Assembly (NCBI GenBank): GCA_027493055.1
Contig: JAPUDO010000046.1
Location: 62,001-126,000 of the forward strand
Source of the DNA: Niabella sp.
GTDB lineage: Bacteria > Bacteroidota > Bacteroidia > Chitinophagales > Chitinophagaceae
Direction of reading: 5' to 3'
Length of the DNA stretch: 64,000 nt
Part shown: in pieces, positions 1 to 64,000 of the stretch
Layout: each line of letters opens with the position of its first letter
Position numbering within the stretch: position 1 is the first letter of the stretch
Position numbers and translations under genes: made by a program
Notes under the pieces: model-generated
Databases searched by the model: none
The model's input: only the letters and a program-made list of their open reading frames with translations
Told to the model about the DNA's origin: nothing

Positions 1-938
1 GTCCGGTTTCCAAAACGTCCTACTGTGCTCGCATCTGCATTATGCCCCGCCGCCATCAATATTTCATTCAGTTGCTCATTAGGGCAATCAATGCCTGTCC
101 AGTTGGCGTATAAATCGCTATAATTTGGCGTTAACGCGCCTCTTGCATTAATTGCGTAAGTACAGGCGTTAATCGCTTCGGTAAGATCGGTCTGTTTATA
201 TTGGCTATTCCAGGCACTGCAACGTTCAGAAACCCGGAACAATAAAGCCTTGGCCAGAAAATGTGCCGCCGTGGCTTTAGTCCACGTAATTCCCTTACCG
301 TAAGTATACACTTCACCTTCAAAAAGCTCATAAGCTTTACGAAAATCTGAAATAACCTGGGCCCAGGACTCTTCTTCGGTTGACCGGGTAAAATTACGTA
401 CAACGGTTTGTACCGGCTCTGTTTGAAGTACTACGCCACCATATTGAGCAGTAAGCCGGTAATAGTTATATCCACGTAAAAAATAAGCATGAGCTAAACA
501 ACTATTACGGATTTTTTCATTTGTAACATTGCTGGCGTTAGCAATTATAGTATTAGCAGAAGCAATGCCATAATACATTTCATCCCAAAGATCAGAGGGT
601 GAAGTTGCATTTCCGTTAGCAGCTCCTAATGCCGTAGTTGCTTTAACAGGACCAAAACGATTATCGTATGTATTCCACATTTCATTGGTTAAATCGTTAG
701 CATTGGTAAACTCATCCGTTCCGTAAAGCGTAGTGCCATACGCCCATTCAAAGCCAAAGTGCCACCGGATATTACCATAAAGAGATACTGTTAACGCCTG
801 AATCCCTTCAGATGTTTTGAAATATTCCGTTGAATATTGATTTGTCAATTCTTCTTTAAGGAAGCTTTTTTTGCAGGCGCCCAGTGATACTGCTGCAATC
901 AGCAAAACGTTTATTCCTATATTTTTTATCGTATTCAT
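1..938 (-). CDS. SusD/RagB-family outer-membrane lipoprotein, partial (SusD 1)
   Basis: This is the N-terminal 312 residues of a SusD-like glycan-binding lipoprotein; the frame is open to the window edge, so the C-terminus lies outside. The start at 938 gives a short hydrophobic signal peptide ending in a lipobox (LGAC, Cys about 22) followed by KKSFL, typical of SusD lipoproteins. Motifs such as SEGIQAL and the Trp-rich stretch after it resemble the family's N-terminal TPR-like region. It begins 49 nt downstream of the SusC 1 stop and surely shares its transcript. SusD proteins sit on the cell surface and cap the SusC barrel; the ligand is unknown but is probably a pectin or rhamnogalacturonan fragment given the neighbours. 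Confidence 0.9.
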   Translation of the reverse strand, partial: MNTIKNIGINVLLIAAVSLGACKKSFLKEELTNQYSTEYFKTSEGIQALTVSLYGNIRWHFGFEWAYGTTLYGTDEFTNANDLTNEMWNTYDNRFGPVKATTALGAANGNATSPSDLWDEMYYGIASANTIIANASNVTNEKIRNSCLAHAYFLRGYNYYRLTAQYGGVVLQTEPVQTVVRNFTRSTEEESWAQVISDFRKAYELFEGEVYTYGKGITWTKATAAHFLAKALLFRVSERCSAWNSQYKQTDLTEAINACTYAINARGALTPNYSDLYANWTGIDCPNEQLNEILMAAGHNADASTVGRFGNR

Positions 939-987
939 TTTTCTTAGTTTTATATTATTCCTTTTACTTCGCTATATGCAAAATCTG

Positions 988-3900
988 CTAAAAGCCAACC
1001 GAAAGCCCTGCTACAAAACCCCGATTAAAGTAGGTAGCATCCGTATCAAAATCATACCAGCTTAACGATTGGTAAACGTTACCGGGATTTAATGCCTGGC
1101 CATACAGTTTTAAATTGCTGATACCGATTTTTGCACACACAGTTTTAGGTACATTATAACCTAAAGAAATGTTTCGGATTTTAACAAATGAAGCTTTTTT
1201 AAATCCAAGCAGTCCTGAAAACTGGTCCTGAGATCCGGATGTTGCCTGTCCCAAAATCGGTTTCTGGAATTCGGCATTGGGATTATCAGGTGTCCAGTAA
1301 TCTATTTGCCGTTGGTTACTATGCGCGGTTAAAGCTTCTCCTCCTAATGAAGCAGTATATCCCATACGGCCGTAAAGGCTCATTGATAGTTCGATATTTT
1401 TAAAACTAAAAATGTTATTCCATCCTATGGTCCATTTAGGGTTACTATTCCCCAAAACCACCCGATCATCAATAGTCATTTTATGATCGCCATTCTGATC
1501 CTTAGGACGAACATTTCCTGGCGTAAAGTTATAGCCGTTGGTTTTCCACAAAGCCATTTCAGCTTGGTCTTCTGGCGTATCCTGCCACAATCCCAGGTTA
1601 TCATAGCCATATAGAACATTAATTGATCTTCCTATAAACCAGGTGTTATCCACCATATCATTTTTTCCATAAGCCAGCTCTACGATCTCATCCTGCTGCC
1701 ATGCTCCATTTAAATTAGATTCCCAGGTAAACCCGCTTTTAGTTTCTACAGGTATGAAATTCAGGGTAACTTCAATACCATGGTTCTTTGTTTTACCTAT
1801 ATTACCATATGTATTAGGGAAGCCGGTTAATGTGGGAATTTTAACCAACATTAACAGATCGCGGGTATTTGATTTATAAGCATCAATACTACCGCTCACT
1901 CTTCCTTTTAGAAAATTAAAATCCAAACCAAGATTGTATTGGGTTGTTTTTTCCCATCCTAATAAAGAATTAGCTAAAGCAAGTTGGCTTCCTGTATAAT
2001 AAGGTTCATTGGTAGTAAAACCGATCTGGTTACTCATTCCGTTAAACGGAAGATAGATAGAAGAAATAGCGCCTTTTGTAGCATACGGATCAACAGCCGC
2101 ATTACCAGTGGTACCAACACCCAAACGAAGTTTCAGGTTATCAATCCAGCTAGTATTTTTTATAAATTCTTCATTGTCCATGCGCCAGGCCAGGGCTGCC
2201 GAAGGAAAGAAATCTGTTTTACTTGTTCCCTCACCCAGCTGAGAGGCTCCATCCCAACGTCCGGACACCGTCAATAAATAGCGGCTGTCAAAACCATAAT
2301 TTAAACGAACCATATAAGAGCTGAGCTGGCGCCGATTAATATCAGAGCTCATTCCTGCTTTGTTGGCAGTATTTGTTATATCAACAGATCCCATAGCATT
2401 CCATAGAAAAGAAGGTTTAGGGATGTTACTTGCCGTCATGGATGAGCTTTCGATATTCCAGGAAGAGGCTGTCTGTAACAAGGTTGCTCCTACCTTATGT
2501 TTGCTGGCAAAAGTGCGATCATAGGTGATCATATTATCCAAGGTCCATGAAAAATCACGCCGGTTTTGAAGACGTGCATAATTGCTTCCCGGAATATTTC
2601 CCGCCTGCATTTTACGTACCGAAGTACCATCGATATAAACGCCTTCTCTCCAGTGGCGGAAATCGGGCCCAAAATTCAATTTATAGCTCAACCCTTTTAA
2701 TGGCTCCCATATTTTTCCAGCTTCTATAGTGGCAGAAAAATTACCTAATGCCCGCAACGTTTGTGATAATTGTGTGCTTTTTTCCCATTCATCCATTACA
2801 CTGTATATACCATTTTCTCCTCCAGGGTTAATAACTATATTCCCGTCCTTATCGTATGGAACAGCCATATTATAGATCGATTTGGCCGCTCCGTAAATAG
2901 CATTGGGAACAGAACTGCTGGTTGCACCTAAAGTAGACATACCGTAATCCTGCTCGCTCCAGGAAATATTTAAAGAACCTGCCATTTTGAACCAGGAAAC
3001 AGGTGTAATATTGATGCTAAGCTTAGAAGTATAACGTTCATAAGACTGTCCTTTCTGTGTGCCTTTATTATTTAAGTATCCAAATGATCCGTAGGCGTTC
3101 ATTTTATCTGAGCCGCCACTGGCACTTAACACATGTTCGGAAGTGATGCCTGTTTGGGTTACAAATTCAGTCCAGTCTGTATTAGTAACCTTTGAAGGGT
3201 CCCAGGTACCGCCGGCCCATCCTTGCAACATATTATCCCTGGAGGTCTGACCATCTAATGGACTGGCAAAAAGCACTCTATCATTTGCTTCAGTTGGTGC
3301 GCTCGGATTTGCATATTCGTCTGGCTTGAGATTATACGCAGCCCAGCGCCTGAATTGAATAAAATCGGCAGCGCTCATTGAAGGCGAACGATCTACTATT
3401 TTAGACGTGGTAACCGTTCCATCATAGTTTAAACTGAAACGACCCGATTTCCCCTGCTTGGTGGTAACAATAATAACGCCGTTTGCCCCGCGCGAGCCAT
3501 ATATTGCAGTGGCAGAAGCATCTTTAAGGATATCAATAGACTCAATATCTCTGGGGTTTAATGTTTCAATTGCTGATGCAGACATCAGGGGCACTCCATC
3601 TACCACATACAATGGTGAATTACTTGCTGATAAAGAACGATTTCCCCGAATACGAACACTTCCAATAGTTCCCGGGCGTTCGCTGGACTTAATATCAACA
3701 CCCGCAGCTTTACCTTGTAAAGCTTCTATAGCATTGTTTACCGGACGGTTTGTTAAAGCTTCGGCACTAACACTTGCCACGGCTCCTGTAACGTCAGATT
3801 TTTTCTGCGTTCCATATCCGACCACTACCACCTGGTCCATTTCAGAGATCATCGTTTTTAAAATAATAGTGGGCGCCTTATCACTCACCACTACCTCCTT

Positions 3901-4155
3901 CGTTTCAAATCCTACATTAGAAATCACCAATGCTGAATTTAACGGTGCGTTAATTTTAAAAATACCGTTCTCATCTGTCACTACTGTTACATTCCCTGCT
4001 TTCAGCTTTACACTAGCGCTTACCACCGGTTTACCGGCTTCATCCAGAACAGTGCCGGTAATTGGGACGGACTGTTGAGCTAATAAAATTAAAGGCAAAC
4101 AGAAAATGGCCACTGTTAAAAACAGCCTGTTGCAAGCATACGTCTTTCGTTTCAT
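988..4155 (-). CDS. SusC/RagA-family TonB-linked outer-membrane transporter (SusC 1)
   Basis: A 1055-residue TonB-dependent glycan importer. Visible parts are a signal peptide (about 1-27, ending LLAQQ), a CarboxypepD_reg-like Ig domain (about 31-105), the SusC signature VVVVGYGTQKK (about 109-119), the plug with LYVVDGVPL (about 182-190) and IYGSRGANGVIIVTTKQGK (about 218-236), and a long beta-barrel ending in the aromatic residue of GLSVGF. There is no N-terminal STN signalling domain, so ECF sigma control through this protein is unlikely. It precedes SusD 1 by 49 nt and follows the GH106-like gene after about 300 nt, so it may have its own promoter. It would import oligosaccharides released on the cell surface. 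Confidence 0.95.
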   Translation of the reverse strand: MKRKTYACNRLFLTVAIFCLPLILLAQQSVPITGTVLDEAGKPVVSASVKLKAGNVTVVTDENGIFKINAPLNSALVISNVGFETKEVVVSDKAPTIILKTMISEMDQVVVVGYGTQKKSDVTGAVASVSAEALTNRPVNNAIEALQGKAAGVDIKSSERPGTIGSVRIRGNRSLSASNSPLYVVDGVPLMSASAIETLNPRDIESIDILKDASATAIYGSRGANGVIIVTTKQGKSGRFSLNYDGTVTTSKIVDRSPSMSAADFIQFRRWAAYNLKPDEYANPSAPTEANDRVLFASPLDGQTSRDNMLQGWAGGTWDPSKVTNTDWTEFVTQTGITSEHVLSASGGSDKMNAYGSFGYLNNKGTQKGQSYERYTSKLSINITPVSWFKMAGSLNISWSEQDYGMSTLGATSSSVPNAIYGAAKSIYNMAVPYDKDGNIVINPGGENGIYSVMDEWEKSTQLSQTLRALGNFSATIEAGKIWEPLKGLSYKLNFGPDFRHWREGVYIDGTSVRKMQAGNIPGSNYARLQNRRDFSWTLDNMITYDRTFASKHKVGATLLQTASSWNIESSSMTASNIPKPSFLWNAMGSVDITNTANKAGMSSDINRRQLSSYMVRLNYGFDSRYLLTVSGRWDGASQLGEGTSKTDFFPSAALAWRMDNEEFIKNTSWIDNLKLRLGVGTTGNAAVDPYATKGAISSIYLPFNGMSNQIGFTTNEPYYTGSQLALANSLLGWEKTTQYNLGLDFNFLKGRVSGSIDAYKSNTRDLLMLVKIPTLTGFPNTYGNIGKTKNHGIEVTLNFIPVETKSGFTWESNLNGAWQQDEIVELAYGKNDMVDNTWFIGRSINVLYGYDNLGLWQDTPEDQAEMALWKTNGYNFTPGNVRPKDQNGDHKMTIDDRVVLGNSNPKWTIGWNNIFSFKNIELSMSLYGRMGYTASLGGEALTAHSNQRQIDYWTPDNPNAEFQKPILGQATSGSQDQFSGLLGFKKASFVKIRNISLGYNVPKTVCAKIGISNLKLYGQALNPGNVYQSLSWYDFDTDATYFNRGFVAGLSVGF

Positions 4156-4452
4156 GTTCTTTTTATTTAATGGAGATTTTTATTAAATAAGTATTGTACC
4201 ATCATTTATTCCTCTCAACTAGCCTCACCAAATGTGACTGTCACCATCTGATAAATAATTGACATATTTACAATTATTAACCAAGGTAGCCTATCCCAAA
4301 GGTTAGTCCATCCCGTTCTGTCCTGACATAACGATTTCCAAAATGAAATTTATGTCTGAAAGGAATCAAGTATTAATGTGAATGCGTCATTGTTAATTTA
4401 AAGATGCTTTCCCATGTATTATATTCCCAGCTTAAGCCTTTCAGAACAAGAG
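4156..4452. other. Intergenic region upstream of SusC 1
   Basis: About 300 nt between the GH106-like stop and the SusC 1 start. It is AT-rich and has no ORF. I see no clean TAnnTTTG element on the minus strand and no strong terminator hairpin; the nearest -7-like sequence is TACCTTGG (plus-strand positions about 4283-4290), which is off consensus. It probably holds the SusC 1 promoter or leader. Confidence 0.4.
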
Positions 4453-7400
4453 CTATTTTTTTTGCCTTATGATTTTAACTTCCTTCAAACCCGAAGACTT
4501 CAATTTATCTTTAGCTGATACAATGGGATCAGTTATATAAGTTACCCGTTGGTTTTCAGGCAAAGTTTCATCATATATCATGCGGTTTGCCAGCGAATTT
4601 GCCACATGTATTTCAATATCGTTTCTGCCCTCTGTAAGATACCCGGTAATATCAAGGCTCCATGGTGGGCACCATACAACACCAGCCTCTTTCGAATTAA
4701 CAAACACACGTGCAATATATCCGGGATCTCCCAGGTCAATAAAAATATGATCGCCGGACAGACTCAACTGTAAGCTTTTTTTATATACAGCTGTACCTGA
4801 ATAGTATTTAATCCCGGGATCAGCACTTACAGTCCAATCGTATAATGTTTCAAACTCCACTTCACCCGGGCCTCCCATCTTTGGATTAAACCAAACCTTC
4901 CATGGCCCATCCATTTTTTCAATCATGTATTCGGATGGCTTATACCAATGAACCGGGGGTAACGCTTCTTTTTTATCAGTAATTAAAACAAAATAAGCTT
5001 CGTTAGGATTCATATACAATGGTATCATTGTTGTATGCTTATCAGACAAGCCGGGAATAAGTGAAAAACGTTTACCGGTAAGTGGATCCCACAGTTGTGC
5101 ATTCTTTCCGGTTGAAGCAAATGTAAAAACATTGTCTTCTGCTTTTCCTTTATTATTATACAGGAAGTATAAATCGCCATCGGCCATTTTACGATGTATA
5201 AAATTAATCCCCGATTCTTTTGTATTGCCGGTTTTCATTGATACATCTTTAATAATACCAGCTTTTTGCATAGCTTCTGCAAGAGACATTCCCCAGTACA
5301 CAACTCCTGAGCCATATTTGCCGAAACCAGATGTTGCAGGATGAGCGCCCCACAATTTATTAGCAAGGGCTGTGTACTCTTTTTCATTGCCAGCATCACG
5401 TTGAGAACGCGAATAGGTAGCTTTGGGGCCATATACACTGGCCCCTTTATACACTAAAGATGCTATTTTTTTCAGTGCTTCGAGTGTCAATTCTCCATTA
5501 CGAGGCAGGGCCATCATCCGGTAGCTTACACCGTCAGGAAGCACAATGTTTCCATTTTTTACATCCATACGGGTCAATAAAGCGTTAGTAGAGAAAGCAT
5601 CAAAGTCTGTTCCTGCAGGTATATCAGGAAGACGATAGGTATATATCTTTACAGGCGGATTTTCTCCCAGGTAAATGCATAAATCTGAGTGAGGTTTTCC
5701 CTGTCTAAGGACATAAGAGTTACGTGCCTGATAATCCCAGAACTGACGGCTGTAATTCCATGTTGTATGATTGCGGTTGAAAGAGCCGGAAATATGTCCT
5801 CCTACCGTATTACCCGGAATTTTGTCGGTCCAGGGCTGGTAGGCCGTAGCACACACAACCATTTCATTAATGCCGAAGGCAAGCGCAGGGTCTATAGACT
5901 TTTTGATATCGGATAATGAATGAGCATATGAAACACTTGTATAGGCTTCTGCTGAAGCTATTTGTTTTCCGTAAAGATGAGCGGCAGAAGCAGATTCCTT
6001 TATATCGTAATCACCGTTTGTATGACGGACCCAAAACTCGCCTTGGGGTTTGTCTACTATACTTTTGGCCTGAATAGGATCGCCGGTTATAGAAAGTCCA
6101 TTGCCTATTGCCTGAGCTGTCAGAGTGAGTCCTCTCGCGGTACAAAGACGTTGGAAAGTACCAAAATAATTATCCGCGATCATATCCGCAATATTACGCC
6201 TTACATCGTAGAGAAATTTGTTTGATTGCCGTGGACCATCAACTATATAACCCATCATTGCCGGAAGATAGAAAGTGGGATCGTATCCCTGCCTTTGAAT
6301 AAACTCTTCAAGGAATGTTTCCGTCCAGTTTTGTGCACCTGCTTCATGACTATCCATTGTAATCCCCTCAAGCTTCCCACTACCCGTTACTGCCAGTGAG
6401 TCAATTATCCGTTGCGGGTAATGCTCCCAATGAAATCTGGCCGCTGCTGTTGATAGTTTATCGCATTCGAGACCCCCGAGCTCTTTCCTGCCATGCCTGT
6501 TGGGACCTCCGGTTGGGATATATCCTATACGCATTACCATCCAATCTCCATCAGGAACGTCCCAACGCAATGTGCCATCAGTACTCATTTTATCTGTCAG
6601 ATTGAGTATGCTTTCCCGGTCTATTACCTCTCTGGCCGAATAGACCGGCGTGAGTTCTTTATCTATATAAGTGAAGTCAGAATAGAGCCCAGCTTTATCC
6701 TCCCAATGATCTACTTTAGCAACCGAGCTTAAAACTATTTTTCCAATACCTAAATCCGGGTTATCATCATTATCTAACCACCAGTCATGGAGATTAAGAC
6801 GAAAGTACTTGCCTTTTGTAGCATTGAACGCTATCGTTTTTTGTGTAATTGTTGTAGGCATACTTCGAACAGGTAATATGTCACAAACTTTTGAATAATG
6901 AATACCGTCCTGAGAAACTTCAAGTTGTCCGAGATTCGGATAATATGTATAGCTGTCGCCCCAAAACTCTTCCGAAGGAGAGCCGGGGACATTCATAGCT
7001 CCGGTTGTAGACTTTCCTTTGGCATTCACTTCATAAGTGAAACTTCGCGCGGTAAATTCTTCTGAGAATTCTATGTTGATATAAACCGATTTGCCTTTTT
7101 CTGGTACGGCTATTATTGGATAACGCTTTAAATACTGGTCGAAAATCCCATCCAGATTTATGCCGGAGGCATTGGATGTAGCTTTAAAAGGCATATTCAG
7201 GGTTGATTTGCCTTTGCCTGCAGGTGCAGGGAAAGCAAGCACTGCTACGTCCCGATAAAAATCATACTTACTGGCGGGTTCTGCTAATTTTCCCTCGAAC
7301 CGCTGTCCCCCGGAAATAACCGTATCCACAGCAGTAAGTCGCTTCATCGCATGTTCGTACGTTATATGTGATCCTCCGGCTACAAATCCATTGGAAATGT

Positions 7401-7752
7401 TGATCTCAAAACTCAACCCAAGACGCTTAGCTTCTTCCGCACTGAACCGAATCATATCGAACCACTCCTGAGAAAGACCTTTTAACGCACCTTTCCCTTT
7501 TCCGAACATCTGGTCGTAATATACAACGCCTCCAACGCCTGCCTTTTTAAAAGCTTCAAGATCGGCAGTAATGCCTTCACGTGTGGTTATTACATCACCG
7601 TGCCACCACCAAACTTTGGTTCGGGCCATATCCTGCGGATTTTCGAAGCCATATACGGCGTCAGCAATCGTATGTGCCTGTTTTTGGGCGTTTCCGTAAA
7701 AATTCCAAAAACATAATACCATTCCAATCGTCTTCAATACCTGATATTTCAT
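4453..7752 (-). CDS. GH106-like alpha-L-rhamnosidase
   Basis: A 1099-residue secreted glycosidase with a signal peptide (about 1-22). The N-terminal stretch KVWWWHGDVITTREGITADL (about 46-65) and the following GVGGVVYYDQMF match the start of GH106 catalytic regions. In the middle, GINEMVVCATAYQPW and YSRQFWDYQARNSYVLRQGK resemble the conserved GH106 segment. The C-terminal about 150 residues (IFIDLGDPGYIARVFVNSKEAG) look like a GH2-type galactose-binding beta-sandwich. GH106 enzymes remove alpha-L-rhamnose from rhamnogalacturonan, which suits the PL9, PL22, GH105 and RhaM neighbours. The gene starts 11 nt after the GH2 stop, so the two are co-transcribed. I could not place the catalytic glutamates with certainty. 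Confidence 0.8.
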   Translation of the reverse strand: MKYQVLKTIGMVLCFWNFYGNAQKQAHTIADAVYGFENPQDMARTKVWWWHGDVITTREGITADLEAFKKAGVGGVVYYDQMFGKGKGALKGLSQEWFDMIRFSAEEAKRLGLSFEINISNGFVAGGSHITYEHAMKRLTAVDTVISGGQRFEGKLAEPASKYDFYRDVAVLAFPAPAGKGKSTLNMPFKATSNASGINLDGIFDQYLKRYPIIAVPEKGKSVYINIEFSEEFTARSFTYEVNAKGKSTTGAMNVPGSPSEEFWGDSYTYYPNLGQLEVSQDGIHYSKVCDILPVRSMPTTITQKTIAFNATKGKYFRLNLHDWWLDNDDNPDLGIGKIVLSSVAKVDHWEDKAGLYSDFTYIDKELTPVYSAREVIDRESILNLTDKMSTDGTLRWDVPDGDWMVMRIGYIPTGGPNRHGRKELGGLECDKLSTAAARFHWEHYPQRIIDSLAVTGSGKLEGITMDSHEAGAQNWTETFLEEFIQRQGYDPTFYLPAMMGYIVDGPRQSNKFLYDVRRNIADMIADNYFGTFQRLCTARGLTLTAQAIGNGLSITGDPIQAKSIVDKPQGEFWVRHTNGDYDIKESASAAHLYGKQIASAEAYTSVSYAHSLSDIKKSIDPALAFGINEMVVCATAYQPWTDKIPGNTVGGHISGSFNRNHTTWNYSRQFWDYQARNSYVLRQGKPHSDLCIYLGENPPVKIYTYRLPDIPAGTDFDAFSTNALLTRMDVKNGNIVLPDGVSYRMMALPRNGELTLEALKKIASLVYKGASVYGPKATYSRSQRDAGNEKEYTALANKLWGAHPATSGFGKYGSGVVYWGMSLAEAMQKAGIIKDVSMKTGNTKESGINFIHRKMADGDLYFLYNNKGKAEDNVFTFASTGKNAQLWDPLTGKRFSLIPGLSDKHTTMIPLYMNPNEAYFVLITDKKEALPPVHWYKPSEYMIEKMDGPWKVWFNPKMGGPGEVEFETLYDWTVSADPGIKYYSGTAVYKKSLQLSLSGDHIFIDLGDPGYIARVFVNSKEAGVVWCPPWSLDITGYLTEGRNDIEIHVANSLANRMIYDETLPENQRVTYITDPIVSAKDKLKSSGLKEVKIIRQKK

Positions 7753-7763
7753 ACTTTAACTTT

Positions 7764-10670
7764 CTAATTTAATTTTCCGGTAAGTTCAATTATAAACTCA
7801 CCAACAAAGGTGTTACTATCGCCAGTTTGGAGTAAAAGAGACGGATCTTCAGGCTTGCGACCTTTCTCTGGTCTACCTAATACACCTGATAAAAGGTAAG
7901 TTGTCTCTTTATCGACAGAATCATTTCGCATGTAACCCATATTATTTATACGAAGACAATTTTCCTGATTAAACCGCTCTATCCATTGGGTTGCTTTGTT
8001 TCCAGTAACAGTTTTGCCACCAATAACATCACTCCAAACCCCTAAAATAGGTGCGGACTGTTTATTAGGATAAGCATCATAAGGTCCTAATCCACACCAA
8101 CGAATATTTTCAAGACCAGGTGCCGATTTCAAAGCCATTCCAATGATCGGAAGTGATGGCACTTCCACTTGGGGAAGAATCTCGTAATGAACCCTTAACT
8201 TATTATCATTGGATATAGTATAGTGATAATTAGTTGTGAATTTATTTTCCTCATCAATGACATAGTTAACTTTAGCATAGATAGTTATGTAATCCTGCTT
8301 ATTAATAACCTCCCATTTTTCAACTAACTGTTTGTAGCGATTCAGATCTACAGCTTTAGGTGCAATTTTTGATCCGATCACAGAAGCTTCTCCCCTGTCA
8401 GTTTTTTTCCAGATCACTGGTTTTAAATCAGTGATTACAGGTTTATTCTTTATTTCCCCTGTTATTAACTGTCCCGTCTTAGGATTGAAAACAAAGCAAA
8501 CATCTCCCACAACAATTTTTGTAAATTCTCCCTCGTTTAAAGAAAGGCTATTTGAACTTGCATACGGAGCAGGAGCAATTAATGGTTTCAAGGCCACTGC
8601 TTTTCGGTTAATTTCAACATTGGCTTTATTATAGAAAATCAGCCACAAATAATATGTCTTACCATTTTGGATCGATTTTATATCGCTGACAGGTATGTCA
8701 ATTGTACCTGCCGCATGAGGCTCGACTTTAATATTTCCGGTTCCGGTGTTTAACTCTTTTTCATCCTCCCTTAAAAACCAGGAAATTTTTATTTGGTCCA
8801 GATTTGTAAAATCATATTCATTTTGAATAGGAATAGTTACAAACTTTTGGCCCGGTGTAAATTCAATTTCACTCACCAACGGGTACACCTGAGCGTAAAC
8901 AGCTTTAACTTCATAATAATCGTTAGTCAAGTTACGGTAGGAATCTACAATTCCATCCCATCCGTCAGCATCCAATCGTAAATATAGATCTGAGGGAGCG
9001 AGATCGCCTTTGACCTTAGCTGGCTTAGGCACTGTTGTTTTGATACCCTGATCAGCCCACATCCAAATTGCACCGCCAGTTCCTGAAGGATGTTTAGTTA
9101 AAGCCTTCCAACGTTCTTCCAAACCTCCCATGCCATCCAACCCAAAAGCGTGCGTATATTCTGTGGTTATAATGGGGCGATCAGATTTTGCGGCTAACTG
9201 ATCATATTCTCTGGGCTGCCAATAATGAGGGGCAAGGATATCAATCTCTTCAGGAAGCCACGTTTCATGACGCCAGGGCAACAATACAGGTCGCGTTGGG
9301 TCCAGCGCTTTCACAAGTTTTACAGAAGCCATGTGCAGTGTAGTCAGCGGATCTTCATTTCCAACTGACCAATACACAACAGAAGGGCTATTTATATCCC
9401 TGGAAACAGTTTCATAAGTCCGCTGAAGCACCGACCCAGAAAAAGAGGGATCATGCATCAACTCTCCGGCTCCGCCCAGCGAAACTTCGCCACCAACATA
9501 CATACCTAAAGAATCACACAATTCAATAAACCCCTTGGCATGGGCATAATGAGACAGCCGTATATAATTAATATTTGCCTCCTTCATCATTTGAATATCC
9601 TTTAACCAATGTGCACGGGTAGTTGCACGCCCCACGTCAGGGTGTTCATCATGCCTGTTAACGCCCCTGAGTTTAACCGCCTGGCCATTGATTCTAAAAA
9701 CACCACCTTGCGTAGATATCTGACGAAACCCCACCTGCTCAGTACGTGTATGGGAAACCTTTCCATCTTCTAACAAATCTACCTGCAAGCGATACAAATA
9801 GGGGTTTTCAGCATTCCACTGAACAGGGTTTTGTATATTTATTATTTGCTTAATCTCCCTGTCTGTGGATATATGGGCCGGAACTGTAACCTGACGGCGG
9901 GCTACCACTTTACTATCCTTACTAAAGAGCGTAAATACCAAATCATAAGGAGTTCCGGGGCTTGGATAATTACCAGGTAAAGTAGCTTTGTTTTTATCGC
10001 TCACCATGGTTCTAATGGCCAGGTCTGCGTTTTCAAAATTATTATCAAAAGAAGTATGAACAACTACCTCATCCAACCATCTGTTTTTAGGCATAGCTTC
10101 CAGGTAAACGTCGCGATATATGCCACCCAGGGTCCAATCATCATAAGTGTCAAACTTATAATCTCTGTTAACCTGCCTCACACGAACTGCCAGTCTGTTA
10201 GATGCAGACTCTTTAAGTTTTCCGGTTACGTTGAATGCGAAGGATGTATATCCGCCAAAATGCTCGCCAAGATATTCTCCGTTCAACCATACTTCGGCTG
10301 ACGACCAAACGCCTCCAAAATGGAGCAAAACCCTTTTCTTTCTGAAATCAGCGGGAATAGTAAACTGCTTAATGTAAAACCCCTCACTCGCAGTATCTCC
10401 CTCGAAGCCACGATATACAGGCTCCTCATAACCTAAAACTGCCCAATTAGAGGGTACAGGAACTGACCTGAAATTCGCCCCTTTAAATGAAAGGCTATGA
10501 AAACCATCAAGAACAGTCGCTTCCCGTTCGTTGGCTGCAAGTGAGAACTGCCAGGTTCCACATAAAGAAAAATTGTTCTGAGCCTGTACATTTAAGGCAA
10601 TCGTCAATAGCACAATTACTATGGCGATAGAAGATCTCCTGTAGTTTAATAGCGTAAATTTTCTTTTCAT
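7764..10670 (-). CDS. GH2-family beta-galactosidase-like glycoside hydrolase
   Basis: A 968-residue GH2 enzyme from the start at 10670 (MKRKFTLL); the frame opens 18 codons earlier but only this Met gives a signal peptide (ending NVQAQ). Domain order is a jelly-roll sugar-binding domain (about 35-210), an Ig-like domain (about 215-325), a TIM barrel with acid/base E439 in SVGNEDP and nucleophile E504 in TTEYTHAFG, then beta-galactosidase small-chain domains (about 700-960, with GLGPYDAYPNKQSAP). GH2 members are exo-acting; in this pectin locus the likely role is removing galactose or a related sugar from side chains, but the exact substrate cannot be read from sequence. It is followed 11 nt later by the GH106-like gene. 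Confidence 0.88.
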   Translation of the reverse strand: MKRKFTLLNYRRSSIAIVIVLLTIALNVQAQNNFSLCGTWQFSLAANEREATVLDGFHSLSFKGANFRSVPVPSNWAVLGYEEPVYRGFEGDTASEGFYIKQFTIPADFRKKRVLLHFGGVWSSAEVWLNGEYLGEHFGGYTSFAFNVTGKLKESASNRLAVRVRQVNRDYKFDTYDDWTLGGIYRDVYLEAMPKNRWLDEVVVHTSFDNNFENADLAIRTMVSDKNKATLPGNYPSPGTPYDLVFTLFSKDSKVVARRQVTVPAHISTDREIKQIINIQNPVQWNAENPYLYRLQVDLLEDGKVSHTRTEQVGFRQISTQGGVFRINGQAVKLRGVNRHDEHPDVGRATTRAHWLKDIQMMKEANINYIRLSHYAHAKGFIELCDSLGMYVGGEVSLGGAGELMHDPSFSGSVLQRTYETVSRDINSPSVVYWSVGNEDPLTTLHMASVKLVKALDPTRPVLLPWRHETWLPEEIDILAPHYWQPREYDQLAAKSDRPIITTEYTHAFGLDGMGGLEERWKALTKHPSGTGGAIWMWADQGIKTTVPKPAKVKGDLAPSDLYLRLDADGWDGIVDSYRNLTNDYYEVKAVYAQVYPLVSEIEFTPGQKFVTIPIQNEYDFTNLDQIKISWFLREDEKELNTGTGNIKVEPHAAGTIDIPVSDIKSIQNGKTYYLWLIFYNKANVEINRKAVALKPLIAPAPYASSNSLSLNEGEFTKIVVGDVCFVFNPKTGQLITGEIKNKPVITDLKPVIWKKTDRGEASVIGSKIAPKAVDLNRYKQLVEKWEVINKQDYITIYAKVNYVIDEENKFTTNYHYTISNDNKLRVHYEILPQVEVPSLPIIGMALKSAPGLENIRWCGLGPYDAYPNKQSAPILGVWSDVIGGKTVTGNKATQWIERFNQENCLRINNMGYMRNDSVDKETTYLLSGVLGRPEKGRKPEDPSLLLQTGDSNTFVGEFIIELTGKLN

Positions 10671-10776
10671 ACTGCTTTTAAAAATCGTCGAAAAATCGTT
10701 CTGTCTGTATTTCAATACAACCAAAACTACCTGTCGGGATCATTTAAAGCAAAAAAAGGATTAACCATTTATTGTC

Positions 10777-10784
10777 CAAAACTA
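10777..10784 (-). promoter_or_regulatory. Predicted Bacteroidota promoter (-7 element) for the GH2-GH106 operon
   Basis: On the minus strand this reads TAGTTTTG, a match to the Bacteroidota -7 consensus TAnnTTTG. A TTG (plus-strand CAA at 10805-10807) lies about 20 nt upstream as a -33 element. This would start transcription about 100 nt before the GH2 ATG. Confidence 0.5.
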
Positions 10785-10907
10785 TGGTCAATATGAAACA
10801 CTGACAATCAATTATATAGAAAACAAGCTACTCAGATCATTGTAAGCTTTAACACCAATAAATATCATGCCGTTTAATATAGCAAATCGTATTTCTTTCC
10901 GGCATTA

Positions 10908-12179
10908 TCAAAAATGAAAAAGCGATTTACCTTCTCCGGTAAAAAGATCACAGGTTTTTATAAACCCATTACCTTCAAATTCAACAAATACACCTTTTAT
11001 TTCACCAAGCGACTGCTCGTAATTGTCCTCAAAAAGGAGTTTGTTATTTACAAATAAAAACACCTGTTTATTTTTATTAACCAGTTTAACCGTATTCCAA
11101 TTTGAAAGATCGAGTACAAAGTTAGAAAGGTCTTTATTTTTCCCTTCATAAGACTTCTCGCTAACAACATTTACTACCCGAAAACTACATCCGGCATTTA
11201 CAAACTTAAACCGGATACTGCCATTGAAACCCGAAACTTTAATCTGGGCACTGTTACAATAAATGCCGCGACTTGAAGAACTATTTTTGAAGGTAGTATT
11301 AAAAACAAAATCATCTTTGAAATATCCGGTAGAAGTGTAATTGCCTAGCCCTGTAAATATAGACGAGCTGGTATCCAGGCCAAACCTGTGCAACTTTTCG
11401 TCGTCAATATGAAATAGACTGTCCGCAGTAGTTTTCACTGCCGGGAACTGGTAGTATTTCTGTGGTAAATCAGCCTTCCGATGGTAGCCTAATGCGATCC
11501 ATTTATCAGATCTTATACAAACGGGTGATTTTAGTAGAATAGATTTCTTCGTCCTCAACTTTACCGAAAAAACATCCGGAAATAAATAGTTATGGGCAAT
11601 ACTTTTTTGAGTTGGATCAAGAAAAATAAAAGGAGTTTTATCTCCGAAATCAATAAATACACTGTCCGGAATATCAGGCGCCTGTACTTCAAACAAAACA
11701 GTAGCGGGTAAAACGCCTTCTATCTTTACCTGCTTTATACTTCCCGGAAAAGAATTGCGGGATGGCGTCATTTTAACCACCAGCAGAACCAACAATATCA
11801 ATAGAATAGCGAATCCTGCAATTAATGTTATTCTTTTTTTTGAAGGATTAATTTTATTCTCAATAGAAACTTCAGCTTCAGCTGAAGTGTTATTGTCTGA
11901 TCCCGCTACGGTATCTACTCTTTCGGGGTCAGCAGGGATATAACCACTGTATTGTATAAGCGCATCGATAGTGGCTTGCTGAGGGAGATAATCATCATCA
12001 ACTGAAATCTTACCGAAAACTCTTTTTAATGTATTGGAACTGATATTTACCCCGGTTTCAGAGAATATTTCACGGGAAAGATCCAGGAATTCATTGTGTT
12101 TCCAATTCTTCACATCACCACGGTTAAACCGCAGCCCGCAATTTTTCACAATGGCATTTAGTCTATTCCTCTTGTCCAT
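10908..12179 (-). CDS. Membrane-anchored HTH-like protein with extracytoplasmic PKD and jelly-roll-like domains
   Basis: A 423-residue protein I cannot assign to a named family. Residues 1-85 are charged and helical, with FLDLSREIF...ISSNTLKRVFGK (about 31-57), resembling an HTH-like N-terminal module seen in Bacteroidota. A low-complexity acidic linker (about 85-112) leads to basic residues and one strong transmembrane helix (about 117-137). Outside the membrane is a PKD-like domain (about 150-212, VFIDFGD...HNYLFPDVFSVKL), then a beta-rich C-terminal domain (about 285-420) with strand patterns like a concanavalin-type jelly roll (GSIRFKF, NTVKLVNKNKQVFLFVNN). Topology suggests cytoplasmic DNA binding coupled to an outside ligand sensor. 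It lies between PL9 and GH2 in the pectin locus, so it could be its regulator. Function is inference. Confidence 0.6.
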   Translation of the reverse strand: MDKRNRLNAIVKNCGLRFNRGDVKNWKHNEFLDLSREIFSETGVNISSNTLKRVFGKISVDDDYLPQQATIDALIQYSGYIPADPERVDTVAGSDNNTSAEAEVSIENKINPSKKRITLIAGFAILLILLVLLVVKMTPSRNSFPGSIKQVKIEGVLPATVLFEVQAPDIPDSVFIDFGDKTPFIFLDPTQKSIAHNYLFPDVFSVKLRTKKSILLKSPVCIRSDKWIALGYHRKADLPQKYYQFPAVKTTADSLFHIDDEKLHRFGLDTSSSIFTGLGNYTSTGYFKDDFVFNTTFKNSSSSRGIYCNSAQIKVSGFNGSIRFKFVNAGCSFRVVNVVSEKSYEGKNKDLSNFVLDLSNWNTVKLVNKNKQVFLFVNNKLLFEDNYEQSLGEIKGVFVEFEGNGFIKTCDLFTGEGKSLFHF

Positions 12180-12447
12180 TCGGGCAAAAATAATTCAAAT
12201 ACTTATATTCCCACAGGATTCACATTTACAAGCTGCCCTGTACCACCATAAAGCACAGCAGTAAACACCATCCCGCTTTCAGACTTAAAATATTTCTCCG
12301 GAATCCTGGTCTTATATCAGCCATCGTTATATAAATTTATTTTTCCTGTTTCTCTTCAGCAAAGCAACTGCAACCCGTTACCTGTAAAATTAAAATTCTT
12401 ATGTTAACAGCAATCCTAATCTGTCCTGTGATTACGGCCTTTGATCG
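12180..12447. other. Intergenic region between PL9-like gene and the HTH/PKD protein
   Basis: About 270 nt with no credible ORF. I see no strong hairpin or clear TAnnTTTG promoter on the minus strand. It probably contains the promoter of the HTH/PKD protein gene. Confidence 0.3.
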
Positions 12448-13782
12448 TCAGGGATTAGCAAAAACACCATAGCGGTTAATCCCCGTCAGTTTCATGAACT
12501 TTACATCGGGTAAACTGCCATCGGGTTTACGGAGTGCTGTCAGTTCCGATTCGTCCAAACTTAAAAAATCTGAATCGCTGTAATGATTATCCGTATCAAA
12601 ACAATTATTAATAAGTACACAGGTAGTTTCAGCAATACGTGTCAGATTGGTGCTGCGGCCTTTATAGCTTAAATTATTGATCATGATATGACCACGCCCC
12701 GGAACAAACGTAAGTGTAGTTGCATCAGCAGCTATTTTGGCTGCTGTTTCCATGTGAAAGTTATGGTTATTCCGGTAGGCAGTATTATTGTACCATAATA
12801 TTCCGGCAGCATGATAATTGGCATCTAACCCTTTAGCCTTGTTCCCAACTGCCAGACAGAACCTCACCATATTCCTGGGCACCGGTACAGGTAATTCTGA
12901 AATTCTTGGATTCCTCCCATAACCTCCCGATTTGAAGCCATTACCATCGCCACGAGAGTGAAAAGGATCTTCCGCCCCTTCATAGGAGTAACCATTATAA
13001 AATGACCAGCAATTTTCAATTATTGTTACCGCCCCATTATCTATACAATCAAAACCATCATCACTGTTATACCATGCCCGGCATCCACGAAAAATATTAG
13101 GGCCATCACCCGGCTTGCTGTAATGGCTGCCAAACCCGTCTACATTACCTCCATTTGCCCCACCTGCTGCATTGCATACGGGATCATAATTTCTGTATGC
13201 ATCACAATTCAGGATCAGGTTATCTCCTCCGCCACGGGAAAAAAAACCTATCCCCATCCCATCGTGCATTTCAAGAAGTTCATAAATATTATGACTACCG
13301 CTATTGGAAAAACATTCTGACTGCGTATTCCGATCAGATATGGTTACCTGAACGCCTACAACCTCAATACCTCTGATATGCAACCAGTCTGCGTTGATCC
13401 AAAAAGCTGAAACCCTTTTCCCATCAGGCCTGAGATTGGAAAGATCAAATCTTGGGTTTTCACCGGGATAAGCAAAATAATATATTCTTTTTTCGGGAGC
13501 GCCGCTTTTGGTGAAATGTGTAACACAGGCATAGCTATTATTATATTCGTAAGCAGCCACCTGATCAGACTTAATTACATAAGTTCCTCCTCTAATATAA
13601 ACAGTATCGCCTGGTATAACCCGCTCCTGTGCACATTGGATGGTAGCAAAGGGATATTCTTTATTTCCTTTGTAAGCATCATTTCCATCAGGTGCAACAT
13701 AGTAGGTTCGTGCATGTAAATTGTTCACTAATATACCGGCAGCGCTAATAACAACTATTAAAAACAATCTCTTCATTTCCAT
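12448..13782 (-). CDS. PL9-like pectate lyase (right-handed parallel beta-helix)
   Basis: A secreted 444-residue protein from the Met at 13782 (MEMKRLFLIV; the frame opens six codons earlier without a better signal). After a signal peptide (cleaved near LHARTYYV) come the features of parallel beta-helix lyases: TYYVAPDGND, PFATIQCAQ, PGDTVYIRGGTY. The calcium-site segment NSDDGFDCIDN (about 239-249) and DGNGFKSGGYG (about 279-289, Lys about 284) match PL9, where that lysine is the Bronsted base in characterised members. PL9 enzymes cleave pectate or the rhamnogalacturonan-I backbone by beta-elimination. The length fits a single-domain PL9. It lies 3' of susD 2, separated from it by a strong hairpin. 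Confidence 0.85.
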   Translation of the reverse strand: MEMKRLFLIVVISAAGILVNNLHARTYYVAPDGNDAYKGNKEYPFATIQCAQERVIPGDTVYIRGGTYVIKSDQVAAYEYNNSYACVTHFTKSGAPEKRIYYFAYPGENPRFDLSNLRPDGKRVSAFWINADWLHIRGIEVVGVQVTISDRNTQSECFSNSGSHNIYELLEMHDGMGIGFFSRGGGDNLILNCDAYRNYDPVCNAAGGANGGNVDGFGSHYSKPGDGPNIFRGCRAWYNSDDGFDCIDNGAVTIIENCWSFYNGYSYEGAEDPFHSRGDGNGFKSGGYGRNPRISELPVPVPRNMVRFCLAVGNKAKGLDANYHAAGILWYNNTAYRNNHNFHMETAAKIAADATTLTFVPGRGHIMINNLSYKGRSTNLTRIAETTCVLINNCFDTDNHYSDSDFLSLDESELTALRKPDGSLPDVKFMKLTGINRYGVFANP

Positions 13783-13934
13783 AATTATTGAGTATAACAT
13801 TTATGTATTATTGCTGTGTTTTGTGTGGCGATATAGAACAGGTTTTACACCGAAAAAAATCTGCGGCCAGTCAATGAAACAATGACATATAACCTGATTG
13901 TCATGATACCGGGCTATCCGGGAAAACAGAAAAT

Positions 13935-13976
13935 CAAGAGAGAAATCTCCTTCATATTCAGAAGATTTCTCTCTTG
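13935..13976 (-). terminator. Strong stem-loop between SusD 2 and the PL9-like gene
   Basis: A perfect 14-bp stem (CAAGAGAGAAATCT at 13935-13948 pairing with 13963-13976) with a 14-nt loop. Read on the minus strand it lies 39 nt after the SusD 2 stop and is followed by a U-rich ATTTTCTGTTTT. It probably attenuates transcription after susCD or stabilises the susCD mRNA 3' end. Confidence 0.6.
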
Positions 13977-14014
13977 CAGTACCGGGTTGTAATAGCCTTC
14001 AACGCCGGATTTTT

Positions 14015-15682
14015 CTAATATCCCTCATTTTGTTTGTAGAAGCCTGGCTTTGCATTCATCTGGTTCAGCGGTATAGGATATAAATAACGCCCGTCTTTTA
14101 CGTTCCCTGCATCTGTTCCTGCAGGATTATTGTAGCGCCCAAACTTAGCCGTAGTAGCCTGCTTCCATTCATTCCATCGAACCAGGTCAAACCAGCGAAC
14201 TCCTTCTCCTAACAGCTCAATACGGCGCTCACGCTTTACAAAAGCTAGTGCTTCGGCTGCGCCTGATGCTGTTTCAGAAGTACATCCTGCTCTTGTACGT
14301 ATTTTATTTACAATCGCCATCGCACCACCAACATCTTTGGTGGCCAGTATTTCTGCATACATCAGCATCACATCTTCCAAACGGATAACAGGCAGGTTTA
14401 CTCCCCAGTCATCATCATTTATCATACCGGTTTCTGCATTAATAGACATACCTAAAGCTGTAATTTTTCTTTTCGATGGCAGGAATTTATAAATCATACT
14501 ACGCGTAAACACATTCACTACGCTTCCATCCTGAAGGGTAAGAGGCTCAGTAACCTGTGTATATGCCGGATAATTGGGTTCAGCTGCATAGCCCGTCAGG
14601 ATAGAATAATCGTACCCTCTTGCATCTCTGCGGGTTCCGCCACCAGTAGTGTAGATTTTATCAAATTCATACATCAGCGACTTTTCTACGAAGATATCGT
14701 TGCCAAATATTCTCCTGGCCGTATAGGTAGGCGGAAGTGCAGGACTAAAATTAAAAAGAGCAGGATTGCCGGTTCCTCCTATACGATACTGGATCGCAAA
14801 GATGGAGTATTTATTATAGTAGTCGGCTGTTGGCATAAACTGTTTACGCCATTCGGTACTATCCGGTGCCCAATATTTATTAGCATTGCTTTCAGAAAAA
14901 GTGACAACAGCCTTTAGTTCTGTTTCTGCCAGGTTTAAGGCCGATGCTTCGTTGAAAGGGAATCCGGCTAATGTCATATAAACACGGCCCAACATAGCCT
15001 GAGCGGCTATCTTGTCGGCCCGCCCGCTTTTGGCAATGGATGTATTGGTATTATTTACCAGCTGGCTGGCCACCGGTAATTTTGCCTTTGCCTGCTGCAA
15101 ATCGGGAATGACGATCTTGTCCAGTATTTCACGCGCGGTAGATTGAGGCACCTCTTTCACTTCAGCAGGGCTCATTGGCTTATCGATCAAAGGAATATTT
15201 CCAAATAGCCGCGCCAACTCAAAGTAGGCCCATCCCCTGAGAAAATAAGCTTCGCCGATGAACTGGTCTTTTATTTGATTGTTGCTTCCAAAATCACAAT
15301 CCGGAATTTTAGATATGGCTACATTGGCATTGTATATCACTTTATACCAGGCATTCCAGGCACTGTTAAAAGTAACAATATCATCTCCGGCTCTGAAAGT
15401 GCCGATCTCGGAGTATTCACGAAGGCCGTTGGTTACGGGTGTCACCCAGGTATTGTCGGAACGGCACTCAGACATATAAAGGTATTCATCATTGGAAAGG
15501 CTCCTAAGCGAAGCATAAATGCCTATAATGCCCTGCTCTGACTGGGCCGGTGTTTGATAAAAACCATCTGAGCTCAGCAAATCCGAAGGCGGTACATCTA
15601 AAAAGTTTTTCTTACAGGAAACCATAGTGCCTATCAGTATGGCAGCCAGTATTATATTTTGGGATTTAAATATCGATTTCAT
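14015..15682 (-). CDS. SusD/RagB-family outer-membrane lipoprotein (SusD 2)
   Basis: A 555-residue SusD-like glycan-binding lipoprotein, full length for the family. The signal peptide ends in lipobox MVSC (Cys23) followed by KKNFLDVPP, the classic SusD start. Conserved features include AYFLRGWAYFELARLFG (TPR-type helix), VIRLEDVMLMYAEILA, and the C-terminal RRIELLGEGVRWFDLVRW and YLYPIPLNQMNAKPGF. It starts 18 nt after the SusC 2 stop and forms one transcription unit with it. It should sit on the cell surface and hand pectin fragments to the SusC barrel; the ligand is inferred from the neighbouring PL9, PL22 and GH105 genes. Confidence 0.95.
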   Translation of the reverse strand: MKSIFKSQNIILAAILIGTMVSCKKNFLDVPPSDLLSSDGFYQTPAQSEQGIIGIYASLRSLSNDEYLYMSECRSDNTWVTPVTNGLREYSEIGTFRAGDDIVTFNSAWNAWYKVIYNANVAISKIPDCDFGSNNQIKDQFIGEAYFLRGWAYFELARLFGNIPLIDKPMSPAEVKEVPQSTAREILDKIVIPDLQQAKAKLPVASQLVNNTNTSIAKSGRADKIAAQAMLGRVYMTLAGFPFNEASALNLAETELKAVVTFSESNANKYWAPDSTEWRKQFMPTADYYNKYSIFAIQYRIGGTGNPALFNFSPALPPTYTARRIFGNDIFVEKSLMYEFDKIYTTGGGTRRDARGYDYSILTGYAAEPNYPAYTQVTEPLTLQDGSVVNVFTRSMIYKFLPSKRKITALGMSINAETGMINDDDWGVNLPVIRLEDVMLMYAEILATKDVGGAMAIVNKIRTRAGCTSETASGAAEALAFVKRERRIELLGEGVRWFDLVRWNEWKQATTAKFGRYNNPAGTDAGNVKDGRYLYPIPLNQMNAKPGFYKQNEGY

Positions 15683-15700
15683 TTATAGCGAATTTATTGG

Positions 15701-18700
15701 TTAGAAATTAAGGTTTAACCCGAGCGTAAAGATGCGTGGTATCGGGTACCCGCTATAATCGAGCCCTAAAGCGCTTTGCCCGCCTGGCGATGAGCCGGAA
15801 GCCGTATTGGCAGCTTCGGGAGAATAACCACCATAATAGTTATCCCACTTCGCCAGGTTTTCTACCGAAAGGAATATTTTTGCCAAGGATACAATAGATT
15901 GCCTGATAGGAAGCTTATATCCTAATGTGAGGTTCTTGATACGCAAATAATCCGAAGAGTACAGCCAGCGGGAATCTAAGGTAGTACCGGTTGTAGTGCT
16001 TAATATATAAGGAACGGTACCATCACCGGGCTCATCTTCTGACCACCAGGCATCTCTCCAGCGGCCCATCACATTACTGGTAGCGCCCATGCTGGGGCGG
16101 TCAATAGCACGGCCAATAACTCCGAATATTTTACCCCCGGTTTGCGCTGTTAATAAAACAGACAGATCAAAATTTTTGTAAGAGACGGTATTAGTCATAC
16201 CATAAACAACCGTTGGAGTGGGAATGCCCAGGTAATCCCTGTCCCCGTCTTTTGTGAAGATGCCATCGCCATTAACATCGCGATAGCGGATATCGCCCGG
16301 TACAATATTTTTCCCTTCGAAGGTTACCCGTGCACCTCCATGTGCTGCACTAAAATCATCGATCTCTTTTTGTGTTTTCCATACCCCAATGGCATCATAC
16401 ATATAAAAAGTATTGATAGAGCGGCCCACTTCCAGTATATTTGAAGGGTTGCTGCCATCAAAGCCTGAATAGATCGGGGTATTATCAAGCCCCAGAGATT
16501 TCACCTTGTTTTTGTTGAATGAATAATTAAAGGAGGTGTTCCATTTAAAATCTCCGCTCAGGTTAACTGTGTTCAGCTCTATTTCAAAACCGTGGTTATC
16601 TATGGTTCCCAAATTATCCCAAACTGTTGTAAAGCCTGAGGCGCCGAGGGTAGGAACCTGGTACAACAGATCTTTGGTTGTTTTTGTGTACCAGTCCACC
16701 GACAGCTGAATTTTATTACGCAAAAAACCTAAATCAATTGCTAAATCAGTACTATGCGTTTTCTCCCAGCCTAAATCGGGGTTGCCCAGCGAATTGGCGC
16801 TATACCCTGCCATGCCACCATAGTTAACTGCGCTAAGCGAAGGATAAGCGGCCGTATAGCTGATAGCATTATTCCCGGTAGCGCCATAGCTGGCTCTCAG
16901 CTTCAGCGAATTCCACCATGAAACATCCAGGTTCTGGAAAAACTTTTCATTTGAGATCACCCATCCCGCAGAAACGGCCGGGAAAATACCCCACTTATTT
17001 GCAGCTCCAAAAACAGAGCCGCCATCATAACGCAGGCTACCCGAAAGCAGGTACCGGCTGTCAAAATTATAGGATAAACGTCCGAATACCGAAGCCAGTT
17101 TATTAGGAGTAGCCTCTGTTACTGTTGAGGCTCCCACAGCCACTTTAGAGCCATCAAATGAATAAATGATCGCGTCATTGGGAAACGGCTTGTTGAAGGA
17201 TTGGTTGGTAGTAAATCCAATACTGCTTTGTTCCGAAGACGTACCTAACATAGCACTAACAGAATGTTTGCCAAAACTACGATCATAATTCACCAAAGCC
17301 TGAAGCAGCGTGCCTAATCTGCGTTCTGTATTATGGCCTCCCGATGAATTGACCCCTTCACCCTGCGCCCAGTTTCCTCCTGCGCTTGAAAACGAGTAGG
17401 TAGACCCGTCAAGATCATAATAGTTAGCCGAAGCAGACAATTCAACCTTTAACCCTTCTAAAGGAGTAATACGAACAAAAGCATTACCCAGCAGGCGTAA
17501 CATATCATCATGCCTGATATTTGTATTCATAACGTAAACAGGACTGGATGCGCTGCCGGCCCAATCATATCTTACATTAGGCTGCACATTGGTCATGTAT
17601 CCTACGCCCGGCTCTGAAACAGGCGTTGAAGATAATACCTGGTGCGACTGGGCATCTTTACCATTTGCCCGGCCCGAACCGTCCCGGCGAATATAGGTTG
17701 GCGCCAGCTGCAATCCTGCTGACAGGTATTTATTGATCTTGGACTCAACGTTTGTACGGAATGAAAAACGGTCATAATTTGTTCCGGTTGCCAGTCCCTC
17801 CTGCTTCATATACCCGCCGGAAAACATGTATTTTGTGTTTTCGGAACCCCCGGCTACATTCACATTATAATCCTGTATGGATGCTTTACGGTAAAATTCG
17901 TCCTGCCAATCCAGCAGGCTTACTTCTTCGGATTTAGCTGTATAAGTATGGGCAGCCCTGATATCATTACCCAGGTAATTGAACCAGCGCTCATCTAAAA
18001 CATAAGTAAAAGCGCTGGCGCTACCGGCAGCTATTCCCATGTTGGCCAATCTCTTTTCATTTGAATCCGAAATTTTGGCATCAGAAATGCCTCTTGCTTT
18101 GGCATCGGCAAGGTACTTTGCATCGTTAAATTTTATCCTGAACTCCATCCATTCCGTTGCACTCAATATATCCATTTTTTTCTCAAGCGACTGGCGGCCA
18201 AAGCTTGTGTTGAACGATATTTTAGGTTTCCCGCTATTTCCCTTTTTGGTAGTAACTATTACCACCCCGTTCGAACCACGTGAGCCATATATTGCTGATG
18301 ATGCCGCATCTTTCAATACCTCAATAGATGCGATATCCGAAGGATTGATACCGCTTAGTGTATTAATGGGCACCCCATCCACCACATACAGTGGGTCTGA
18401 GCTGGCGTTTACTGATGCCGCACCCCGAACACGGATTTGCATATCTGCGCCGGGCTCCCCTGTAGTTGTACGAACAGCAACCCCTGCCAACTGCCCCTGT
18501 AACGCAGTTTCGGGACGAGCTAACGGGCGATTCTCTATACCTTTGGCATCCATCTTAGATACAGCGCCAGTTAGATCCCTTTTCTTTACGGTACCATAAC
18601 CAATCACCACCACCTGGTCCATTTCTGAGGCCACCTGTATTAATGTGATTCTTATGCGCTCCCGCGTTACAGTTACTTCCTGTGTTGTAAATCCGATATT

Positions 18701-18943
18701 GGATACAACAAGAACGGTATTTAAAGGAGTGGTAAGATTAAAAATACCTTCTGCGTTCGTGGAAACGATGATATCGGTTCCTTTTACCTGGATATTGGCT
18801 CCGGATACAGGTTTAGCACTTTCATCCACCACAGTACCTGTTACTGCTATGGTTTGCTGTGCCAATGAAAAAAGAGGAACATTGAATAATGCTACCGCTA
18901 ATAGTAGTATCAGCAGGCAGCGGGGATAACTGGTTTGTTTCAT
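15701..18943 (-). CDS. SusC/RagA-family TonB-linked outer-membrane transporter (SusC 2)
   Basis: A roughly 1080-residue TonB-dependent transporter. I use the Met at 18943 (MKQTSYPR); another Met lies two codons upstream and cannot be excluded. Features are a signal peptide ending SLAQQ, a CarboxypepD_reg-like domain (about 33-105), VVVIGYGTVKKRD, LYVVDGVPINTL, IYGSRGSNGVVIVTTKKG and a barrel ending in LGLNLNF. No STN domain is present. It is followed 18 nt later by SusD 2. Its 5' side has a 500-nt spacer with a candidate promoter and a LacI-like operator, so this pair is probably separately regulated from the enzymes upstream. The expected cargo is pectin or rhamnogalacturonan oligosaccharide. 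Confidence 0.95.
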   Translation of the reverse strand: MKQTSYPRCLLILLLAVALFNVPLFSLAQQTIAVTGTVVDESAKPVSGANIQVKGTDIIVSTNAEGIFNLTTPLNTVLVVSNIGFTTQEVTVTRERIRITLIQVASEMDQVVVIGYGTVKKRDLTGAVSKMDAKGIENRPLARPETALQGQLAGVAVRTTTGEPGADMQIRVRGAASVNASSDPLYVVDGVPINTLSGINPSDIASIEVLKDAASSAIYGSRGSNGVVIVTTKKGNSGKPKISFNTSFGRQSLEKKMDILSATEWMEFRIKFNDAKYLADAKARGISDAKISDSNEKRLANMGIAAGSASAFTYVLDERWFNYLGNDIRAAHTYTAKSEEVSLLDWQDEFYRKASIQDYNVNVAGGSENTKYMFSGGYMKQEGLATGTNYDRFSFRTNVESKINKYLSAGLQLAPTYIRRDGSGRANGKDAQSHQVLSSTPVSEPGVGYMTNVQPNVRYDWAGSASSPVYVMNTNIRHDDMLRLLGNAFVRITPLEGLKVELSASANYYDLDGSTYSFSSAGGNWAQGEGVNSSGGHNTERRLGTLLQALVNYDRSFGKHSVSAMLGTSSEQSSIGFTTNQSFNKPFPNDAIIYSFDGSKVAVGASTVTEATPNKLASVFGRLSYNFDSRYLLSGSLRYDGGSVFGAANKWGIFPAVSAGWVISNEKFFQNLDVSWWNSLKLRASYGATGNNAISYTAAYPSLSAVNYGGMAGYSANSLGNPDLGWEKTHSTDLAIDLGFLRNKIQLSVDWYTKTTKDLLYQVPTLGASGFTTVWDNLGTIDNHGFEIELNTVNLSGDFKWNTSFNYSFNKNKVKSLGLDNTPIYSGFDGSNPSNILEVGRSINTFYMYDAIGVWKTQKEIDDFSAAHGGARVTFEGKNIVPGDIRYRDVNGDGIFTKDGDRDYLGIPTPTVVYGMTNTVSYKNFDLSVLLTAQTGGKIFGVIGRAIDRPSMGATSNVMGRWRDAWWSEDEPGDGTVPYILSTTTGTTLDSRWLYSSDYLRIKNLTLGYKLPIRQSIVSLAKIFLSVENLAKWDNYYGGYSPEAANTASGSSPGGQSALGLDYSGYPIPRIFTLGLNLNF

Positions 18944-19289
18944 GTGCATCTGGTTTAATAGTAAAAATTAGAGATACCTGCAGGCTGATCATATAAGGAT
19001 CAGGATCATATATTGCAGGCTATGAAAAAATTCATGTATCATTTATTTCAAGATAATGTAACTGCCGGGTGACCCTTATTTTTAGCAAAGGCAAACATGC
19101 ACGCGCACAACAAGGTTATTTATGAACAACTGTTCCATACCCTTTTAAAGTTTTAGCAAGAGTTCTTTAATATTTTGCTTCGTTCGCGGCTGATGATCCT
19201 CTTTTAGAAAGTTTAAACAGGCTCCAAAAAAATCATTTCAAAGTTTTTCCACAAGCTCAGGCCGCAATCATTTTTTGTCATCAGTATAA

Positions 19290-19297
19290 CAAATCTA
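19290..19297 (-). promoter_or_regulatory. Candidate -7 promoter element for susCD 2
   Basis: On the minus strand this reads TAGATTTG, a match to TAnnTTTG. No clear TTG is seen at -33. The start site would be near 19284, about 340 nt before the SusC 2 start. Confidence 0.4.
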
Positions 19298-19351
19298 ACA
19301 GCATAAAAAGTTTCTGCCATCCTGCGCCATCCTGAAATAAATAAACAAATT

Positions 19352-19367
19352 ACGCAAACGATTGCGT
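19352..19367. promoter_or_regulatory. LacI/PurR-family-like operator palindrome
   Basis: ACGCAAACGATTGCGT is a 16-nt near-perfect palindrome, one base away from the symmetric ACGCAAACGTTTGCGT bound by LacI/GalR/PurR-type regulators. It sits about 55 nt upstream of the candidate susCD 2 -7 element, more like an activator site than a repressor site, though the promoter call is itself tentative. No LacI-family gene is in the window. Confidence 0.5.
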
Positions 19368-19453
19368 CCCGATCAGGATAGCAGCCTTCCATTCACCAGG
19401 TTTATTTTTTGCTAAGAGACATCCGTTTTCTATCAATTGCATTTCTGCTTTGG

Positions 19454-20821
19454 TTACCAATTCTTTGGAATGGGGATCACACAAATATTCATGGTCCTGC
19501 CATCTTCTGATAGCATGGCCGATTGTATCTGGATTTTAGTTCCATCCGGGCTGAAAGTTGGATGTGGATGATCGGCTGCTGTTGGTTTATGACCAGTTGA
19601 CAATAGTTTCATTGTCCCCGTTTTCCGGTTGATCACATAAAGGCTTCTTGAAAAATCATCGCCCACAGCCCATTTGCCATCGGCAGAACCACTTACATGC
19701 CAAAAGCCGCTGCCCGTGGGAATCTGACCGGCTATCACCATTTCCCTGGTTCGCAGGTTTACAATGCCCAAACCCGTAGGTTTTTCGCGTGTGCCCGATA
19801 TACCCCAGGCAGGCTCCTGCCCCGGATTAACTCCTGATACTTCCGTACCAGCCGGCATTATTTTAGTAGTACCGGGAATTTTTCTATGACCCATAATAGC
19901 AAAAGCAACTTCATCCCTGGTGATCACAGCTTCGTGCGTGACCCAATCAAATTCAGCTTCGGGATATACCGGCCTGAAACCTGTTCCATCCGACTTCACC
20001 GTCCAGATCCTTTGAGGCGATTTGCCGCCGGTTTCCCAGCAAAAAACAATTTCCCCTGCCACCCAGGGATTGGTTTGAATATGCCCCACCTGGAAGCCTA
20101 CTTCAGTTACATATTTTACCTGCCCGGTATGAACATTCATGGCTGCAATACCCGAAGGCCCTGCCCCCATATTGCGCGGGCCGAAGTTTGGCTCAATCGT
20201 CCTCCCCGGTTGTATACGCCTCGCTGCTGCTTCTTTACTGATACGAAAATAAACCCAATCCTCGTTAGCATCCAGCGCCATATCACCTCCGGCGCCCATT
20301 TCCACTGGTGTTGTACCGCATACGCTCTGATAAGTTCCCGCAGGTTTTACTCTTCCGTGCTGGCTATCTGCAAAGAGCTGTTCCAGATCCACTTCTATAA
20401 TCTGCAATGAACGGCTCTCCTTTCTGCTATTTACAGTGTTGGTTTCATTATCGCCGGGAGCTGCTCTCATAAAATAAAGCTTCATTGATTTGCGCGCCAC
20501 ATTTAACATGCCGGTATAACCGCCCTCCGTTACCTGAACCATTTCTCCCGATTGCTCATTTACAGCCATTGCCTCACCACCAGCCCTTTTGGAAGACCTG
20601 AATATAATCCATTTCCCATCCGAGGTCCACTGGTTATGAGTTTGGTAAATTTTGGCATCGCCCGCTGCCCTGCTGGTTAAGAAAATCAAGTCAACTCCTG
20701 TTACAGGGTCTTTAACCACTTTTCTTTCAGAAGGAAAACGCTTACCTATTTGTGCCTGGGCGGAGTTGAGGAACACGCATCCGGCAATGCAAAAAAGAAA
20801 GATGAATCGATACCAGGCCAT
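19454..20821 (-). CDS. Oligogalacturonate lyase-like beta-propeller (PL22-type)
   Basis: A 455-residue secreted protein with an N-terminal signal peptide (about 1-24, ending AQA). It shows repeated propeller blades of the WTSDGKWIIFRSS and FSPDGTKIQIQS type, and family-like segments FPSERKVVKDPVTGVDLIFLT (read here to about residue 49), GHIQTNPW, FDWVTHEAV and ADHPHPTFSPDG. The His-rich motifs fit the manganese-binding His cluster known in PL22 enzymes. PL22 lyases cut short oligogalacturonides into 4,5-unsaturated products. It starts 36 nt after the GH105 stop, and GH105 handles unsaturated uronides, so the two are consecutive steps. A related exo-lyase family of the same fold is possible. 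Confidence 0.78.
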   Translation of the reverse strand: MAWYRFIFLFCIAGCVFLNSAQAQIGKRFPSERKVVKDPVTGVDLIFLTSRAAGDAKIYQTHNQWTSDGKWIIFRSSKRAGGEAMAVNEQSGEMVQVTEGGYTGMLNVARKSMKLYFMRAAPGDNETNTVNSRKESRSLQIIEVDLEQLFADSQHGRVKPAGTYQSVCGTTPVEMGAGGDMALDANEDWVYFRISKEAAARRIQPGRTIEPNFGPRNMGAGPSGIAAMNVHTGQVKYVTEVGFQVGHIQTNPWVAGEIVFCWETGGKSPQRIWTVKSDGTGFRPVYPEAEFDWVTHEAVITRDEVAFAIMGHRKIPGTTKIMPAGTEVSGVNPGQEPAWGISGTREKPTGLGIVNLRTREMVIAGQIPTGSGFWHVSGSADGKWAVGDDFSRSLYVINRKTGTMKLLSTGHKPTAADHPHPTFSPDGTKIQIQSAMLSEDGRTMNICVIPIPKNW

Positions 20822-20857
20822 AGCAATATTTTTTATTTTAGTAAAGAACCGGGCATA

Positions 20858-22219
20858 CTATCCGGGCATTTGCACTGCACTATCGTTTATTTCAAACGGA
20901 TGTTTTTGCAACAGCCGGTATATTTCGGCTCCGGCAAGTAATACAGGGCCATAACCATGTGCAGCAAAATTGTTTACAGGGCGATAATAATAAAAAGCGG
21001 GATCAAAGCCCATACCTGTGCCTACACAGGTGCCTTCTACCTGCCCTTCTGTTGTAACTTTTGAAGCTGCCGCATTCCAGGCCAGTATTGCCATTGGTCC
21101 GTAAGCTTTAGGATCTAACCATCCCTTATTAATGGCCCTTGCTATACAATAAGCATAAATAGCGGTGGCAGAAGTTTCCAGGTAAGAATCATTTTTATCT
21201 AACAGCTGATGCCAGAAACCTGTTCTATCCTGCAGGCGGGCCAGTCCCGATGCATGTTTTTTCAGCATCTCCATTACTTCTGCCCTGCCGGGATGCGATG
21301 GAGGTAAAACGTCCAGTATCTCTACTTTAGTCATCATAGCCCAGCCATTGGCACGGGCCCAATGGAACTGCGGGTGCGGCTCCATATCCTGCACCCAGCC
21401 ATGCATGTACAGGTTATTATTATGATTAAACATCCGGCCGGCAAACAATTTATATTGCTTTACCACTTCATCAAAGTATTTGCTATCACCCGTTAATGCT
21501 CCCATTTGCGATAAAGCTGGCAGGCTCATGTACAGATCGTCCAGCCAAAGCGTATTAAGCAATGGGCGGTTTCTTGCAAGCGTGCCATCGGTAAGCCTGA
21601 ACTCTTTGTTCATAATGTAGTTTATAAAATTGTCTGCCATTGGCCTTACCAGGCTGGCATTGGCTCCCGCTTTTATAGCTTTGATCATTGAAGCGCATAA
21701 AGCCCCTGCATCGTCCAGCGCATGAGGATCTATGACGGACCTTACCGGCGGTACCATACCAGGATTTTTAACAAGCAGCGATTGATAATGCTTTACCACT
21801 TCTCCCAGGAAATTAACCCTGTCAATAGTGTATTGTGCATAGCGCTTATCACCTGTAGCCGCTGAAGCCTCCAGCATACCAGTATAGGTTACGCCCCATT
21901 CATAACTGGTAAGCCTGAAATCACCCTTTTTCAATATAGTATTTTCACCGGCTTTTGCCAGCGCCACATCCGCTTCTGTTTGTTTATTTACTAACTGCAT
22001 GGGCGTTACCGCATCAAGATAATGATACACGCGGTCCAAGACCTGCTTTACTTTCCCGGGAGTTGTTTCCCCGTAAGGGATATCATAATCCGGCTTCGTA
22101 AGGTGAAGCGGCATGGTAGCATCATTACCTTTACCGGTAACATACTGTGCTGCGGCCATACCTGCAGGCACTAAAGAAATTCCAAGCAGGAGCGCTTTAC
22201 TGATTTTTGGAACAAGCAT
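20858..22219 (-). CDS. GH105 unsaturated rhamnogalacturonyl/glucuronyl hydrolase
   Basis: A 453-residue secreted (alpha/alpha)6-barrel hydrolase of the YteR/YesR type. A signal peptide ends near MAAAQ. Conserved segments are DPHALDDAGALCASMI (about 164-179), LWLDDLYM (about 224-231, aligned by eye with the catalytic Asp loop of YteR), HGWVQD, HWARANGWAMMT, SYLETSATAIYAY and GTCVGTGMGFD. GH105 enzymes hydrate the 4,5-double bond of the uronic acid left at the non-reducing end by pectin or rhamnogalacturonan lyases and release it. It lies between rhaM and the PL22-like gene with short spacers, so the three are one operon of backbone breakdown. Confidence 0.9.
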   Translation of the reverse strand: MLVPKISKALLLGISLVPAGMAAAQYVTGKGNDATMPLHLTKPDYDIPYGETTPGKVKQVLDRVYHYLDAVTPMQLVNKQTEADVALAKAGENTILKKGDFRLTSYEWGVTYTGMLEASAATGDKRYAQYTIDRVNFLGEVVKHYQSLLVKNPGMVPPVRSVIDPHALDDAGALCASMIKAIKAGANASLVRPMADNFINYIMNKEFRLTDGTLARNRPLLNTLWLDDLYMSLPALSQMGALTGDSKYFDEVVKQYKLFAGRMFNHNNNLYMHGWVQDMEPHPQFHWARANGWAMMTKVEILDVLPPSHPGRAEVMEMLKKHASGLARLQDRTGFWHQLLDKNDSYLETSATAIYAYCIARAINKGWLDPKAYGPMAILAWNAAASKVTTEGQVEGTCVGTGMGFDPAFYYYRPVNNFAAHGYGPVLLAGAEIYRLLQKHPFEINDSAVQMPG

Positions 22220-22252
22220 CGTATTAATGGAGAGTTAAGCTAATGAATATAA

Positions 22253-22567
22253 TTACGGCATGTAAAACACTTCGTTCAATGGTACAGATACGGGTGACTT
22301 ATCGGGATTAGTTTCCATAATATCTGCCATATAGGCCCACCATTTTTTCATTACGGGATGAGAGGGCAGATCGTCCATTGATTTACCCTCTTCCAGCTTC
22401 AGCACTCCCAGCAGGTCATTGGTATCGTTGTCCAGGAAGATAACATAATCGCTCACGCCGGTTTCTTTTAGCAGGGCCGATAGCTCGGGCCAAATTTCAT
22501 CATGTCTTTTTTTATACTCGGCTTCATAACCTTTGAATAATTTCATTTTAAAAGCAAGTCGCTGCAT
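22253..22567 (-). CDS. rhaM: L-rhamnose mutarotase
   Basis: A 104-residue ferredoxin-like fold protein, full length. It aligns along its whole length with Escherichia coli Rha[12 protein letters not shown] with the catalytic His22, [42 protein letters not shown] and the C-terminal EVFYMP. It interconverts alpha and beta anomers of L-rhamnose, speeding entry into rhamnose catabolism. There is no signal peptide, so it acts in the cytoplasm. It is the first gene of the minus-strand cluster rhaM, GH105, PL22, and confirms that rhamnose is a product of this locus. Confidence 0.95.
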
Positions 22568-22757
22568 ATATCAAACTATTGAGTTAAGAAAGTTGCAAAG
22601 ACAGATATTATAACCGTCCTATGCTTACAATCGTTATTCTAAGATAGTATATTTCTTATTCTGCGGCATCCTGCTCTGTCCTGATGGAAGGATAAAAGAA
22701 GTAATTATATGTATAGATTTTCCTTACAGTCAATACGCCCTGCCAGTATAGCATTTT

Positions 22758-22809
22758 AATATTACCAGCCAAATCTATATATTTTTGACTACTTTTGGCT
22801 ACTAATATT
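22758..22809. repeat. Palindromic flanking repeat, left copy (overlaps ATPase promoter)
   Basis: An inverted repeat with 16-nt arms (AATATTACCAGCCAAA and TTTGGCTACTAATATT, two mismatches) around about 20 nt. Its first 49 nt (22758-22806) match 24275-24323 as a direct repeat in 40 of 49 positions. The ATPase start codon follows the right arm by 7 nt. Confidence 0.85.
22780..22787 (+). promoter_or_regulatory. Candidate -7 promoter element for the ATPase gene
   Basis: TATTTTTG matches TAnnTTTG and lies in the centre of the left palindrome, 29 nt before the ATG. The right copy of the repeat has TATTTTTT instead, so it has lost the final G. The palindrome arms therefore flank the promoter as an operator would. 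Confidence 0.45.
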
Positions 22810-22816
22810 TATTAAC

Positions 22817-24250
22817 ATGAATATACTGACAGGAAGAGAAGATGAAAAAGAAGTGCTAAAAGATCTTCTTCGATCTGAGAAGCCGGAGTTACTTGCTATA
22901 TATGGGAGAAGAAGGGTAGGTAAAACCTTTTTGATTAAAACTTTTTATCAGGAACATATTGTATTCAGCTGCACAGGTGAATACAAAGCGGATACCGCAA
23001 CCCAGCTCGCCAATTTTAAAGAAAAACTGGCGCTCTGGTTTCCCGGCAAAGTACAGGCCGATGCACCGCAAACCTGGCAACAGGCTTTTATATTGCTGCG
23101 GGGTATGCTGCTATCCATTAAAAGCAGGAAAAAGAAAGTGGTATTTTTTGACGAACTACCCTGGATGGACAGCCATAAATCGGGCTTCCTTTCTGCATTC
23201 GGATATTTCTGGAACGCGTATGCAGCCGATATACCCGGCATCATTGTAGTAGTATGCGGATCGGCTACTTCCTGGATCATTGATAAAATAGTGAACGACA
23301 AAGGCGGACTGCATAACAGGATCACCCGGCGCATCAGGTTGCTTCCTTTTAGCTTAAAAGAAACAGAACAGTTCCTGCTCAGCAAAAACATACAGTACAG
23401 CCGGTATGAATTGCTGCAGCTGTATATGGTAATGGGAGGCATACCTGCTTACCTTAATGAAGTGAAAAGGGGCAAAAGCGTAGCCCAGAATATACAATCC
23501 ATTTGCTTTTCGAAAGACGGGGTGCTGGCCGGTGAGTTTAATAACCTGTATGCAGCACTGTTCAAATACCCCGATAGACATATACAGGTCATTTCTGCCC
23601 TGGCTAAAAATAACAAAGGGCTCACCCGTACAAAGTTGCTATCTGCGGGCAAACTACTGTCCGGCGGCACACTTACCAAAACGCTTACAGAGCTTACGGA
23701 AAGCGGATTTGTGGAAAAGACCTATCCGTTTGATAAAAAGGAAAAAGAAAGCCTGTATCGGCTGATCGATGAGTTTTCTTTATTTTATTTCCGTTTTATA
23801 CACCATCAAAAAAGCCGGCTCAAAGATCAGTGGCTTACCCGGCAGGCTACGCCACATTACCAAAGCTGGTGCGGTTATGCCTTTGAAAATATCTGCATCA
23901 AACACATAGGGCAAATAAAACGGGCATTGCAAATAGGTGCCGTGCAAACAGGTGTGTCATCATGGGTATTAGCAGGTAACAGAACAGAAAAAGGAGTACA
24001 GATAGACCTGCTCATTGACCGGGCCGACCATATCATCAATATATGTGAAGTGAAATACAGCAATAAAAAATTTATCATTGACAAACGGTATGCCGGTGAA
24101 CTGAAGGCCAAAAAAGAAGTATTTCACATGCGCTCCAAATCTAATAAAACAATTCACCTGACCATGGTCACTACTTATGGTGTTAAGGACAATGACTATA
24201 AAATGCAGTTAGCTGACAGTGAAGTGCAGATGGAAGATCTATTCAGATAA
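22817..24250 (+). CDS. AAA-type ATPase with C-terminal nuclease-like domain (DUF234-type family)
   Basis: A 477-residue protein of the archaeal-type ATPase family common in archaea and Bacteroidota. It has Walker A GRRRVGKT (30-37), Walker B VVFFDE (108-113), a sensor-like VVVCGSATSWI, a winged-helix region (about 255-320) and a C-terminal domain with QIDLLIDR...EVKYS (about 394-415), the spacing of a PD-(D/E)xK-type nuclease core. No membrane segment is seen. It is the only plus-strand gene between rhaM and the sulfatase and is bracketed by two copies of a palindromic repeat, so gene plus repeats may be one mobile cassette inserted beside the pectin locus. The function of this family is not established; DNA binding or cleavage is inferred. 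Confidence 0.75.
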   Translation: MNILTGREDEKEVLKDLLRSEKPELLAIYGRRRVGKTFLIKTFYQEHIVFSCTGEYKADTATQLANFKEKLALWFPGKVQADAPQTWQQAFILLRGMLLSIKSRKKKVVFFDELPWMDSHKSGFLSAFGYFWNAYAADIPGIIVVVCGSATSWIIDKIVNDKGGLHNRITRRIRLLPFSLKETEQFLLSKNIQYSRYELLQLYMVMGGIPAYLNEVKRGKSVAQNIQSICFSKDGVLAGEFNNLYAALFKYPDRHIQVISALAKNNKGLTRTKLLSAGKLLSGGTLTKTLTELTESGFVEKTYPFDKKEKESLYRLIDEFSLFYFRFIHHQKSRLKDQWLTRQATPHYQSWCGYAFENICIKHIGQIKRALQIGAVQTGVSSWVLAGNRTEKGVQIDLLIDRADHIINICEVKYSNKKFIIDKRYAGELKAKKEVFHMRSKSNKTIHLTMVTTYGVKDNDYKMQLADSEVQMEDLFR

Positions 24251-24274
24251 AAATTGTACAACATTTTCTATTGG

Positions 24275-24323
24275 AATATTAGTAGCCAAATCTGTATTTT
24301 TTCATGCACTTTTGGCTACTAAT
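24275..24323. repeat. Palindromic flanking repeat, right copy
   Basis: A direct copy (40/49) of 22758-22806, beginning 25 nt after the ATPase stop. It has perfect 13-bp arms, ATTAGTAGCCAAA (24278-24290) and TTTGGCTACTAAT (24311-24323). No T-run follows, so it is a poor terminator; together with the left copy it looks like element ends. Confidence 0.85.
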
Positions 24324-24356
24324 TGTAGATCTTTACGCTTTGGGCTTCGGCAGATG

Positions 24357-24398
24357 CCATGGTCGATAGTTCATGGTCTATGATCCATTGTCAATCGA
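24357..24398. repeat. Degenerate heptamer array (CCATGGT-like units)
   Basis: Consecutive 7-nt units CCATGGT, CGATAGT, TCATGGT, CTATGAT, CCATTGT, CAATCGA run up to and over the sulfatase stop codon. A closely related array lies at 44201-44277, next to map. Confidence 0.6.
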
Positions 24399-25804
24399 CC
24401 AAAAGGAAAATCTGTACTTTCTGTATGTTCCTTCTGCATTATTGAAGCCATTTTAGCTGCAATACCGGGATGAGCGGCGGCTACATCATTTTTTTCAGCG
24501 GGGTCCGTATCAAGATCATATAATTCTATAGAAGTGTTCTCTTCCATTGCTTTTAGGCGTACCGCTTTCCACCGGCCCATGCGAACAGCCTGTTTGCCTC
24601 CCTGCTCATGAAACTCCCAATATAAATGATCATGCTGTTTTTGTTTGCGTCCCTGCAGTTCCCGCACAAAGGATATGCCATCAACACCGGACGGGGGTTT
24701 GGCTCCGGCCAGTTGCGCTAATGTGGGCAACATATCCCAAAAGGCTCCTATGTATTGAGATTGGGAGCCAGGTTTGATCTTGCCGGGCCAATATGCAATA
24801 AAGGGCGTGCGGATACCGCCTTCGTACAGATCTCTTTTAATGCCACGAAAACCACCGCTACTGTTAAAAAAAACGGGATCATTGCCTCCCTCCTGATGCA
24901 CACCGTTATCACTTGCAAAAAATATCAATGTATTTTTGTCAATACCTAGTTGTTCCAGCTGCTGCTTTACTTCTCCTACGTACTGATCCAACCGGCTAAC
25001 CATTGCCGCATAAGCTGCATGAGGATAAGCCTGTGGCTGATACCCCTTACCCACCCAGCCGCCTGCTACTGCTGCAGGCTGTTCATTAAACAGCTTTTTA
25101 TAAAAAGTAAACAAAGAATCATCGTTAGGCAGCTGCAATGCTGCATGAGGTAAAGTGTACGACAGGAAAAGAAAAAACGGCTTGCTCTTATTATTTTCAA
25201 TAAAAGCCCTGGCTTTATCATGAATAAGCCGGGCTGAATACACCTGCTGATCCTGGGGTGAATTGGGTAGATCAATCCTTGTATTGTTGTGCCATAAATG
25301 ATCCGGAAAATAGTCATGTGCCAGCGACTGGCAATTATATCCATAAAATTCATCAAAGCCCTGCTTTACAGGATTACCAGGCGTTTCGATATAACCTAAG
25401 CCCCATTTGCCAAAGCAGCCTGTGGCATAGCCTGTGCCTTTTAAAATTTCAGCAACGGTCACTGCATCTGCCGGTAAAGGCCATTGCCCTTCGGGCTGGG
25501 TGGATTTATTACCGCGGATGGGTGTGTGGCCTGTATGCTGACCGGTCATCAGCGATGAGCGGGATGGCGCGCAAACTGAGGTACCGGAATAGAACTGGTT
25601 AAACTTCATCCCTTCCTTTGCCAGCAGATCAATATGGGGGGTTTTTATTTTTTGCTGGCCGTACACGCCTATATCACCAATGCCCAAATCATCTGCCAGT
25701 ATGAATATCACATTGGGCTTCGTAAGCTTACCCTGGGCATTTACTGCCGGAAAGCCATACATAAAGAATGCTAAAAAAACAAGCAGGATACTTTTCTGAT
25801 TCAT
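24371..25804 (-). CDS. S1-family sulfatase (arylsulfatase-like)
   Basis: A 477-residue secreted sulfatase from the Met at 25804 (MNQKSILLVF); the frame extends 20 codons further but into the stress-protein gene and without a signal peptide. After a signal peptide ending VNAQ come PNVIFILADDLG with metal ligands D38/D39, and SVCAPSRSSLMTG with Cys78 in the C-x-P-x-R motif, which must be oxidised to formylglycine. FFASDNGVHQEGG supplies further metal ligands. The desulfated substrate is unknown; placement beside the pectin locus does not prove a role there. It starts 10 nt after the stress-protein stop, so the two share a transcript. No sulfatase-maturating enzyme is in the window. Confidence 0.92.
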   Translation of the reverse strand: MNQKSILLVFLAFFMYGFPAVNAQGKLTKPNVIFILADDLGIGDIGVYGQQKIKTPHIDLLAKEGMKFNQFYSGTSVCAPSRSSLMTGQHTGHTPIRGNKSTQPEGQWPLPADAVTVAEILKGTGYATGCFGKWGLGYIETPGNPVKQGFDEFYGYNCQSLAHDYFPDHLWHNNTRIDLPNSPQDQQVYSARLIHDKARAFIENNKSKPFFLFLSYTLPHAALQLPNDDSLFTFYKKLFNEQPAAVAGGWVGKGYQPQAYPHAAYAAMVSRLDQYVGEVKQQLEQLGIDKNTLIFFASDNGVHQEGGNDPVFFNSSGGFRGIKRDLYEGGIRTPFIAYWPGKIKPGSQSQYIGAFWDMLPTLAQLAGAKPPSGVDGISFVRELQGRKQKQHDHLYWEFHEQGGKQAVRMGRWKAVRLKAMEENTSIELYDLDTDPAEKNDVAAAHPGIAAKMASIMQKEHTESTDFPFGRLTMDHRP

Positions 25805-25814
25805 AAATAAATTT

Positions 25815-26278
25815 CTAATTATTTTCAACGGTAGGTACCACAAGGATAGGGATCTGAGCTTCATGTAATATTCTTACAGATGTTTCGCCACTTAATAAAC
25901 GGGACAGGCCACTACGTTGATGCGTACCTACCACAATCATTTCTGCACCTGCTTCCTGTGCATAATTTACTACTTCATCTTCTACCGAACCTAACAGGAT
26001 ATTTACCGCCACAGGCTTTACCTGGAGCGACTCCACCAGCTTGCTCAGTTCCTCTTCAGCTGCTTTTTTATGAGTATTGATCAGCTCTATTTCATTAGGC
26101 AAAATAGCTGGCTCAAGGGCGCCCAGCGGGTCCATAACATTAATGCCTGTATAAGTACCCACAGGAGGTATTACATGCACCAGGTGCAGCTCAGCATTGA
26201 GCTTACGGGCCATCTCAGCAGCCTTATTTAAAACAACTTCTGTTTTTTCCTGGAGGTCTAACGCGGCTATGATTGCAT
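25815..26278 (-). CDS. Universal stress protein (UspA family)
   Basis: A single-domain UspA-fold protein of about 155 residues starting near 26282. It begins MNAIIAALDLQEKTEVVLNKA and ends with a nucleotide-binding-like loop GTHQRSGLSRLLSGETS and ILVVPTVENN. The canonical G-x2-G-x9-G motif is changed (Gln in place of the second Gly), so ATP binding may be weakened. The protein has no signal peptide and acts in the cytoplasm. It is transcribed divergently from the DinB-like gene across a 54-nt gap and is followed 10 nt later by the sulfatase. Function in this pairing is unknown. Confidence 0.88.
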
Positions 26279-26336
26279 TCATATCGTTTATTTATTATTG
26301 TTTCTGTAATTTAGTTCAGGATATAAAGCTACTACA

Positions 26337-26846
26337 TTGAAACAAGATAAAGAATTTTGGCTGAGAGGGGAAATAGTAGATGGTGTTATCCCACTGCTGC
26401 AACCCGTTGCCCATGCGCTGTTACAGGCACAGGAAGAAATAAATAGCCTGATGGAACATTTTCCTGATGAGTTGCTCTGGAATAAACCGGCAGGCTGCGC
26501 AGCGCCGGCTTTTCACCTTTTACATATTCCCGGTGTATTAGACAGGTTGCTTTGTTATGCTGAAGGAAAAAACCTTACGGAAGAACAACTGCAGTACCTG
26601 AAGCAGGAATCCACCCCTGCACCGGTAACTGTAACCGGCTTACTGCAGCATTTTAATGACCAGGTTACCATAACCCTCGAACGCCTGAAACAATTTACCG
26701 CACCAGAGCTAACAGCGCACCGGGGCGTAGGCCGGGCGGCCCTTCCATCAACCGTTATAGGGCTTTGTACGCATGCAGCCGAGCATACCATGCGGCATAC
26801 CGGGCAGCTGCTGGTAACTGTAAGGATCATCAATCATAAAGATTAA
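26337..26846 (+). CDS. DinB-like (YfiT/DinB superfamily) four-helix-bundle protein
   Basis: A 169-residue protein with the DinB-2 fold pattern: AFHLLHIPGVLDRLL in the second helix and HAAEHTMRHTGQLL near the C-terminus give the three His positions of the usual metal site. Members are metal-dependent hydrolases or thiol transferases, but the specific reaction is unknown. The only start without losing helix 1 is a TTG at 26337; an in-frame stop lies 10 codons upstream at 26307 and the next Met is 38 residues in. It is followed 7 nt later by the DUF5995 gene and then endonuclease V, a likely three-gene operon. Confidence 0.75.
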   Translation: MKQDKEFWLRGEIVDGVIPLLQPVAHALLQAQEEINSLMEHFPDELLWNKPAGCAAPAFHLLHIPGVLDRLLCYAEGKNLTEEQLQYLKQESTPAPVTVTGLLQHFNDQVTITLERLKQFTAPELTAHRGVGRAALPSTVIGLCTHAAEHTMRHTGQLLVTVRIINHKD

Positions 26847-26853
26847 AAAACTC

Positions 26854-27612
26854 ATGCGCTATAAAAACATCAATGAAGTCATTACCAGCTTACAGTCCAT
26901 AACCGCATACAGCAAGCTGCATAATATGCGCATGGGTTATTTTGCGGCATTGTACACACGCATGACCGTAGCGGTAAAGAAAGGCATTGAAGACGGTATA
27001 TTTGAAGATGCTGAAAGAATGGAACTGCTCGATATCTGTTTTGCTGAAAGATATCTATCTGCATGGGAATGCTACAGTAATAAAAAACCATGCACCCAAT
27101 CCTGGCAATACGCTTTCGACAGCACTTCCAATAGCAGCAATATAGTATTACAGCATTTGCTATTAGGCATTAATACCCATATTAATTTAGACCTTGCGAT
27201 AGCAGCAGCAACCATCGCCCCCGGTGCCAGAATTGATGCACTTGAAAAAGATTTCAATTGCATTAATAATATAATAGCTTCGCTTATTGATGATGTTCAG
27301 GAATGTTTATCGCAGGTTTGGTTTCCGATGAGATTGCTGACAAAAATAGTGAACGGCAAACATGAGGCGGTTTTAAACTTTAGCATTGATAAAGCCCGGG
27401 CGGCAGCCTGGAGCAATGCCGTTTTACTGGCAAATATGACAGAAGCGCAACAAAACGTTCACATAAAAGCGATGGACAACCTGGTACGAAAAGTTGCTTG
27501 CGGTATTGAGAACCCCGGTAGCTGGACAAAGCTTCTTCTTAAACTGGTGAGAAAAACTGAATTTGACGATCCTCAAAGAACTATACACCTGATAGAAACC
27601 ATTGTGGTATAA
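26854..27612 (+). CDS. DUF5995-family protein
   Basis: A 252-residue helical cytoplasmic protein. The stretch YFAALYTRMTVAVKKGI (about 30-46), a central LLLGINTHINLDLAIAAA (about 109-126) and the ordered helices after it match the DUF5995 family as I remember it. No function is known for the family; the INTHIN segment with conserved His and Asn could be an active or metal site. It is preceded by the DinB-like gene (7-nt gap) and followed by endonuclease V (19-nt gap). Confidence 0.65.
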   Translation: MRYKNINEVITSLQSITAYSKLHNMRMGYFAALYTRMTVAVKKGIEDGIFEDAERMELLDICFAERYLSAWECYSNKKPCTQSWQYAFDSTSNSSNIVLQHLLLGINTHINLDLAIAAATIAPGARIDALEKDFNCINNIIASLIDDVQECLSQVWFPMRLLTKIVNGKHEAVLNFSIDKARAAAWSNAVLLANMTEAQQNVHIKAMDNLVRKVACGIENPGSWTKLLLKLVRKTEFDDPQRTIHLIETIVV

Positions 27613-27631
27613 TTCTGGCATATATTAAAAA

Positions 27632-28336
27632 ATGACACACCCACAACCCGCATCTTATGAATCCCTTTCTGCTTCAGAAGCCATCCAGCTTCAAAAAAAG
27701 CTGAGGGAGGAAATTAATATACAACCCTTCCAGGGCGCCATCCATCACATTGGCGGAGCAGATATCTCCTTCAACAAATTTGAAAGTACGGTTTATGCGG
27801 GTATTGTTATACTAAGGTATCCGGATATGATACCAGTAGAAAAAGTGTCGGTAATAGCAGAAACTCAATTTCCCTATATTTCAGGCTTATTAGCTTTCAG
27901 AGAAGTGCCGGCCTTGCTTATGGCCTGGGACAAATTACCGGTTAAGCCAGATATAATGGTATTGGACGGACAGGGTATTGCTCATGAAAGACGCCTGGGT
28001 ATAGCAACACATTTTGGATTGCTTACCGATGTACCAGCAATTGGTTGTGCCAAATCCAGGCTTACCGGAACTTACGAAGAACCCGCCAATACGGTTTTCG
28101 CATCAACGCCTCTGATACATAAAGGAGAACAGGTAGGCGCTGTATTAAGAACCAAAATAAATTGCAAACCTGTATTTGTATCACCTGGACATAAGGTAAG
28201 CATAGAACAAAGTGTTGACATTATTAAACACTGCACCAGGAAATACCGGATCCCGGAGCCTACCCGCCTGGCTCATTTACTGGTTAATGAAGTACGTATG
28301 GGGCATAAACCTAACAGCCCCGGGATGTTATTTTAA
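27632..28336 (+). CDS. nfi: Endonuclease V (deoxyinosine 3'-endonuclease)
   Basis: A 234-residue full-length endonuclease V, which nicks DNA one nucleotide 3' of deoxyinosine and starts repair of deaminated adenine. Catalytic residues are in place: D44 in GGADISF, E91 in FREVPALL, D112 in VLDGQG and H118 in HERRLGIATHFG. The PYISGLLAFRE wedge-type motif and the GCAKSRLTG segment are also typical. It is the last gene of the DinB-DUF5995-nfi cluster and ends at a rho-independent terminator. A DNA repair role for the upstream two genes is not implied. Confidence 0.95.
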   Translation: MTHPQPASYESLSASEAIQLQKKLREEINIQPFQGAIHHIGGADISFNKFESTVYAGIVILRYPDMIPVEKVSVIAETQFPYISGLLAFREVPALLMAWDKLPVKPDIMVLDGQGIAHERRLGIATHFGLLTDVPAIGCAKSRLTGTYEEPANTVFASTPLIHKGEQVGAVLRTKINCKPVFVSPGHKVSIEQSVDIIKHCTRKYRIPEPTRLAHLLVNEVRMGHKPNSPGMLF

Positions 28337-28344
28337 CGTAAATA

Positions 28345-28370
28345 AAGCCCGGCATCTGGCCAGGCTTTTT
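28345..28370 (+). terminator. Rho-independent terminator after endonuclease V
   Basis: A GC-rich stem (AAGCCCGGC pairing with GCCAGGCTT, one mismatch) followed by TTTTT, 8 nt after the nfi stop. Confidence 0.8.
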
Positions 28371-28400
28371 GCTTTTATAGATTAGTTTTTATTTCCCGCT

Positions 28401-28775
28401 TCATTTTTGCTTCGCCTCATCAGCCAGGTTATCAGTAGCATCTTTGGCGTCATTCAATCCTCCTTTAATGTCTTCTTTTACATCCTGAACTACTTCTTTG
28501 GCATCATCAATAAAGGCATTTTTATCCCTTTCAGCTTCCGTTTTGCCGCCATCCAGCTTATCCTGTACAGACTCTTTTATATCCTGCGCTTTGTCTTTAG
28601 TGGCATCCCAGGCATCCTCAGCTTTATCTTTTGCCTTGTCCCACAGATCGGAAGCTTTATCTTTTGCGTCTTTTAAAGCATCTCCCGCCTTTTCAGATAC
28701 TTCTTCCAATTTGTCTTTTGCTTTATCCCAGAAACTTTTATTTTCTTCAGGATTGGTTGTTTTATTGTCTTCCAT
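28401..28775 (-). CDS. Small LEA-like/amphipathic repeat protein
   Basis: A 124-residue, very charged protein with no hydrophobic core. It consists of 11-residue-like repeats of the form DKAKDKAEDAWDATKDKAQD (about 44-63), giving a long amphipathic or disordered helix similar to LEA group 3 or apolipoprotein-like proteins. It has no signal peptide, no Cys and only two Trp-type positions within repeats. Such proteins often protect against desiccation, cold or osmotic stress, but that is inference. It is convergent with endonuclease V and monocistronic. Confidence 0.7.
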   Translation of the reverse strand: MEDNKTTNPEENKSFWDKAKDKLEEVSEKAGDALKDAKDKASDLWDKAKDKAEDAWDATKDKAQDIKESVQDKLDGGKTEAERDKNAFIDDAKEVVQDVKEDIKGGLNDAKDATDNLADEAKQK

Positions 28776-28939
28776 ATTGCATAACTGTTTATTATTTAAT
28801 AATTTGATTACAGCAAACCATTATCCAAAGCCGTGCCAGATTGGAATAAAAAAAGATTAATGATTAAACAGCTAAAAATAATTGCTTACCTCGTAAATAT
28901 TTTTCCCGATCTCGTAAACAGAAAAGATCACCAGGCTTT

Positions 28940-28947
28940 TACTTTTG
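28940..28947 (+). promoter_or_regulatory. Promoter (-7 element) of the siderophore-uptake operon
   Basis: TACTTTTG matches TAnnTTTG. The start site would be near 28953, giving a 43-nt leader that contains a terminator-like hairpin. Confidence 0.55.
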
Positions 28948-28952
28948 CACAC

Positions 28953-28978
28953 CCTTAACAAAGTATTAAGGTTTTTTT
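28953..28978 (+). terminator. Terminator-like hairpin in the 5' leader of the siderophore receptor
   Basis: A 6-bp stem (CCTTAA 28953-28958, TTAAGG 28966-28971) with a 7-nt loop and a run of seven T residues (28972-28978). It lies between the promoter and the ATG at 28996, so it could act as an attenuator or mRNA 5' stabiliser. The stem is AT-rich and weak. Confidence 0.4.
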
Positions 28979-28995
28979 ACCCAAAAAAGAATACA

Positions 28996-31380
28996 ATGTT
29001 TACACAAAAATTATTCAGATTTTCTATCCCGTTATTTAGTACAGCACTGTTTTTAACAATATTTACTGGAAGCGTTTTTGCCCAGGTAAAACAATCCGGT
29101 GTTATTGAAGGCAGGGTATTAAGTGCTGATGATAAACCACAGGAAAATGTGATCCTGGTATTGACTCCCTCACAAAGGCAAACCATGTCGGATGACAATG
29201 GTAATTTTGAGTTCAGGAATATTCCATACGGGCAGTACACTATTTCTGTTAAATCACTGGGAGTAACTGCTCAGCCCGTTTCTGTTGAGCTTAATGCTCA
29301 AAAAGCATCGGTTGCAACCATCCAGTTGGCGGAAGTGGCCAGTGTACTGGACCGAGTGATTGTATCTTCTTCCTATCGCCACGTTAACAAAAACAGTACC
29401 CAGGTTGCCAGAATGCCGATGACTTATACTGAAAACCCGCAGAACTACGCGGTGATTCCTAAAGAAGTTCTTCAAAACCAACTGGTTACTACTACAGAAC
29501 AGGCATTGGTTAATATTCCCGGCGCCAGCAACCTGTCTGTTGTAGGCGGTAGCGGCGGATCGGCGCTTACATTCATGTCCCGTGGTTTCGCCAGCGGTTC
29601 CCTTATTTATAGAAACAGTGTAGCTACCGGGTATGTGGCTCTTACCGACCTGTTCAACGTGGAAAGAATTGAGGCCATCAAAGGGCCATCTTCAACCCTG
29701 TTCGGTGGTAACCAGGGCGCTCCCTATGGCGGCGTGTACAATCTCATTACCAAACAACCCCTGGATGTAAAACGCGGTGAAGTATCTTTTACAACAGGAA
29801 GCTACGAACTGGCCAGGACCACCCTCGACTACAACACACCATTGAACGAAGACAAAACAGCACTGCTGCGGGTTGGCGCTATGTATGATAACAGGAATAC
29901 TTTTCAACAGCTTGCACAAAATAATGTAGGATTTGCGCCCTCCCTGCTGATAAAGGCTACAGACAGGCTGACTTTGCATTTTGACGCCTATTACTATAAA
30001 AGTATGCGCCCCATCATACTCTTTGGATTTGGCGCTCCTCCGGGTGGTACCACCGAAACCAGCACTTATGCAGGCAATTTCAAAGACCTGAAATTAGATC
30101 CGGGAAACGCTTATGTTAATCCAGACTTTAACAGCAAACAGCAGACATGGGCAGTTAGCGGAAAGGCAGAATACAAACTCTCCGACCAATGGTTATCACA
30201 GACTAATTTTTCGGTGGCCAGGAACAACAATCAAACGCACTATATTAACATGGTGGCCAATAAAAAGTCTGCCACTGATACAGCTATCATTACCCGCAAT
30301 ATACTGGACATGCCTTTCAGTCAGCTTTACGCACAACAGTTCCAGCAAAACTTCATAGGTGATTTTAAGATCGGCAATTTACGTAACCGGTTGCTGGTAG
30401 GGGTGGATTACCTGAGAACAAATGTAGGCTCTGCAAGGCGTACCCTTGTTTATGACAAGATATACGCCACTGCCGATGAAAAACAAAAAATGATGAACAA
30501 AGCTAAAGTGGATAGTGTTGCTGCTAATGTACCCTTTGCTCTTGCCAGCAGGAACCTTGAAAACAGCTATGGCGCTTATGTTTCTGAAGTGCTGAATGTT
30601 ACAGACAAGCTGCTGCTGATGGCAAGCCTGCGTATTAACAGGTATGTAGTGGTAAACGGGATCCAACAGACCTCCTACTCGCCCAAACTTGGTATTTCCT
30701 ATTCAATTATTGAGAATGCGCTCTCTGTATATGCCAACTACAATAATGGCTACTCTAACCCGTCAGGACAGGATTCCCTCGGTAATACCCTCAAACCTAC
30801 TTACGCTAATCAATGGGAAGGAGGGGTAAAATTTGACGCATTCCACCACCGCCTTACAGGTACCCTTAGCGTTTATGACATTAAAGTTACCAATGTTCCC
30901 AGGGCAGTGGGCACCTATTTTGTACAGGATAATGAGCAGAGAAGCCGTGGCGTGGATGTAGACATACTGGCTAATCCCGTTCCGGGCCTTAACATTGCCA
31001 TGGGCTATGGCTATAATGATATCCGCTATTCCAAATATTATGGCGCTACACAGGCAACCATTGAAGGCAATCGCGTGTCAGGTGCTCCTTATCACGCAGG
31101 TAATATCTGGGTGAATTACGGTATCACTTCTGGTTCGCTTAAAGGTTTCGGCTTAGGTGCAGGAGGTAACGGGCAGAGCAGCAGCTTTACCAATAATACC
31201 AATACTATTACATTAGACGGTTATACGGTAGTAGGTGCAAGTGTTTTTTATGATGCGCCTAAATTCAGGCTTACAGCCAAGATAGATAATATCGCCAATA
31301 AGAAATACTATACGTATAGTTCCTGGTTATTGCCCGGACCCACAAGAATGTTGGCATTTAACGTTACTTACAGGTTCTAA
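28996..31380 (+). CDS. TonB-dependent siderophore receptor
   Basis: A 794-residue FhuA-type outer-membrane receptor. I use the ATG at 28996 because the only upstream in-frame start overlaps the promoter. A signal peptide (ending VFAQ) is followed by a CarboxypepD_reg-like domain (about 34-110), a plug with PKEVLQNQL, GGSGGSALTFMSRGF and ERIEAIKGPSSTLFGG (PSSTLFG is typical of siderophore receptors), and a 22-strand barrel ending NVTYRF. Unlike the Sus proteins it lacks a SusD partner. It is followed by an esterase and a PepSY protein, the usual setting for ferric-siderophore uptake, release and reduction. The siderophore itself cannot be named. Confidence 0.9.
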   Translation: MFTQKLFRFSIPLFSTALFLTIFTGSVFAQVKQSGVIEGRVLSADDKPQENVILVLTPSQRQTMSDDNGNFEFRNIPYGQYTISVKSLGVTAQPVSVELNAQKASVATIQLAEVASVLDRVIVSSSYRHVNKNSTQVARMPMTYTENPQNYAVIPKEVLQNQLVTTTEQALVNIPGASNLSVVGGSGGSALTFMSRGFASGSLIYRNSVATGYVALTDLFNVERIEAIKGPSSTLFGGNQGAPYGGVYNLITKQPLDVKRGEVSFTTGSYELARTTLDYNTPLNEDKTALLRVGAMYDNRNTFQQLAQNNVGFAPSLLIKATDRLTLHFDAYYYKSMRPIILFGFGAPPGGTTETSTYAGNFKDLKLDPGNAYVNPDFNSKQQTWAVSGKAEYKLSDQWLSQTNFSVARNNNQTHYINMVANKKSATDTAIITRNILDMPFSQLYAQQFQQNFIGDFKIGNLRNRLLVGVDYLRTNVGSARRTLVYDKIYATADEKQKMMNKAKVDSVAANVPFALASRNLENSYGAYVSEVLNVTDKLLLMASLRINRYVVVNGIQQTSYSPKLGISYSIIENALSVYANYNNGYSNPSGQDSLGNTLKPTYANQWEGGVKFDAFHHRLTGTLSVYDIKVTNVPRAVGTYFVQDNEQRSRGVDVDILANPVPGLNIAMGYGYNDIRYSKYYGATQATIEGNRVSGAPYHAGNIWVNYGITSGSLKGFGLGAGGNGQSSSFTNNTNTITLDGYTVVGASVFYDAPKFRLTAKIDNIANKKYYTYSSWLLPGPTRMLAFNVTYRF

Positions 31381-31447
31381 AACCTGATCATAAACAATAT
31401 ATAATGTTGGGTTGCTTAAGCAGCCCAACATTTCATTTAAAAAGAAA

Positions 31448-32503
31448 ATGATAAAATACGCCTTATTCATACTGGTTGTTATTGCTGATATTGCCTGCTG
31501 TGCGCAGGATTCCCTTTTTATGGGAACAAGGCAGGAGCTTTATTCCAAAGTCTTAAAAGAAAAAAGACCTTATCGCATAGCGCTTCCTAAAAGTTATACC
31601 GATAAAAAGTACACACCCGCCAGCTATCCTGTTTTATATGTGCTGGACGGAGAAATGGCTTTTGAATACTACACTTCTGTTGTACTCTTTTTAAGCAGGG
31701 GCGTATATGCCAGCATTCCTGAAATGATAGTAGTAGGCATTGATAATACGGACAGAACAAGGGATCTAACGCCAACGAAAGCGTCTAAACCTTCACCCAA
31801 TGATACTGCAAAACTCCTGTTTACCAATAGCGGTGGCGCAGAAAATTTTATACAGTTCATTGGCACAGAATTAATGCCTGCAATTGACAGTGTGTACAGG
31901 ACCAATGGTTATACAATATTTGCAGGCCATTCCTTTGGAGGCTTATTTGCCAGCTGGGTTTTATTGAATCATACCCATCTTTTTAATGCATACCTGCTAC
32001 ACGATCCCAGCCTTTGGTGGGATCGTCAATATATGCTGAAGCAAACTGCCCAACAGTTGCCGGCTATCAATTTTAAAAAGGCAAGAGTTTATGTATCGCA
32101 GGCCAACAATGAAGAAAAGGGCTCTTTTGACGAGCATTTTGAAAGCATTAAAACATTCAGCCATATCTGCGATTCGGTAAATAATAAAACGCTGGCGTTA
32201 CAATACAGATTTTATGAGAATGAAGACCACGGTACTATCCCGATGCCAGCTACTTTCGATGGGCTTAAATATATTTTTGATGGTTTCTGGTGTGACTTTA
32301 AAAAAATATCTTCTAATAAAAATTATTTAACAGAAAGCTATAAAGCTTTTTCTGAAAAAATAAATCACCGTTTTGCGCCTTCCGAGCCTGTGCTGGACTT
32401 TATAGTACACTATTTTAAAAATCAAAATAAAATGGAACAAGCAGCCGTTGTACTCAAACAATACCAGCAGCTTTATCCTAAAACAGCACCAGTTAAGCTG
32501 TAA
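31448..32503 (+). CDS. Siderophore-esterase-like alpha/beta hydrolase
   Basis: A 351-residue secreted hydrolase from the ATG at 31448 (MIKYALFILV), which gives a signal peptide; the frame opens 12 codons earlier without one. The esterase-D/IroE-like core shows YPVLYVLDGE, IVVGIDNTDRTRDLTPT, the nucleophile elbow GHSFGG (Ser about 162), DPSLWW and EDHGTIPMP (His). The extra C-terminal 60 residues are helical. Family members hydrolyse ester bonds in siderophores such as enterobactin, or are general esterases. Position between the TonB receptor and the PepSY protein supports a siderophore role, which is inferred. Confidence 0.8.
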   Translation: MIKYALFILVVIADIACCAQDSLFMGTRQELYSKVLKEKRPYRIALPKSYTDKKYTPASYPVLYVLDGEMAFEYYTSVVLFLSRGVYASIPEMIVVGIDNTDRTRDLTPTKASKPSPNDTAKLLFTNSGGAENFIQFIGTELMPAIDSVYRTNGYTIFAGHSFGGLFASWVLLNHTHLFNAYLLHDPSLWWDRQYMLKQTAQQLPAINFKKARVYVSQANNEEKGSFDEHFESIKTFSHICDSVNNKTLALQYRFYENEDHGTIPMPATFDGLKYIFDGFWCDFKKISSNKNYLTESYKAFSEKINHRFAPSEPVLDFIVHYFKNQNKMEQAAVVLKQYQQLYPKTAPVKL

Positions 32504-32541
32504 TATTACATATTGATCATCTCTCAAACTATCTATACAAA

Positions 32542-33741
32542 ATGGCAACAACTAAAACCAATGGGGTCCCCGCAAAAAAGAAAAAAGGAAGCTTGATCAA
32601 CAGGATCATTGCCTGGGTGCATTTATGGCCCAGTATTGTATCTGGTATTATTGTAGTTTTTGTATGCCTTACCGGAACCATTATAGTGTACAACGAGGAA
32701 ATAATGGACTATACTGCCGGAGATGCCAAATATGTAACGGTACCCAATAATGCTAAACGTCTTTCTCATGAGGAAATCATTAAAAATGTAACAGCATATG
32801 ACCCTGATCTGGCTATTTCCGAATTTGTACTTTTTAAAGACCCCGCCAGGAGCATGCGCATCCGTGCTTTCAATCCCAAGAAAAGAAAGCTGTCAATGGT
32901 GTATGTAAACCCCTATTCAGGCGAAGTATTGAAAGTGGATAATACCGTTTTCTTCTTTTTTGTAACCGCCCATTTACATGCAGAGCTGCTGGCCGGTAAG
33001 GTTGGTGGGTGGACTGTAGCCATTGCTACCATCATATTTGTAATAAGCTGCATCACCGGCCTGGTATTATGGTGGCCCAAAAAATGGAACAGGGCTACCC
33101 GGCAAGCCAGCTTCACTATTAAATGGAAAGCCCGGTTTAAACGCCTTAATTACGACCTGCACAATGTGTATGGCTTTTACTCGCTGCTGGTATGCATGAT
33201 ATTGGGAACAACAGGATTAATTATATTCTTTCATCCATTGATGAATCTTACCATAAAAGCTACCGGGGGAACGCTGGCACACCTGGATGAAGTGCTGCCT
33301 AAAATGGATACTACCAAAGCTTCTAAAGACATGGTGTATTTTGCCTACCAGGTTTTAGAAAAAGACTATCCCGAGAAAAAAATGGTCAGCATCTGGAATT
33401 TCGACAGGCAGGAACTGGGCGCTTTTGTTTTCACTTCCGGGCACGCTAACCTGAAAAGTATCGAAAACGCCGATATTACAATTTATAATCGGTACACAGG
33501 AGAAAAAATAGAAGTTGAAAAGAAGTACCTGCAGCATGAAAAAACTGAAAATATCGTTTGGCAACTGCACATGGGTCAATGGTGGGGCTGGATAGGAAAA
33601 TTATCCACCTTCCTGGCTGGTATCGTGGCAACCTCATTGCCAATCACCGGCTTCCTCATCTGGTGGGGCAGGAGAAATAAAAAGACAAAAAGAAAAGTAA
33701 TCGTAAAAAAGCCCGAGGCCACTACAACAGTTCCGGTTTAA
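32542..33741 (+). CDS. PepSY-associated TM helix protein (putative ferric-siderophore reductase)
   Basis: A 399-residue inner-membrane protein of the PepSY_TM family with four hydrophobic helices (about 23-45, 143-166, 203-228 and 352-374). The first helix follows INRIIAWVHLWPSIVSG, with the WVHLW-type motif and a possible haem-ligand His; HAELLAG, DLHNVYGFY and WQLHMGQWWGW add further His near membrane edges. The C-terminus is strongly basic. Homologues in siderophore operons are thought to reduce periplasmic ferric-siderophore complexes. It is the last gene of the receptor-esterase-PepSY operon, 38 nt after the esterase. Confidence 0.85.
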   Translation: MATTKTNGVPAKKKKGSLINRIIAWVHLWPSIVSGIIVVFVCLTGTIIVYNEEIMDYTAGDAKYVTVPNNAKRLSHEEIIKNVTAYDPDLAISEFVLFKDPARSMRIRAFNPKKRKLSMVYVNPYSGEVLKVDNTVFFFFVTAHLHAELLAGKVGGWTVAIATIIFVISCITGLVLWWPKKWNRATRQASFTIKWKARFKRLNYDLHNVYGFYSLLVCMILGTTGLIIFFHPLMNLTIKATGGTLAHLDEVLPKMDTTKASKDMVYFAYQVLEKDYPEKKMVSIWNFDRQELGAFVFTSGHANLKSIENADITIYNRYTGEKIEVEKKYLQHEKTENIVWQLHMGQWWGWIGKLSTFLAGIVATSLPITGFLIWWGRRNKKTKRKVIVKKPEATTTVPV

Positions 33742-33768
33742 TTTCCAGACTAATAAGGTACATAATAT

Positions 33769-33795
33769 TGCTGTAGGTGGTAACACACTACAGCA
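33769..33795 (+). terminator. Hairpin after the siderophore operon
   Basis: A perfect 8-bp stem (TGCTGTAG 33769-33776 with CTACAGCA 33788-33795) lies 28 nt past the PepSY stop. There is no U-tract, so it is at most a weak terminator. Confidence 0.35.
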
Positions 33796-33858
33796 GCATA
33801 AAACGCATCTTATGGCAAATAGTAATAAAAGCATAACAGCCTAATAATTCAATTTGGC

Positions 33859-33866
33859 TAATTTTG
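33859..33866 (+). promoter_or_regulatory. Candidate -7 element of the ECF sigma factor gene
   Basis: TAATTTTG matches TAnnTTTG and ends 7 nt before the TTG start, which would make the mRNA nearly leaderless. The first TAA of the motif also closes the sigma frame upstream, fixing the TTG start. Confidence 0.4.
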
Positions 33867-33873
33867 CAACGGT

Positions 33874-34425
33874 TTGAATGTTGTTACTGCCATAAAGAAC
33901 GGAGATCACTTCGTATTTCAACAGGTATTTAATCAATATCATGAAAAGCTTTATTTCTTTATTCTTGAAAAGACAAGATCGGAATACCTATCTGAAGAAG
34001 TAGTGCAGATCACCTTTATCAAACTTTGGAGATACAGGCAATCGCTTAATGAAAACTTTACAATATCCACCCAGATTTTCCGGATTGCTACTACCTCGCT
34101 TATAGACCTGAAACGAAAACAGTATAATAACGATGTAATGATGAAAGAACTTTTTTCACAGCAGGACAGCGAAATATCTAATACCAGTACAGCTAATAAG
34201 ATTGATGAAAAAGAGCTCCGGGAAAAAATAACAGGGATTATTTACAATATGCCTGCCGTGCAACGCCGGGTGTTTGAAATGAGCAGACTGGAAGGATTGT
34301 CCTATAAGGAAATAGCTGAAGCTCTGTCGATTTCTGTAAAAACAGTTGAAGTTCATATTTCAAGAGCGCTGAAAAGGATAAGAGAGCATCTGCCGTTGAT
34401 TATTCTATATTTTATTTGCAGATGA
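33874..34425 (+). CDS. ECF RNA polymerase sigma factor (sigma-70 family, Bacteroidota SusCD-linked)
   Basis: A 183-residue ECF sigma factor. Region 2 (about 9-75: HFVFQQVFNQYHEKLYFFI, SEEVVQITFIKLW) and region 4 (about 125-175: MPAVQRRVFEMSRLEGLSY, IAEALSISVKTVEVHISRAL) are complete. It starts at TTG 33874, as the frame is closed just upstream and the next Met lies deep in the protein. A FecR-type anti-sigma factor follows 60 nt later, then SusC 3/SusD 3. The usual model is release from FecR on substrate sensing, then activation of the susCD promoter. Its -35/-10 targets cannot be read here. Confidence 0.92.
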   Translation: MNVVTAIKNGDHFVFQQVFNQYHEKLYFFILEKTRSEYLSEEVVQITFIKLWRYRQSLNENFTISTQIFRIATTSLIDLKRKQYNNDVMMKELFSQQDSEISNTSTANKIDEKELREKITGIIYNMPAVQRRVFEMSRLEGLSYKEIAEALSISVKTVEVHISRALKRIREHLPLIILYFICR

Positions 34426-34485
34426 ATAAGGGTTTTAGAATTGTCAAACGTATAATTAATAGAGATATAATGATTCATTAATAGA

Positions 34486-35508
34486 TTGGTTACAAAAGAA
34501 ACGATATTAAAATTTTTAAATGACACCTGCTCTCCGGAAGAAGCTGCGGAAGTTAAAGCGTATTTTGATTCGAACCTTGAGGCGCTCAACCATCTTGAAC
34601 GCGAGTGGGATGATTTTACGTATGAGAAAAGGCTTTCTGATATAGTATCAGGAAAATTATGGGATCAAATACAAAAGCAAACAGCGCCGAGGCAGGTTAT
34701 TCATATTTATTTAAGCCGAATAGCTGTTGCAGCTTCTATAATACTCGCTATTATCCTGGGCTGGCACTTCTTAATACATAAGCAGGAAAATAAAGATACA
34801 CAGCTCATTGCCAACCAACTGAAAACAATCAGCAATACCACTACTGCGGCAATGAATATCCTGTTAAGCGATTCATCTTTAGTAGCGCTAATGCCGAACA
34901 GTACCCTTACTTATCCCGAAAGATTTGATTCCACTGTAAGAAATGTTTCCATTGAGGGGGAAGCTAATTTTGCGGTAACAAAAAATCCGGCCCGTCCTTT
35001 TACTGTTTTCAGCGATTCTATTACCACTACTGTTTTGGGAACAAAGTTTACGGTAAAATCTTTTTCAACGGATAAACAAATAAAGGTAGTACTATACGAA
35101 GGAAAAGTAGCGGTACATATATTAAAACGATCTTTTGCAGGAAATACGAAAGCATATATTTTACAGCCTGGAGATATATTTACTTACAGTAAAAATACCA
35201 ACAAGGCAAATCTTAATCACTCCCGGGAACGGGTTCATTCGAAACAACAGGTGCCTGATGCCGGGCCCAATGCAGTACTGCAGGGCGATAACTGGTATAT
35301 GTTCAACAACCAATCTCTTGCCGAAGTATTAGATCAGTTAGCCGTATTTTATCATACCAAGATTATTTACAGTAAGGCAGCTGTACGGGGCAAAACCTTT
35401 ATTGGTAAAATAGAAAAAACCGATTCTCTCGAAACTATATTAAAATCAATTGGAGTACTGAACAACCTTAAGGTGTCCCAAAAAGATAATACTTATATTA
35501 TTGAGTAA
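34486..35508 (+). CDS. FecR-type anti-sigma factor with DUF4974
   Basis: A 340-residue inner-membrane protein. The N-terminal about 70 residues are the cytoplasmic sigma-binding part (FLNDTCSPEEAAEVKAYF), followed by one TM helix (about 76-94), the periplasmic FecR domain (SSLVALMPNSTLTYPERF, NVSIEGEANFAVTKN, FTVFSDSITTTVLGTKFTVK) and a C-terminal DUF4974 (about 268-340: YMFNNQSLAEVLDQLAVFYH to KDNTYIIE). It starts with TTG; an in-frame stop lies five codons upstream. It should hold the adjacent ECF sigma factor inactive until a signal passes through the envelope. Confidence 0.92.
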   Translation: MVTKETILKFLNDTCSPEEAAEVKAYFDSNLEALNHLEREWDDFTYEKRLSDIVSGKLWDQIQKQTAPRQVIHIYLSRIAVAASIILAIILGWHFLIHKQENKDTQLIANQLKTISNTTTAAMNILLSDSSLVALMPNSTLTYPERFDSTVRNVSIEGEANFAVTKNPARPFTVFSDSITTTVLGTKFTVKSFSTDKQIKVVLYEGKVAVHILKRSFAGNTKAYILQPGDIFTYSKNTNKANLNHSRERVHSKQQVPDAGPNAVLQGDNWYMFNNQSLAEVLDQLAVFYHTKIIYSKAAVRGKTFIGKIEKTDSLETILKSIGVLNNLKVSQKDNTYIIE

Positions 35509-35623
35509 TGTGGCCGCAGAGCAGAGAGGCCAAAAAAAAGTATCTCCCTGAGTAAGGGTAAACAGAACTGCAATCGTATAATTAATTAGTTAAAAAAATT
35601 TCAAACCTTAATTTTCAAACTTT

Positions 35624-38600
35624 ATGTTCAATTGCTTGTTGAAAAGCAAACACATATCATGTGTTTTGTTAGTTCTATGTATTTTACTGAACATATCCAT
35701 TTATGCACAAAATGGAAATGAAGTAAAGGGTATAGTAAAAGATGCTAATGGGCAACCCATTGCTGGTGCTTCGATTGTAGCCGAAAATCAAAAGACGCAA
35801 TTTTCATCGGGAGCTCAATCAGATTCCGCCGGAGTTTTCCGATTTGTAAATCTGCCTGCGGGTGGGCCTTATTCCTTTACAGTCTCTTATGTTGGTTATG
35901 AAACACAAACGCTTTCAGGGTATACCATAGGGGATAAGTCAAATATTTCTGTAATTATAAAACTGGAGTCGAGGACACAATCATTAGACCAGGTAGTGGT
36001 GATAGGATATGGCACTCAAAGGAAAGCCGAAGTAAGCACAGCAATTGCGCAGGTAAGCGGAGAGGGGCTGAAAAACCAGCCTGTAAACAACGTTACAGAA
36101 GCACTTGCAGGAAAAATGGCAGGTGTGCAGGTAGCGCAGGGAACAGGCGAGCCGGGCGCTTCGTTGAGCGTTAAGATCAGGGGGCTTTCAACAATCACCG
36201 CAGGAAATACACCTTTGTATGTGGTGGATGGAGTGCCGATCAACGGATCGCAGCTTAATAATATTAACCCGAACGATATTGCTTCCATAGAAGTATTAAA
36301 AGATGCGGCTTCTGCGGCCATCTATGGCTCAAGAGGCTCTAACGGCGTGGTGATTATTACCACTAAGATGGGAACAAGAGGCAAAACCATTTTTAATTAT
36401 AATTCTTATTATGGGGTACAGCAGGTGGCAAAAACCATTGACATGATGGATGCCTATCAATACGCTGAAATAGCAAGAGATTCGCGTAACAATACTTACG
36501 CCGATCAAATGGAATCTATTAACAGGAGAAGAGCAGCAGCTGGGCAAACACCAATTGCCTACAGTATTAATGATGAAAATGGGGTGAGGCTGGCGAACAC
36601 AAACAATACAAGCACTATTATTCCTTCTGAAATACTACCTTACCTGAATGGTCAGGCGGGTCTTACGAACACCAACTGGCAGGATGAGATTTTCAGGGCG
36701 GCACCCATGCAAAGCCATTCCATATCTGCATCAGGCGGCAATGATAAAGTGAAGTTTTACTCTTCTTTAGAATATTTTGATCAGGATGGTATCATTATCA
36801 ATTCAAACTTTAAGAGATATTCCGGCAGGTTCAATCTCGAAGGCGTTGAAGGAATTATTAAGTACGGATTTAATTTAAGTCCTTCGGTAGTTTACCGCAG
36901 AATGGTTTCTTCCGATGGAACTTATACGGCGGGCGGCATTATATCATCAGCCCTGCATTATTCTCCTATCTTCCCGGTGTATAATGCTGACGGTACCTAC
37001 AGCTTCGCTCAAAACTCGTGGAGCAGTGATACAAGAACTACGCTGCCAAACGGATCAGTAACCAGCGGAAATGGCCAGACACAGGCATGGAACCCCGTAG
37101 CGCTTGCAATGCTGAATAAAAATAATCAGGACGAGCTAAAGCTCATCGCCAACGCTTTTGTTGAAGCAGCCATTTACAGGGGCATTAAGTACAGGATGAA
37201 TTTTGGTGTGGATTTAGGCAGCCAGCGAAATGATGAGTTTTCTCCTTCAACCATACCACTTTCCAATACAGCCGGCAATCCTGAATCTGAAGCCACCGGA
37301 AATTCTTCTACAGCGTTAAGAAAAAACTATGTATGGGAACACACTTTAAATATTACCAAACGCCTGGGAGCACATTCTATAGAAGGGCTTGCCGGCTGGA
37401 CGATTCAGAAATATCACAGCGATGCCAATAGTGTAAATGCTACAAAAGGATTTATAAGCAACCAGATCACCACGCTGAACGCCGGTGTTGTTACAAATGG
37501 CAGCTCAAGCGCCTCTGAATGGTCATTGGCATCAGGGCTGGCAAGAGTACAATACAGCTACTTGTCGAAATACCTGCTTACTGCGGCTATGCGGGCTGAT
37601 GGTTCTTCAAGGTTTGGAACTAATAATAAGTGGGGGTATTTTCCTTCTTTTTCAGCAGGATGGCGGCTGTCAAAAGAAGAGTTTTTAAGATCGGTAGAGC
37701 AGATCACAGAGTTGAAAATAAGAGCGAGCTACGGGTTCACGGGTAATTTCAATATTCCGAACTACGGCGCATTGGGCGAACTTTCTTACAACGGTTATGT
37801 ATTAGGCGGCACGGTGCCCACGGTTATAAACGGTGCATCGCCTTCATCAAGGCCTAACCCCGATCTGACATGGGAAAAAACCGAACAGCTAAACATCGGT
37901 ATTGACGGAAGCTTCTTTCGCAATGCGCTTACGCTTACTTTAGATTTATACAATAGTAATACTGATGGACTTTTGCTGAACGTACCTGTTCCGTTATCTA
38001 CCGGCTTTTCAACTGAGCTGAGAAATATTGGCAAAGTGAATAATAAAGGAATTGAAATAACTTTGGGAACTCAACAAAATTTTGGCTCTGTAAAATGGGA
38101 TGCTACTATCAACTATGCTAAGAACATCAACAAAGTAATTTCCCTCGGCCCGGGCAATGCGGATATTATCAACACCGGTGGCACTAACAACACATATTTT
38201 CTCACGCGCGTAGGCTATCCGATAGGCTCATATTATCTTCCCATAGTGCTGGGAGTGTTTAAATCGCAGAACGAAATAGACAGCTATCCTCATTACACAG
38301 ATGCTGCTACAAATTATGATCTGGCCACCTCTAAGCCCGGCGATTTTAAATTTCTTGATGCTGATGGCGACGGCGTGATAGATTTTACCAAAGACCGCGT
38401 GATCATCGGAAGCTACATGCCTAAATTCACTTATGGATTTAATTCCACTCTTGCATGGCGGAATCTGGATTTGAGCTTTGCGCTGCAGGGCGTTCAGGGA
38501 AATAAGATCATCAATCTGGCAAGAAGATACTTTTTCAATGCCGAAGGCAATATGAATAACTATGCGCAGGTTTACACTGGCAGATATATTGATGAGGCCC

Positions 38601-38926
38601 ATCCAGGGAATGGCGTTAACCGTGTAAACCGCGTTTCCAAAGGAGGAAACGGAACCACATCATCATGGCACGTAGAAGACGGATCATTTTTGCGCCTGCG
38701 CAACGTAAATCTTGGATATAATTTTTCAGAAAAAATGTTAGACAGGATCAGTTTCATAAAAGCTGCCAGAATTTATGTTGCGCTGCAAAATCCGGTTACG
38801 TGGACGAAGTACTCCGGCTATAACCCCGAAGTGAGCGACAGAAGTAATGCCACCACATCGGGCGAAGATTATGGCGTGTACCCGGTTTCAAAAACCACGG
38901 CCATCGGTTTGAACATTACTTTTTAA
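35624..38926 (+). CDS. SusC/RagA-family TonB-linked outer-membrane transporter (SusC 3)
   Basis: A 1100-residue TonB-dependent transporter. Visible are a signal peptide (about 1-29, ending YAQ), a CarboxypepD_reg-like domain (about 34-115), QVVVIGYGTQRKAEV, LYVVDGVPINGSQ, IYGSRGSNGVVIITTKMG and a barrel ending IGLNITF. There is no STN signalling domain between the signal peptide and the CarboxypepD domain, although an ECF/FecR pair is directly upstream. SusD 3 follows 20 nt later, then a glycerophosphodiesterase and a GlpT-like transporter, suggesting a glycerophosphodiester-type cargo (inference). Confidence 0.95.
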   Translation: MFNCLLKSKHISCVLLVLCILLNISIYAQNGNEVKGIVKDANGQPIAGASIVAENQKTQFSSGAQSDSAGVFRFVNLPAGGPYSFTVSYVGYETQTLSGYTIGDKSNISVIIKLESRTQSLDQVVVIGYGTQRKAEVSTAIAQVSGEGLKNQPVNNVTEALAGKMAGVQVAQGTGEPGASLSVKIRGLSTITAGNTPLYVVDGVPINGSQLNNINPNDIASIEVLKDAASAAIYGSRGSNGVVIITTKMGTRGKTIFNYNSYYGVQQVAKTIDMMDAYQYAEIARDSRNNTYADQMESINRRRAAAGQTPIAYSINDENGVRLANTNNTSTIIPSEILPYLNGQAGLTNTNWQDEIFRAAPMQSHSISASGGNDKVKFYSSLEYFDQDGIIINSNFKRYSGRFNLEGVEGIIKYGFNLSPSVVYRRMVSSDGTYTAGGIISSALHYSPIFPVYNADGTYSFAQNSWSSDTRTTLPNGSVTSGNGQTQAWNPVALAMLNKNNQDELKLIANAFVEAAIYRGIKYRMNFGVDLGSQRNDEFSPSTIPLSNTAGNPESEATGNSSTALRKNYVWEHTLNITKRLGAHSIEGLAGWTIQKYHSDANSVNATKGFISNQITTLNAGVVTNGSSSASEWSLASGLARVQYSYLSKYLLTAAMRADGSSRFGTNNKWGYFPSFSAGWRLSKEEFLRSVEQITELKIRASYGFTGNFNIPNYGALGELSYNGYVLGGTVPTVINGASPSSRPNPDLTWEKTEQLNIGIDGSFFRNALTLTLDLYNSNTDGLLLNVPVPLSTGFSTELRNIGKVNNKGIEITLGTQQNFGSVKWDATINYAKNINKVISLGPGNADIINTGGTNNTYFLTRVGYPIGSYYLPIVLGVFKSQNEIDSYPHYTDAATNYDLATSKPGDFKFLDADGDGVIDFTKDRVIIGSYMPKFTYGFNSTLAWRNLDLSFALQGVQGNKIINLARRYFFNAEGNMNNYAQVYTGRYIDEAHPGNGVNRVNRVSKGGNGTTSSWHVEDGSFLRLRNVNLGYNFSEKMLDRISFIKAARIYVALQNPVTWTKYSGYNPEVSDRSNATTSGEDYGVYPVSKTTAIGLNITF

Positions 38927-38946
38927 TTCTCGAAACAAATCTACAC

Positions 38947-40329
38947 ATGAAAAAATATATAACTGGAAAATATAGCCTGATCATCATGCTTGTTTATTCG
39001 ATGCTGTTGATCTCGTGTAAAAAATTCTTAAGCCTCCAACCTATATCAAACCCTACCGAAGATAATTTTTACAGCGATGCCAAAGGGTTGAACGGAGCGC
39101 TGATAGGCGTGTACAATGGGCTACAGGCAACTTCTCTTTATGGTGCTAACCTTTTACATTTTGAAGAAGTGAGGGCGGATAACATGGACAATAACAATCC
39201 CGGCGGTGGCGGTGGCGTTTCTTATCAGATAGAAGCATTTAACGAAACGCCAGCCAATACTATGCTCCGCGACACATGGCTCGGTTTTTACAACACAATA
39301 TTGAATGCAAACATTGTCATTGAAAGGTCAGAAACCATTGCAATGGATGAGGCTGCAAAAAAGCAAATTGTTGGTCAGGCAATGTTTCTACGCGGCCTGT
39401 GCTATTTTCATCTTGTGAGGCTTTGGGGCAAAGTTCCTTTAATCATAACGCCGCAAACCACTGCAGAAGCAAGAGCGAACACAAGGGCGGACAGCGCAGC
39501 TATCTATGCGCAAATTATTTCTGACCTGAATAATGCGGCTACCAGTTTGCCTGCGTCCTGGCCCGATGTGCAGAAAGGAAGGGCTACTTCTTACGCTGCC
39601 CGGGCTTTGCTGGCAAAAGTATATCTATGGCAGAAAAGATATCCTGATGTTCAAACCACTTTAAACCCTGTAGTGGATGCTATCAATGTAAAGTCGGTAA
39701 TCTCGCTGGTTCCTCAAACCAGCACTTTTCCCGGTAATTTAAAAACGAGCAAAGACGTTTTGTTTGCGGTGCAATACCTGAGCGGCGGTGTGGGAGAAAG
39801 CGTTCATCAGAATAACCGTTACCGTAACCAGGATAATGGTTTTGTTATTATGCTTCCGCAAACGCTGTTTGAGAGCGGAGATAACCGAAAGGCCCTGGTG
39901 GCGCCCACAGGAAACGGTGCAAGGCCCGGGAAATTTAATGTGCCCGCTTCGAACAACGAAACCAGCGCCGATTTTCCTGTAATACGCTGCGCAGAAGTGA
40001 TGTTAATGTACGCCGAAGTATTGAATGAACAAAGCATAACGCCCACAACGGAAGCCTTTGCAGCTTTAAATACCGTAAGGTCAAATTCGGGAACAGCAAC
40101 TCTTTCAACGTCAACCACACCTACAAAAGAAGCGTTTAGAAATGCTGTGTTTAAAGAAAGAAGATTAGAGCTGGCATTGGAATGCGATCGCTGGTTTGAT
40201 ATTATTCGTACCGGTCAGGCGCCGTCAATTTATCCGTTAGTTCCTTCAACCCGTTACATCTATCCCGTGCCGCAATCTGAAATTGATAATCTGAATGATA
40301 AAACAGGATGGCAGAATCCGGGGTATTGA
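38947..40329 (+). CDS. SusD/RagB-family outer-membrane lipoprotein (SusD 3)
   Basis: A 460-residue SusD-like lipoprotein, at the short end of the family. The signal peptide ends in lipobox LISC (Cys24) followed by KKFLSLQP. Conserved helices are GQAMFLRGLCYFHLVRLWG, ARALLAKVYLW, PVIRCAEVMLMYAEVL and the C-terminal RRLELALECDRWFDIIR and YIYPVPQSEIDN. It starts 20 nt after the SusC 3 stop. Its end (GWQNPGY) overlaps the possible N-terminal extension of the next gene but not the start I favour. Confidence 0.95.
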   Translation: MKKYITGKYSLIIMLVYSMLLISCKKFLSLQPISNPTEDNFYSDAKGLNGALIGVYNGLQATSLYGANLLHFEEVRADNMDNNNPGGGGGVSYQIEAFNETPANTMLRDTWLGFYNTILNANIVIERSETIAMDEAAKKQIVGQAMFLRGLCYFHLVRLWGKVPLIITPQTTAEARANTRADSAAIYAQIISDLNNAATSLPASWPDVQKGRATSYAARALLAKVYLWQKRYPDVQTTLNPVVDAINVKSVISLVPQTSTFPGNLKTSKDVLFAVQYLSGGVGESVHQNNRYRNQDNGFVIMLPQTLFESGDNRKALVAPTGNGARPGKFNVPASNNETSADFPVIRCAEVMLMYAEVLNEQSITPTTEAFAALNTVRSNSGTATLSTSTTPTKEAFRNAVFKERRLELALECDRWFDIIRTGQAPSIYPLVPSTRYIYPVPQSEIDNLNDKTGWQNPGY

Positions 40330-40370
40330 TGGAACAATTAAAAGAAGAACGAATTAAATTATCAAAAAAT

Positions 40371-41336
40371 ATGAGCTATTATTTCAGGCCGCTTATTAAT
40401 TTTTTTACCGGCATTTTTTTTCTGCTTGTTATTTCGTCCTGTAGCACACAACAGCAGACTGCTGCTACCAGCGCGTTTTATGAAAACAAGATAGAAAACC
40501 TGATCCGGCAACTACATGATCCGCAAAAAAACGGGGTGCTGGTAGCCGCTCACCGTTGCGATTGGCGAAATCATCCCGAAAACTCAATTCCTGCATTAAA
40601 AAGCTCCATTACAATGGGTGTGGATATTGCAGAAATTGATCTGAAAAAAACAAAAGACGGGGTGCTGATACTGATGCACGATAAAACCATTGACAGAAAT
40701 ACAAATGGCAAAGGCCCCTCCGAAGATTTTACATTGGAAGAAATAAAAAAATTCAGGCTTAGAAACGGGCTGGGAAGAGTAACCGATAATGAAATTCCTA
40801 CGTTCAGAGAATTTTTGTCGGAGGCCAAAGGAAAAATCCTGATCAATATTGATAAGGGTTACAACTATTTTCCCGAAGTGGTGCAATTGCTGCGCGAAAC
40901 CGGCACGCTACGCCAGGCCATCATCAATATTGACGATAACACAACACTGGATGAGGTAGAACAACGATTCGGAAAAATGCCTGACGATGTAATGCTAATG
41001 CCGGTTGTTGTATATAAAGACAAGGATAAAGCCTACGTTGTTATAAAAAGTTATCTACGGCATAAAAAGACCATTTTCCAGCCCGTATGGGATAAAGATA
41101 AATTAGTTAAAGACGAAAACTTTATTGCTTTGAAAAAGATGGGGTACGGCATTTGGATGAATAGTCTTTGGCCTTCTCTAAACGGAGGTCATGATGATGA
41201 TAAGGCGATTGAAGAAAATAAACCCGATGAAACCTGGGGATGGCTGATAAAGAATGGAGCAACCGTCATCCAAACCGACCGGCCACAACAACTGCTTCAA
41301 TACCTGGTAAAGAAAAAGCTGCATCCTAAATTTTAA
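40371..41336 (+). CDS. Lipoprotein glycerophosphodiester phosphodiesterase
   Basis: A 321-residue GDPD-fold lipoprotein. I use the ATG at 40371 because it gives a signal peptide with lipobox VISSC (Cys24); the frame opens earlier, overlapping susD by 22 nt, with a non-signal N-terminus. The catalytic pattern is clear: VAAHRCDWRNHPENS (His61, Arg62), then DIAEIDLKKTKDGVLILMHD (Glu88, Asp90, His near 103). The enzyme splits glycerophosphodiesters to glycerol-3-phosphate and an alcohol, on the periplasmic or surface side. The GlpT-like importer follows 3 nt later, so product and transporter match. Confidence 0.92.
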   Translation: MSYYFRPLINFFTGIFFLLVISSCSTQQQTAATSAFYENKIENLIRQLHDPQKNGVLVAAHRCDWRNHPENSIPALKSSITMGVDIAEIDLKKTKDGVLILMHDKTIDRNTNGKGPSEDFTLEEIKKFRLRNGLGRVTDNEIPTFREFLSEAKGKILINIDKGYNYFPEVVQLLRETGTLRQAIINIDDNTTLDEVEQRFGKMPDDVMLMPVVVYKDKDKAYVVIKSYLRHKKTIFQPVWDKDKLVKDENFIALKKMGYGIWMNSLWPSLNGGHDDDKAIEENKPDETWGWLIKNGATVIQTDRPQQLLQYLVKKKLHPKF

Positions 41337-41339
41337 GTC

Positions 41340-42686
41340 ATGTTTAAGTCTGTTGTCAACTTTTTCGCGCCGTCACCCCCCATTGAGGTAACGGATAGCC
41401 CGGATATTTTAAAAAGGAAATACAATAAGTACAAGTGGAGTGTTTTTCTCTCGGCTACTTTTGGATATGGATTGTACTATGTATGCAGGCTAAGCCTGAA
41501 CGTAATAAAAAAGCCGCTTATCCAGGAAGGATTTCTTACAGAATCACAATTAGGCATCATTGGCTCGGCTTTGTTTTTCTCCTATGCTTTTGGCAAGCTG
41601 GCCAACGGGTTCCTGGCTGACAGAAGCAATATCAAAAGGTTTATGGCAGCAGGGTTACTTATATCTGCACTGGTGAATTTAGCATTAGGTTTTACTACTT
41701 CGTTTATTGTATTTACCATATTATGGGGCATTAACGGGTGGTTTCAATCAATGGGCCCTACACCAGCTATTATATCTATTACAAGATGGTTTAGTAACAA
41801 AGAAAGGGGAACCTATTACGGGTTCTTCAGTGCCAGCCACAATTTGGGAGAAGCCATTACTTTTATTGCAATTGCCTTCCTGGTAACATTGTCCGGTTGG
41901 CAATGGGGTTTTTGGGGCGCGGGAATAATCGGTTTACTGGGCGTGCTTATTATCACTTTTTTTATGCACGAAAGTCCGCAAAGCAAAGGACTACCGTCTC
42001 CACATAAAACAGATGAAAAGACAATGCAGCAATCTGCTGCAGCAAATAAAAACATAGCAAGGGCACAAATGGAAGTTCTGAAAAATCCATTTATCTGGAT
42101 ACTGGCATTGTCAAGTGCATTTATGTATGTAAGCCGGTATGCGGTAAACAGTTGGGGAATTCTATTCCTGGAAACAAAAAAAGGATATACCACCCTGGAA
42201 GCCAGCTCTATTATTTCCATCAGTTCAGTTTGTGGTATTATCGGCAATATCATTTCAGGAGCTGTTTCCGACAAATTTTTTAAAGGTAAAAGAAATATCC
42301 CCGCATTGATTTTTGGTGTACTGAATGCTGTATCGCTTGCGGTTTTTCTTTTTATACCCAAAGGATACTTTTGGGTTGATGCGGTAAGTATGGCCACATT
42401 TGGAATAGCTATTGGCGTTCTTATCTGTTTCCTTGGTGGCCTGATGGCCGTAGACATAGCATCAAAAAAAGCTGCCGGTACTGCGGTAGGCGTGGTAGGA
42501 ATAGCCAGCTATATAGGAGCTGCTCTGCAAGATATTATCAGTGGCAATCTTATTCAAAAGAACAAAATAGTGGTTAATGGTATCTGGCAATATGATTTTA
42601 GCCAGATCAGTTACCTGTGGGTTGGAGCCGCGGTCATTTCATTTTTATTAGCGCTGCTCGTATGGAAGGCAAAGCATGATGAGTAG
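41340..42686 (+). CDS. Glycerol-3-phosphate/organophosphate:phosphate antiporter (GlpT/UhpT family MFS)
   Basis: A 448-residue, 12-TM major facilitator of the organophosphate:phosphate antiporter family. Hallmarks are GYGLYYVCRLSLNVIKKPL near TM1 with the phosphate-binding Arg, SALFFSYAFGKLANGFLADR, NGWFQSMGPTPAIISITRWF and FFSASHNLGEAI. The middle loop (about 215-240) is hydrophilic, as in GlpT. It starts 3 nt after the glycerophosphodiesterase stop; together they would convert a phosphodiester to glycerol-3-phosphate and import it in exchange for phosphate. Substrate is inferred from this context; UhpT-like hexose phosphates are an alternative. Confidence 0.88.
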   Translation: MFKSVVNFFAPSPPIEVTDSPDILKRKYNKYKWSVFLSATFGYGLYYVCRLSLNVIKKPLIQEGFLTESQLGIIGSALFFSYAFGKLANGFLADRSNIKRFMAAGLLISALVNLALGFTTSFIVFTILWGINGWFQSMGPTPAIISITRWFSNKERGTYYGFFSASHNLGEAITFIAIAFLVTLSGWQWGFWGAGIIGLLGVLIITFFMHESPQSKGLPSPHKTDEKTMQQSAAANKNIARAQMEVLKNPFIWILALSSAFMYVSRYAVNSWGILFLETKKGYTTLEASSIISISSVCGIIGNIISGAVSDKFFKGKRNIPALIFGVLNAVSLAVFLFIPKGYFWVDAVSMATFGIAIGVLICFLGGLMAVDIASKKAAGTAVGVVGIASYIGAALQDIISGNLIQKNKIVVNGIWQYDFSQISYLWVGAAVISFLLALLVWKAKHDE

Positions 42687-42979
42687 AAAAAACAGATGCC
42701 CCCTATATCCGGTTTAGTTTTGTGTAAAATCGTCTGTATATACTTTACACCACTACATAAGCACTGAATAAAAGCAAAAGAGGGTGCCTAACATTTTTGT
42801 GGCGGGTGATAATACCCTGCCACGGCAGAAAATATAAAGCCTCAATTGTTGAAGGGCTTATGCCCCTGAAAGGGTCAGATGTTTATAGAAAAAATATGCA
42901 CAAGATTGTACGACCCCGAAGGGGTCGAATGGCATACAATTATAAATAACGTTCTATAAACATGTAATCCCTTAGGGAT
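42687..42979. other. Convergent intergenic region with inverted repeats
   Basis: About 290 nt between the GlpT-like and flavoprotein genes, which converge. It has no ORF. It holds a large inverted repeat element (42879-42963) containing a smaller GC-rich hairpin. Confidence 0.6.
42879..42963. repeat. Nested inverted-repeat element between convergent genes
   Basis: Outer arms ATGTTTATAGAA (42879-42890) and TTCTATAAACAT (42952-42963) are perfect 12-nt reverse complements. Inside is a GC-rich hairpin, CGACCCCGAAGGGGTCG (42911-42927). The layout resembles dispersed intergenic repeats of Bacteroidota genomes and may serve as a bidirectional mRNA end. Confidence 0.7.
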
Positions 42980-44218
42980 TTAATAGCTGATATTAGCAAT
43001 CGCTTTGGCAGCTACCCAGCCGGTGCTCCATGCATTTTGAAAATTATAGCCGCCGGTTATACCATCTACATCAATTACCTCGCCGGCAAAAAACAGGTGA
43101 GGTATTTTTTTGCTCATCATTGTTGCGGAATCTATTTCATTTAAGGTGATGCCCCCTGCAGTTACAAACTCTTCTTTGAACGTGGTTTTACCTTTAACTG
43201 AGAAAGGAAAAGCCGTAAGATTCCTTATTAATTCATTCTGGGGTTTTGCCTGCAGATCCGCTCTGCGACAGCCTTCCACTACCCCGCTTTGATGCAGGAG
43301 GAACTCCCATAAACGCTGCGGTAATCCAAAAGAATTTTTATGATACAATAACTGGGATCCGTTTTCATTACGTAACTGCAAAAATTTTTCTTTTAAGGTT
43401 TGCTCATTGTAACCCGGCAGCCAGTTCACTACAATATCAAACTGCCAGTTTTTTTCTGCCAGCTCACGTGCAGCATAGGCACTTAATTTTAGTACAGCAG
43501 GACCACTCAGCCCCCAGTGCGTAATCAATACCGGCCCTTGCTGCAGCAGCCTGCTACCTGTTATTTTTACTGCCGCATCCGTTACACTTATTCCCATTAA
43601 TTTCGTAACAGGATGTTGGGGCAGGTTAAAGGTGAACAAAGAAGGAACAGGTGCAGCAAAACTATGCCCGGTACTTTTCAGCCAATCGAACATAGAAGCT
43701 TTGGGGAAACCACCTGTTGCAATGCAGACAAAATCAGCGGTCAGCTTCTGGTTGGCAGATGTTTCTAATTCAAAGCCTTGATCAACCGCGTTAACAACCT
43801 TTATATCGCACTGCATTTTTATTTGTACACCATGCTTATCCGCCTCTTTCAATAAGCAATCAATAATGGTTTGGGAAGAATCGGTTACAGGAAACATACG
43901 TCCATCCGCCTCCGCCTTAAGCTGTACGCCACGCTCTTTAAACCATTCAATGGTATCCTTTGTAAAGAAGTGATGAAATAGTTTTTTTTCAAAATTATTT
44001 CCGCGGGGATACCGTTTGCTCATTTCTGCAATATCGAAGCAGGCATGTGTTACATTACATCGGCCGCCACCGCTTATTTTCACTTTAGAAAGCAGTTTAT
44101 TGGAACGTTCTACAATCGTTACTTTTAACGCCGGATTCAATCTTGCAGCATTAACCGCGCAGAAAAAACCCGCAGCGCCACCGCCAATAACTATGAGGGA
44201 TTGTGGTTCATGGTTCAT
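42980..44218 (-). CDS. BaiN/HI0933-family NAD(P)/FAD-dependent oxidoreductase
   Basis: A 412-residue flavoprotein from the ATG at 44218 (MNHEPQSL); the frame extends 14 codons upstream only through a repeat array. It shows the Rossmann dinucleotide motif VIGGGAAGFFCAVNAA, ISGGGRCNVTHA, IATGGFPKASMFDW, THWGLSGPAVLKLSAYAAREL and the C-terminal FAGEVIDVDGITGGYNFQNA, all typical of the HI0933/YhiN family. The physiological substrate is not settled. It lies 3' of map on the same strand across about 50 nt of heptamer repeats. Confidence 0.9.
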   Translation of the reverse strand: MNHEPQSLIVIGGGAAGFFCAVNAARLNPALKVTIVERSNKLLSKVKISGGGRCNVTHACFDIAEMSKRYPRGNNFEKKLFHHFFTKDTIEWFKERGVQLKAEADGRMFPVTDSSQTIIDCLLKEADKHGVQIKMQCDIKVVNAVDQGFELETSANQKLTADFVCIATGGFPKASMFDWLKSTGHSFAAPVPSLFTFNLPQHPVTKLMGISVTDAAVKITGSRLLQQGPVLITHWGLSGPAVLKLSAYAARELAEKNWQFDIVVNWLPGYNEQTLKEKFLQLRNENGSQLLYHKNSFGLPQRLWEFLLHQSGVVEGCRRADLQAKPQNELIRNLTAFPFSVKGKTTFKEEFVTAGGITLNEIDSATMMSKKIPHLFFAGEVIDVDGITGGYNFQNAWSTGWVAAKAIANISY

Positions 44219-44277
44219 TATTGATAAAATATGGCCGATAGTCCATGGACCATTGACCATGGGCTATTGACTACTTA
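44201..44277. repeat. Heptamer array between map and the flavoprotein gene
   Basis: Eleven consecutive 7-nt units (TTGTGGT, TCATGGT, TCATTAT, TGATAAA, ATATGGC, CGATAGT, CCATGGA, CCATTGA, CCATGGG, CTATTGA, CTACTTA) span the flavoprotein start and reach the map stop. Similar units occur at 24357-24398. Confidence 0.6.
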
Positions 44278-45071
44278 CATACAAACAAATTTGCATTATT
44301 CCTCTCAGCCTCTTCAATAGGTGCATAGCTGGACAGTATATCGGCCTTGCCTCTCCTCACACATACATCATGCTCAAAATGTACAGAAGGACTGCCATCT
44401 TTGGTTCTTACGGTCCAGCCATCTTTTTCGGTAAACACGTTCTTGGTACCCATATTGATCATGGGTTCAATAGCCAGTACCATTCCCTTCTTAAGTTTTA
44501 CGCCGGTACCACGTTTTCCATAGTTGGGCACCTGCGGATCTTCGTGGAGGCTTTGCCCCAATCCATGCCCTACCAGTTCTCTTACCACGCCATAGCCGTT
44601 TTTCTTTTCAGTATGCTCCTGTATAGCAAAAGCTATATCGCCCATCCTGTTACCTTCCACAGCCTTTTCTATGCCCTTGTAAAGCGACTCTTTAGTAATC
44701 TTCATCAGCTGCTGCACATTGCCGGAAGGCTCCCCTATAGCAAAAGTGTATGCATGATCGCCATGCCATTTGTTTAGTATAATTCCAACATCAATAGAAA
44801 CAATATCACCATCCTTCAGCTCGTTCTTATTAGGGAAACCATGCACCACTACGTCATTTACCGAAATACATGAATTATATGGATAACCATGATAGTTGAG
44901 AAAAGAGGGTATCCCGTTATGATCCCGGATATACTTGCCGATCAATTCATCAAGGTATAAGGTGGTAATACCCGGTTTAAGAACTTTGGCAACCTCACTT
45001 AATGTTTCACTAACCAGCAAGGCACTCCTGCGCATCAGCTCCACCTGCTCATCTGTTTTAATAATAATCAT
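44271..45071 (-). CDS. map: Methionine aminopeptidase, type I
   Basis: A 266-residue enzyme removing the initiator Met from new proteins in the cytoplasm. I use the Met at 45071 (MIIIKTDEQ); another start lies three codons upstream. The type I signature is complete: VVVHGFPN (His77), SIDVGIILNKWHGDHAYTF (metal ligands Asp94 and Asp105), RELVGHGLGQSLHEDP (His), VLAIEPMINMG (Glu) and VHFEHDVCV (Glu). It follows secY as in most spc operons. A terminator-like hairpin stands just before its start codon. Confidence 0.95.
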   Translation of the reverse strand: MIIIKTDEQVELMRRSALLVSETLSEVAKVLKPGITTLYLDELIGKYIRDHNGIPSFLNYHGYPYNSCISVNDVVVHGFPNKNELKDGDIVSIDVGIILNKWHGDHAYTFAIGEPSGNVQQLMKITKESLYKGIEKAVEGNRMGDIAFAIQEHTEKKNGYGVVRELVGHGLGQSLHEDPQVPNYGKRGTGVKLKKGMVLAIEPMINMGTKNVFTEKDGWTVRTKDGSPSVHFEHDVCVRRGKADILSSYAPIEEAERNNANLFVCK

Positions 45072-45085
45072 AGCCTGCAAATTTC

Positions 45086-45114
45086 ATAAAAAAACCCGGT
45101 ATTTTAACCGGGTT
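45086..45114 (-). terminator. Terminator-like hairpin between secY and map
   Basis: Stem AACCCGGT (45093-45100) with ACCGGGTT (45107-45114), loop of 6 nt, and a minus-strand U-run just after. It ends only about 15 nt before the map start, leaving no room for a map promoter downstream of it, so read-through or regulated attenuation is needed for map expression from this operon. Confidence 0.65.
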
Positions 45115-45137
45115 ATAAGATATAAATGATATGATAG

Positions 45138-46478
45138 TTAAATCTGAATAGCCGATGTACTTTGCCTTCCCTGGATACGGCCTCCCTTCATGAGTCCATC
45201 GTACTGGCGCATCATGAGCTGGGTTTCGATTTGCTGAAGGGTGTCCAGCACAACCGCTACCATAATCAATAAAGACGTACCTCCAAAGAACATAGCAAAA
45301 GACATGGTCATACCAAACAGTAGCTGTACAATACCTGGTAAGATACCTACCAATGCCAGCATTACAGAGCCGGGGAAAGTAATACGGTCCATAATGGTAC
45401 CGATATAATCCGTTGTAGGCTGACCAGGCTTTACACCTGGTATAAAGCCATTGTTTTGCTTAAGGTTGTCGGAGATCTGCTTGGGATTAAATATTAAAGC
45501 GGTGTACAAAAATGTAAACCCTATTACAACAGCAGAGTAAATAAGCATGTACCAGCCGTTGGTATGATCAGTAAACATTTTACCTAAAGTACTGTTCGCA
45601 TTACCCATAGTAAATAAGGTAGGAACAAATAAAATAGCCTGCGCAAAAATGATAGGCATTACACCGGCAGCATTTACTTTCAAAGGTAAAAACTGACGGG
45701 CGCCGCCAAATTGCCTGTTACCAACAATTTGTTTGGCATAGTTAACCGGCACTTTCCTTACAGCCTGTATCAGCAATATACATCCCATATTAATGGCTAT
45801 ATATAAAGCAATCTCAATAATAAAAATAAGAATATTACCGGTACGCTCAGAACGGAATGCCAATTCCTGGGCAAAAGACTGTGGTAACCGAGCCAAAATA
45901 CCAATCATAATGATCAGCGATGTACCATTGCCTAAACCTCTGTCTGTGATCTTTTCACCTAACCACATTACAAATAAGGTACCGGCAGTTAATACCACTA
46001 CGGTAGTTAAAGTAAAGTAGGTAGTGCCATAACCGGCTACAATTGCGGGGCCTGATGTTTGCTGCAGATAAGCAACATAAGCAAAAGCCTGTACAATAGT
46101 AACCAATATGGTTATATAACGGGTAATCTGGTTGATCTTTTTACGGCCGCTCTCTCCTTCCTTTTGCATTTTCTGGAAAGAAGGAACCAGCACCGTCATC
46201 AGCTGCACAAAGATAGACGCAGTGATGTAAGGCATAATACCTAATGCAAAAATGGAAGCCATGTTAAAGGCTCCACCGGCAAACGTATTGATAAGATCAA
46301 GGATACCGTTTTGAGAATGAGATTTGCTTAGCTGCTCTAAAGTAATGGGATTGATTCCGGGCAAAGTGATATGCGCTCCAATCCTGTAAACTGCAACAAG
46401 CAATAAAGTGTAAAGAATTTTACTTCTCAGCTCTTCAATGCTCCAGATATTCTTTAATGTTTGTATAAATTTTTTCAC
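45138..46478 (-). CDS. secY: Preprotein translocase subunit SecY
   Basis: A 446-residue, 10-TM core of the Sec channel in the inner membrane. Hallmarks are IEELRSKILYTLLLVAVYRIG, the plug region after ITLPGINP, MPYITASIFVQLM, GGARQFLPLKVNAAGVMPIIFA (in two parts), IFNPKQISDNLKQNNGFIPG and the C-terminal QIETQLMMRQYDG. It sits in the conserved place between rplO and map. The gap from rplO is 72 nt, which is unusually long for this operon and contains no obvious promoter. Confidence 0.97.
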   Translation of the reverse strand: MKKFIQTLKNIWSIEELRSKILYTLLLVAVYRIGAHITLPGINPITLEQLSKSHSQNGILDLINTFAGGAFNMASIFALGIMPYITASIFVQLMTVLVPSFQKMQKEGESGRKKINQITRYITILVTIVQAFAYVAYLQQTSGPAIVAGYGTTYFTLTTVVVLTAGTLFVMWLGEKITDRGLGNGTSLIIMIGILARLPQSFAQELAFRSERTGNILIFIIEIALYIAINMGCILLIQAVRKVPVNYAKQIVGNRQFGGARQFLPLKVNAAGVMPIIFAQAILFVPTLFTMGNANSTLGKMFTDHTNGWYMLIYSAVVIGFTFLYTALIFNPKQISDNLKQNNGFIPGVKPGQPTTDYIGTIMDRITFPGSVMLALVGILPGIVQLLFGMTMSFAMFFGGTSLLIMVAVVLDTLQQIETQLMMRQYDGLMKGGRIQGRQSTSAIQI

Positions 46479-46550
46479 CTTATTTCTTCTTAATTAAACA
46501 ATCGTCAAAATTAAATGACGCACCCCGGTGCGTCAAATAAATTTTCAGAA

Positions 46551-47000
46551 TTACTTTAAAATTTCAACAGTACCACCGGCTGCTTCGATCAGCGATTTAG
46601 CTTTTTCGCTTATTGCATGAACTGTAAAGCTGAATTTCCCCTTTAGTTCCCCTGTACCTAATATTTTAATTTTATCAGTTTTAGCAGCAGCTCCTATTGA
46701 ATATAAAGACTCAAAAGTAAATTCAGTCAATCCATATACTTCTGCATAGTGGTCAAACTGGCCTACATTAAATACTTTATAAGTTATCTTACCAGGATTT
46801 TTAAACCCTCTTTTGGGAACACGGCGCTGAATAGGCATCTGGCCACCTTCGTGAGCCATTTTGCTTTTGTAACCGGCACGGCTTTGTCCGCCTTTATTAC
46901 CTTTGGTTGATGTACCGCCATAGCCGCTACCTTCACCACGACCAATCCTTTTCTCTTTGTGTGTAGAACCTTTTGCAGGTTTCAATTCGTGTAACTTCAT
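46551..47000 (-). CDS. rplO: 50S ribosomal protein L15
   Basis: A 149-residue L15. The N-terminal MKLHELKPAKGSTHKEKRIG and GRGEGSGYGGTSTKGNKGGQ (Gly-rich RNA-binding extension), GGQMPIQRRVPKRGF and the C-terminal VHAISEKAKSLIEAAGG match the family. It follows rpmD after about 120 nt containing an inverted repeat with a possible internal promoter, so rplO-secY may be partly independent. Confidence 0.97.
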   Translation of the reverse strand: MKLHELKPAKGSTHKEKRIGRGEGSGYGGTSTKGNKGGQSRAGYKSKMAHEGGQMPIQRRVPKRGFKNPGKITYKVFNVGQFDHYAEVYGLTEFTFESLYSIGAAAKTDKIKILGTGELKGKFSFTVHAISEKAKSLIEAAGGTVEILK

Positions 47001-47055
47001 TGTATGCTTTTATTTTACTTACGCCTCAAAGCGGAGGCTCGCTTTATAAAAAATA

Positions 47056-47109
47056 AATGTAGAATTTAAGGCTGCAAATGTAATACACTTACACATTAAA
47101 TTCTACATT
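47056..47109. repeat. Inverted repeat between rpmD and rplO
   Basis: Perfect 14-nt arms AATGTAGAATTTAA (47056-47069) and TTAAATTCTACATT (47096-47109) enclose 26 nt. The loop holds a TACATTTG -7 element on the minus strand. Confidence 0.75.
47075..47082 (-). promoter_or_regulatory. Candidate internal promoter for rplO-secY
   Basis: On the minus strand this reads TACATTTG, identical to the -7 element in front of rpsJ. It lies in the loop of a perfect inverted repeat 75 nt before rplO. Confidence 0.45.
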
Positions 47110-47123
47110 CTTTATCTAAAAAA

Positions 47124-47303
47124 TCAGATTTCTTCTACTTTCAGCATATGCTCTACCTTGCGGATCATACCAAGCACCTGTGGTGTAGCTTCTACTTCTT
47201 TGCTGCTGTTGGTTTTATTCAGGCCCAAAGCCTTTAAAGTCAGCTTTTGTCTTTCAGGACGATCTATCGGACTTTTAACCAATGTTATTTTTACTTTTTT
47301 CAT
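47124..47303 (-). CDS. rpmD: 50S ribosomal protein L30
   Basis: A 59-residue L30, too short for many gene callers. The translation begins MKKVKITLVKSPIDRPERQK, continues TLKALGLNKTNSS and ends GMIRKVEHMLKVEEI, which is the full L30 fold (K-I-x-L-x-K-S start, LGL and HMLxVEE end). It is in the conserved place between rpsE and rplO. A four-unit heptamer array stands just upstream of its start. Confidence 0.95.
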   Translation of the reverse strand: MKKVKITLVKSPIDRPERQKLTLKALGLNKTNSSKEVEATPQVLGMIRKVEHMLKVEEI

Positions 47304-47313
47304 ATTATAATAT

Positions 47314-47341
47314 GTTTAAGGTTTAAGGTTTAAGGTTTAAA
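47314..47341. repeat. Heptamer array (GTTTAAG x3 plus GTTTAAA)
   Basis: Four head-to-tail 7-nt units between rpsE and rpmD, 10 nt upstream of the rpmD start on the minus strand. Confidence 0.85.
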
Positions 47342-47385
47342 GTTGTGCCAGCACATGGAACTTCAAACATCAAACATTAAACGTA

Positions 47386-47904
47386 CTATCCCTGAAATAC
47401 TTTCTTTAAACCCAGGTTACGTGTTTTGGAAATGGTTACCGGCTCGCGCAACATTGCCAAAGCTTTAAAAGTAGCTTTAACCACGTTATGAGGATTAGCC
47501 GAACCTAAAGATTTTGCCAGTACATTCTGTACACCGGCAGCTTCCAATACAGCACGCATAGAGCCTCCTGCTATTACTCCGGTACCTGGTGTTGCCGGTA
47601 AAATCATTACTTTGGCAGCTCCCTCTTTGCACCATTGATCGTGAGGAATAGTACCTTTCAGGATAGGAACTTTAATCAGGTTCTTTTTGGCATCTTCAAT
47701 ACCTTTTGTAATAGCTTCCTGAACCTCTTTGGCCTTACCCAAACCATGGCCTACAACACCATTACCATCGCCTACTACCACTAAAGCTGAAAAACTAAAA
47801 GCACGGCCACCTTTAGTGGTTTTTACCACCCGGTTAATAGCTACTACCTTGTCTTTTAACTCAAGATCGTTTGCTTTTACTTTGTTGTACGTAACTGTTG
47901 ACAT
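47386..47904 (-). CDS. rpsE: 30S ribosomal protein S5
   Basis: A 172-residue S5. It has the double-stranded RNA-binding N-domain ([39 protein letters not shown]) and the C-domain ([39 protein letters not shown]). The GDGNGVVG loop involved in translational fidelity is normal. Spc order rplR-rpsE-rpmD is kept. Confidence 0.97.
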
Positions 47905-47931
47905 TATATCTGTTTAGAATTATAGTATTTA

Positions 47932-48288
47932 TTAAAATTGAAGGCCGCCTTCTCTTGCACCTTCTGCCACTGCTTTTACACGGCCGTGATATAAATAACC
48001 ACCACGGTCAAAAACCACTTCCTTCACATTCAGCTCCCCTGCTTTACGGGCTAAAGCAGCACCAACCAATTTGCTTTTATCAGTTTTGGTTCCTGTTTGA
48101 GCCTTAATATCTTTATCTTTTGAAGAAGCCGCAGCAATGGTTAATCCCTTGCTGTCATCAATCAGCTGCGCATAAATATCAGTGTTGCTGCGAAATACAG
48201 CTAACCTTGGCTTTTGTGCAGTGCCGCTTATTTTTTTACGAATAGTGTGGCGGATCTTCGTTCTTCTTAATGATTTTGCGTTTGCCAT
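47932..48288 (-). CDS. rplR: 50S ribosomal protein L18
   Basis: A 118-residue L18, the 5S rRNA-binding protein. It shows [35 protein letters not shown] and the C-terminal [20 protein letters not shown], which are universal in L18. It lies between rplF and rpsE, with 27 nt to rpsE. Confidence 0.97.
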
Positions 48289-48294
48289 TTTTTT

Positions 48295-48327
48295 AATTTG
48301 AGATTTGAGATTTGAGATTTGAGATTG
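48295..48327. repeat. Heptamer array (AGATTTG units)
   Basis: AATTTG followed by three perfect AGATTTG units and AGATTG in the rplF-rplR spacer, 6 nt from the rplR start. Confidence 0.85.
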
Positions 48328-48405
48328 CTATCCCCAAAATATCCCGAGTCTCCTTAATATTTATTTTACCTCTTTAATTTCTTATTTGAAATTAAAGATC
48401 AGAAA

Positions 48406-48960
48406 TTATTTACCTGCCGATTTACCTGCTTTTTTCCGTACAATCTCACCTACAAAACGAACACCTTTTCCTTTATAAGGTTCTGGTTTACGCAAGCTGC
48501 GGATTTTGGCACATACAGCACCTACCAGTTGTTTATCACTTCCGGAAATAGTAATGATCGGGTTCTGGCCTTTCAGCTGCTCTGTTGCTACTGTCAGCTC
48601 ATTAGGTACTTCTACAATAATATTGTGAGAATATCCTAAGGAAAGATCTAAAATATTACCCTGGTTGGTAGCTTTATAACCCACACCCACAAGCTCCATT
48701 TTCTTTTCAAAGCCATCTGTAACACCCTGTACCAGGTTAGCCAGTAATGCACGGAACAAACCATGTTGTGCACGGTGCTGGATCTGATCAGTAGAACGGC
48801 TCAAAGTTACCTGGCCATTTTTTACTTCTACTTTAATATCAGGATTAACAGCCTGCTTTAACTCACCTTTTTTTCCTTTTACAGTAACTACATTATCGCT
48901 GCTTACCTGTACTGTTACGCCATCCGGAACAGTAATGATTTTTTTACCTATACGAGACAT
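48406..48960 (-). CDS. rplF: 50S ribosomal protein L6
   Basis: A 184-residue L6 with the two repeated alpha/beta domains. It starts MSRIGKKIITVPDGVTV, has LVGVGYKATNQGNILDLSLG in the middle and the conserved PEPYKGKGVRF and GEIVRKKAGKSAGK at the end. The spacers on both sides carry ATTTGA-type short repeats. Confidence 0.97.
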   Translation of the reverse strand: MSRIGKKIITVPDGVTVQVSSDNVVTVKGKKGELKQAVNPDIKVEVKNGQVTLSRSTDQIQHRAQHGLFRALLANLVQGVTDGFEKKMELVGVGYKATNQGNILDLSLGYSHNIIVEVPNELTVATEQLKGQNPIITISGSDKQLVGAVCAKIRSLRKPEPYKGKGVRFVGEIVRKKAGKSAGK

Positions 48961-48995
48961 AATTTGAAAATTTGAGAATTAATAATTTGAAAATG
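48961..48995. repeat. Degenerate AATTTGA repeats upstream of rplF
   Basis: Loose units of the AATTTGA type just 5' of the rplF start; less regular than the other spacer arrays. Confidence 0.5.
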
Positions 48996-49108
48996 TAAGT
49001 TGAAAGTGTTCAGTTACCGTATAGAGAACTTATATTTTCATCCAACCTTTTATATTTTACCAATAACCTGAAACCATTTTCAAATTTTCAGACTGGCATA
49101 TCAGCACA

Positions 49109-49507
49109 TTAGTAAATGTAGCAAAGAACTTCTCCACCTACATTCTGGGATCTTGCTTCTTTATCTGTCATTACTCCTTTAGAAGTAGACAGGATAGCTA
49201 CACCCAAACCGTTTTTCACCCTGCGGATTTCAGTTGGCTTTGCATACTGGCGCAAACCCGGGCGGCTTACTCTTTCCAGGCTCTGGATAGCAGGCTGCTT
49301 GGTATCTGCATCGTACTTCAACGCTATTTTAATAATACCTTGCTTGTTATCTTCTTCAAATTTGTATTTAAGAATATAACCTTGTTTGTACAAGATTTCT
49401 GTCATGCGTTTTTTAAGGTTAGATGCAGGAATATCAACTACACGGTGACCCGCCATTTGGGCATTACGTATTCTTGTTAAGAAATCTGCTATAGGATCTG
49501 TTACCAT
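49109..49507 (-). CDS. rpsH: 30S ribosomal protein S8
   Basis: A 132-residue S8. It opens MVTDPIADFLTRIRNAQMAG and closes with GLGVAILSTSKGVMTDKEAR and GGEVLCYIY, the universal C-terminal rRNA-binding pattern. In many bacteria S8 represses the spc operon; a target site here is not evident. The 148-nt spacer to rplF holds only AT-rich low-complexity sequence. Confidence 0.97.
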   Translation of the reverse strand: MVTDPIADFLTRIRNAQMAGHRVVDIPASNLKKRMTEILYKQGYILKYKFEEDNKQGIIKIALKYDADTKQPAIQSLERVSRPGLRQYAKPTEIRRVKNGLGVAILSTSKGVMTDKEARSQNVGGEVLCYIY

Positions 49508-49599
49508 TTTATGAAAGTTAAATCAGTTCAAAATTTTTATTTCAGGTTCCATGCTCCAGGTTTCCGAATTACCGGTAACCTGTAACCAACAACCTAACT

Positions 49600-49869
49600 T
49601 TACCAGCTTGCCTTTTTAAGCCCGGGGATTTTACCGTTCAAAGCCATGTCCCTTAAAGCAACCCTGGAAATACCAAAGTAACGTACATAGCCTTTAGGTC
49701 TACCTGTAAGCTGGCAACGGTTTTTAAGACGTACTTTAGATGAGTTTTTAGGGAGCTTATCTAAAGCGGCATAATCACCGGCTTTTTTTAATTCTTCTCT
49801 TTTAGCCGCATACTGCTCAACTAATTTTTCTCTTTTTAGCTGACGGGCTTTTATTGAAGTTTTTGCCAT
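49600..49869 (-). CDS. rpsN: 30S ribosomal protein S14
   Basis: An 89-residue S14 of the longer, zinc-independent (C-minus) type: it lacks the CxxC zinc motifs of the short form. It contains [20 protein letters not shown] and [21 protein letters not shown] at the end, the normal family C-terminus. It lies 23 nt after rplE. Confidence 0.96.
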
Positions 49870-49892
49870 TTTATATTATTCAGTTTTATTAA

Positions 49893-50468
49893 TTACTCAG
49901 CGTTTCTTTTAACGTTCTTGAAAGGCATACCTAACTCTTTCAGCAGCTCGTATGCTTCCTCATCTGTATGAGCAGTAGTTACGAAAGTGATATCCATACC
50001 GGTGATCTTGTTCACTTTGTCAATATCAATTTCGGGAAAAATGATCTGCTCGGTTACGCCCATAGTATAATTGCCACGGCCATCGAAAGATTTTTCGTTA
50101 ATTCCTTTAAAGTCGCGCACACGGGGTAAAGCAACAGAGATCAGCCTGTCTAAAAACTCGTACATTTTTTCGCCGCGCAAAGTAACCCTTGCACCAATTG
50201 GCATGTGCTTACGAAGCTTAAAGTTGGAGATATCTTTTTTAGACTGTGTTATTACCGCTTTCTGACCAGTGATGGTGGTAAGCTCATCTACGGCCACATC
50301 CACTAATTTTTTATCGGTAACAGCACCGTTCACACCGCGGTTCACGCAAATTTTTTCAAGCCTGGGAGCCTGCATTACACTTTCGTAAGCAAACTTTTTA
50401 ACCAAAGCAGGCACTACTTCGCTTTTATATTTTGTTGCCAACCTTGGAGTATATGTATTTGTGCTCAT
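49893..50468 (-). CDS. rplE: 50S ribosomal protein L5
   Basis: A 191-residue L5, a 5S rRNA-binding protein. It shows [78 protein letters not shown] and [17 protein letters not shown], all family hallmarks. It is placed between rplX and rpsN. Confidence 0.97.
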
Positions 50469-50518
50469 GATCTTTTGTTGTTTTAATCTTTAAAAACCTG
50501 CCTGTCTGCTAACAGGGA

Positions 50519-50854
50519 TTAGATTTTTTCACCCGATTTTTTAAATACACGTACGGTTTTACCGTTTTCGCGCTCGCGCTTTACTTTAGAAGGTGCTTTT
50601 GCTTTGGCATCCCACAGCATTACATTACTGATGTTGATGGGCGCTTCGCTTTTAACTATACCTCCTTTGGTATTTTGCGCAGAAGGCTTGGTATGGCGTG
50701 TTTTAATGTTTACACCGTCTACCAATATTTTACCTTCTTCTACCAATACTTCTTTTACAAGGCGTGGTTTGGTTTTGTCTTTATCCGCACCAGTTATCAC
50801 AACCACCTGGTCGCCTTTTTTAATGTTGTACTTGGGTTTAAATCTGTTACTCAT
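50519..50854 (-). CDS. rplX: 50S ribosomal protein L24
   Basis: A 111-residue L24. The start at 50854 (MSNRFKPKYNIKKG) fits the family; the frame opens seven codons earlier inside a heptamer array. The KOW motif KKGDQVVVITGADKDK, VDGVNIKTRHTKPSAQNTKG and IVKSEAPINISNVM are typical. It follows rplN after about 100 nt containing six heptamer units. Confidence 0.96.
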   Translation of the reverse strand: MSNRFKPKYNIKKGDQVVVITGADKDKTKPRLVKEVLVEEGKILVDGVNIKTRHTKPSAQNTKGGIVKSEAPINISNVMLWDAKAKAPSKVKRERENGKTVRVFKKSGEKI

Positions 50855-50860
50855 TTTTTT

Positions 50861-50902
50861 ATGCTTAATGCTCAATGCTTAAAGCTCAATGCTTAAAGCT
50901 TA
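50861..50902. repeat. Heptamer array (ATGCTTA/ATGCTCA/AAGCTTA units)
   Basis: Six consecutive 7-nt units in the rplN-rplX spacer, ending 6 nt from the rplX start. Variation is confined to positions 2 and 6 of the unit. Confidence 0.85.
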
Positions 50903-50954
50903 ATGTTATTTAACGTTTATTGCTTTTAGCTTCCGGCTTTCAGCCTTAAGCTTA

Positions 50955-51323
50955 TTAAAGAACTTCAGGAGCTAATGACACAATCTTCATGTACCCTTTA
51001 TCACGCAGTTCACGGGCTACAGGGCCAAATATACGTGTACCTCTTGGCTCATCAGCAGCATTCAGAATAACCACTGCATTATCATCAAACCTGATATAAG
51101 AACCGTCTTTACGGCGTAATTTATTGGTAGTACGTACGATTACGGCTTTGGCAACTGTACCTTTTTTAATACCGCCTGCAGGCATTGCATCTTTAACAGT
51201 AACTACTATTTTATCACCAATTTTTGCATAACGCTGGCCGCTGTTACCTAAAACACGAATACAAAGAACCTCCTTTGCGCCGCTGTTATCTGCTACATTT
51301 AACCTGCTTTCTTGCTGTATCAT
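50955..51323 (-). CDS. rplN: 50S ribosomal protein L14
   Basis: A 122-residue L14, full length and standard: [20 protein letters not shown] at the start, [20 protein letters not shown] and the C-terminal [20 protein letters not shown]. It lies between rpsQ and rplX. Confidence 0.97.
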
Positions 51324-51325
51324 AA

Positions 51326-51360
51326 GAATTTGAAATTTGGAATTTGAAATTTGAGATTTG
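51326..51360. repeat. Heptamer array (GAATTTG/AAATTTG/AGATTTG units)
   Basis: Five consecutive 7-nt units directly upstream of the rplN start, in the rpsQ-rplN spacer. The sequence continues with an inverted ATCAAATTTCAAATC copy. Confidence 0.85.
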
Positions 51361-51392
51361 AAATATCAAATTTCAAATCAGAAATCAATAAT

Positions 51393-51650
51393 TTACTTAA
51401 CTTTCTCTACTACTTCAACCAGTCTCCAGCGCTTTAATTTACTAAGCGGACGGGTTTCCATAATTTTTACGGTATCCCCAATGCTGCACTCATTTTTCTC
51501 ATCATGAGCATGAAACTTAGTTGTTTTTTTCAAAAACTTACCGTAGATAGGGTGCTTTACTTTTCTCTCAACAGCAACAGTTATGGTTTTCTCCATCTTA
51601 TTGCTGGTTACAACCCCTATTCTTGTTTTTCTTAAATTTCTTTCAGACAT
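51393..51650 (-). CDS. rpsQ: 30S ribosomal protein S17
   Basis: An 85-residue S17 with the OB-fold core: [39 protein letters not shown], and [20 protein letters not shown] at the end. It lies between rpmC and rplN. Confidence 0.97.
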
Positions 51651-51674
51651 TTTAAACTATTTGTCGTTTGTTGT

Positions 51675-51893
51675 TTATGCTTGTTCAGCAGCTGATGATT
51701 TCTGGCTGATCAAAGTTTGGATACGTGCAATGTCCTGGCGCAGGCTGCGGATAGACATTGGGTTCTCAAGCGGAGTAATGGCATGTGCAAACTCCAGCTT
51801 TTTTAACCTTTGCTTGGATTGCTCCAACTGCACTTTCAGATCCTCTGCACTTAATCCTTTAATGCTATCTAAAAATTCTTTCTTTTTTGACAT
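51675..51893 (-). CDS. rpmC: 50S ribosomal protein L29
   Basis: A 72-residue helical L29. KKKEFLDSIKGLSAEDLKVQ, LKKLEFAHAITPLENPMSIR and the conserved RQDIARIQTLI near the C-terminus identify it. It lies between rplP and rpsQ; the upstream spacer carries TTAGC-type octamers. Confidence 0.95.
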   Translation of the reverse strand: MSKKKEFLDSIKGLSAEDLKVQLEQSKQRLKKLEFAHAITPLENPMSIRSLRQDIARIQTLISQKSSAAEQA

Positions 51894-51960
51894 GATTATT
51901 AATTTGCTAATTCGATAATGTGCTGATGTGCTAATGAAATCATTGATACGCTAACCATTG

Positions 51961-51992
51961 GCTAATTAGCATATTAGCACATTAGCTAATTA
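51961..51992. repeat. Octamer array (GCTAATTA/GCATATTA/GCACATTA units)
   Basis: Four 8-nt units in the rplP-rpmC spacer, with looser GTGCTAAT units at about 51916-51932. The last unit contains the rplP stop codon. Confidence 0.75.
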
Positions 51993-52412
51993 ATTGGTGA
52001 CCAAATCCCTGCGCATAGTAAACTTGGTCTTGATCGGCAGCTTGCCCGAAGCCAGCTGCAATGCCCTGCGCGCTATTTCTTCACTAACACCATCCACTTC
52101 GAATATAATACGGCCTGGCTGTACCACTGCTGCCCAATATTCAAGGTTACCTTTACCTTTACCCATACGTACCTCTGCAGGCTTGTTGGTGATAGGCTTA
52201 TCAGGGAAAATACGGATCCAAACATTACCCTCCCGCTTCATGCTACGTGTAAGCGCCTGGCGGGCAGCTTCTATCTGGCGGTCAGTAATCCAATGAGAGT
52301 CTAACGCTTTTAAAGCATAGGAACCAAAAGATATAGTAGTACCTCTTTTAGCATCGCCTTTCATGCGACCCTTCTGCATTTTCCTGTGCTTTGTTCTCTT
52401 CGGTTGTAACAT
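51990..52412 (-). CDS. rplP: 50S ribosomal protein L16
   Basis: A 140-residue L16. It starts [20 protein letters not shown] and contains [60 protein letters not shown] and [11 protein letters not shown], all diagnostic. The conserved Arg81 region that is hydroxylated in some bacteria (PAEVRMG) is present. It lies between rpsC and rpmC. Confidence 0.97.
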
Positions 52413-52470
52413 ATAATCTTAGATTTTAGTACTTAGTATTCAGACGTTAGATTATTCGTAATCTCCGGTC

Positions 52471-52500
52471 TTAATACTTAAATACTTAATACTCAATACT
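52471..52500. repeat. Degenerate 7/8-nt array (TTAATAC-like units)
   Basis: TTAATAC, TTAAATAC, TTAATAC and TCAATAC in the rpsC-rplP spacer, up to the rpsC stop. Confidence 0.65.
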
Positions 52501-52502
52501 TT

Positions 52503-53261
52503 TTAATTTTTTCTCTCCCTTGCTCCACGGCGATCACCTCTTCTGTCATCACGGCGATCTCTGCGCTCTCCACCACCGGCACCAGTGCTCTTATCGTTAC
52601 CTGAAATAAAATTCGGGTTCAGATCTCTCTTGGATAAAACCTCTCCTTTACAGATCCATACCTTGATACCGATCTTACCATACACTGTTTGAGCAAACAC
52701 GTTGGCATAATCAATATCCATACGGAAAGTGTGCAGGGGAACACGTCCTTGCTTGAACTCTTCGCTACGGGCAATTTCAGCACCATTTAAACGGCCGCTC
52801 AATTTTACTTTGATACCCTCAGCACCCATACGAAGCGCAGAAGCTATCGCCATTTTAGTAGCGCGTTTAAAATTGATACGGTTCTCAATCTGGCGTGCAA
52901 TAGTATCGCCAACGATCATAGCATCCGTTTCCGGGCGACGGATCTCCAGGATGTTGATCTGAACATCATCATTACCTGTAAGCTTCTTCAGCTCTTCCTT
53001 GATCCTGTCAACCTCTCCGCCACCTTTACCAATGATAATACCTGGTTTGGATGTATGGATAGTGATGATTAATTTTCCTAAAGTTCTTTCAATAACAATT
53101 TTAGAAATACCCCCCTTGTTGATCCGGGCATTAAGGTAAGTCCTGATCTTGTTATCTTCGATTAACTTAGAAGCGAAATCTCTTTTGCTTCCGTACCAAT
53201 TAGATTCCCATCCGCGGATGATACCTAACCTGTTACCAATTGGATTTGCTTTTTGACCCAT
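52503..53261 (-). CDS. rpsC: 30S ribosomal protein S3
   Basis: A 252-residue S3 with KH domain ([20 protein letters not shown]) and the C-terminal domain ending in a basic Arg/Asp-rich tail (about 228-252, [20 protein letters not shown]). [20 protein letters not shown] at the N-terminus is universal. The charged RD-rich tail is longer than in Escherichia coli but usual for Bacteroidota. It starts 9 nt after rplV. Confidence 0.97.
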
Positions 53262-53270
53262 ATTTACTGG

Positions 53271-53678
53271 TTATGCGTTTTTAGTTTCTTTTGTCTTTTT
53301 AGTAGCAGCTTTAGCTTTTTTTGCAGCCTTTTTATCTTCGTCCGCTTTTACATCTACCACCAGTGTAACGTGGTTACTACGCTTGCGCACACGATAACCG
53401 CGACCTTGCGGAGCCGGGCGCATACGCTTTAACGTTCTGCCACCGTCAACATATATTGTTTTTACAACCAACCCGGTTTCATCACCACCCTCGTTAGCCT
53501 GTTTCCAGTTGCTGATAGCGCTTAACACCAGCTTACGAAGAGGTACTGCAGGATGCTTGGGATTGTGCTCTAATTCAGCCAATACCAGATCAACCCTCTG
53601 ACCACGTATAAGGTCTGCAAGCAGCCTCATTTTACGGGGCGATGTTGGATAATTTCTAAGTTTTGCTACTGCTTCCAT
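53271..53678 (-). CDS. rplV: 50S ribosomal protein L22
   Basis: A 135-residue L22. NYPTSPRKMRLLADLIRGQR, RKLVLSAISNWKQANEG and the tunnel loop LKRMRPAPQGRGYRVRKRSN are conserved. The C-terminus is a Lys/Ala-rich extension (about 112-135). It lies between rpsS and rpsC; a CAGG-type heptamer array precedes the start. Confidence 0.97.
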   Translation of the reverse strand: MEAVAKLRNYPTSPRKMRLLADLIRGQRVDLVLAELEHNPKHPAVPLRKLVLSAISNWKQANEGGDETGLVVKTIYVDGGRTLKRMRPAPQGRGYRVRKRSNHVTLVVDVKADEDKKAAKKAKAATKKTKETKNA

Positions 53679-53687
53679 TTTTTTTAG

Positions 53688-53722
53688 TTTCAGGTTCCGG
53701 GTTTCAGGTTTCAGGTTTTGTA
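53688..53722. repeat. Heptamer array (TTTCAGG units)
   Basis: TTTCAGG, TTCCGGG, TTTCAGG, TTTCAGG, TTTTGTA in the rpsS-rplV spacer, beginning 10 nt from the rplV start. Confidence 0.8.
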
Positions 53723-53794
53723 AACCATAGCCCTCTCCCTACCTTCTGTTTTTTTAAATATCAATCAAGTTCCCTACTCACTATTTACCACTCA

Positions 53795-54061
53795 CTATTT
53801 ACCTCCGGCATGTCCTTTGAACTGGCGGGTAGGCGCAAACTCACCTAACTTGTGGCCCACCATGAACTCTGTTACATAAACCGGGATGAACTTGTTACCG
53901 TTATGTACAGCAAATGTGTGGCCTACGAAATCGGGAGTAATGGTAGAGCGGCGGCTCCAGGTTTTAATCACCGATTTTTTATTTTTTCCTTCGTTGATGG
54001 CCAGCACTTTTTTCTCTAAGTGAGTAGCTACATAAGGACCTTTTTTAATTGAACGAGCCAT
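53795..54061 (-). CDS. rpsS: 30S ribosomal protein S19
   Basis: An 88-residue S19, standard: [60 protein letters not shown] and [17 protein letters not shown]. It follows rplB after 35 nt made of five AT-rich heptamers. Confidence 0.97.
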
Positions 54062-54064
54062 ATC

Positions 54065-54099
54065 TTAATTTCTAATTACTAATTATTAATTTCTAATTA
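54065..54099. repeat. Heptamer array (TTAATTT/CTAATTA units)
   Basis: Five consecutive 7-nt units fill the entire rplB-rpsS spacer, including the rplB stop codon. Confidence 0.8.
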
Positions 54100-54936
54100 C
54101 TTAGCTAATTTCTTACCGTTTTTACGCTGGATAATTAACTTATCGCTTGATTTACCCACAGTTCTTGTTTTTTCTCCTTTAGCGTATTTACCGGTTCGGC
54201 TGCGTGGGTGTCCGCCAGATGCACGGCCTTCACCACCACCCATCGGGTGATCTACAGGGTTCATGGCTACACCACGGTTCCTTGGTTTAATACCTTTCCA
54301 CCTGTTTCTACCGGCTTTACCCATGCTTTGCAGGCTATGATCGCTGTTGCTTACAACACCCACTGTAGCATAACAGTTAATTAAAATTTTTCTCAGCTCA
54401 CCGGAAGGCATTTTCAACACTGCATATCTTTCTTCCTTGTTGGTAAGCTGTGCAGAAGAGCCTGCACTGCGGGAAAGCTTGCCACCAGTATTAGGGTTCA
54501 GCTCAATATTGTGAACGTTAGTACCCAAAGGCATGTTCTTCAGCTGCAGGGCATTGCCAATTTCAGGGGCAACTGCATCTCCGCTGATGATCTTTGTTCC
54601 CACAGTTAAGCCCTGGGGAGCAATGATGTAACGCTTTTCACCATCAGTATATTCTACCAAAGCAATAAATGCAGTACGGTTTGGATCGTACTCAATAGAA
54701 ACAACGGTAGCTTCTATATTGCGTTTATCTCTTTTAAAATCTACAATACGATATTTCTGCTTGTGTCCACCGCCTCTGTACCTCATTGTAAGGTGACCAG
54801 AAGAGTTACGACCACCGGTGCTTTTTTTCGGCTCCAATAAACTCTTTTCGGGTTTATTAGTAGTAACCTCAGCATAAGCATTCCCGATTCTCCAACGGGT
54901 TCCGGCTGTCATCGGTTTAAATTTCTTTACTGCCAT
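54097..54936 (-). CDS. rplB: 50S ribosomal protein L2
   Basis: A 279-residue L2, the peptidyl-transferase-centre protein. It contains [60 protein letters not shown] and the catalytic-site region [20 protein letters not shown] with the universally conserved His. Full length. It lies between rplW and rpsS. Confidence 0.98.
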
Positions 54937-54939
54937 TTC

Positions 54940-54974
54940 TTTGATTTCTGATTTATGATTTTGGATTTATGATT
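54940..54974. repeat. Heptamer array (TNTGATT/TTGGATT units)
   Basis: TTTGATT, TCTGATT, TATGATT, TTGGATT, TATGATT directly upstream of the rplB start in the rplW-rplB spacer. Confidence 0.85.
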
Positions 54975-55036
54975 TATTACCTCTATCCGAAATCATTTAT
55001 TTTATTCAACACTTCGCGGCGGTTGTTTGCCTTTCT

Positions 55037-55129
55037 TAGCCCCTTGTATCCCCCAAGGGGGACTTAAGGAAATTTTTTATACCGGCTATCTCCATCTCCC
55101 TCCCTTCGGGAGGGTTAGGGGTGGGCCTA
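55037..55129. repeat. Composite hairpin repeat 3' of rplW
   Basis: One end is TAGCCCCTTGTATCCCC with an AAGGGG arm. The other has a 7-bp hairpin CCCTCCC-TTC-GGGAGGG (about 55099-55115) followed by TTAGGGGTGGGCCTA. On the minus strand the element begins with the TAG stop of rplW. A second copy lies at 56959-57119. Confidence 0.7.
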
Positions 55130-55426
55130 AATATTTGCGTACAAATCTATTTCTTCACCTTCAGCTACAGTTACGTAAGCTTTTTTATAAGAAGGTTTCT
55201 GACCTTTGATAAAACCGGCTTTAGTATAGCGGGTTTTATTTTTAGCCGGAGCTACAACAGTGTTTACACTTGTTACAGTTACACCGTAAAAGCTTTCAAT
55301 AGCTTTTTTAATCTCCAGCTTGTTAGATTTTTTAGCAACCTTAAAAGCATAACGGTGCAGTTTCTCCTGCTGAGCGTTGGCTTTTTCGGTTAAAATCGGC
55401 TTTATTAAAACTTGAGAAGGATTCAT
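55127..55426 (-). CDS. rplW: 50S ribosomal protein L23
   Basis: A 99-residue L23, the tunnel-exit docking protein. VLIKPILTEKANAQQEKLHR, YAFKVAKKSNKLEIKKAIE and FYGVTVTSVNTVVAPAKNK are typical. The C-terminal EEIDLYANI ends in a TAG that is the first base triplet of a repeat element, so its last residues could be affected by that element. It lies between rplD and rplB. Confidence 0.96.
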   Translation of the reverse strand: MNPSQVLIKPILTEKANAQQEKLHRYAFKVAKKSNKLEIKKAIESFYGVTVTSVNTVVAPAKNKTRYTKAGFIKGQKPSYKKAYVTVAEGEEIDLYANI

Positions 55427-55488
55427 CTCTTTATTAATTTGAAAATTTGGAAATGTAGTAATGTGAAAAATGTTCCATTCACATTTAC

Positions 55489-56127
55489 CTATGCTTCAGC
55501 AGGCGCCTCTTCTTCAGTGAAGATCTTTGCCGCGCTTTCTGTAAGTACCAATACCTCTGAGTTAACAATATCGTAAGTATTCAGATCGCTTAATGCTACG
55601 CCTAATACAGAAGGTACATTACGTAAAGACAATTCAACATTATCGTTAGGTTCTGCAGAAACAAACATCAGCTTTTTATCTCCCACGTTCAGGGCTTTCA
55701 ATACACCGGTAAAGGTTTTTGTTTTGGGAGCCTCAAAACTCAGATCTTCAACAACCACAATAGCGTTTTCTTTTGCTTTGTAAGAAAGGGCAGAGATCTT
55801 GGCCAGGTCTTTCACTTTCTTATTCAGCTTAAAGCTATAATCACGGGGTTTAGGACCAAAGATAGTACCACCACCTTTGTATAAAGGGTTACGGATATTA
55901 CCTTTACGGCTGCCACCGGTTCCTTTTTGTTTGTGCAATTTTTTGCTGGAACCTTTTACTTCTGCACGGGTTTTTACTTTGTTGGTACCCTGGCGCTGCG
56001 CGGCTAAATATTGTTTAACCGCCAGGTATATAACGTGATCGTTTGGCTCAACTGCAAAGATATCATCGGGCAATTCAACCGAGCGACCGGTACCCTTACC
56101 TTGTATATTTAAAACTTCAACTTGCAT
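55489..56127 (-). CDS. rplD: 50S ribosomal protein L4
   Basis: A 212-residue L4. AVKQYLAAQRQGTNKVKTRA, VKGSSKKLHKQKGTGGSRKG (tunnel loop, with GTGGSRKG) and IFGPKPRDYSFKLNKKVKDL are family-specific. In enterobacteria L4 autoregulates the S10 leader; no such leader fold is evident here, as the rpsJ leader is only about 25 nt. It lies between rplC and rplW. Confidence 0.97.
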   Translation of the reverse strand: MQVEVLNIQGKGTGRSVELPDDIFAVEPNDHVIYLAVKQYLAAQRQGTNKVKTRAEVKGSSKKLHKQKGTGGSRKGNIRNPLYKGGGTIFGPKPRDYSFKLNKKVKDLAKISALSYKAKENAIVVVEDLSFEAPKTKTFTGVLKALNVGDKKLMFVSAEPNDNVELSLRNVPSVLGVALSDLNTYDIVNSEVLVLTESAAKIFTEEEAPAEA

Positions 56128-56150
56128 TTTCTATAATTTTGTCCTTCAAT

Positions 56151-56168
56151 TCCCGATAGCTACCGGGA
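56151..56168. repeat. Short palindrome TCCCGATAGCTACCGGGA
   Basis: An 18-nt palindrome in the rplC-rplD spacer. Related copies occur at 56873-56890 and 61362-61380. Confidence 0.7.
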
Positions 56169-56189
56169 CAGGATGACGTTTAATGATAA

Positions 56190-56807
56190 TTAATTTTGAA
56201 CTAAAACGATCGAACCTATATGGCCGGGAACGGAGCCGCTTACCAGTATATAATTCTTCTCGGGGAATATTTTCACCACTTTCAGACCTTTCATTTTAAC
56301 CCTGTCGCCACCCATGCGGCCGGCCATACGCATTCCTTTCATAACACGGCTGGCATCAGAAGAGTTACCTAACGAACCGGGCGCTCTCTGACGGTCGTGC
56401 TGACCGTGAGACTGCTCACCCACACCGTGGAACCCATGACGTTTTACAACGCCCTGAAAACCTTTACCCTTAGTTGTACCCACAACACTAACTTTTTCTC
56501 CTTCAGAGAAAATGTCAACATCAATGGTTTCACCAAGGGCTTTTTCTATTGAGAAATCACGAAATTCAGTTGAGAACTTTTTTGCAGTAGTGTTAGCTTT
56601 TGCGAAGTGGTTTTTTTCTGCCTGGTTAGTGCGGCTTTCTTTTTTGTCACCAAACGATACTTGTAATGCATTGTATCCGTCTGTTTCCTTTGTTTTAACC
56701 TGTGTAACAACACAAGGACCTGCCTCAATGATCGTGCAGGCGGTTTGTTTACCTGTAGGATCGTAGATGCTGGTCATCCCTAATTTTTTCCCAATAATAC
56801 CTTTCAT
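56190..56807 (-). CDS. rplC: 50S ribosomal protein L3
   Basis: A 205-residue L3. I use the Met at 56807 (MKGIIGKKLGMTSIY); the frame opens 31 codons earlier in non-conserved sequence. GTTKGKGFQGVVKRHGFHGV, the QSHGQHDRQRAPGSLGN segment with the conserved Gln methylated in some species, and MAGRMGGDRVKMKGLKVVKI are diagnostic. The 310-nt spacer to rpsJ holds a composite repeat. Confidence 0.96.
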   Translation of the reverse strand: MKGIIGKKLGMTSIYDPTGKQTACTIIEAGPCVVTQVKTKETDGYNALQVSFGDKKESRTNQAEKNHFAKANTTAKKFSTEFRDFSIEKALGETIDVDIFSEGEKVSVVGTTKGKGFQGVVKRHGFHGVGEQSHGQHDRQRAPGSLGNSSDASRVMKGMRMAGRMGGDRVKMKGLKVVKIFPEKNYILVSGSVPGHIGSIVLVQN

Positions 56808-57116
56808 CATTTTAAATTTTATGCCTTCAGGATTATTGGGACTTAAAGCATGATGATGCTTGAATCGATCCCTCCCGGTGGTTACCGGGATTGCTGTCAA
56901 CCTTTTCCTTTATGGGGAAGTACTGACAGTAAACAAACCCTGAACGGCTTGTTTTATGTAGCCCCCTAAATATCCCCGAAAGGAGATTTAAGAGAATTAT
57001 TTACAATCAGAGCTCTTTTTTGGTGTATAAAGAACACCATTGAGAGATGAGATTTTTTTATAAGAACTATTTAGAAACCGGAGTTTCTCCCCTTGCCTTC
57101 CTTCGGGAGGGGTGGC
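56808..57116. other. Long spacer between rpsJ and rplC
   Basis: About 310 nt without a gene. It contains a composite hairpin repeat (56959-57119) and the palindrome TCCCGGTGGTTACCGGGA (56873-56890). No TAnnTTTG element was found on the minus strand. Confidence 0.6.
56873..56890. repeat. Short palindrome TCCCGGTGGTTACCGGGA
   Basis: A 7-bp stem with a 4-nt loop in the rpsJ-rplC spacer; same consensus (TCCCGRTRRYTAYCGGGA) as 56151-56168 and 61362-61380. Confidence 0.65.
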
Positions 57117-57119
57117 CTA
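56959..57119. repeat. Composite hairpin repeat 3' of rpsJ
   Basis: Begins TAGCCCCCTAAATATCCCCG and ends with CCTTCC-TTC-GGGAGG hairpin and GGTGGCCTA, so both ends match 55037-55129, while the middle differs and is longer. On the minus strand it begins with the TAG stop codon of rpsJ. Confidence 0.7.
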
Positions 57120-57422
57120 TGCCTTAATTTCAACTTCCACACCGCTGGGCAGGTCTAATTTAGACAAAGCATCCACTGTGCGTGAAGAAGAAGTATAAAT
57201 ATCCAACAACCTTTTATGAGTAGCTAACTGGAACTGCTCACGGCTTTTTTTGTTTACGTGAGGAGAGCGAAGAACCGTGAATATTTTACGGTGTGTAGGC
57301 AGAGGAATAGGACCTGTTACTACAGCGCCGGTGCTACGTACTGTTTTTACGATTTTCTCGGCCGACTTGTCAACCAGGTTGTGATCGTAAGATTGTAATT
57401 TTATTCTGATTCTTTGCGACAT
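57117..57422 (-). CDS. rpsJ: 30S ribosomal protein S10
   Basis: A 101-residue S10, first gene of the operon. [40 protein letters not shown] and [20 protein letters not shown] are universal. It has its own promoter 29-36 nt upstream and ends in a TAG that abuts a repeat. In most bacteria tuf or fusA lies upstream; here a divergent lipoprotein gene does. Confidence 0.97.
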
Positions 57423-57450
57423 TGTTAGATACCCTTTTGAAATGGGAGTG

Positions 57451-57458
57451 CAAATGTA
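57451..57458 (-). promoter_or_regulatory. Promoter (-7 element) of the S10-spc operon
   Basis: On the minus strand TACATTTG, a match to TAnnTTTG, about 29 nt before the rpsJ ATG. The leader would be short, about 25 nt. Confidence 0.6.
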
Positions 57459-57618
57459 GGATGAAGATTTGGAATAAACTAATTTTTTGAAAAAGAATTT
57501 TTAAAAATAGTGCGCAAAATAGCAAGAATCCTGTTTGCTCAATGTACAGATGATACTTTTTGACCAACAAGGCCGGAAAGTTTTTTATGTATCTCAGGGT
57601 ATAATACAAAATGCCGGA

Positions 57619-57636
57619 TATCTTTGTTTACATTTG
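57619..57636 (+). promoter_or_regulatory. Two overlapping candidate -7 elements for the small lipoprotein gene
   Basis: TATCTTTG (57619-57626) and TACATTTG (57629-57636), both matching TAnnTTTG, 20-37 nt before the ATG at 57656. They are 10 nt apart, so alternative start sites are possible. Confidence 0.5.
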
Positions 57637-57655
57637 CTGTTCAAAATCAGCTTTC

Positions 57656-58042
57656 ATGAAAATTAATCTTAGATTTTTCACAATCATACTATCAGCGCTC
57701 TTCTTCTTTGCCGCCTGCTCTAAAGACAAAATAGATGAAACTACCTACGAAATCAGCTATAAAGTAGAAGGTTCCGGCGGGGTGGCCATTACAAGAATAC
57801 AGTATAATACTGATAATGACGGAGGCACTGAGGTGATCACCATCCCGGCAGAAGCAAAAGCTTCTTCTTTTGAAAGCGCAACTACCTACAAGCTTAAACA
57901 AAACAATGCATATATAGTGGTTTATGCCGATGGATCTGACAACAACTCCACCTTAAAAACCCAGATATTTAAAAACGGCGTACTGGCCAAAGAATACACA
58001 CGTACCGGAACAAACCTGAGTTCAGAGCTTGGCTTACCTTAA
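57656..58042 (+). CDS. Small secreted lipoprotein, function unknown
   Basis: A 128-residue lipoprotein from the ATG at 57656; the frame opens 15 codons earlier, upstream of both promoters. A signal peptide ends with lipobox FAAC (Cys about 20), then SKDKIDETTYEISYKVEGSG. The rest is a beta-sandwich-like domain with alternating strands (YKLKQNNAYIVVYADGS, KTQIFKNGVLAKEYTRTG). It resembles MmpS-type or similar small beta folds but I do not recognise it. It is divergent from rpsJ and upstream of pafA on the same strand. Confidence 0.75.
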   Translation: MKINLRFFTIILSALFFFAACSKDKIDETTYEISYKVEGSGGVAITRIQYNTDNDGGTEVITIPAEAKASSFESATTYKLKQNNAYIVVYADGSDNNSTLKTQIFKNGVLAKEYTRTGTNLSSELGLP

Positions 58043-58174
58043 TGTTTCGAAAGAATATTTCCTGGCATTCGCAAATCCAGCGTTTTTAGAACCTGAATGT
58101 GTGCACCTATATACACTTCGGTTTAATTAACCTTATAATCATAAATTTATTTCGCGTTTCTATAGTTCAATTCC

Positions 58175-58182
58175 TACTTTTG
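58175..58182 (+). promoter_or_regulatory. Promoter (-7 element) of pafA
   Basis: TACTTTTG matches TAnnTTTG and lies 18 nt before the pafA ATG. Start of transcription near 58188. Confidence 0.5.
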
Positions 58183-58199
58183 AGGAAAAAGTACTATTA

Positions 58200-59828
58200 A
58201 TGAAACGTTTATTATTTCCTTTTCTGTTACTCCTGATCGTTTTACCCGGTTTTTCCCAACCCGTTAAACGGCCAAAACTTGTAGTGGGCATTGTTGTAGA
58301 CCAGATGCGCTGGGATTATTTATACCGCTATTATGACCGGTATGACAATAATGGCGGATTTAAACGTATGCTGAATGAAGGATTCAGTTGCGAAAACACT
58401 TTTATTAATTATATCCCCTCCTATACGGCCATAGGCCATACCACTGTATTTACAGGATCTGTTCCTGCCATTCATGGTATTGCCGGAAATAACTGGATAG
58501 ATCAGGCCAGCGGCAAAAACGTTTATTGCACCGATGATTCCACTGTTCAGGGAGTAGGCAGCACTTCCTCGGCCGGAAAAATGTCTCCGCGCAACTTATT
58601 AGCAACTACTGTTACCGATGAGCTGCGCCTGGCCACTAATTTTCAGTCAAAAGTGATCGGCGTTTCCCTTAAGGACAGGGCCTCTATTTTACCCGCAGGT
58701 CACCACCCTACCGGCGCATTTTGGTTTGATGATGCTACCGGCAATTTCATTAGCAGCACCTGGTATATGAGCGAATTACCCAAATGGGCCAGTGATTTTA
58801 ATGCCAGAAATGAACCGGGAAAGCTGACTGCTGTACCCTGGACCACCCTTTACCCTCTTAATACCTATAAGCAAAGCACTGCTGATGATGTAAAATGGGA
58901 AGGTAAGTTTAAAGGAGAAACATCCACGGCATTTCCTCATAACCTGGGTGAATTATATAAAACAGACAGAGACGTGATCCGCAGCTCTCCTTACGGAAAT
59001 ACGCTGACCCTTAACTTTGCCAAAGCTGCAATAGACGGGAATAACTTAGGCGGGGGTACAGCAACAGACTTTCTTACCATCAACTGTGCCTCAACCGATT
59101 ATGTAGGCCACAAATACGGCCCTAATTCTATCGAAATAGAAGATGTATACCTGCGCCTCGACAAAGAGCTGGGAGCGTTTTACCGGTATCTGGACCAAAA
59201 AGTAGGCAAGGGCAATTACCTTGTATTCTTAACAGCCGATCATGGCGCTGCTCATGCTATCAACTTTATGAAAGAGTATAAAATGCCGGCTGAATTTTTA
59301 GAATTGAGGAAAATTACCAATAACCTGAACCAGGCTTTAAAAGATGAGTTTGGGGTAGAAAAAATAGTATTATCTAATACTAACTACCAGATCAACTTCA
59401 ATAAAAAAATAATTAAAGACAATAAGCTGGATTACGATGCTGTTAAAAAAGCATCTTTAAAATTCCTGAAAGAAGTGCCTGAATTACAGTTTGTCATTGA
59501 CATAGAAAATATAGGCGCGGAGCCGGTACCTGAACCTATTAAGCACATGACCATTAATGGTTACAATAATAAACGCTCAGGCACCATACAGGTAATCCCT
59601 TACCCGGCATGGTTTGAAGGAAGCCCCGGAGGTACAGGAACTACCCACGGCACCTGGAACCCACATGATACCCATATTCCGCTGGTTTGGATGGGATGGG
59701 GCATTAAACCCGGCAAAAGCAACAGGGAAGTTTATATGACTGATATTGCGCCTACGGTAGCAGCCCTTCTTCGTATTCAAATGCCCAATGGTTGTATAGG
59801 TAAAGCCATCACTGAGGTGACTCAATAG
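58200..59828 (+). CDS. pafA: PafA-type alkaline phosphatase (calcium/zinc phosphomonoesterase)
   Basis: A 542-residue periplasmic or surface phosphatase with signal peptide (1-19, ending GFSQ). It matches the PafA of Elizabethkingia/Chryseobacterium: metal ligand Asp34 (VVDQMRWD), nucleophile Thr76 (PSYTAIGH), Asn97 (GNNWID), and the Lys158/Arg160 pair in SLKDRAS, the equivalents of T79, N100, K162 and R164. Further metal ligands lie in STDYVGHKYG, TADHGAAH and HDTHIPLVW. PafA is constitutive and phosphate-insensitive and releases phosphate from many monoesters. It would work with the glycerophosphate locus at 33859-42686 to gather phosphorus, though that link is inferred. Confidence 0.92.
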   Translation: MKRLLFPFLLLLIVLPGFSQPVKRPKLVVGIVVDQMRWDYLYRYYDRYDNNGGFKRMLNEGFSCENTFINYIPSYTAIGHTTVFTGSVPAIHGIAGNNWIDQASGKNVYCTDDSTVQGVGSTSSAGKMSPRNLLATTVTDELRLATNFQSKVIGVSLKDRASILPAGHHPTGAFWFDDATGNFISSTWYMSELPKWASDFNARNEPGKLTAVPWTTLYPLNTYKQSTADDVKWEGKFKGETSTAFPHNLGELYKTDRDVIRSSPYGNTLTLNFAKAAIDGNNLGGGTATDFLTINCASTDYVGHKYGPNSIEIEDVYLRLDKELGAFYRYLDQKVGKGNYLVFLTADHGAAHAINFMKEYKMPAEFLELRKITNNLNQALKDEFGVEKIVLSNTNYQINFNKKIIKDNKLDYDAVKKASLKFLKEVPELQFVIDIENIGAEPVPEPIKHMTINGYNNKRSGTIQVIPYPAWFEGSPGGTGTTHGTWNPHDTHIPLVWMGWGIKPGKSNREVYMTDIAPTVAALLRIQMPNGCIGKAITEVTQ

Positions 59829-59850
59829 GCTTTACTGCAAGTCTTTATCA

Positions 59851-59885
59851 GGCCAGGTTGCAGATTTTGCAACCTGGCCTTTTTT
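59851..59885 (+). terminator. Rho-independent terminator after pafA
   Basis: A perfect 12-bp stem (GGCCAGGTTGCA 59851-59862 with TGCAACCTGGCC 59868-59879), 5-nt loop and a following T-run. Confidence 0.9.
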
Positions 59886-59960
59886 ATTGACGACCGACAA
59901 GATTTTTCCGCTGCAGTGCAAAAACAAGTTTCCTGGTATATATTACAGGGAAAATATAAA

Positions 59961-60221
59961 ATGGATCTCATTCAGCAATTTGAAAAAGCAATAGCCGAAA
60001 GCAAAATGCTTTCAGAAAAACCATCCAACGAAACTTTACTGCAGCTTTATGCTTTATACAAACAGGGTGCTGTTGGCGATATTAATACCGATCCGCCCTC
60101 CAACCCTTTTGATATTGTAGGAAAAGCAAAATATAACGCCTGGAGCGAATTAAAAGGCAAAGCCATGGAAGCTGCCATGCAGGAGTACATTGATCTGGTA
60201 AATAAACTGAAAAGCTCATAA
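59961..60221 (+). CDS. Acyl-CoA-binding protein
   Basis: An 86-residue ACBP-fold protein from the ATG at 59961 (MDLIQQFEKAI); the frame opens 15 codons earlier. The four-helix pattern and motifs LLQLYALYKQGAVGDINTD and KAKYNAWSELKGKAMEAAM (with YNAW and KGK, the acyl-CoA contacts) are the same as eukaryotic ACBP. It binds medium- and long-chain acyl-CoA esters in the cytoplasm. It is separated from pafA by a strong terminator, so it needs its own promoter, which I could not see. It is convergent with the esterase gene, whose stop is 19 nt away. Confidence 0.9.
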   Translation: MDLIQQFEKAIAESKMLSEKPSNETLLQLYALYKQGAVGDINTDPPSNPFDIVGKAKYNAWSELKGKAMEAAMQEYIDLVNKLKSS

Positions 60222-60240
60222 ATGAATGCCAAACAGGCGC

Positions 60241-61203
60241 TTAGTTCACCCGCTTAAAAAATGATACCGTAGCAGCGATTGCCTTTTCCCAGTCATCGGC
60301 ATGACGGCCAAAGCCGTGATCAGTGTCCATCACTACAAACTCACTTTTGACTCCCTGGGACCGTAGCTGGCCATCATATTTCTGCGCATCCGCTATAGTG
60401 CTGAAATAAGGTTCAAATCGGAGGTCTGCATCATTTGTATTGGACATTACCGTTATATTGGGCATACCGGGCGTATTTGCCGATGATACCCAGTTAGGAG
60501 AAATAGCCATTAAATACAGAGCCGTTTCTTTAGTAGGTTCCACACCTGTCATACGGTATAACAGCTCTTTTACAGCAGGTCCATGTTCATGCTGCTGCAA
60601 ATAGCCATATTGCTCATCCGTAAGCGAGAGATTAGCCAATCCGGCCAAGTTTCCTGATGCTCTGACCTGTTTGCCGGTGTTCTTATCCCCCTGTACATAA
60701 AGCATAGCCAAAGTACCGCCTGCGCTATGGCCGGCCATGTACATTTTAGCAGTTCCGGAACCATACCCAGGTGCCAGGGATTTGTATTTTTCCACTGCGG
60801 CTGCTATATCTGACACTTCATCCGTCACTTTCACCGGTGAATGTACGTGCGGCGGCGGTGTTTGATCCAGGCCGGTAGCATCCACTAACCTGTGGCTTAT
60901 ATTCACCGTTACAAATCCCTTTGACATGAATAGCTTTGCCCTTTCGGTAAAGTCTTCCTTGGTACCGGCTATAAATCCACCACCATGGATAACAAATATA
61001 ACCGGCGTGCCGGAGCCATATCCCTCGGGAAAATAAATATCCATTTTCTGTAAAGGGTGGCTGCCGTAGGCTACATTCAGCTCTCTTTTTTCCAGTTCAT
61101 ATACTTTATCCACTGTGGGTATTGTATCGTTTTTTTCACAAGCCATCAACGTTAGGATAAGAAATGTCATACCGAAATATATTGTATAATTCCTGGTTTT
61201 CAT
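60241..61203 (-). CDS. Alpha/beta-hydrolase lipoprotein (esterase/lipase-like, BD-FAE type)
   Basis: A 320-residue lipoprotein with lipobox LTLMAC (Cys22). It has the HGGGF oxyanion motif (VIFVIHGGGFIAGT), the nucleophile elbow GHSAGGTLAM and C-terminal VVMDTDHGFGRHADD with the His. It belongs to the hormone-sensitive lipase/carboxylesterase group; xylan acetyl or feruloyl esterase-like roles are seen in some members. The substrate is unknown. It is convergent with the ACBP gene and lies 3' of nothing on its own strand; rpsG lies behind a bidirectional terminator. Confidence 0.85.
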   Translation of the reverse strand: MKTRNYTIYFGMTFLILTLMACEKNDTIPTVDKVYELEKRELNVAYGSHPLQKMDIYFPEGYGSGTPVIFVIHGGGFIAGTKEDFTERAKLFMSKGFVTVNISHRLVDATGLDQTPPPHVHSPVKVTDEVSDIAAAVEKYKSLAPGYGSGTAKMYMAGHSAGGTLAMLYVQGDKNTGKQVRASGNLAGLANLSLTDEQYGYLQQHEHGPAVKELLYRMTGVEPTKETALYLMAISPNWVSSANTPGMPNITVMSNTNDADLRFEPYFSTIADAQKYDGQLRSQGVKSEFVVMDTDHGFGRHADDWEKAIAATVSFFKRVN

Positions 61204-61298
61204 ACGCTTCCGTTATTTCTATAAAATCAGAAGCAAAACTCCTGCCAGTCAATCGCCTTTACCATAAATGATAGTTTTCTACTTACGGCAATAAACCT

Positions 61299-61332
61299 AA
61301 AAAGCCCATTCCTTTCGGAACGGGCTTTTTAA
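61299..61332. terminator. Bidirectional terminator between rpsG and the esterase gene
   Basis: AAAAAGCCC-ATTCC-TTTC-GGAA-CGGGCTTTTT forms a stem with A and T runs on both sides; on the minus strand it ends the rpsL-rpsG transcript. Confidence 0.8.
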
Positions 61333-61361
61333 AGCTATTTTAACTTCCCCCTTCAAAAGAG

Positions 61362-61380
61362 TCCCGATAACTATCGGGGA
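61362..61380. repeat. Short palindrome TCCCGATAACTATCGGGGA
   Basis: A 19-nt palindrome in the region 3' of rpsG, within a G/C-rich stretch (GGGGAGGGG) adjoining the rpsG stop. Related to 56151-56168 and 56873-56890. Confidence 0.6.
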
Positions 61381-61390
61381 GGGGTAAAGA

Positions 61391-61858
61391 TTATATTCTG
61401 AAGTGAGCAAATGCCTTGTTGGCTTCAGCCATACGGTGTGTATCTTCTTTCTTTTTGAATGCAGCACCTTCGCCTTTGCTTGCCGCTACAATTTCGTTAG
61501 CCAATTTATCTGCCATGCTGCGTCCGTTACGGTCACGGCTGTAGCGGATCAACCACTTAATGCTTAAAGAAATTTTCCTGTCGGGACGTACTTCTGAAGG
61601 AATCTGGAAAGTAGCGCCACCAATACGACGGCTGCGTACTTCTACGGCAGGAGTAACATTCGCCAATGCTTTCTTCCAGATCTCGTAACCATCTTCATTG
61701 GTTTGTTTGGCTACTTTATCCAATGCATCATAAAAAATAGTGAATGCACCACTTTTTTTACCTTCCCACATCAGGTTGTTAACAAAACGTGTAACCAGCT
61801 TATCATTGAACTTAGGATCTGGCGCTAAAGGGAGTTTCTTGGCTTGTGCTTTACGCAT
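61391..61858 (-). CDS. rpsG: 30S ribosomal protein S7
   Basis: A 155-residue S7. [40 protein letters not shown] and [20 protein letters not shown] are diagnostic; the C-terminal [11 protein letters not shown] is normal. It is co-transcribed with rpsL, but fusA, its usual partner, does not follow; a terminator and unrelated genes do. Confidence 0.97.
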
Positions 61859-61863
61859 TATCT

Positions 61864-61898
61864 TTAATTATTAATTCTTAATTGCTAATTGTTAATTA
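61864..61898. repeat. Heptamer array (TTAATTA/TTAATTC/TTAATTG units)
   Basis: Five consecutive 7-nt units fill the rpsL-rpsG spacer and overlap the rpsL stop codon. Confidence 0.8.
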
Positions 61899-62270
61899 TT
61901 TCTTCGCTTTTTTGGTACCGTATTTGGAACGGCTTTGCTTACGGTCTTTTACACCGGCAGTATCAAGGCTACCACGTACAATATGATAACGTACCCCTGG
62001 TAAGTCTTTTACCCTTCCCCCGCGGATCAATACGATAGAGTGCTCCTGCAGGTTGTGGCCTTCTCCTGGGATATAGGCAATCACCTCAATTTTATTGGTT
62101 AAACGAACTTTAGCCACTTTACGAAGCGCTGAGTTCGGTTTTTTAGGTGTAGTAGTATATACACGGGTACAAACGCCGCGACGCTGAGGGCATTGGTCTA
62201 AAGCCCTTGATTTGCTCTTTGCTTTAATTATTTGTCTTCCTTTACGTACTAACTGGTTAATTGTAGGCAT
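61896..62270 (-). CDS. rpsL: 30S ribosomal protein S12
   Basis: A 124-residue S12 from the ATG at 62270 ([12 protein letters not shown]); the frame opens 19 codons earlier upstream of the promoter. The decoding-centre loops are wild type: TPKKPNS with Lys43 and [13 protein letters not shown] with Lys88, so no streptomycin-resistance change is seen there. It is the first gene of the truncated str operon rpsL-rpsG. Confidence 0.97.
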
Positions 62271-62296
62271 TCCTTGATCCTTTAAATTTTGGACGG

Positions 62297-62304
62297 CAAA
62301 GGTA
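62297..62304 (-). promoter_or_regulatory. Promoter (-7 element) of rpsL-rpsG
   Basis: On the minus strand TACCTTTG, with TTG (plus-strand CAA at 62325-62327) about 21 nt upstream as the -33 element. This is the best-formed promoter in the window and lies 27-34 nt before the rpsL ATG. Confidence 0.65.
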
Positions 62305-62434
62305 AGGTAAGAACTCTGAATATTCAAAAAATCCCTGAAAATTATTTTCCGGGAAAATGCAGCGGTATAATCCTACAAAAAAAAATTATCCGAAACCTGT
62401 AGTTCATACCTGCTTTTATCCCACTTTGTAGTTT

Positions 62435-62460
62435 TTAAAAAGGCCCGCAAATGCGGACCT
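62435..62460 (-). terminator. Terminator after ilvE
   Basis: AGGTCCGCATTTGCGGGCCT stem on the minus strand followed by a U-run, 44 nt past the ilvE stop. Confidence 0.8.
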
Positions 62461-62503
62461 CATTAAAATGTTTAAATATTAAATAACGTTCTGTCGGTAT
62501 AAA

Positions 62504-63568
62504 CTACACCCGCTCCAGCCATCCGTACGGATCGCCATGAAGGTTTTCTTTATAATCCAGCAGGAACTTCTTCATATCGGCCGATATTTTCATGGTGTCT
62601 ACATCAAACTCCATTACAAGATCTTTGTATTTCAGCTCTTTTACATGAGAAATGGTAGCCGCTGTTCCGCAACCAAATACTTCTTTTAGCTGTCCGGCTT
62701 CATACGCTGCTACCAGCTCATCAATAGATATCCTGCGTTCTTCTACCTTATACCCTTTATCCTTAAATATATCAAGCAGGCTCATGCGGGTAATACCGTT
62801 TAAAATAGTACCATCCGTAAGATCAGGTGTTATTATGGTATCGCCAATGATAAACATAATATTCATAGCGCCTACTTCCTGCACATATTTATGCTCCAAA
62901 GCATCCATCCATAATACCTGGTCATAACCCTGCTTTTTGGCTTCAGCAGAAGATAACAACGAAGCCGCATAGTTACCGCCGGTTTTGGCTGCTCCGGTAC
63001 CACCGGGAGCTGCGCGGGTGAATTTTTCCTCTACATAGATCCTTGCAGGAGCCGAGAAATAAGAGCCTACCGGCCCGGTAAGGATCAAAAATTTATAGGA
63101 AGAAGACTCTTTTACACCCAGCGTCTCTTCGGTAGCAAATAAAAACGGCCTTATATACAGCGATTCATCGTAGCCAGAAGGAATAAACCCTTTGTCCAGT
63201 TCAATCAACTGCTTCATACCGTCAATGAATATTTCTTCCGGGACTTCGGGCATAGCCATACGTGCTGCTGAACGGTTCATGCGTTTCCAGTTCTCATGCG
63301 GACGGAAAATATGGATATTACCATTTTCATCTTTATGGGCTTTCTGGCCTTCAAAAATGGTTTGAGAATAATGCAGTACAGAAAGGGCCGGCAAAAAACC
63401 AAGCTCCTGGTAAGGGCGGATGTTTACATTTTTCCATACTCCGTTTTCCCAGTCTGCCTCCAGCATGTGATCAGAAAAATATTTTCCAAAACCTAAATTG
63501 CTAAAGTCTACTTGTCCTAATTTACTTTCTTTTATCTGCTGCACAGGTATTTGCATCGCCTCTACCAT
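62504..63568 (-). CDS. ilvE: Branched-chain amino-acid aminotransferase
   Basis: A 354-residue PLP-dependent class IV (fold IV) aminotransferase; it makes or degrades valine, leucine and isoleucine in the cytoplasm. Hallmarks are LHYSQTIFEGQKAHKDENGN, NIHIFRPHENWKRMNRSAAR, the PLP lysine in TGAAKTGGNYAASLL (Lys about 195) and LDIFKDKGYKVEERRI, EVFGCGTAATISHV. The length fits the longer eukaryote-like subgroup. A promoter and terminator flank it, so it is monocistronic. Confidence 0.95.
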   Translation of the reverse strand: MVEAMQIPVQQIKESKLGQVDFSNLGFGKYFSDHMLEADWENGVWKNVNIRPYQELGFLPALSVLHYSQTIFEGQKAHKDENGNIHIFRPHENWKRMNRSAARMAMPEVPEEIFIDGMKQLIELDKGFIPSGYDESLYIRPFLFATEETLGVKESSSYKFLILTGPVGSYFSAPARIYVEEKFTRAAPGGTGAAKTGGNYAASLLSSAEAKKQGYDQVLWMDALEHKYVQEVGAMNIMFIIGDTIITPDLTDGTILNGITRMSLLDIFKDKGYKVEERRISIDELVAAYEAGQLKEVFGCGTAATISHVKELKYKDLVMEFDVDTMKISADMKKFLLDYKENLHGDPYGWLERV

Positions 63569-63599
63569 AAAATACTATTTTTGACTATTATTGTTCCTG

Positions 63600-63607
63600 C
63601 GAAGATA
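63600..63607 (-). promoter_or_regulatory. Promoter (-7 element) of ilvE
   Basis: On the minus strand TATCTTCG (one base off TAnnTTTG), about 32 nt before the ilvE start; TTTG lies about 20 nt further upstream as a possible -33 element. Confidence 0.4.
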
Positions 63608-63673
63608 CGAAAACGCCGGAGCAAATATTAACCTGACAGCATAAAACCACATAGGCACATAGAAAACAGAAGT

Positions 63674-64000
63674 ATGTTAACAAAGAAATATCTTGATGAT
63701 CTGACTTATCAGGTATTAGGATGTGCCATCGAAGTACATAAACATCTTGGCCTGGCCTTACTTGAAAGTGTGTATGAAATTTGTCTTGCCAAAGAACTGC
63801 GCCTGAGAGGAATTAACTTTAAAACTCAGGTGCAGGTACCTATTCATTACAAGGGATTAGATTTAGATGCAAGGCTACGGCTCGATATGTTAATTGAAGA
63901 TGCGCTATGTGTAGAACTAAAATCGCAGGAAGCTCTTCTTCCTATACATGACGCAATATTACTTTCTTATATGCAAATGCGCCAAAAGCCGAAAGGGCTA
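63674..64000 (+). CDS. GxxExxY-family protein, partial
   Basis: The N-terminal 109 residues of a short protein running off the window. LTYQVLGCAIEVHKHLG, ALLESVYEICLAKEL and the later LRLDMLIEDALCVELKSQE match the GxxExxY family, whose D...ELK core resembles a PD-(D/E)xK nuclease. The name motif is altered, as its first Gly is Ala here (ALLESVY). The start at 63674 follows ilvE divergently after about 105 nt. The role of this widespread family is not known. Confidence 0.85.
   Translation, partial: MLTKKYLDDLTYQVLGCAIEVHKHLGLALLESVYEICLAKELRLRGINFKTQVQVPIHYKGLDLDARLRLDMLIEDALCVELKSQEALLPIHDAILLSYMQMRQKPKGL

Follow-up and report, generated by a model that had tools for sequence, protein, structure and literature searches.

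A defence-candidate ATPase–nuclease gene of Niabella with a probable private, coevolving operator array

Overview

A gene for a protein with ATPase, winged-helix and predicted nuclease domains lies between two direct copies of a palindromic repeat in the window (the whole stretch of Niabella sp. DNA that was analysed, 64,000 nucleotides). We propose that the palindromes are the sites of the protein encoded between them, which would form a self-reading oligomer, regulate its own gene and be transferred together with its array; the probability of this reading was estimated at about 0.72. Most of the homologues examined carry upstream palindromes with the geometry seen in the window, and the sequence of these palindromes tracks that of the protein. 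On these comparisons, the protein itself very probably binds the palindromes. The evidence favours a candidate immune nuclease that controls itself over a unit with transposon ends, and we regard the locus as a defence-candidate ATPase–nuclease with a private, coevolving operator array. The features are listed in Table 1.

Table 1. Features of the ATPase–nuclease locus and its neighbours (positions in the window)
Feature	Position	Strand	Remarks
Left neighbour, rhaM (name from the original prediction)	22253..22567	-	adjoins the sulfatase gene in five relatives lacking the ATPase gene
Box upstream of rhaM	22670..22685	-	TCAGGACAGAGCAGG here; TCAGGACAGTTCAGGACG in three relatives; marks the empty junction
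Upstream half-site F	22759..22777	-	minus strand reads TAGATTTGGCTGGTAATAT
Weaker partial half-site	22780..22798	+	overlaps upstream R; 13/19 match to R
Upstream half-site R	22790..22808	+	TACTTTTGGCTACTAATAT; 31 bp from F; 8 nt before ATG
ATPase–winged helix–PD-(D/E)XK protein, 477 aa	22817..24250	+	ATPase_2/DUF234; PADLOC PDC-S27; AlphaFold2 model
STAND/ORC-like ATPase domain, about residues 1–215	22817..23461	+	Walker A GRRRVGKTF, Walker B VVFFDEL
Winged-helix domain, residues 252–316	23570..23764	+	secondary structure of the model; weak MarR_2 match, E 0.0051
Codons 282 to 285	23660..23671	+	S282 covaries with half-site base 7, T285 with base 10
Codon 310 (K310, wing)	23744..23746	+	covaries with half-site base 5
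Predicted PD-(D/E)XK nuclease domain, residues 346–476	23852..24244	+	E357, D397, E411, K413 invariant
Downstream half-site F	24276..24294	-	reads CAGATTTGGCTACTAATAT
Downstream half-site R	24307..24325	+	CACTTTTGGCTACTAATTG; 31 bp from F
Right neighbour, sulfatase (name from the original prediction)	24371..25864	-	

Repeat pair and palindromes at the locus

The original prediction described a 49-nt repeat flanking the ATPase gene, with 40 of 49 positions identical by hand count, and the recount gave the same figure for 22758–22806 and 24275–24323 in the same orientation. The best 49-nt match between dinucleotide-shuffled 200-nt flanks (30 pairs) had 28 identities versus the 40 of the real pair, and a repeat search extended the pair to 54 nt at 80% identity. 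Each copy is palindromic, as had also been predicted: the upstream copy reads, imperfectly, aatattaccagccaaa-N20-tttggctactaatatt, the downstream copy reads attagtagccaaa-N20-tttggctactaat, and both consist of an inverted pair of 19-nt half-sites (F and R) whose starts are 31 bp apart.

The exact core AGCCAAA-N17..23-TTTGGCT has three matches in the same genome (5.75 Mb, 131 contigs), two at this locus and one elsewhere. The reversed control pattern also gave one match, which puts the third core match at chance level. The looser palindrome GTAGCCAAA-N5..25-TTTGGCTAC, searched for in 99 genomes including this one, occurred at one place outside it, inside an unrelated coding sequence.

Two candidate explanations of the repeat were rejected. 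A dispersed REP or MITE was ruled out, as the core palindrome has no genome-wide copies beyond chance, and a chance repeat was ruled out by the shuffled flanks and by the controls given below for the palindromes of homologues and for shuffling around a retained R half-site.

The encoded protein

The ATPase, winged helix and PD-(D/E)XK-like EVK motif of the original prediction were recovered through Pfam, an AlphaFold2 model and the invariant E411-x-K413, which is the EVK motif. The window protein scored 59.8 bits against ATPase_2 (PF01637) and 30.4 bits against DUF234 (PF03008), for gathering scores of 33.2 and 22.5, respectively. In an alignment of 63 sequences, made up of the window protein and 62 proteins from named loci, ATPase_2 was matched by all 63 and DUF234 by 23 at E 0.01. 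The PADLOC profile PDC-S27 matched the window protein over its full length (residues 1–476, E 2.9e-196) and was likewise matched by 63 of 63, the window protein included. The four nuclease-domain residues given in Table 1 are invariant in the same 63 sequences, and the conserved E, D and E-x-K form a predicted PD-(D/E)XK-like nuclease site. No Pfam match to a Y1/HUH or DDE domain was found in the window protein or among the families listed for the 63 sequences (25 listed of 26).

The AlphaFold2 model built from this alignment had a mean pLDDT of 90.8, and its winged helix comprises helices 252–264, 271–277 and 283–295 and strands 299–302 and 313–316. In our reading of the model, helix 283–295 is the putative recognition helix and the wing would lie between the two strands. 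The best solved structure retrieved by Foldseek was the Pyrococcus ATPase 2qen, a partial match with a TM-score by query length of 0.47. Many ORC/Cdc6 chains were also retrieved, including the DNA-bound Cdc6/Orc1 heterodimer 2qby (TM-score by query length 0.37), as were plant NLRs (resistosomes) and, lower, a chain of 8bob (maltose system), which we take to be MalT.

In the part of the source that was available, PDC-S27 is described as a putative defence candidate lacking validation, with 3,503 archaeal and 4,562 bacterial occurrences, and palindromes or DNA sites are not mentioned for it (PMC12988326). The literature searched for DUF234, COG1672 and PDC-S27, which left bioRxiv preprints and most subscription journals outside the search, described no such sites, and no target, trigger or regulation of PDC-S27 was found described in it.

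Arrays upstream of the homologous genes

Of 294 genomes of the same family, 48 had homologues, as did 27 of 79 genomes of a single genus, taken to be Chitinophaga because two of its genes were identical to those of the named Chitinophaga records L213 and L215. The named loci were 80 taken out of 397 confirmed ones, and the pooled set without identical genes comprised 158 genes. The first palindrome statistic was computed for 124 of the 126 usable genes in an earlier pool of 133: a palindrome score of at least 11 was reached within 130 nt upstream by 106 of the 124 homologues versus 1.3% of shuffles, and within 130 nt downstream by 30 of the 124 versus 2.1% of shuffles.

For the geometry of the sites, 152 upstream regions were used (160 nt upstream, gene longer than 1,300 nt, no N), with start codons assigned by script. 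The best match to the R half-site (roughly TAGTTTTGGCnnnTATAA) was chosen in the last 62 nt of each region. A free search 18–45 bp further up retrieved an inverted partner matching at least 13 of 19 positions in 111 of the 152 regions, 92 of them at 30–31 bp, and a free search over 40–70 bp retrieved a direct repeat in 91, of which 75 lay at 52–54 bp. When R was kept and the remainder shuffled, inverted partners and direct repeats were found in 20 and 22 of 1,520 regions, respectively. A joint pair model (160 nt, distance confined to 29–32 bp) fitted 124 regions, 121 of them at 30–31 bp (31 bp in 82, 30 in 39 and 32 in 3), and left 28 outside. In 65 of these 124 regions, no more than 30 nt separated the end of the best pair from the start codon; in the remainder, the pair lay further up. 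Both F-R and R-F orders occurred, with 0 to about 20 nt between the arms. Because the spacings of about 31 and 53 bp approximate three and five helical turns, the geometry suggests that the half-sites face one side of the DNA. Among the 12 genomes with at least two resolved sites (16 genomes were listed by hand), the sites of paralogues differed in 11.

TAnnTTTG is the consensus of the -7 box. It was present in 60 of 124 R half-sites and 27 of 124 F half-sites, and a promoter box was rejected as the sole cause of conservation; the array may overlap the promoter.

Ten distant relatives from plasmid and phage records were inspected by eye and with no control, and six had an upstream repeat of comparable spacing. 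These were inverted pairs in Emticicia, Butyrivibrio and one gut contig, whose start codon was merely estimated, and direct repeats in Desulfosarcina (54), Wolbachia phage WO (56) and Malaciobacter (51). The remaining four (Segatella, one gut phage contig, Halococcus and Methanocaldococcus) showed no convincing array by eye.

Pairs downstream of the genes

A correctly spaced pair followed the stop codon in 15 of 155 homologues and in 0 of 150 control regions located 800 nt further on. At the 13 loci with both cores, the downstream core agreed with the upstream core of the same gene at a mean of 8.3 of 9 positions versus 6.1 for other genes. The original prediction had proposed a search for homologues flanked by the same palindrome; homologues with palindromes of a similar plan were found, upstream in the 106 genes counted above and downstream in the 15. 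The downstream pair was present in the four loci next to the window gene (L035, L139, L143 and L151), while L036, L140, L141, L142 and L145, equally or nearly as close, were not among the 15. The alignment of the window with L035 passes through the downstream palindrome (+73/+61), and L035 lies at a different locus, just upstream of a gene named from its sequence as seryl-tRNA synthetase-like. As this homology runs through the downstream pair at different loci, the bracketed arrangement was inherited with the gene in this clade.

Covariation between protein and site

Covariation was scored in the 124 genes of the pair model (Neff 82) for all 9,063 pairs of 477 residues and 19 site positions. 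The highest rank was obtained for residue 285 with base 10 (z = 17), followed by H120 with base 14 (z = 13.4). Third came residue 282 paired with base 7 (z = 12.4) and fourth residue 310 paired with base 5 (z = 9.1). In the model, residue 285 is near the start of the recognition helix, residue 282 is one residue before the helix and residue 310 is in the wing. H120 is in the ATPase domain, and we tentatively ascribe its signal to shared ancestry.

The residue rules were derived with base counts from the R arm. T285 was accompanied by T or C at base 10 in 42 of 42 genes, G285 by G or A in 39 of 42 and R285 by C in 11 of 11. Base 7 was G in all 109 genes with S or T at residue 282, C in all eight with D or E and A in four of the six with N. 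With K, N or Q at residue 310, base 5 was T (86 of 89), and with R310, it was A or G (28 of 32). The window protein has S282, T285 and K310, and the corresponding bases of its own R half-site are G, T and T, which match this code.

Covariation is inflated by shared ancestry, the weight of which is lessened by a matched-pair design. This design used 61 disjoint nearest-neighbour pairs (identity of at least 40%, median 71%) and 6,201 residue–base pairs. Residue 285 with base 10 again ranked first (p = 1.2e-7, about 7e-4 after correction). The next pairs, R104, K279 and N242 with base 13 (p = 9e-6 to 5e-5), failed correction; these three residues are outside the recognition helix. Residue 310 with base 5 ranked 59th (p = 0.001), and residue 282 with base 7 ranked 2,204th because both hardly vary within the pairs.

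The pair model left 28 genes unfitted; the 17 of them whose pair was readable served as a left-out test, and 11 were not used. The 17 had been excluded by their atypical sites and not by their residues, and they represent fewer than 17 independent cases because several are close relatives. Residue 282 was N in 12, D in four and E in one, and S or T in none of the 17; base 7 was G in 0 of 34 arms. Both arms had A in 11 of the 12 genes with N282 and C in three of the four with D282, and E282 was accompanied by T. R310 occurred with A in four of four. Exceptions to the code were G285 with C (2), R285 with A (2) and K310 with A on both arms (4).

A first, cruder pass with 94 genes gave no enrichment of residues 216–320 among the 40 highest-ranking pairs (10 versus 8.8 expected), and the site distance correlated almost as strongly with the ATPase distance (r = 0.30) as with the winged-helix distance (r = 0.31).

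Junction, neighbours and horizontal transfer

A comparison of the rhaM–sulfatase junction, suggested in the original prediction as a search for an empty site, located the gene's absence in five genomes of the same genus (G001, G002, G003, G010 and G012), in which homologues of the two neighbours are adjacent. The gap between the alignment ends of sulfatase and rhaM was 145–209 bp in the last four; in G001, rhaM was matched in two pieces, the nearer of which was about 230 bp from sulfatase. In-frame stops were reported for rhaM in G001 and for sulfatase in G002, G003 and G012, so some of the neighbour genes are broken or badly assembled. The relatives carrying the box at the junction were G002, G003 and G012. 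The empty junctions in the five genomes are too diverged for base-exact ends. The window carries additional sequence outside its palindromes, and for this reason the exact ends of the unit are unreadable. A recent or labile arrival of the gene at the window junction is supported by these data.

Near-identical units were found elsewhere. L257 and L260 were 95.8% identical from -116 to +44, L189 and L207 were 97% identical from -197 to +12, and L239 and L258 were 96.9% identical from -209 to +197. The last two are both in G406, a draft genome of about 380 contigs with 4% contamination. L054, L056, L059, L233 and L234 were 86–93% identical with varied ends, most pairs having different flanks, and L059 and L233 additionally shared about 1.1 kb of left flank. 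The right ends of the shared stretch in the transferred units ranged from +11 to +197, and none of these 11 loci, which make up the best cases of transfer, had a downstream pair. Other repeats flank the unit in G406 and G355, where its mobility may thus be due to something else.

For other loci, synteny extended for kilobases to one side or to both (L035/L139/L143, L067/L074, L058/L064, L083/L089 and L245/L248/L251). The alignments of L085, L092 and L094 stopped at the downstream palindrome and, on the other side, less than about 20 nt from the upstream palindrome. Inspection by eye revealed no target duplication. Relatives of the two flanks of Chitinophaga-type copies were found at separate places, none joined as an exact empty site, and the left flank of L054 had no match in three sister genomes. 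The gene thus passes from lineage to lineage but can also be inherited stably, and the palindromes do not set the ends of what moves.

Proposed mechanism

In the scheme that we infer, the winged helix, with its recognition helix and wing, would read the inverted 19-bp half-sites, and the protein would line a single side of the double helix as an oligomer, on half-sites about 31 bp apart and often repeated every 53 bp or so. With the array directly before the start codon, binding would most likely repress or tune transcription of the protein's own gene. Such repression may hold a potentially toxic nuclease at a low level until a trigger alters the state of the ATPase. Autoregulation appears to be the likeliest and simplest use of the sites because the array directly precedes the gene and the genome has no further site beyond chance. 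In the closest clade of the window gene, the conserved second site after the gene may permit looping across the 1.5-kb gene. The array and the gene would have spread jointly by horizontal transfer as single-gene cargo, with the palindromes not acting as the mover.

Alternative explanations

The original prediction of a possible mobile cassette would make the palindromes transposon-like ends, bound and cut by the ATPase–nuclease in the manner of TnsC plus TnsA. Its mobile part stood, given that five same-genus genomes lack the gene at this junction and that units of 86–97% identity have different flanks; two near-identical copies also occur in the draft genome G406. The alignment ends of L085, L092 and L094 at or near the palindromes, the homology of the window and L035 across the downstream palindrome at different loci and the probable binding of the palindromes by the protein would also suit such ends. 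They fared poorly, however, against the rarity of the downstream pair (15 of 155 homologues and none of the best-case loci), the varying ends of the transferred units, the left flank shared by L059 and L233, the target duplication not seen by eye and the base-exact empty site not obtained. Several loci are moreover syntenic between species, and paralogues within one genome mostly have different sites. Transposon ends are thus an unlikely identity for the palindromes, and the cassette an unlikely explanation of them. The proposed resemblance to REP/RAYT or IS200/IS605 ends was not upheld either, as there are no Y1/HUH or DDE domains, no dispersed copies and no constant ends of transferred units. 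Of the two observations that the original prediction named as refuting it, one was made: the repeat is unique to the locus, but relatives do not consistently have the gene here.

If the palindromes acted as RNA hairpins, the upstream one as a leader regulator and the downstream one as a terminator, their arms of about 9–26 nt could form stems, and their placement, immediately ahead of the ATG and behind the stop codon, would be suitable. A stem needs neither the two orders F-R and R-F with a variable spacer nor direct repeats at about 53 bp, and the identity of the bases tracks a DNA-recognition helix; RNA hairpins are thus highly improbable. The sites could instead be addresses of the nuclease, with the protein loading on its own array and firing from there and gene control as a side effect. 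The status of PDC-S27 as a single-gene defence candidate, STAND-like fold neighbours such as NLR resistosomes and a regular array suggestive of an ordered oligomer are consistent with this, but any autoregulator would display identical sites, and we regard it as quite improbable. It is doubtful, on a related line, that PDC-S27 proteins are self-addressed immune nucleases, each assembling into an ordered STAND oligomer on a helically phased array of its own beside its gene, with a change in this complex upon infection raising expression and arming the nuclease. If they were, the array would serve as a DNA tripwire; its address would have diversified along with the recognition helix, leaving paralogues in one cell without cross-talk.

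The autoregulated, self-reading protein with a co-transferred array is the reading that we prefer. For most of the 152 PDC-S27 members examined, the analysis predicts a DNA site; it also gives a fixed site geometry and a partial protein–base recognition code with three named residues. Direct tests become possible, and structural studies gain a defined candidate substrate in the 54-bp palindrome. An array that in addition loaded or triggered the nuclease would represent a new wiring of an immune effector.

Comparison with known systems

The window protein belongs with PDC-S27, whose profile it matches over the full length, and has an ATPase fused to the PD-(D/E)XK domain. The palindromes recall REP/RAYT and IS200/IS605 elements in that a gene lies between palindromes of the same orientation, but the unit in the window lacks a Y1/HUH domain, dispersed copies and palindromic unit ends. 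Archaeal Orc1/Cdc6 proteins read inverted boxes (origin recognition boxes) near their own genes; the window protein resembles them in its ATPase and winged helix and in the partial fold match to 2qby, and differs in carrying a nuclease domain. MalT, a STAND regulator, binds repeated sites as an effector-driven oligomer. The window protein shares with it the partial fold match to the 8bob chain, whereas its site occurs at its own locus only and a nuclease domain replaces the sensor repeats. C proteins of restriction–modification systems are autoregulated through inverted operators at their own promoters and are similar in being nuclease-linked proteins with such operators; unlike them, the window protein joins a site-reading domain, a nuclease and a STAND-like ATPase in one chain.

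Paralogues, probable decay and local differences

Five diverged paralogues of the ATPase gene were found in each of two genomes of one genus (G105 and G190); four sets of them were orthologous between the genomes, with surroundings common to both in three of the four. Short or interrupted matches to the gene were observed on seven contigs (G399:C9, G396:C1, G368:C1, G398:C33, G362:C2, G330:C17, and G214:C8), and these are likely remnants of ATPase genes, which is a sign of frequent decay. Two Chitinophaga-type loci, 99.5% identical, differed by ~0.9 kb immediately upstream of the ATPase array (the inverted half-site pairs before the start codon) and by ~3.5 kb further out.

Repeats and candidate sites

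The box upstream of rhaM, the left neighbour of the ATPase gene in the window, reads TCAGGACAGTTCAGGACG in three same-genus genomes and is perhaps an operator of a sugar regulon.

Coordinates of the features at the window and the compared loci
Feature	Locus	Position
Box upstream of rhaM	window	22670-22685
Repeated stretch of G406/G355	L287	5570-5650
Repeated stretch of G406/G355	L288	3513-3585 and 4462-4514
Repeated stretch of G406/G355	L289	5828-5940
99-nt repeat	L289	1448-1546 and 4343-4441
~0.9-kb difference	L291 vs L292	7990-8898 vs 6655-6657
Locus with the PDC-S27-like gene, Wolbachia phage WO	L302	MN180249.1 9774-14222

In Wolbachia phage WO, the PDC-S27-like gene adjoins phage head genes, and two copies of a 56-bp repeat lie upstream of it. 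The 99-nt repeat in L289 (97% identity between copies) looks, on reading, like a group II intron end. A repeated stretch, comprising a terminator-like hairpin plus GCGGGGTGnAGG...TTCGAACC..., lies before the ATPase unit (gene plus array) in both G406 and G355, and in the G406 genome it occurs again nearby. This stretch appears as if it were a recombination site common to gene cassettes.
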